Assembly (NCBI GenBank): GCA_000697455.1
Contig: JNET01028694.1
Coordinates: 1 to 20,816, forward strand
Length of the DNA: 20,816 bases
Direction of reading: 5' to 3'
Source: Basidiobolus heterosporus B8920
Lineage: Eukaryota; Basidiobolomycota; Basidiobolomycetes; Basidiobolales; Basidiobolaceae
Shown one piece after another: positions 1-20,816 of this stretch; position 1 is the first letter of the stretch, and every line of letters begins with the position of its first letter. The position numbers were made by a program, and so were the translations under genes. Below the pieces are notes generated by a model. That model had not been told where the DNA came from. It searched no databases and saw only the letters and a program-made list of their open reading frames with translations.

Positions 1-2103
1 AAAAAGAAGATATCCAAAAATGTCACACCCAAATCATCCAAAGCCCTGAAGACCTCTGAGCCATACCGTGAAAAGGAAAACATCGATCCACATTGTAACA
101 CTACAAATAGTCTTCCAGGTGTAAGTCTCGTAGATAACACTGGTGCTAGTACAGAAACGCCTCTGCGAGTAAAACCTTCAAAAACGATTTTCTCCTCAGG
201 TACTGCTAGAATATTGTTACCGTTTATTAGAAATAATAATGGATATACTCATTAGTATCTTAGAAAAAGACGAACCAAAAACCACGCCTATAAGTCATAC
301 TCGTAAAATTTCTGAACCCGTTGCTCCTGCTAGCTCAACTAATCAGGTGAGAATAACATTGAGTACAATTTCCGCTTTGCATGATGGCTTTTTGCCGATT
401 GGTGACAACAACCTTCTAATAGTATAGTACTCCAACCAATATTACTGTTGTAATACCTTTGATTCAACCTCAATCTAAGATTATGGTTGAAGTCGACTCT
501 CCTCCAAATAAGAATGCTTATCAGCAGATTGCCACTCATGTCAGCAAAGTCAAAAAATTGCTAACGAACCGTTTTTCGCTCAACATTGCTATTTCAATTT
601 CAATAGGCCTCGCCAACACCAACTAGCTCAAAACGTAAAAGAGAAAAATCTCGAAAAAATACGACAGTTGATCAGCCCTCTGGTTCTCCTGAAGAACTGA
701 TAGAGGTTGATGAATATTTTCAGTATTTTGATGTTTTAACGCTTATACTTTACTAATCCATCCATTGTATAGAAATGCGAAACTCTACCCAGAAAACGAA
801 GAAAATCCGATGTAACAGTAAGCAATGAGCTATGCGTTACGCCTTGTATGTCTAGAGCTCGCACAGAACCGGAGGTAAATAACACATGAATTGATATTCT
901 TTTACAATTTAGACCATTGCTAAATATGTATATATATATATATGTTCAATCTCGTAAGCAGAACTATCTTATCGGGGGTTCGAGCAGTTGTAACCGATGG
1001 AGTTGCTCACATTGTACATATCTTAACACGCCCAGAGCTAAGAAGTGCACAATGTGTTGTAAGCGTCGACTGCCTGCGGAAACGCTCAAAAGTATGGTAC
1101 CATCTCCAATAATGGCTGGTGATGGTGGTGTAAAGCATCCAGAACCGAGTTCCCCTGCGACGAATAACACAAAACCAAAATCAGTATCTAAAACAAGGCT
1201 GAACTTTGAAAACCAGATAGTCCCAAATCGTGGAAAAAACTACCTCGTACATGTCTTAACAACGGGACTAAAGGATTTACATTGGGTAAAACATTTATTT
1301 ATTCTAGCACTCGAACTTTACTTGATATGCGAGCTAAATCTCATGTAGCAAGAGCTTCAGCGTAGCTTAGATTTGTTACCTCAATCCGAACTGAAGCTAA
1401 CTATTGATGATGGGCATGGATTCGATGAAAATGTTACGCACGTAGTTACGATGGCTGATGAAAATTACATATGCCCAAGAACTTTTAAGTATCTGTGCGG
1501 CGTTTTAGTTGGAAAATGGCTTGTCAACTACAATTGTAAGAAATCACTTGGTCGTTTTTGCGTGTATTCGAATTACTGAAATCGATTCTCAGGGATTGTT
1601 GATAGCATCACCGCTAATGAATGGTTAAATGAACAGAGCTACGAGATTACTGGAGATACTGTAATGGGAGTTACTTTTGGGCCAAAAAGTGGGCGACGCT
1701 GCTCGAGAAAACAAGTCAGTATCACTTTGGTTTTTGAAATGTCCACTCTTCGAATGTCTAAATTATATGATTTTAGCTACCACGTTTGTTTAGCAACTGC
1801 AAATTTTATCTTCATGGAGATTTTAAGGTCCCCAGTAAAATTGACCTTCAGAAACTTATCAAACTCGGTGGCGCGAAGCTATTATCTAGAAAACCTTCAC
1901 AAAAGTATGCACTGCTGAACACTCAAGTTAAGGATATTGATACTAGCAAACCTATAATCATTTGTGATGCCAAATACCCACTCAATGAACGATCGAATTC
2001 GTGGCTTAAGGATTTTCAACTCTGTACTAGCACTTGGCTATTCAATTGCATCTCATGTTATAAATTATTAGATAGGGATTTGCCAGTTGATTGTGAGCAC
2101 TAG
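1..2103 (+). CDS. BARD1: BRCA1/BARD1-family protein, 3' part: RanBP2-type zinc finger plus tandem BRCT domains (5' end outside window)
   Basis: Proposed exons: <1-199, 264-346, 423-539, 607-705, 773-874, 962-1285, 1349-1535, 1593-1714, 1777-2103; phases close and give 519 visible residues ending at TAG. The first five exons encode a low-complexity, Ser/Thr/Pro-rich linker with basic NLS-like clusters (KRKREKSRK, PRKRRK). A RanBP2-type zinc finger follows (nt 991-1066): W-x-C-x2-C-x10-C-x2-C with the typical Asn (SCSHCTYLN...KKCTMC). BRCT1 (about 1231-1640) has the TTGL phosphate-binding turn, NVTHVV, RTFKYLCG and the signature Trp, which is assembled across the 1536-1592 intron. BRCT2 (1777-2091) starts LPRLFSNCKFYLHGDFK and contains GGAKLLSRKP, closely resembling animal BARD1. 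In animals and plants BRCA1-BARD1 is a nuclear RING E3 ligase in homologous recombination. No ankyrin repeats or plant-type EPHD finger are visible, and any RING would lie upstream of the window. BRCA1 versus BARD1 is not settled; BRCT2 favours BARD1. The 875-961 intron boundary is the least certain. Confidence 0.8.
991..1066 (+). other. RanBP2-type zinc finger inside the BARD1-like gene
   Basis: The four zinc-ligand cysteine codons are at 1004, 1013, 1046 and 1055, in the pattern C-x2-C-x10-C-x2-C, preceded by the conserved Trp and with Asn in the central turn (CTYLN). This is the standard RanBP2/NZF finger layout. Members of this family bind ubiquitin or single-stranded RNA; which applies here cannot be read from the sequence. 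Confidence 0.9.
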
Positions 2104-2517
2104 TTTGCTCATTGATGTAGTATACAGTATAGTGTTGTATTTTCGCGATTATTTAATTTACTCAATACTTAGAATTGTACATAAACAAATCTCTTCAAAT
2201 AAACTGCGTGAACCTGGACATATACATTGTGAATGATCGTTGATTTATTTTCAATCCAATCTAGAAATAAATATAAGTTGAACTCAGAAAAAAATACAAA
2301 CTCACAATTTACCTAATCAAAAATATTCTCAGAAATAGCAACGAAAACACTATAATATTTCGATTTTTCTGGGGGGTGACTACCCCGGGTAAACACGCTG
2401 CATGAAGTTATATGATATTAGAATTCTCTTGTTTCGTCATCTTCGCTAATTTATGGTGTTGCTTTCACTTCAGTCTTCTTGACAAACAGTAAACGCTCTC
2501 CATAACTCATTCAAAGT
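2104..2517. other. AT-rich intergenic region, 3' flank of the BARD1-like gene
   Basis: I see no coding potential here. There is an AATAAA polyadenylation-type signal at 2198-2203 for the upstream gene. A small GC-rich patch in otherwise AT-rich DNA at 2371-2390 can form a 5-bp hairpin, GGGGT/ACCCC with a GACT loop (2373-2386). Confidence 0.5.
2198..2203 (+). promoter_or_regulatory. AATAAA polyadenylation signal candidate for the BARD1-like gene
   Basis: The hexamer AATAAA lies 95 nt after the BARD1-like stop codon in AT-rich DNA. The position suits a 3' UTR signal, but the hexamer is common by chance in such DNA. Confidence 0.4.
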
Positions 2518-2682
2518 TTACTTTTTTTCTACTTCTGAAAACCCGTTTATACTTGGCGTGCGATCTTGCAACCAGTTCTTGTTAGTTCCACTTGGCTTAG
2601 TCTTTTTCAATAGGCTGACTACTAGTTCTTTCATAAAGTAGTCAGATCGTAACAAAGAAACTACCTTGTGTTGACTTGCCAT
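2518..2682 (-). CDS. Small hypothetical ORF (54 aa), possibly an exon of a longer gene
   Basis: The minus strand has ATG at 2682 and TAA at 2518. The product begins MASQHKVVSLLRSDYF, followed by a Leu/Val/Lys-rich helical stretch (KELVVSLLKK) and a polar tail ending FSEVEKK. The frame stays open upstream of the ATG to a TAG just before CATGCTGCG (about 2733) and would add a peptide containing LSNPNFDYILE, so it could be the 3' exon of a spliced gene using that AG as an acceptor. A donor-like AAAAAAA|GTAAAC at its 3' end could also continue it. It resembles no family I recognise. It lies immediately upstream of, and antisense to, the expected NOT1 5' leader. It could be a chance ORF. Confidence 0.25.
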   Translation of the reverse strand: MASQHKVVSLLRSDYFMKELVVSLLKKTKPSGTNKNWLQDRTPSINGFSEVEKK

Positions 2683-2727
2683 CTCCAGTATATAGTCGAA
2701 GTTTGGGTTGCTTAATGCAATCGCAGC

Positions 2728-5700
2728 ATGCTATTTGAGTTTTCACAATCTAGTCAATCTTCAACAATATCCAATCTTAGTAATCACTCAAGTGAGTTGC
2801 CTCCACCTGTTAGATCACGTATACACTCTCTTCTATCCTTGCTCGACACCAGTAACTATACTCAAGTTTTTGCAGAACTCTCTTTGGTAAGTTTCCAGCT
2901 TTTTTTGACCATTCTTCCTTAATCTCTACTTACTAAATTGATTGAACACAGTATTTTAAAACATTTGGAAGAGAACCCTACGTACACTTTTTCCAATATT
3001 TGTTTGCCCATTTGCATAACAACAAGTCCCAAGCAGACCTATTTGTGAACAAGGAATCAGCTTGTCTTAAACTCTTAAGCGAACAACTCTCATCTGTACT
3101 AGAAACACCTACTCTTGTTGGTTCAATAACTGAAGCTGTTTATAGCCTTCCTCCCGAAGTCACTCTTGATATCCAAACACTTATCCCAAAACTTAAACTT
3201 AACGCCATCCAGTCGGCCGCTTTATCACTAGTCCTCGACTCTTCTGCCAAGACTTCGACAAGCGAGCCAAGTTAGTAGCCAGCATACTTGAACTCTGTGA
3301 TTTTTACTTACCTCTCTTGTTAGCAAACGCCTTTATTCAAAAACAACTAGAGGAACTAAATCATTTGAGCCCTTCCGAAATCCAAGGATCAGAAAACTCC
3401 TTGAAACTTGTATTTCACTCCCTCGCTCAACCGAACTTTAAATATTCGTTAAACCGTTCAACTTTCGACAAAATATCTCAAGCGTGTTTGGAACACGATA
3501 TAAATACTGCTAACATGTCGAGGTATAAAATTTCAGGACATATGATTAATTCTTGATTTTGATACTTATTGATTGCATTATAGCTCTCAAGAAAAACATT
3601 CCGCTCTTAGCCAGAAGATTAAGGACTTAGGCCCTTCATGCTGCAAGGACACGAACGAAGTGAAGACTCTTCTTAAAGATGTCGGTCTGGAAACTACCAC
3701 TTCAACTAATGTCATTAGTGAAGCTGATATCGCCAAAGCTCTGGGTGCGATGACGGGATATACTGCCCAAGGTTTACCGGTCACTGAGGATAATGAAGAG
3801 ATAGAGTGCCAATGGAACGTAGAAAGCTTCATTACTGTCCTGATGGAACTTCAACCTAATACCGATTGGCTTGTTGTCATCCAACAACTGGACCACGATG
3901 ATTTTTATGTTCCTAGTGTTGCCGGTCTTTCCGTTATCACTTCAGCGTACAAATGTGCGCTGAAGGGTAGTAGTCCTTTCCCATTAGATGTTCTATGGCA
4001 CCGTTGGAATAATACCAAGGGACAACTCAGCTTCTTGAGGCAAGCAATCCAGGCCCCTATCGAAGTCATTGACATCGCAGAGTTGGCTACCAAGAAAATT
4101 GTTGATCCCGAGGATGTCGCTTCCACGAATCCACAGTTTGCGAATATTGCTACAAGTTTATTTACACAACCTTGGAACAATCTGGACCTCATCCAAAACT
4201 TAATATTCATGTATGAAACCGAAGTTGGCGAAGACGTGAAATCTTTGTTCGAGAGAGGAACTAAGCAAACTCCAGAATTGATTCTTCTTGGATTAGCTCA
4301 ACTTCCAGAACCATGGAACCCGTTGCATCAAGAACTCGTGACAAAATTAGTTGCTGGCTTCCTATCGGGTCATATGAATTCGAATTTTGTTCTTTGGAGA
4401 CTTTGGAATATCAACAACTCGTTATTAATTCATGCAGCACTGGATATGTATCATAGTAACCCAACTCTTATTTCTCGAATTCTTGATGTTGCACAGGACA
4501 TCAAAATCTTGAAATCAATGCTCGAGGTTCAACCTTTCTTTTTTGCAATCGACCTAGCTGCTTTGGCATGTAGAAGAGAATACCTAAATCTTGAGAAGTG
4601 GCTTCAGGATTCTATTGCTACACATGGAGAGCCATTTCTTCGGGTATGCTTTGATTTCTTGACTCAGAAAATGGGATCTAGTGAACAAGTAAGCGGTGGA
4701 AATTCACAAACTGTCCCCTTGTCCTTGGAGGTAATCAGCATCTTTTTGAAAGTCCTTGGGGCTAGCGCTACGTCAACCGAGATGTCTGAGATGTTTAAAG
4801 AATTACAAACACTCTGTTTCAAGAAACACCCCGAACTTGCCAATATGGGAAGCAATGCTAATTCGACTACTGCTGCTGGTGAAGTAAGCTTTTCCACAGA
4901 TGTTGAAGAAGAAGCCAATATGTACTACGAAAAGATTTATAAGGAGGAACTATCCGTTGAAAGTATGATTGAACTTCTTCATCGCCTGAAAAACTCGAGG
5001 ATTGCCAGAGAAAGGGACGTCTTTGATTGTATGATGCATAACTTATTTGACGAGTTCAAATTCTTTCCCAAGTATCCTCCAAAGGAACTGTCCATTACAA
5101 GTAATTTGATTGGAAGCTTAATCCAACACCAACTCGTTTCCTATATACCGTTAGGAGTGGCACTTAAATGTGTCTTGGATGCTTTATGTGATGAAACTAG
5201 TGCCAAGATGTTCAACTTTGGTGTTCAAGCTTTGGTACAATTCAAAGCACGACTTATTGAATGGCCTCAGTATTGTTCGCATTTGCTACAGATCCCAAAG
5301 TTGCAACAGGCGCACCCTGAAATTACGCAATATATCAAGGCAAATTTGGGTCAAGTACCGAATACCGCGTTGCCTCAGGGGGCCGCAATTAACACTGTTA
5401 TTGAGCAGCCAATTACCGACAAGCCTCAAGTCAACAATGCCCCGGAGCCACCCAAAAACGAATCACTTCCCGCCTTTACTTCTCTGAATCTCGATCCTTT
5501 ATTCGCCTCTGGTGATAATAACGATAATGAGGTCCCGCCAGAATCGGCTCAAGATAAGATTTTGTTCATTATTAACAATGTAGCCCATAGCAATATGGAA
5601 ACTAAAGTCCAGGAAATGAAGGAGGTCCTCAAAGAGTCGGCCTTTCGTTGGTTTAGTCATTACTTAGTTGTTAAGCGTGCCAGTATTGAGCCCAATAATC

Positions 5701-8700
5701 ACCAATTATACCTCCAATTCCTCGACTCGTTGAAAAGCGATCTCCTATATCGCTATCTGCTGCATGAAACTTATGCCAACATCAAGGTGCTTCTGAACTC
5801 GGAAAAAACCGTTCAGTCTTCTTCCGAAAGATCTTTGCTCAAGAATCTAGGTTCCTGGCTTGGTGGCATGACTTTGGCTCGCAACAAGCCTATCAAGCAT
5901 AAGAATATCGCTTTTAAGGAGCTACTTGTTGAAGGTTATGACTCTAACCGCCTTATTGTAGCTATTCCATTTGTTTGCAAAGTGTTAGAACAATGCAGCA
6001 AAAGTCGTGTATTTAAGCCACCTAATCCTTGGCTTATTGCCATTATGAAGTTATTGGCTGAACTCTATCAGTTTGCCGATCTTAAGTTGAATCTCAAGTT
6101 TGAAATCGAAGTCTTATGCAAAAGTCTGAATCTCGACATCAAAGATATAGAGCCCACTACAATTCTTAAGGACCGTCCACCTAAAGATTTCGTTTCTCAG
6201 TCAAACGTGGTCAAGGAGATGGATAAATTATCAATAGATTATGATACATCTTCAAGAGCCCCTGCTCACCACCAAATGTTGGGCCAAGCTCAGCAAAATA
6301 ACTCTCAACGAATTCTGGCTATAGCGGATGATGCCCTTGGAGCTATCATTCCCACCATTGCTCCTTACATATCCGTCAACCCTAATCTGCCCCTCAATCA
6401 AGCCGTATTGAAGAGAGTAGTGCACATTGCTATGGATCAAGCATTACGTGAAACTGTCGGATCTACTGTGGAGAGATCAGTTAAGATTGCTCGATTCACC
6501 ACTCAGGAGCTTATTACTAAAGATTTCGCAATGGAGCCGAACGAAGAAAAGATGAGAAAGGCAGCTCATTTGATGGTTCAAAATCTTGCTGCTAGTTTAG
6601 CGGTTGCTGCTAGTAAAGACAATTTACGCAGTGGAATTGCCACTCATTTACGTAGCATGTTATTACAAAACGGCGTATCTGAACAAGCTTTCCCGGACCA
6701 AGCATTATCTATTACCGTCTCGGATAATCTGGATCTTGCCAGCTCCGTTGTCGAGAAAGTTGCTATGGAAGTGGCCATCCTTCAAATTGATGAAGGTCTT
6801 GCTAATTCGTATGCCAGCAGAAAGAAACATAGGGAATTCCGTACAGGACAGCCTTATTATGATGCTGCTGTAGTGTCTACCTTCCGCTATCCACCAAATC
6901 TTCCAGATGCTTTGCGACTAAAGCCAAATGGGCTTTTGCCACAGCAACTAGTTGTTTATGAGGATTTCGCTAGAATTCCACGATTCCAGAGTCAATTGGC
7001 TAATGTATACGACGAAAGAAGTCTCCGTACCTCTATGCCTGTTAAGGGAGATGTATATGGTTATGATGTAGCATACGAGAATGCGCCACCAACCATCAGT
7101 ACACATCAAGCATTGGAAAAGTTCTCACTGTTAGTGAACGAGCTTGACAAACAACTATCTCAGTGTACGGTTAATGGATTGGCCGCGATTCCTCAACAAC
7201 ACGATATTCGAGTTATTACTCATCAGATTCAGGCCCTCGCTACCCACTCAAGTAACAGAGATGAAACCACGCTGACATTTTCCCAGAAAGTTGTACAATC
7301 TCTTTATAAGAGTGATACCAATCTCGCTCGTGAAGTCTACGTTCACTTACTCGAAAGACTGTGTGATTTGTCTCCTTCAGTTGCCAAGGAGGTTACTGCT
7401 TGGTTGATTTATGCCGATGATGAAAGAAAGTACAATGTGCCTGTTACTGTTGCCTTGATTAAGGTCGGATTGATAAACCTTCCTGAACAAGACGCGCAAT
7501 TGGCCAAATTAATTGATGTCGGCCGGCCATCAGTTATCGATTTTGCAGTCAAGTTGATTGCTAAATGCGTTTTAGATGATTCTTGCGCTACTCATGTGGA
7601 TTTCAGCGCTTCGCTGGATGCACTTACTCGTCTTACCCAGAGAGGTAAAGGACCTAGCTCAGTCATTGATCTTCTTGAAGAGATACATAAACAGGGAACC
7701 TCTTCCCCTCAAGATACCGAAATCGCACAACTTCGTGAACAACTCACCTTTATGTTTATCGAATGGGTTAAGCTATACCAACATGTCTCCTCAAATGAAA
7801 AAGCATTTGCCACCTTTGCTCACCAGCTGCAACAACGCGGCGTGTTGAAGGATGAGGACGTTTCTTCACTTTTCTTCCGTGTATGTACCGAAATCAGTGT
7901 AGAAGGATTCTTGAAGTACAGCAGCACCGTCAGTGGTAATGGGCCGATACCCGCTGCAGCTTACCAAGGAGTTGACGCATTCTCAAAGCTAATTGTGGTT
8001 CTTGTAAAGTACTACAATGAGCCTACTCCTGTTAATCCCAATCTGGCGAAGATCACATTCCTATCGAAGATCCTAAGTATCATTCTTTTGGTTTTAGTTC
8101 ACGACCATCAACAACATAAGGGCCAATTCAACCAAAAGCCGTATCTTAGATTGTTCACTAACCTCTTGGGTGATTTCAATCTATACGAACAGCAATTACA
8201 GCCAATTTATTATAATATTCTGACTGCTCTTGCTAATACCTTCCATAGTTTGCAGCCTTCATTCTTGCCTGGATTCGCCTTTGCCTGGATTTCACTCATA
8301 TCCCACCGCTTGTTTATGCCTAAACTTTTACTGGCCGAAAACCAGAAGGGATGGCCAGCAATCCAACGTTTGATGATATGCTTGTTCAAGTTCATTGGCC
8401 CATTACTTGAAGACTTCGATCGTGAGAGCACCCGAGCTCTTTACAAAGGAACTATGCGAGTATTATTAGTGTTGCTTCACGACTTCCCCGAATTCTTGTG
8501 TGATTATCACTTCAGTTTCTGTGATGTGATTCCCCCTACTTGCATTCAAACTCGAAACGTGATCTTGAGTGCATTCCCTCGAAACATGCGCCTTCCAGAT
8601 CCTTTCACACCAAACTTGAAGGTAGACCTTCTACCCGAAATCAGCCAGTCTCCACATGTTTTGTCTGATTATTCTTCCAGCCTTTTGGCTGGAGACTTCA

Positions 8701-9272
8701 AACAAGATATTGATACCTATCTGAAGACCCGTGGACCAGTCTCTTTCCTCCTCGACCTTCGTAGTAGGCTAATTGCTGAGCAAGTCGAAGATAGTGAACT
8801 TACCGGAGTTAAGTACAACGTGCCAGTGATCAACTCTCTAGTTCTATATGTTGGTACTCAAGCGATTGCGCAACTGCAAAACAAGACCCACCAAGGGACA
8901 TCACCCATCACACATAGTGCTCCGATGGATATTTTCCAACAGCTCCTAATCGATCTTGATTCGGAAGGACGTTACTTGTTTTTAAGTGCAATCGCCAACC
9001 AGCTTCGCTACCCCAACAATCACACTCATTACTTTAGTTGCGTTTTACTTTATTTATTCGCCGAAGGTAGCCAAGAGTCTATCAAAGAACAAGTCACCCG
9101 AGTACTTTTGGAGCGTTTAATCGTTAATCGTCCCCATCCTTGGGGCCTGTTGATCACTTTTATCGAATTAATCAAGAACCCGCGTTACAATTTCTGGAGT
9201 CATTCGTTCACCCGCTGCGCGCCAGATATTGAGAGCTTGTTTGATTCAGTTGCACGTAGTATTAATGTATAG
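2728..9272 (+). CDS. NOT1: NOT1, scaffold subunit of the CCR4-NOT complex
   Basis: Exons 2728-2886, 2952-3270, 3324-3522 and 3584-9272 give 2121 residues, close to the usual size (yeast Not1 about 2108). Not1 is the large alpha-helical scaffold that holds the Ccr4/Caf1 deadenylases and the Not modules in mRNA decay and transcription control. The N-terminal HEAT region matches CNOT1 (for example SRILDVAQD, FAIDLAALACRREYL, HGEPFL). The MIF4G-like Caf1-binding domain is at about residues 668-800 (SVESMIELLHRLKNS, ERDVFDCMMHNLFDEF, PQYCSHL). The CAF40/CNOT9-binding region (DUF3819) is at about 1132-1253 (VERSVKIARFTTQELITKDF). The C-terminal Not1 domain is at about 1740-2117 (FAFAWISLISHRLFMPKLL). 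The start at 2728 is the first ATG after an in-frame stop at 2713, and exon 1 aligns with the CNOT1 N-terminus (NYTQVFAELS). The three introns (65, 53, 61 bp) are all near the start; the last exon is 5.7 kb. An apparent frame change near 3270 is explained by the 53-bp intron. Confidence 0.97.
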
Positions 9273-9431
9273 AAGCGCACCTTTAAATTTTTATATCCTA
9301 TTTTTTTTGTTTCTTTTCAATCAAGAATTTCTCCAGAGTTTTCCATATATCATATAACTTCCGATGTACACCATACAGACTTATTTTCAATACGATTTCT
9401 CTCTCATAACCATCTTAACATGTATTCTCAA

Positions 9432-9437
9432 AATAAA
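9432..9437 (+). promoter_or_regulatory. AATAAA polyadenylation signal candidate for NOT1
   Basis: The hexamer lies 160 nt after the NOT1 stop codon and is followed by a GT-rich stretch (9493-9525), which is the usual arrangement of a cleavage/polyadenylation site. Confidence 0.45.
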
Positions 9438-9495
9438 GCATCTCTTTGCCGCTAAAATGGTCATGAAGTTGGAGAACTTTTTTGTCAATAATGTA

Positions 9496-9520
9496 TGTGT
9501 TGTGTTGTGTTGTGTTGTGT
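9496..9520 (+). repeat. TGTGT pentanucleotide repeat, five perfect copies
   Basis: Five perfect tandem copies of TGTGT are followed by ATG-TTTAC. It lies about 60 nt downstream of the NOT1 AATAAA, so it may act as a GU-rich downstream element, or it may be a plain microsatellite. Confidence 0.8.
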
Positions 9521-9678
9521 ATGTTTACTATAAAAATCAACTTTAAGACACAATACTAAGCCATCATTCTCTGAATGATAAAATGGGATTCTGAATACAT
9601 ATACCATTGAGATATCTGATTTGCTGTACGTCAAGTCCTAATCACAATATTGTCACTTTACTGCGTGTTTATCGTCAT

Positions 9679-11753
9679 ATGGAGACGCCAGTCTCGAGTA
9701 CAAGACTCCTACAGAGTATTGAGGACGTAAATAACTGTGTGTTTCAAGGGTAGTTATCGACCAACGGACAGGAATTAAAATAGAGCCGCTAAATACTTGA
9801 ATGATTTATCTAGATCAAGTGATTCTCTCCTTTCCTTCGAAAATCGGATTTCTCCACTTCCTTTACGTCGGAAAAGCGCGCAGTATGAAGAGTTGTGGAA
9901 TTTGCGGAAAAATTTCATACTTGAAGAGAGGATACCAACAGCGGCCCCTACAGTTGGTCAGGGTTCGGAGAATCTTACTACTGAGTTAGTCTCGATCACT
10001 CCTTTTGCTCAACGTTTGAGAGCATTACGACCGGAAATAGAGCAGACTGCCCAAGAACGGTGGGGGAATTTAGAGGGTAGGATTCTCTCCCTTAGTCTTT
10101 TTCAACTTTTATAATTCTCACAATATTGCTTTCAGGCGGATTAAACCCCATTTTTGTGGGTAGTATCGAAAACGTAGTTTGCGATGAACTATGTTACTTG
10201 GTTGGAGTTGTTTATGTTGATCGGCCACTTAAGGCCGAGACTTTGAATGACTTCACAAAAGAGGTATTTGTTAATATTTTATTATGAAGTAGCCCGATGG
10301 CCTACATTTTTCTGTATTTTCTCACTTTGACTCAAGCACTGGGTGGTGGCGCCTCCTCCACGCTACACGTTCTCTGATGAGGCTATGAATATTTTCATTG
10401 AAGATGAATCTGGCCAATTAGGGTTGACCGGTGATATCTTGAAGGGAGTAACACTTGTATCAGGTAGGAAACTAGAAAACAAACAGTTTAGCCAATATTC
10501 TGACTCCTGTTACGCACAGGCGTGGTCATTGGTGTATTAGGTATTCAGAAAACCCTTGGAGAGATAGAAATTATGGACATATGTTTGCCGAAATTCTCGG
10601 TACAGGAAGCACTTCCAACACAGCAATCACCAGGTACGGATTCCATCACACATTCAATTCCACCATAATTCGTCTTACATTCGCAGTTTTCTTTTCAAGA
10701 GCCCAAGTATGTTGCACTTGTATCTGGCTTAAATATTGGCGATGATAAAGCCTCCACTTTAAACCTTGATATGTTAAAAGACTATCTTTGCGGGAACTTG
10801 GGTAGTGTGCAAGAACAACACTTCAGCTCACGAATAGTCCGTGCGATCTTTGCAGGAAATTCCCTCGCCAAATTACAACGTCATGAAGTTGAAAACAAGC
10901 TAGTAATGTGACTTCAAAAGCATTAGCATTGCGCAACCATCATAAACCAACTCTATTACATTCCAGAAAAGTAAAATCCACGGACAAAGTACATTTAATG
11001 GAAAACCAGTCAAAGAATTGGACATGTTTTTGGAGGAAATATGCGAGACACTGGCTGTAGATTTAATGCCCGGAGCTCACGACCCAGCTAACGCAATCCT
11101 CCCTCAACAACCAATGCACTTTGCATTTTTCGAACGTGCACAGAGATTCTTCACCTTCAATAGTGTTACCAATCCCCATTACTTCAAACTTGAGGGAATC
11201 ACGTAATGTTTGAAATATATGATGAAATTCTTGCTTAGATGTCTTAAGTAATGTTTCGATTTTCCCTCAAACCAATCTAGATTTCTGGGAAACTCGGGAC
11301 AAACGCTTGATGGATTACTTCAACTTTCAGGTTTTCATAGCCGGATACAAACCGCGACTCAAACATTGAGGTGGCGCCTCATTGATCCGACAGGGATGCC
11401 ACCTGAAAGCTCAGGCAAGTAGATAACATATCGAGGCACTAGCATTGTAGGGAACTAAGTCAATGAAAAAACTTGCAGAAGTTGACCCATTTATTATTCA
11501 TGATTGCCCTCACGTTTACTTTTTTGGAAACCAACCTCAATTTGAAACTACTGTAGTTCAAGGTAAGCGTCCAGGCCTCATACTAAATCTATACGACCTT
11601 TAGTGATGAACTTCAACCACGTTAGGATCCGAGGGGCAAACAACCAGAATCATCTTACTTCCCGCTTTCTCTCAGACTCATACCATTGTCTTGGTCAATC
11701 TGGACACCCTAGAGTGTCACCCGATTAAGTTTGAATGCAACCTAGACAACTAA
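9679..11753 (+). CDS. POLD2: DNA polymerase delta subunit 2 (POLD2 / Cdc1 / Pol31)
   Basis: Ten exons: 9679-9749, 9814-10076, 10136-10263, 10337-10463, 10520-10633, 10700-10902, 10967-11202, 11281-11414, 11479-11562 and 11626-11753. They give 495 residues, in line with the family (human 469, yeast Pol31 487). This B subunit bridges the catalytic subunit of polymerase delta to its other subunits at the replication fork. It combines an N-terminal OB fold with a catalytically dead calcineurin-like phosphoesterase fold. Diagnostic segments are SITPFAQRLRALRP, HWVVAPPPRY, VALVSGLNIG, RAIFAGNSL, LMPGAHDPANAILPQQP (about 335-351), GITFLGNSGQTLDGL and DCPHVYFFGNQP. The first methionine is set by splicing: the long frame upstream of 9814 has no ATG, and a 71-nt first exon joined over a 64-bp intron restores it; this first exon is the least certain. 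Intron 8 (11415-11478) needs a GC donor (G|GCAAGT). Intron 5 appears to use the AAG at 10699 rather than the CAG just upstream. Confidence 0.93.
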
Positions 11754-12128
11754 CTGTGGGCAGCGACTTAATTTGTGTTCATATGCATGTTCAAATCCGT
11801 TTAAGCTCTGACCGTAGTTAGGATTTATTACCGCTGCGACTATAAGATATGTTGTGTAAGGGAAAATATTCCTTTATAATAAATCTGGCGTACAAATAGA
11901 GTTTAAGATTATGGGTAGAGGTGCCATTAGGACAACCTAAATCAGACGAGGTGGTACAAATTTCTCAATAGGATTCGTTTGAATTTGATTTTCATGAAAG
12001 CTCAAAACGATGATGCGGTCACATTGTCCAATGTTAGAATAAGCTTTAGGAGATGGTTGATATAAAGCTACAAGGTCTGAGATGCAGTCTATGGAATCAA
12101 TGATGCAAAAACAATCAAGCTGGCAGTT
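11754..12128. other. Intergenic region between convergent POLD2 and dioxygenase genes
   Basis: This is the shared 3' flank of two genes that point towards each other. An AATAAA at 11878-11883 suits POLD2. For the minus-strand gene the sequence AATAAA (12133-12128) overlaps the stop codon itself. I see nothing coding. Confidence 0.5.
11878..11883 (+). promoter_or_regulatory. AATAAA polyadenylation signal candidate for POLD2
   Basis: The hexamer lies 125 nt after the POLD2 TAA, in AT-rich DNA (TTTATAATAAATC). It is supported by position only. Confidence 0.4.
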
Positions 12129-13346
12129 TTATTGCGTGAGTGCACAGGGAACCGCCAGCGCTAACAATTTATTTTCAATATTTTCTGCCTCGAGGCTGAG
12201 TCCAGTACCATCATACTCGGCCTTCCAGACTGGCAGCGAGGTGTATTGCGGCAGAAAGATTCTTCGGAATTTGTTTGTTCTATTTGAGATACTACAATGA
12301 CGCACTTGCCCGCTCATAAAGACGATACTACCCGGTTCTAAGTTGACAAACACCAAATTGGGGTATCTTGAGGTGTTAATACGGCGTGAGGAAATCTCAA
12401 ACGGAGGATCGTTAGGATATTTAGAAGCCATTTGGTGGTGATGTTTAGTAAATTCAGCGACTTCACTGGGAATTGAGAATGGCTGATCTGTGGCAGGATA
12501 CGGCTCAATACAAATAGTGCCGTTGGTCTTCATAGAAATCACAACTATTGATAAATAATGTACGCTTGGAATGCTACACTGAACTTAATACCTCATTGAC
12601 TGTGTCCAAGGTCACCCAGCATGTTACAGAAGGCGTTGAACGACATGCTTCAGGCATGTATTGGGAGTCCTATAGATTGTTCAGTCAAAGTGCCTAAGCG
12701 TCAAAACTCTGATGACAGGTAATACCTGATGCCATTCGAATTGGCCCCGTGAACCGGTGTTTGGCGGTTTGACAACGTACTGTTCGTTGCACTAACGAAA
12801 AGGTCGATTAGTAAGGTCAGCATAAATCAACAAGCAAAGTCCACTAACAAGATATAATCTATTAGCACCATCTACTCGGTGTGTAGGCAACAGCTGTCCA
12901 CATAAGCTAGGAATTGTTTTCAATATTATCGAGCTCACTCGCTCTGCGAGCTCAGCTCTCAAACTACTGTAAACCCTTGAGTCGGATTTGAACTTTCCAT
13001 TATCAACGGTATCAAAATAACCACAATTCCAAGGCTCTGAAGATTGGATGTGTTACCAAGGATCGAGGATTTTAGGTAGTACTGATAAACAAGGCGTTCT
13101 TACCTATGACACAACCGAGGTGATCCAGAAGATCTAATTCCAAGTATACATGATTTATCAACGTGTCACACTCTTCAGTTAACTCTTGTAAATCCTCTTT
13201 AGATAAACCTATGAATAGAGGTCTATTTAATTTCGGGATTCGCAAAAAAAAGCGAGTTGAATTCACTAACAGTCTTTTAGTATTAGATAACCGTTTTTAT
13301 GAAAACTTAGAGTTTGCTCTTCACTTAGCTGCAGTTGCTGCTTCAT
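12129..13346 (-). CDS. Phytanoyl-CoA dioxygenase (PhyH)-family Fe(II)/2-oxoglutarate oxygenase
   Basis: Six exons on the minus strand: 13346-13271, 13208-13104, 13036-12849, 12791-12726, 12669-12592 and 12527-12129. They give 303 residues, the usual size for the family. PhyH-family enzymes hydroxylate small substrates, using Fe(II), O2 and 2-oxoglutarate. The start reads MKQQLQLSEEQTLSFHKNGY, a typical PhyH opening, then a helix (SKEDLQELTEECDTLINHVY). The metal site looks complete: H144-x-D146 in EFEWHQDSQYM and the distal His248 in VFMSGQVRHCS; Arg259 in KFRRIFLPQY is the expected 2-oxoglutarate ligand. NEQYVVKPPNTGS and CWVTLDTVNE are also family-typical. The HxD motif is split by intron 4. 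Introns are 56-67 bp, and intron 3 contains TACTAAT, a classic branch site. The substrate is unknown: phytanoyl-CoA oxidation cannot be assumed because the family is broad, and I see no peroxisomal targeting signal (C-terminus ends CALTQ). Confidence 0.88.
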
Positions 13347-14843
13347 TCAAAATACGCTTTCGCTACAGAAATCTTTGGGAAACGCTTAAACACCTCATTA
13401 AATACCATAATTAATTAAATCAATCACTGATCTCAGATAATTTTATAAGCTGTCAAAGTATCCGGATATCGTATGGAAAGTAGCTGATGGATTGATAAGG
13501 CTAAGAGAAAGGTTACAAAGCGAGGCTAGATAACGTCATTGTGGTGCATATCTCCATCCATGGCTCATTCGACCAACATATAAGCACACGAGCGTTGCGT
13601 GCGGGCGTGTGGGTGTGTGGGATGCAACAACTAACTGCTAAGTAATCTATCAATTTAAGGAAATTCCTTATTACGACGATTCAACTTATACCCGAGCCCA
13701 AGCTAAAAATAAATCAACATCTGCAAATTCGCAGAGGCGAAGTACTCACTGACTGACTTAAAATGGGGATTGCTTGGCAGCGGAACATACATAATACACA
13801 TTAAAAAGGCGCACTAGTCGAAGTGTTAGGAAAAAGCTCGTTGTGGACTGGTTTAAAATTCATGCGGAATCGTGCACACCTGGCACCATATTGGGAAAGA
13901 AGGAAACGTTATGTAATGTCCGGCTGGTCGGATGATTCGTATTGCTGAATTGAATGTTATGCAGCTCAAGCCTGAGCAAGCAATTGCAGGAAAAAGCAGA
14001 TTAGCTCAGAGACGGGGTTGCCAACATGGCTCAGTACAATGTACGACGCTGTGGAGAATTGTGTTGACAATGTGCAAATAGAAACAATCCATTATCTGGC
14101 TCTGTGAAGAAATGGAAGTTTCGTTTTTCGTGCCGTTTCAGCCTCGAATTTGATGGATGTTTTTGGTTGTGTGAATTCATGTTATTTTATGTTATTTTTA
14201 TAATACCAAGTGACGTCTTAATTTTATCTTACGTCTTTTTTTCCTCAAAACAACGATCTGGCTGCCTCAATCGGCTCTGATCTATGATACACATGATTCA
14301 TCAGTTTGGATTTTTTAGCCGACATATCTTCAGACAGGCAATTATTTATTATCGGATTTGTGAGTGCGCATTAGAGATTATCGATGATTTTGATCTATTT
14401 TGAAAGATTCCCCCTGGAATGATTAGATGGGAAACTACCTTAGGAAGCGGTCAAGAAATTCCTCAGACTGGTCTCTTCTTTCAACTTTAACTCGAGTTTT
14501 CCACAGCTTTCCTCTTTACAGTTTACACTTTGTCGACGACCACAAGCTATACATACACCCTGTTGTAATTTATCAAATAGCTACTTTCATTCAGACTTTA
14601 TCAGCTGGACTTATTCCAAAGACTCTTTGAAGTTTCCTTGAAAGTGTTATTGCTGTATCATCAAGCTTCATCTAAGTCATACTTTTCTTGGATTTTGCAA
14701 ATATAAATACTCAACGGGACTGGTGAACTGAAATCCCAAGGTCTATAACAAGAATCTAAATAGCCCTTGAGCTCAAGGCATTTTTTCTTACTTTAATTGA
14801 AAAGACGGCTCTTCTCTACTCGGTCGAACTTGAACAGTAACAA
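13347..14843. other. 1.5-kb gene-free divergent upstream region (dioxygenase gene / RSP5)
   Basis: This is the longest noncoding stretch in the window. No frame is open for 60 codons except 14427-14630, which I read as leader sequence. Visible features are a G/T-rich patch (13596-13622), pyrimidine-rich tracts (about 14230-14250 and 14470-14530) and a TATA-like element (14702-14709). I found no tRNA-like or conserved coding segment. Promoters of both flanking genes and the RSP5 5' UTR should lie here. Confidence 0.6.
14702..14709 (+). promoter_or_regulatory. TATA-box candidate (TATAAATA) upstream of RSP5
   Basis: TATAAATA lies 135 nt before the RSP5 start codon in the correct orientation. 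It is a consensus match only; no transcription start is visible. Confidence 0.3.
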
Positions 14844-17909
<3,066 letters not shown>

Positions 17910-18652
17910 ACATATAAGATGGATCACTGCTTTTCTACCTATAACACAGGTTTACTCCGCTTTACTTAACATTCATACGCCCCTATTAGCTCCCACCTTG
18001 TTTCATATACATACCATCTATTACTCTCCAGATTCCTGGCTTGTGTTTTTGTGGCTTTCTGAGATTTTCTTAACATTTTTTTCTAGTTGGCATCTTGTAC
18101 GGTTCTATGAGATAATTTATTGCTTTTACAAAATACAGTTCGTAAACACATTTCCTGATGACTTATCCACATTACCACCACAGTGATGTCCTCGAGTGAA
18201 TAACACCTATACATTTATTCTCACGAGCTATTTGAAATCATTATATGAATTAATAAACACTCAATATATGTTCATCCATTTCGGATGCTTGCACTGGGAC
18301 TCTGTTGCTTTCCCGTCGGCTAGGTTGGGTGAATATTTGAAAGCCACTGGGAGGTAATCCATTGGTGCAACGCTGCATATATAATTACATCATTGTCGGT
18401 TCCTCTATCAACCAACCTGGGTATTATGAATAAGTGTCAGCAATCAAGATTCCTTACTAATCAGAACAATCGGGCATGCAGTAAATTCAAAGTCGCTTTT
18501 AACCTGATTGAAAGATAGTGAAAGATAATATATTGATTTATAATAGCTCTAGAGTGGTGATGGAATATATATTCGGTAAGATTTACATTCTACAGTCAAA
18601 TATAGCGAGTCTTTGCAGGCAATTACTTAGAGTTCATGCTCAACGAACTCAT
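17910..18652. other. Intergenic region between convergent RSP5 and NSE1
   Basis: This is the 3' flank of RSP5, with AATAAA at 18252-18257, and the 3' flank of minus-strand NSE1. An open frame at 17890-18186 is composition-driven (hydrophobic, AT-rich), overlaps the RSP5 end in another frame and resembles nothing. I recognise no other feature. Confidence 0.5.
18252..18257 (+). promoter_or_regulatory. AATAAA polyadenylation signal candidate for RSP5
   Basis: AATAAA lies 343 nt after the RSP5 stop codon. Position is compatible with a 3' UTR of this length; there is no other support. Confidence 0.35.
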
Positions 18653-19732
18653 TTACTGTGAGCTAGGTGAGTCAGTAGCCCCAACTGGACCGACCTTCTG
18701 TGTTGAAGTCCAGGCAGTAGAGCACAATGGACAGACTTTTCGATCTGGTCTCGAGGAAAAGTACCTTTCGGCACAATGGAGGTGCAATCTGCCGCTACAA
18801 CTACCAACATGACATCGTTCACCCTTAGAGAGTACGAAAATGAGTAATTGGATATCGAAATATTGAGTAATATTGCGTAAATACCCGAGTAACGATATCC
18901 ATACACAATGTGCACTCCAAGATATACTCTTCGAATTCTTCTTTTAGATATGTCTGAAGCTCTAGAATCGATCGTTGTGTGAGATAGTACCGGCCATAGC
19001 TACAGAGGAGGATTAATACAGAGTGATATTTCAACCCTAATTCAAAACAATCCTCACCTAGTTTTTGAAATCCATTTGTCTTCAACAAATCTTTCCAATA
19101 GTTGTTCCGCAGCGTTTTTGGTAAAAACTGATTTGAGTTTACCAGCTTCACTCAATGCTAGCAAAGAGGAGACTGAATACGACTCGTCATCTGCGGTAAC
19201 AATCAATTCTATCTGTAGTGGTACAGAATTTATAGGTACTTCAGTAAAGAATATCTACATAATAACCGAGAAATAGAGGTTCAGCTTACAATACGGCGAA
19301 GATAAACTAGCTCTGCAGGTGTATAGTCGGTAGCCAGTTGTGCAATCTCATCACCGTTAGTATTAACCTCAAACAAGAAGCTATAATTAAGAAAGGGAAA
19401 AGTAGGACGCTGTGTTAACTTAAAGTGACATACCAGTGCTAACACAGGCTCTCCAGTTTCTTCATCGTGGGACTTGCGAAACTCCAAATCCAAAGAGTTT
19501 ATTCCTTCATTGATAGTGTTGATAAATTCACCAAACTGACTTTCGTCAAAGGGCTCTATCATTAAAGCAGGGTCACTATTTTGGAGATCGTTACTGCTAT
19601 CACAAGAAGTATACCTTGAGTTATCTCGCAAGCACGTCGAAGTATCCTGATCGCGTCAGACTCCTTGAGAAATCGCTGAACCAAGCTGGCTTGTAAAAAG
19701 TAACGATGTGTGTTGGTAAAGCCTTGAGTCAT
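18653..19732 (-). CDS. NSE1: NSE1, RING-like subunit of the SMC5/6 complex
   Basis: Six exons on the minus strand: 19732-19615, 19555-19434, 19367-19290, 19212-19058, 18999-18885 and 18823-18653. They give 252 residues (human NSMCE1 266). Nse1 pairs with Nse3 and Nse4 in the SMC5/6 genome-stability complex and carries ubiquitin-ligase activity through its variant RING. The start MTQGFTNTHRYFLQASLVQRFL is the expected first winged helix. Next come FGEFINTINEGINSLDLEF and ETGEPVLALVNTN, matching the human FINNINSVLESLYIEI and ALVN segments, then AAEQLLERFVEDKWI and RSILELQTYLKEEF. The zinc module has C187-x2-C190, C200-x4-C205, H210/H212-C213 and C227-P-L-C230. The second pair spacing (C-x4-C) is two residues longer than in human NSMCE1. 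Intron 2 (66 bp) is placed with the acceptor GAG at 19368; the closer TAG at 19381 breaks the frame. Confidence 0.93.
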
Positions 19733-20018
19733 CTTACACCACAGGCAATTCGCGAGGAAACTCTATTAACAACAATGTTTGCTTATTTTGTTTAAATCAT
19801 GAAAATCTGTAAATTTATTCACCCTTGGTAAAATAAACCGTTTATAGGAAATCTCATCACAAAGAGCTATTCTTATCAAAGAATGTAACAATATTTAAAG
19901 TTTATGTATAAATCTACAGAATTTAAGCTAAATTATTTTGGTGGAAATGATGGTATACCAAGTGTGTGGTATGTATTTTGTCACAACTCACTAAGGAAAC
20001 TCCTTTGGAATTTGAGCC
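19733..20018. promoter_or_regulatory. Divergent promoter region between NSE1 and the 138-aa gene
   Basis: This 286-bp AT-rich spacer lies between two genes that start away from each other, so it should contain both promoters. TATA-like sequences are present (for example TTTATGTATAAATC near 19902-19915) but none is distinctive. Confidence 0.4.
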
Positions 20019-20609
20019 ATGTCTTCAAGCAAGCCACGTACAGTATAGTTATTTTGTTCACTGCAGTTATTTAAAATACTTATCCTTTTATTTTTTCAAC
20101 AGCTGGCTGGGACCTTCTTTCAGATGAACAAAAAGACGTACTTATCAAAAAGTTAAACCAAGTAAGAGATCTAGAAAAAGGTGTGTTCTAATTTACTTCA
20201 AGTCGCGTTCACTTCCAACTGACCCTGCTATACATAGATATTGAAAAAGTCTCCAATGACTACCTCAAATCCAAAATCGCTTTTAACTCCTGGCTCTCCT
20301 TTGTCAGCCCCTCTACTCTTGCAATATTTAAGAAAGAAGCAGATTGGTGTCGTCTACCATCAATTCAACCCGTAGACCATGTTCCTTTGTCAGAAGGAAC
20401 TTGGGAAGGATTTAGTGATACCTTGAATCGTTTTGAGAGTATGTTTTTTCATATTCCACCTTTGAATCTGATACTCATTCTGCCTTTTAGTGGATCTTGA
20501 GGAGAAGGCTATCTCGGAATCTTTTGAAGCTTCAGATATGCCAGTTACAACCAAAATTCAATATGAATATATCCTTAATATCGTTTTGTTGGTTTTGCTT
20601 CAAGCCTAG
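20019..20609 (+). CDS. Hypothetical 138-aa protein, coiled-coil with hydrophobic C-terminus
   Basis: Four exons: 20019-20037, 20103-20180, 20238-20438 and 20491-20609. The intron sizes (65, 57, 52 bp) match the neighbours and all phases close. I do not recognise the family. The product starts MSSSKPPGWDLLSDEQKDVL. A charged heptad-like helix follows (about 18-48: KKLNQVRDLEKDIEKVSNDYL), then a region with conserved-looking Trp and Pro (FKKEADWCRLPSIQPVDH, EGTWEGF). A second charged helix (MDLEEKAISESFEAS) precedes a C-terminal hydrophobic stretch (YILNIVLLVLLQA) ending at the stop. That end suggests a tail anchor, though about 13 residues is short for one. The last exon could be wrong: if its splice differs, the hydrophobic end would change. 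Only 30 bp separate its stop from the next start codon. Confidence 0.6.
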
Positions 20610-20639
20610 TTTTTAGTGTTCTTTAACTCAATCACACAT

Positions 20640-20816
20640 ATGTCTAGTGTTGGCGGCATTGGACTTCCCAACGATTTGGCCATAGTGACATGTAATAACT
20701 GTGCGAAACCTATATTACCATGCAATTTTTTGCATCATAGTGGTACTATCTCCATAATAATCCAATCGTATACTATCAATATATTGATTACATTCAAACT
20801 TGTAGAGAAATGTACC
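20640..20816 (+). CDS. Zinc-finger protein, 5' end only; resembles SAGA subunit Sgf73/ataxin-7
   Basis: Exon 1 is 20640-20742; a 63-bp intron (20743-20805, GTACTA...TTGTAG) is followed by the first 11 nt of exon 2, cut by the window end. The visible 38 residues contain GLPNDLAIVTCNNCAKPIL, then FLHHS and, after splicing, EKC: a C18-x2-C21-x11-H33-x3-C37 zinc site. Short N-terminal C-C-H-C fingers followed by P-I/V-L are typical of Sgf73/ataxin-7 proteins, which anchor the deubiquitinase module of SAGA. Sgf11 has a similar finger (CxxC...HxxxC) and is the main alternative. The identification rests on a single short motif and the rest of the gene is outside the window. Confidence 0.5.
   Translation, partial: MSSVGGIGLPNDLAIVTCNNCAKPILPCNFLHHSGTISIIIQSYTINILITFKLVEKCT

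Follow-up and report, generated by a model that had tools for sequence, protein, structure and literature searches.

BRCA1 and BARD1 are often treated as a system of animals and plants, and a gene for a tandem BRCT protein at the edge of a contig from the fungus Basidiobolus heterosporus B8920 raises the question of whether a member of this pair is encoded there and, if so, which one. An earlier note on this DNA had proposed that the pair was present in the fungal ancestor and kept in this lineage, taking its absence from the standard yeasts and moulds as background. Absence from fungi as a whole would be too strong a background: a 2024 survey names BRCA1 among the expressed genes of the early-diverging fungi L. 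transversale, M. lusitanicus, and R. delemar (PMC11061109). According to a 2021 paper, fungal orthologs of BRCA1 are missing from the databases (PMC8483008). The survey is akin to the present case in placing BRCA1 in fungi and differs from it in that its available text contains no NZF zinc finger joined to BRCT repeats; the words BARD1 and BRCT have 0 occurrences each in its main text. Our literature search, which covered mainly openly available main texts, turned up neither a BARD1 described from a fungus nor an NZF-BRCT protein, no paper on BARD1 together with BRCT and a RanBP2-type zinc finger, and none on Basidiobolus together with BRCA1.

The BRCT gene and its fungal context

The window, that is, the whole stretch of DNA analyzed, is the entire contig C54 (20,816 bases) of a genome assembly of 8.14 Mb in 428 contigs. 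Its first 2103 bases carry, on the forward strand, the 3′ portion of a gene whose product ends in a tandem BRCT, modeled as nine exons separated by eight GT-AG introns of 57–87 bases and encoding 519 residues followed by a stop codon (Table 1). The contig starts inside this gene, and about 172 N-terminal residues are missing in comparison with P0121, one of two full-length orthologs. These orthologs, the unnamed proteins P0121 (685 aa) and P0122 (673 aa) from B. meristosporus and B. ranarum, respectively, were the only 2 of 1370 candidates found at E ≤ 1e-3; with a shorter query, the 319-aa C-terminal piece, 0 of 833 candidates passed E ≤ 1e-3 in a set limited by length. Because both orthologs align gap-free over all three splice junctions from the zinc finger to BRCT2, we consider the model secure from the zinc finger onward. 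The linker exons upstream of it are less certain, since just 10.3% of residues 1–165 are identical in all three species. The basic LPRKRRKS stretch in the fifth exon is a possible nuclear localization signal.

Table 1. Coordinates of the features recognized in the window.
Feature	Position	Strand	Basis or comment
Exon, 5′ end cut by contig edge; N-terminal linker	1..199	+	Exon model, ortholog alignment; boundaries less certain
Exon, linker	264..346	+	Splice sites GTACTG..TTAG picked by frame
Exon, linker	423..539	+	Preceding intron GTGAGA..TAG
Exon, linker	607..705	+	Exon model, ortholog alignment
Exon with basic LPRKRRKS stretch	773..874	+	LPRKRRKS invariant in three Basidiobolus proteins
Exon, NZF zinc finger and BRCT1 start	962..1285	+	Exon model, ortholog alignment
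NZF / RanBP2-type zinc finger WSCSHCTYLNTPRAKKCTMC	998..1057	+	W-x-C-x2-C-x10-C-x2-C pattern, PDB matches
BRCT1, split by introns 1286–1348 and 1536–1592; TG and TFK at what we take to be the phosphate-pocket places	1238..1621	+	Pfam, PDB, alignment
Exon between NZF/BRCT1-start exon and linker exon	1349–1535	+	Exon model
Intron, phase 1, inside BRCT1 Trp codon	1536..1592	+	Exon model, human intron comparison
Exon, BRCT1 end and inter-BRCT linker with WLNEQSYEITGD	1593..1714	+	PDB and ortholog alignment
Intron, phase 0, directly before LPRLF	1715..1776	+	Exon model
Last exon, whole BRCT2 and stop codon	1777..2103	+	PDB matches
CNOT1/NOT1 (CCR4-NOT scaffold)	3573–9272	+	Single 1899-aa open frame; 97% identical stretch is residues 1300–1890
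Phytanoyl-CoA dioxygenase-like match	12132–12584	-	Weak, below cut-off
Rsp5/NEDD4-like ubiquitin ligase	15297–16973	+	Three WW domains and HECT start
Nse1 (SMC5/6 complex)	19284–19655	-	PF07574, 1.2e-10; second repair gene on the contig

The description of the genome as fungal-looking was borne out. CNOT1, the next gene on the same contig, shares 97% identity across 591 aa with its counterparts in B. ranarum and B. meristosporus, the remaining matches reaching at most 71% identity (among the best 120 of 4396 matches). Contamination was rejected on this ground and because the two BRCT orthologs sit on contigs equal in length (260741 and 16553) to those of the two Basidiobolus CNOT1 matches. Two N-terminal matches to chitin synthase of the fungal type were present in the genome, which belongs to a genus placed by the NCBI taxonomy in a phylum of its own, Basidiobolomycota. 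An axonemal dynein marker gave no match in the genome, and the control genomes gave none either. When the missing 5′ part of the BRCT gene was sought, a DNA search of the genome returned the window alone, and the N-terminus of the B. ranarum ortholog used as a query found nothing. The assembly is therefore taken as partial, and absences from it carry little weight.

Family of the tandem BRCT

Pfam recognized BRCT_2 (1.5e-12) and BRCT (6.3e-11) in the modeled protein, and both repeats together with the linker between them lie in the last four exons, as the earlier note had announced. In a phmmer search of the PDB, the best 60 of 73 matches were headed by chains of BRCA1 (2e-19 to 3e-17, 73–66 bits) and BARD1 (1e-15 to 2e-13, 61–54 bits), all other BRCT families scoring at most 30 bits: a Trypanosoma KKT4 construct (3e-6), PTIP (1e-5), microcephalin (1.2e-3), TopBP1 (2.5e-3), and Brc1 (9e-3). 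For scale, a search with human BARD1 itself gives BRCA1 chains E-values of 1.2e-10 to 8.7e-7 (threshold 1e-5). Although BRCA1 scores above BARD1 with the whole query, the two halves of the tandem differ in this respect. BRCT1 and the linker score best with BRCA1, and the linker WLNEQSYEITGD aligns in the same search with human BRCA1 KMLNEHDFEVRGD, a resemblance that the earlier note had claimed. The BRCT2 exon alone gave 11 PDB matches at E ≤ 10, seven to BARD1 (8e-8 to 1.5e-5), three to REV1 (0.02), and one to PTIP (0.27), with no BRCA1 chain among the 11. Chains of 53BP1 or Crb2 appeared neither among the best 60 of the 73 whole-protein matches nor among these 11.

A chance BRCT resemblance was rejected on the PDB scores and the gap-free ortholog alignment. 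Judged by its scores, the tandem BRCT belongs to the BRCA1/BARD1 family ahead of all other BRCT families, and the assignment to this type and not to that of Rad9/Crb2 or Brc1 thus holds among the best 60 of the 73 matches. By eye, we also noticed a Crb2/53BP1-like gene elsewhere in the genome, with a Tudor-looking stretch and a BRCT (C174:9327-12353), and a TopBP1-like gene on C381. A yeast-type reader may coexist in this fungus with genes of the BRCA1/BARD1 type. That the window gene is itself a BRCT protein of the Rad9/Crb2/53BP1, Brc1, or MCPH1 type, as found in yeasts, is hardly credible: these are likewise tandem-BRCT proteins, but microcephalin, TopBP1, and Brc1 match it only at the E-values given above, no 53BP1 or Crb2 chain stands among the best 60 of 73, and the Crb2-like and TopBP1-like genes named by eye are separate from it.

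A BRCA1-like gene and the placing of the window gene

The partner search called for by the earlier note was made with the Pfam family zf-RING_6, which we take to be that of the BARD1-type RING. It pointed to three places in the genome, none above the family cut-off: a UHRF1-like RING on C39 and an RBBP6-like RING on C200, both named by eye, and C58:14807-14920. The first of these lies in a UHRF1-like stretch with SRA and RING (C39:27797-30961), as seen by eye and in a RING-family search. The third belongs to a gene that begins with MSLDQDTLPSQPALFDEEIPKTISGLLRRMAAELNCPICLGILRDPYSTQCNHLFCQECIHHSLQMNLATCPLCKTPITKRGL (exons 14618–14733 and 14803–15014) and whose RING finds four BRCA1 chains as its best PDB matches (8.9e-15 to 3.8e-14), followed by a RING2/BMI1 chimera (2e-11), among the best 60 of 215. 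It keeps CPLCKxxITKR, and the match to BRCA1 extends over both flanking stretches. About 1.1 kb downstream of the RING, BRCT repeats match BRCA1 (5.8e-18), BARD1 (4.5e-15), and then SLF1 (5.7e-6) among all 41 PDB matches, and carry GPKRARQS where human BRCA1 has GPKRARES (GPKRARxS kept). By eye, no S/T-G of a phosphate pocket is present at the start of BRCT1, and the reading frames disagree at this start, around positions 16000–16100 of the contig near runs of T and A, which reflects either an assembly error or a broken gene. With its splice sites predicted and one frame disagreement, the C58 gene is a candidate BRCA1-like gene with a C3HC4 RING and a tandem BRCT, so that the partner search did yield a BRCA1-like gene. 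The genome also holds a BRCA2 OB domain (C151, 9e-14), which fits a working recombination branch.

The window gene and the C58 gene have introns in common with each other and with their human relatives. We take codon 635 of human BARD1 to be the BRCT1 Trp and codon 667 to lie just before LPKLF, an assignment that rests on numbering the PDB chain so that it ends at residue 777. Window intron 1536–1592 and one C58 intron both split the BRCT1 Trp codon after its first base (phase 1). In human BRCA1, the last base of exon 18 is c.5152, within Trp1718 (r.5075_5152del, p.Asp1692_Trp1718delinsGly; PMC3519833); in human BARD1, exon 9 has c.1903, the first base of codon 635, as its last base, and exon 10 has c.2001 (PMC6877745). 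The Asp-to-Trp count in the PDB BRCA1 chain is 27 residues, as 1692–1718 requires. A phase 1 intron in the Trp codon is thus common to the window gene, the C58 gene, human BRCA1 (c.5152/5153), and, on the above codon assignment, human BARD1 (c.1903/1904). The second window intron, 1715–1776 (phase 0, before LPRLF), coincides with BARD1 c.2001 (before LPKLF), again on that codon assignment. C58 has an intron before EPRLF, in phase 0 if the donor is placed one base further. The nearest BRCA1 boundary, c.5277, lies three alignment columns away from window intron 1715–1776 (PMC3519833).

Under uniform placement, the probability that two of three introns coincide by chance is ~5e-5. As a control, eight other BRCT matches in the genome, read as open reading frames, show no intron at the Trp; one has Phe there, and three have the Trp in the next open reading frame. 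This control is incomplete and may miss other split BRCTs, since the same BRCT scan missed both the window gene and C58. The shared positions point to common descent, and since both introns also occur in human BARD1, they can predate the split between BRCA1 and BARD1.

This last point bears on a second reading of the gene, as a BRCA1-type paralog that arose by duplication within fungi and is not the counterpart of animal BARD1. Outside the orthologs, the window protein is most similar to C58 (36.8% identity), ahead of BARD1 (33.5%) and BRCA1 (31%); it has the same two introns as C58, and whole-query PDB scores favor BRCA1 over BARD1. The approximately unbiased test on a seven-sequence tree built from 164 alignment columns (WAG+G4) accepts the grouping of the window with C58 (p 0.27), as it does those with BARD1 (0.54) and with BRCA1 (0.55). 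We nevertheless hold a fungal duplication to be unlikely, as the BRCT2 exon matches BARD1 with no BRCA1 chain at E ≤ 10 and the two introns, being also those of human BARD1, need not mark a fungal pair. In the best unconstrained tree (LG+G4), it is C58, and not the window protein, that joins BARD1, with an ultrafast support of 48. The phylogeny that the earlier note had asked for accordingly accepts the BARD1, BRCA1, and C58 placements alike.

Basidiobolus lives in the guts of amphibians and reptiles, the premise for a third reading, in which the gene came from an animal host by ancient horizontal transfer. Introns at animal positions would agree with such an origin; it is, however, very improbable, given that the Basidiobolus proteins are only ~31–35% identical to BRCA1 and BARD1 chains, that the introns are short (57–87 bases), that BRCA1 is named in other early-diverging fungi (PMC11061109), and that in two further species the contigs with the orthologs match those with CNOT1 in length.

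We find BARD1-like to be the best name for the window gene, which is not proven to be BARD1; it is chosen because of the BRCT2 matches and because C58 is the better BRCA1 candidate in the genome. The gene resembles BARD1 in its tandem BRCT, the LPxLF start of BRCT2, two human BARD1 intron positions, and the company of a BRCA1-like gene in the genome. It differs from the RING-ankyrin-BRCT layout of animal BARD1 in that the ortholog models are without RING or ankyrin repeats and an NZF precedes the BRCTs. In plants, BARD1 has the layout RING-PHD-BRCT. The likeness to BRCA1 lies in BRCT1, the linker, and the Trp-codon intron, and a RING and BRCT of BRCA1 type occur in the separate C58 gene; the differences are that no RING is seen for the window gene and that its BRCT2 finds BARD1 chains but no BRCA1 chain.

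Zinc finger, RING, and proposed function

Upstream of the BRCTs, and unseen in the earlier note along with the truncation at the contig edge, residues 213–232 of the model (WSCSHCTYLNTPRAKKCTMC) show the pattern of an NZF and contain Thr-Tyr and Met. The pattern W-x-C-x2-C-x10-C-x2-C is present in all three Basidiobolus species, with Ile in place of Met in B. ranarum. Identity in the three species is 88.5% in residues 212–237, which hold the finger, and 78.6% in the 14 residues after them (238–251), against 9.5% in residues 191–211 and 24.1% in residues 252–280. Among the best 60 of 73 PDB matches, those to the finger are ZRANB1/TRABID (5.2e-5, the best), UBCE7-interacting protein (1.5e-4), NPL4 (1e-3), HOIL-1L (1.5e-3), YAF2 (3e-3), and Nup153, of the Ran-binding kind (0.02). 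The Pfam RanBP model stays below cut-off in all three proteins, PF00641 reaching E 0.018 in the genome scan. The NZF fingers of TRABID, NPL4, HOIL-1L, and TAB2 bind ubiquitin; the window finger shares their cysteine pattern with T-Y and M and differs from them in being joined to a tandem BRCT. Thr-Tyr and Met presumably occupy the ubiquitin-contact places, for which we take Thr-Phe and a hydrophobic residue to be the usual choice in ubiquitin-binding NZFs, Tyr thus standing here where Phe is usually found. From these residues, the finger probably binds ubiquitin.

An N-terminal RING, which the earlier note had suggested looking for, was not detected by Pfam in the full-length P0121 and P0122 models, the window gene's own 5′ end being missing. 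Only two (P0121) and three (P0122) cysteines precede the conserved PSVKVKYQRK, and Pfam scans of the window model and both orthologs contain no ankyrin repeats. The AlphaFold model of P0121, built on a two-row alignment, had a mean pLDDT of 29.4 and was left out of the analysis. All 23 places of RING families in the genome (19 + 4), some of them fragments, were examined by eye, and C58 alone resembled the BRCA1/BARD1 type; this survey is weak evidence since the genome is incomplete and only the best candidates were scored. In animals, the stretches flanking the BRCA1 RING pair with the RING of BARD1. That both are kept in C58 suggests that a RING-bearing partner is to be expected, and none was found.

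The gene could be an orthodox BARD1 whose RING lies in upstream exons missed by both gene models, pairing with BRCA1 in the usual heterodimer and carrying an NZF in addition. The flanks of the C58 RING, with their role in pairing, would agree with it, as would the predicted N-termini of P0121 and P0122, of unequal length ahead of the shared STNESKSQLLFA as if their starts had been guessed, and the cut on the 5′ side of the window. Set against these are the two models without a RING and, more weakly in an incomplete genome, the single BRCA1/BARD1-like RING among the 23 places, and we regard an overlooked RING as rather unlikely.

The reading that we prefer, and consider fairly probable, is that of a BARD1-like chromatin reader, combining a tandem BRCT with a ubiquitin-binding NZF and working with the BRCA1-like ligase of C58. 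The tandem BRCT, with its phosphate-pocket residues, would have phosphorylated repair proteins or damaged nucleosomes as its ligands, and ubiquitin, for example on H2A near a break, would be the ligand of the NZF directly ahead of it; the C58 protein would be the partner that supplies the E3 ligase, both proteins acting at breaks. More tentatively, and with somewhat less than even confidence, the RING may be truly absent from the BARD1-like subunit and the work divided by job: BRCA1 would keep its RING and write ubiquitin, and the BARD1-like protein, after losing both the RING and the ankyrin repeats and acquiring an NZF, would only read ubiquitin and phosphate. According to PMC10639053, the ankyrin and BRCT parts of human BARD1 recognize nucleosomes carrying H2AK15ub, and the H2A sites ubiquitylated by the RINGs of BRCA1-BARD1 are 125/127/129. 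The Basidiobolus genome encodes H2A on C171 in two copies ~0.9 kb apart with the same protein, in which Lys stands where human H2A has K15 (SKSRSSKAGLQF) and which ends in SQEL; PDB H2A chains that we take to be from yeast read SQSRSAKAGL, with Gln at the K15 place.

The proposal that the BRCA1-BARD1 pair was kept from the fungal ancestor gains from the fungal host, the BRCA1-like C58 gene, and the shared introns, and is held back by a tree that does not decide for BARD1 and by the lack of a RING among our finds. If the fungus does have BRCA1-like and BARD1-like genes with human intron positions, both would predate the divergence of fungi from animals, and their loss in yeasts could then be timed. 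The NZF-BRCT layout would be a natural experiment on which parts of BARD1 (RING, ankyrin repeats, BRCT) are needed and on whether a ubiquitin-binding finger can replace them.
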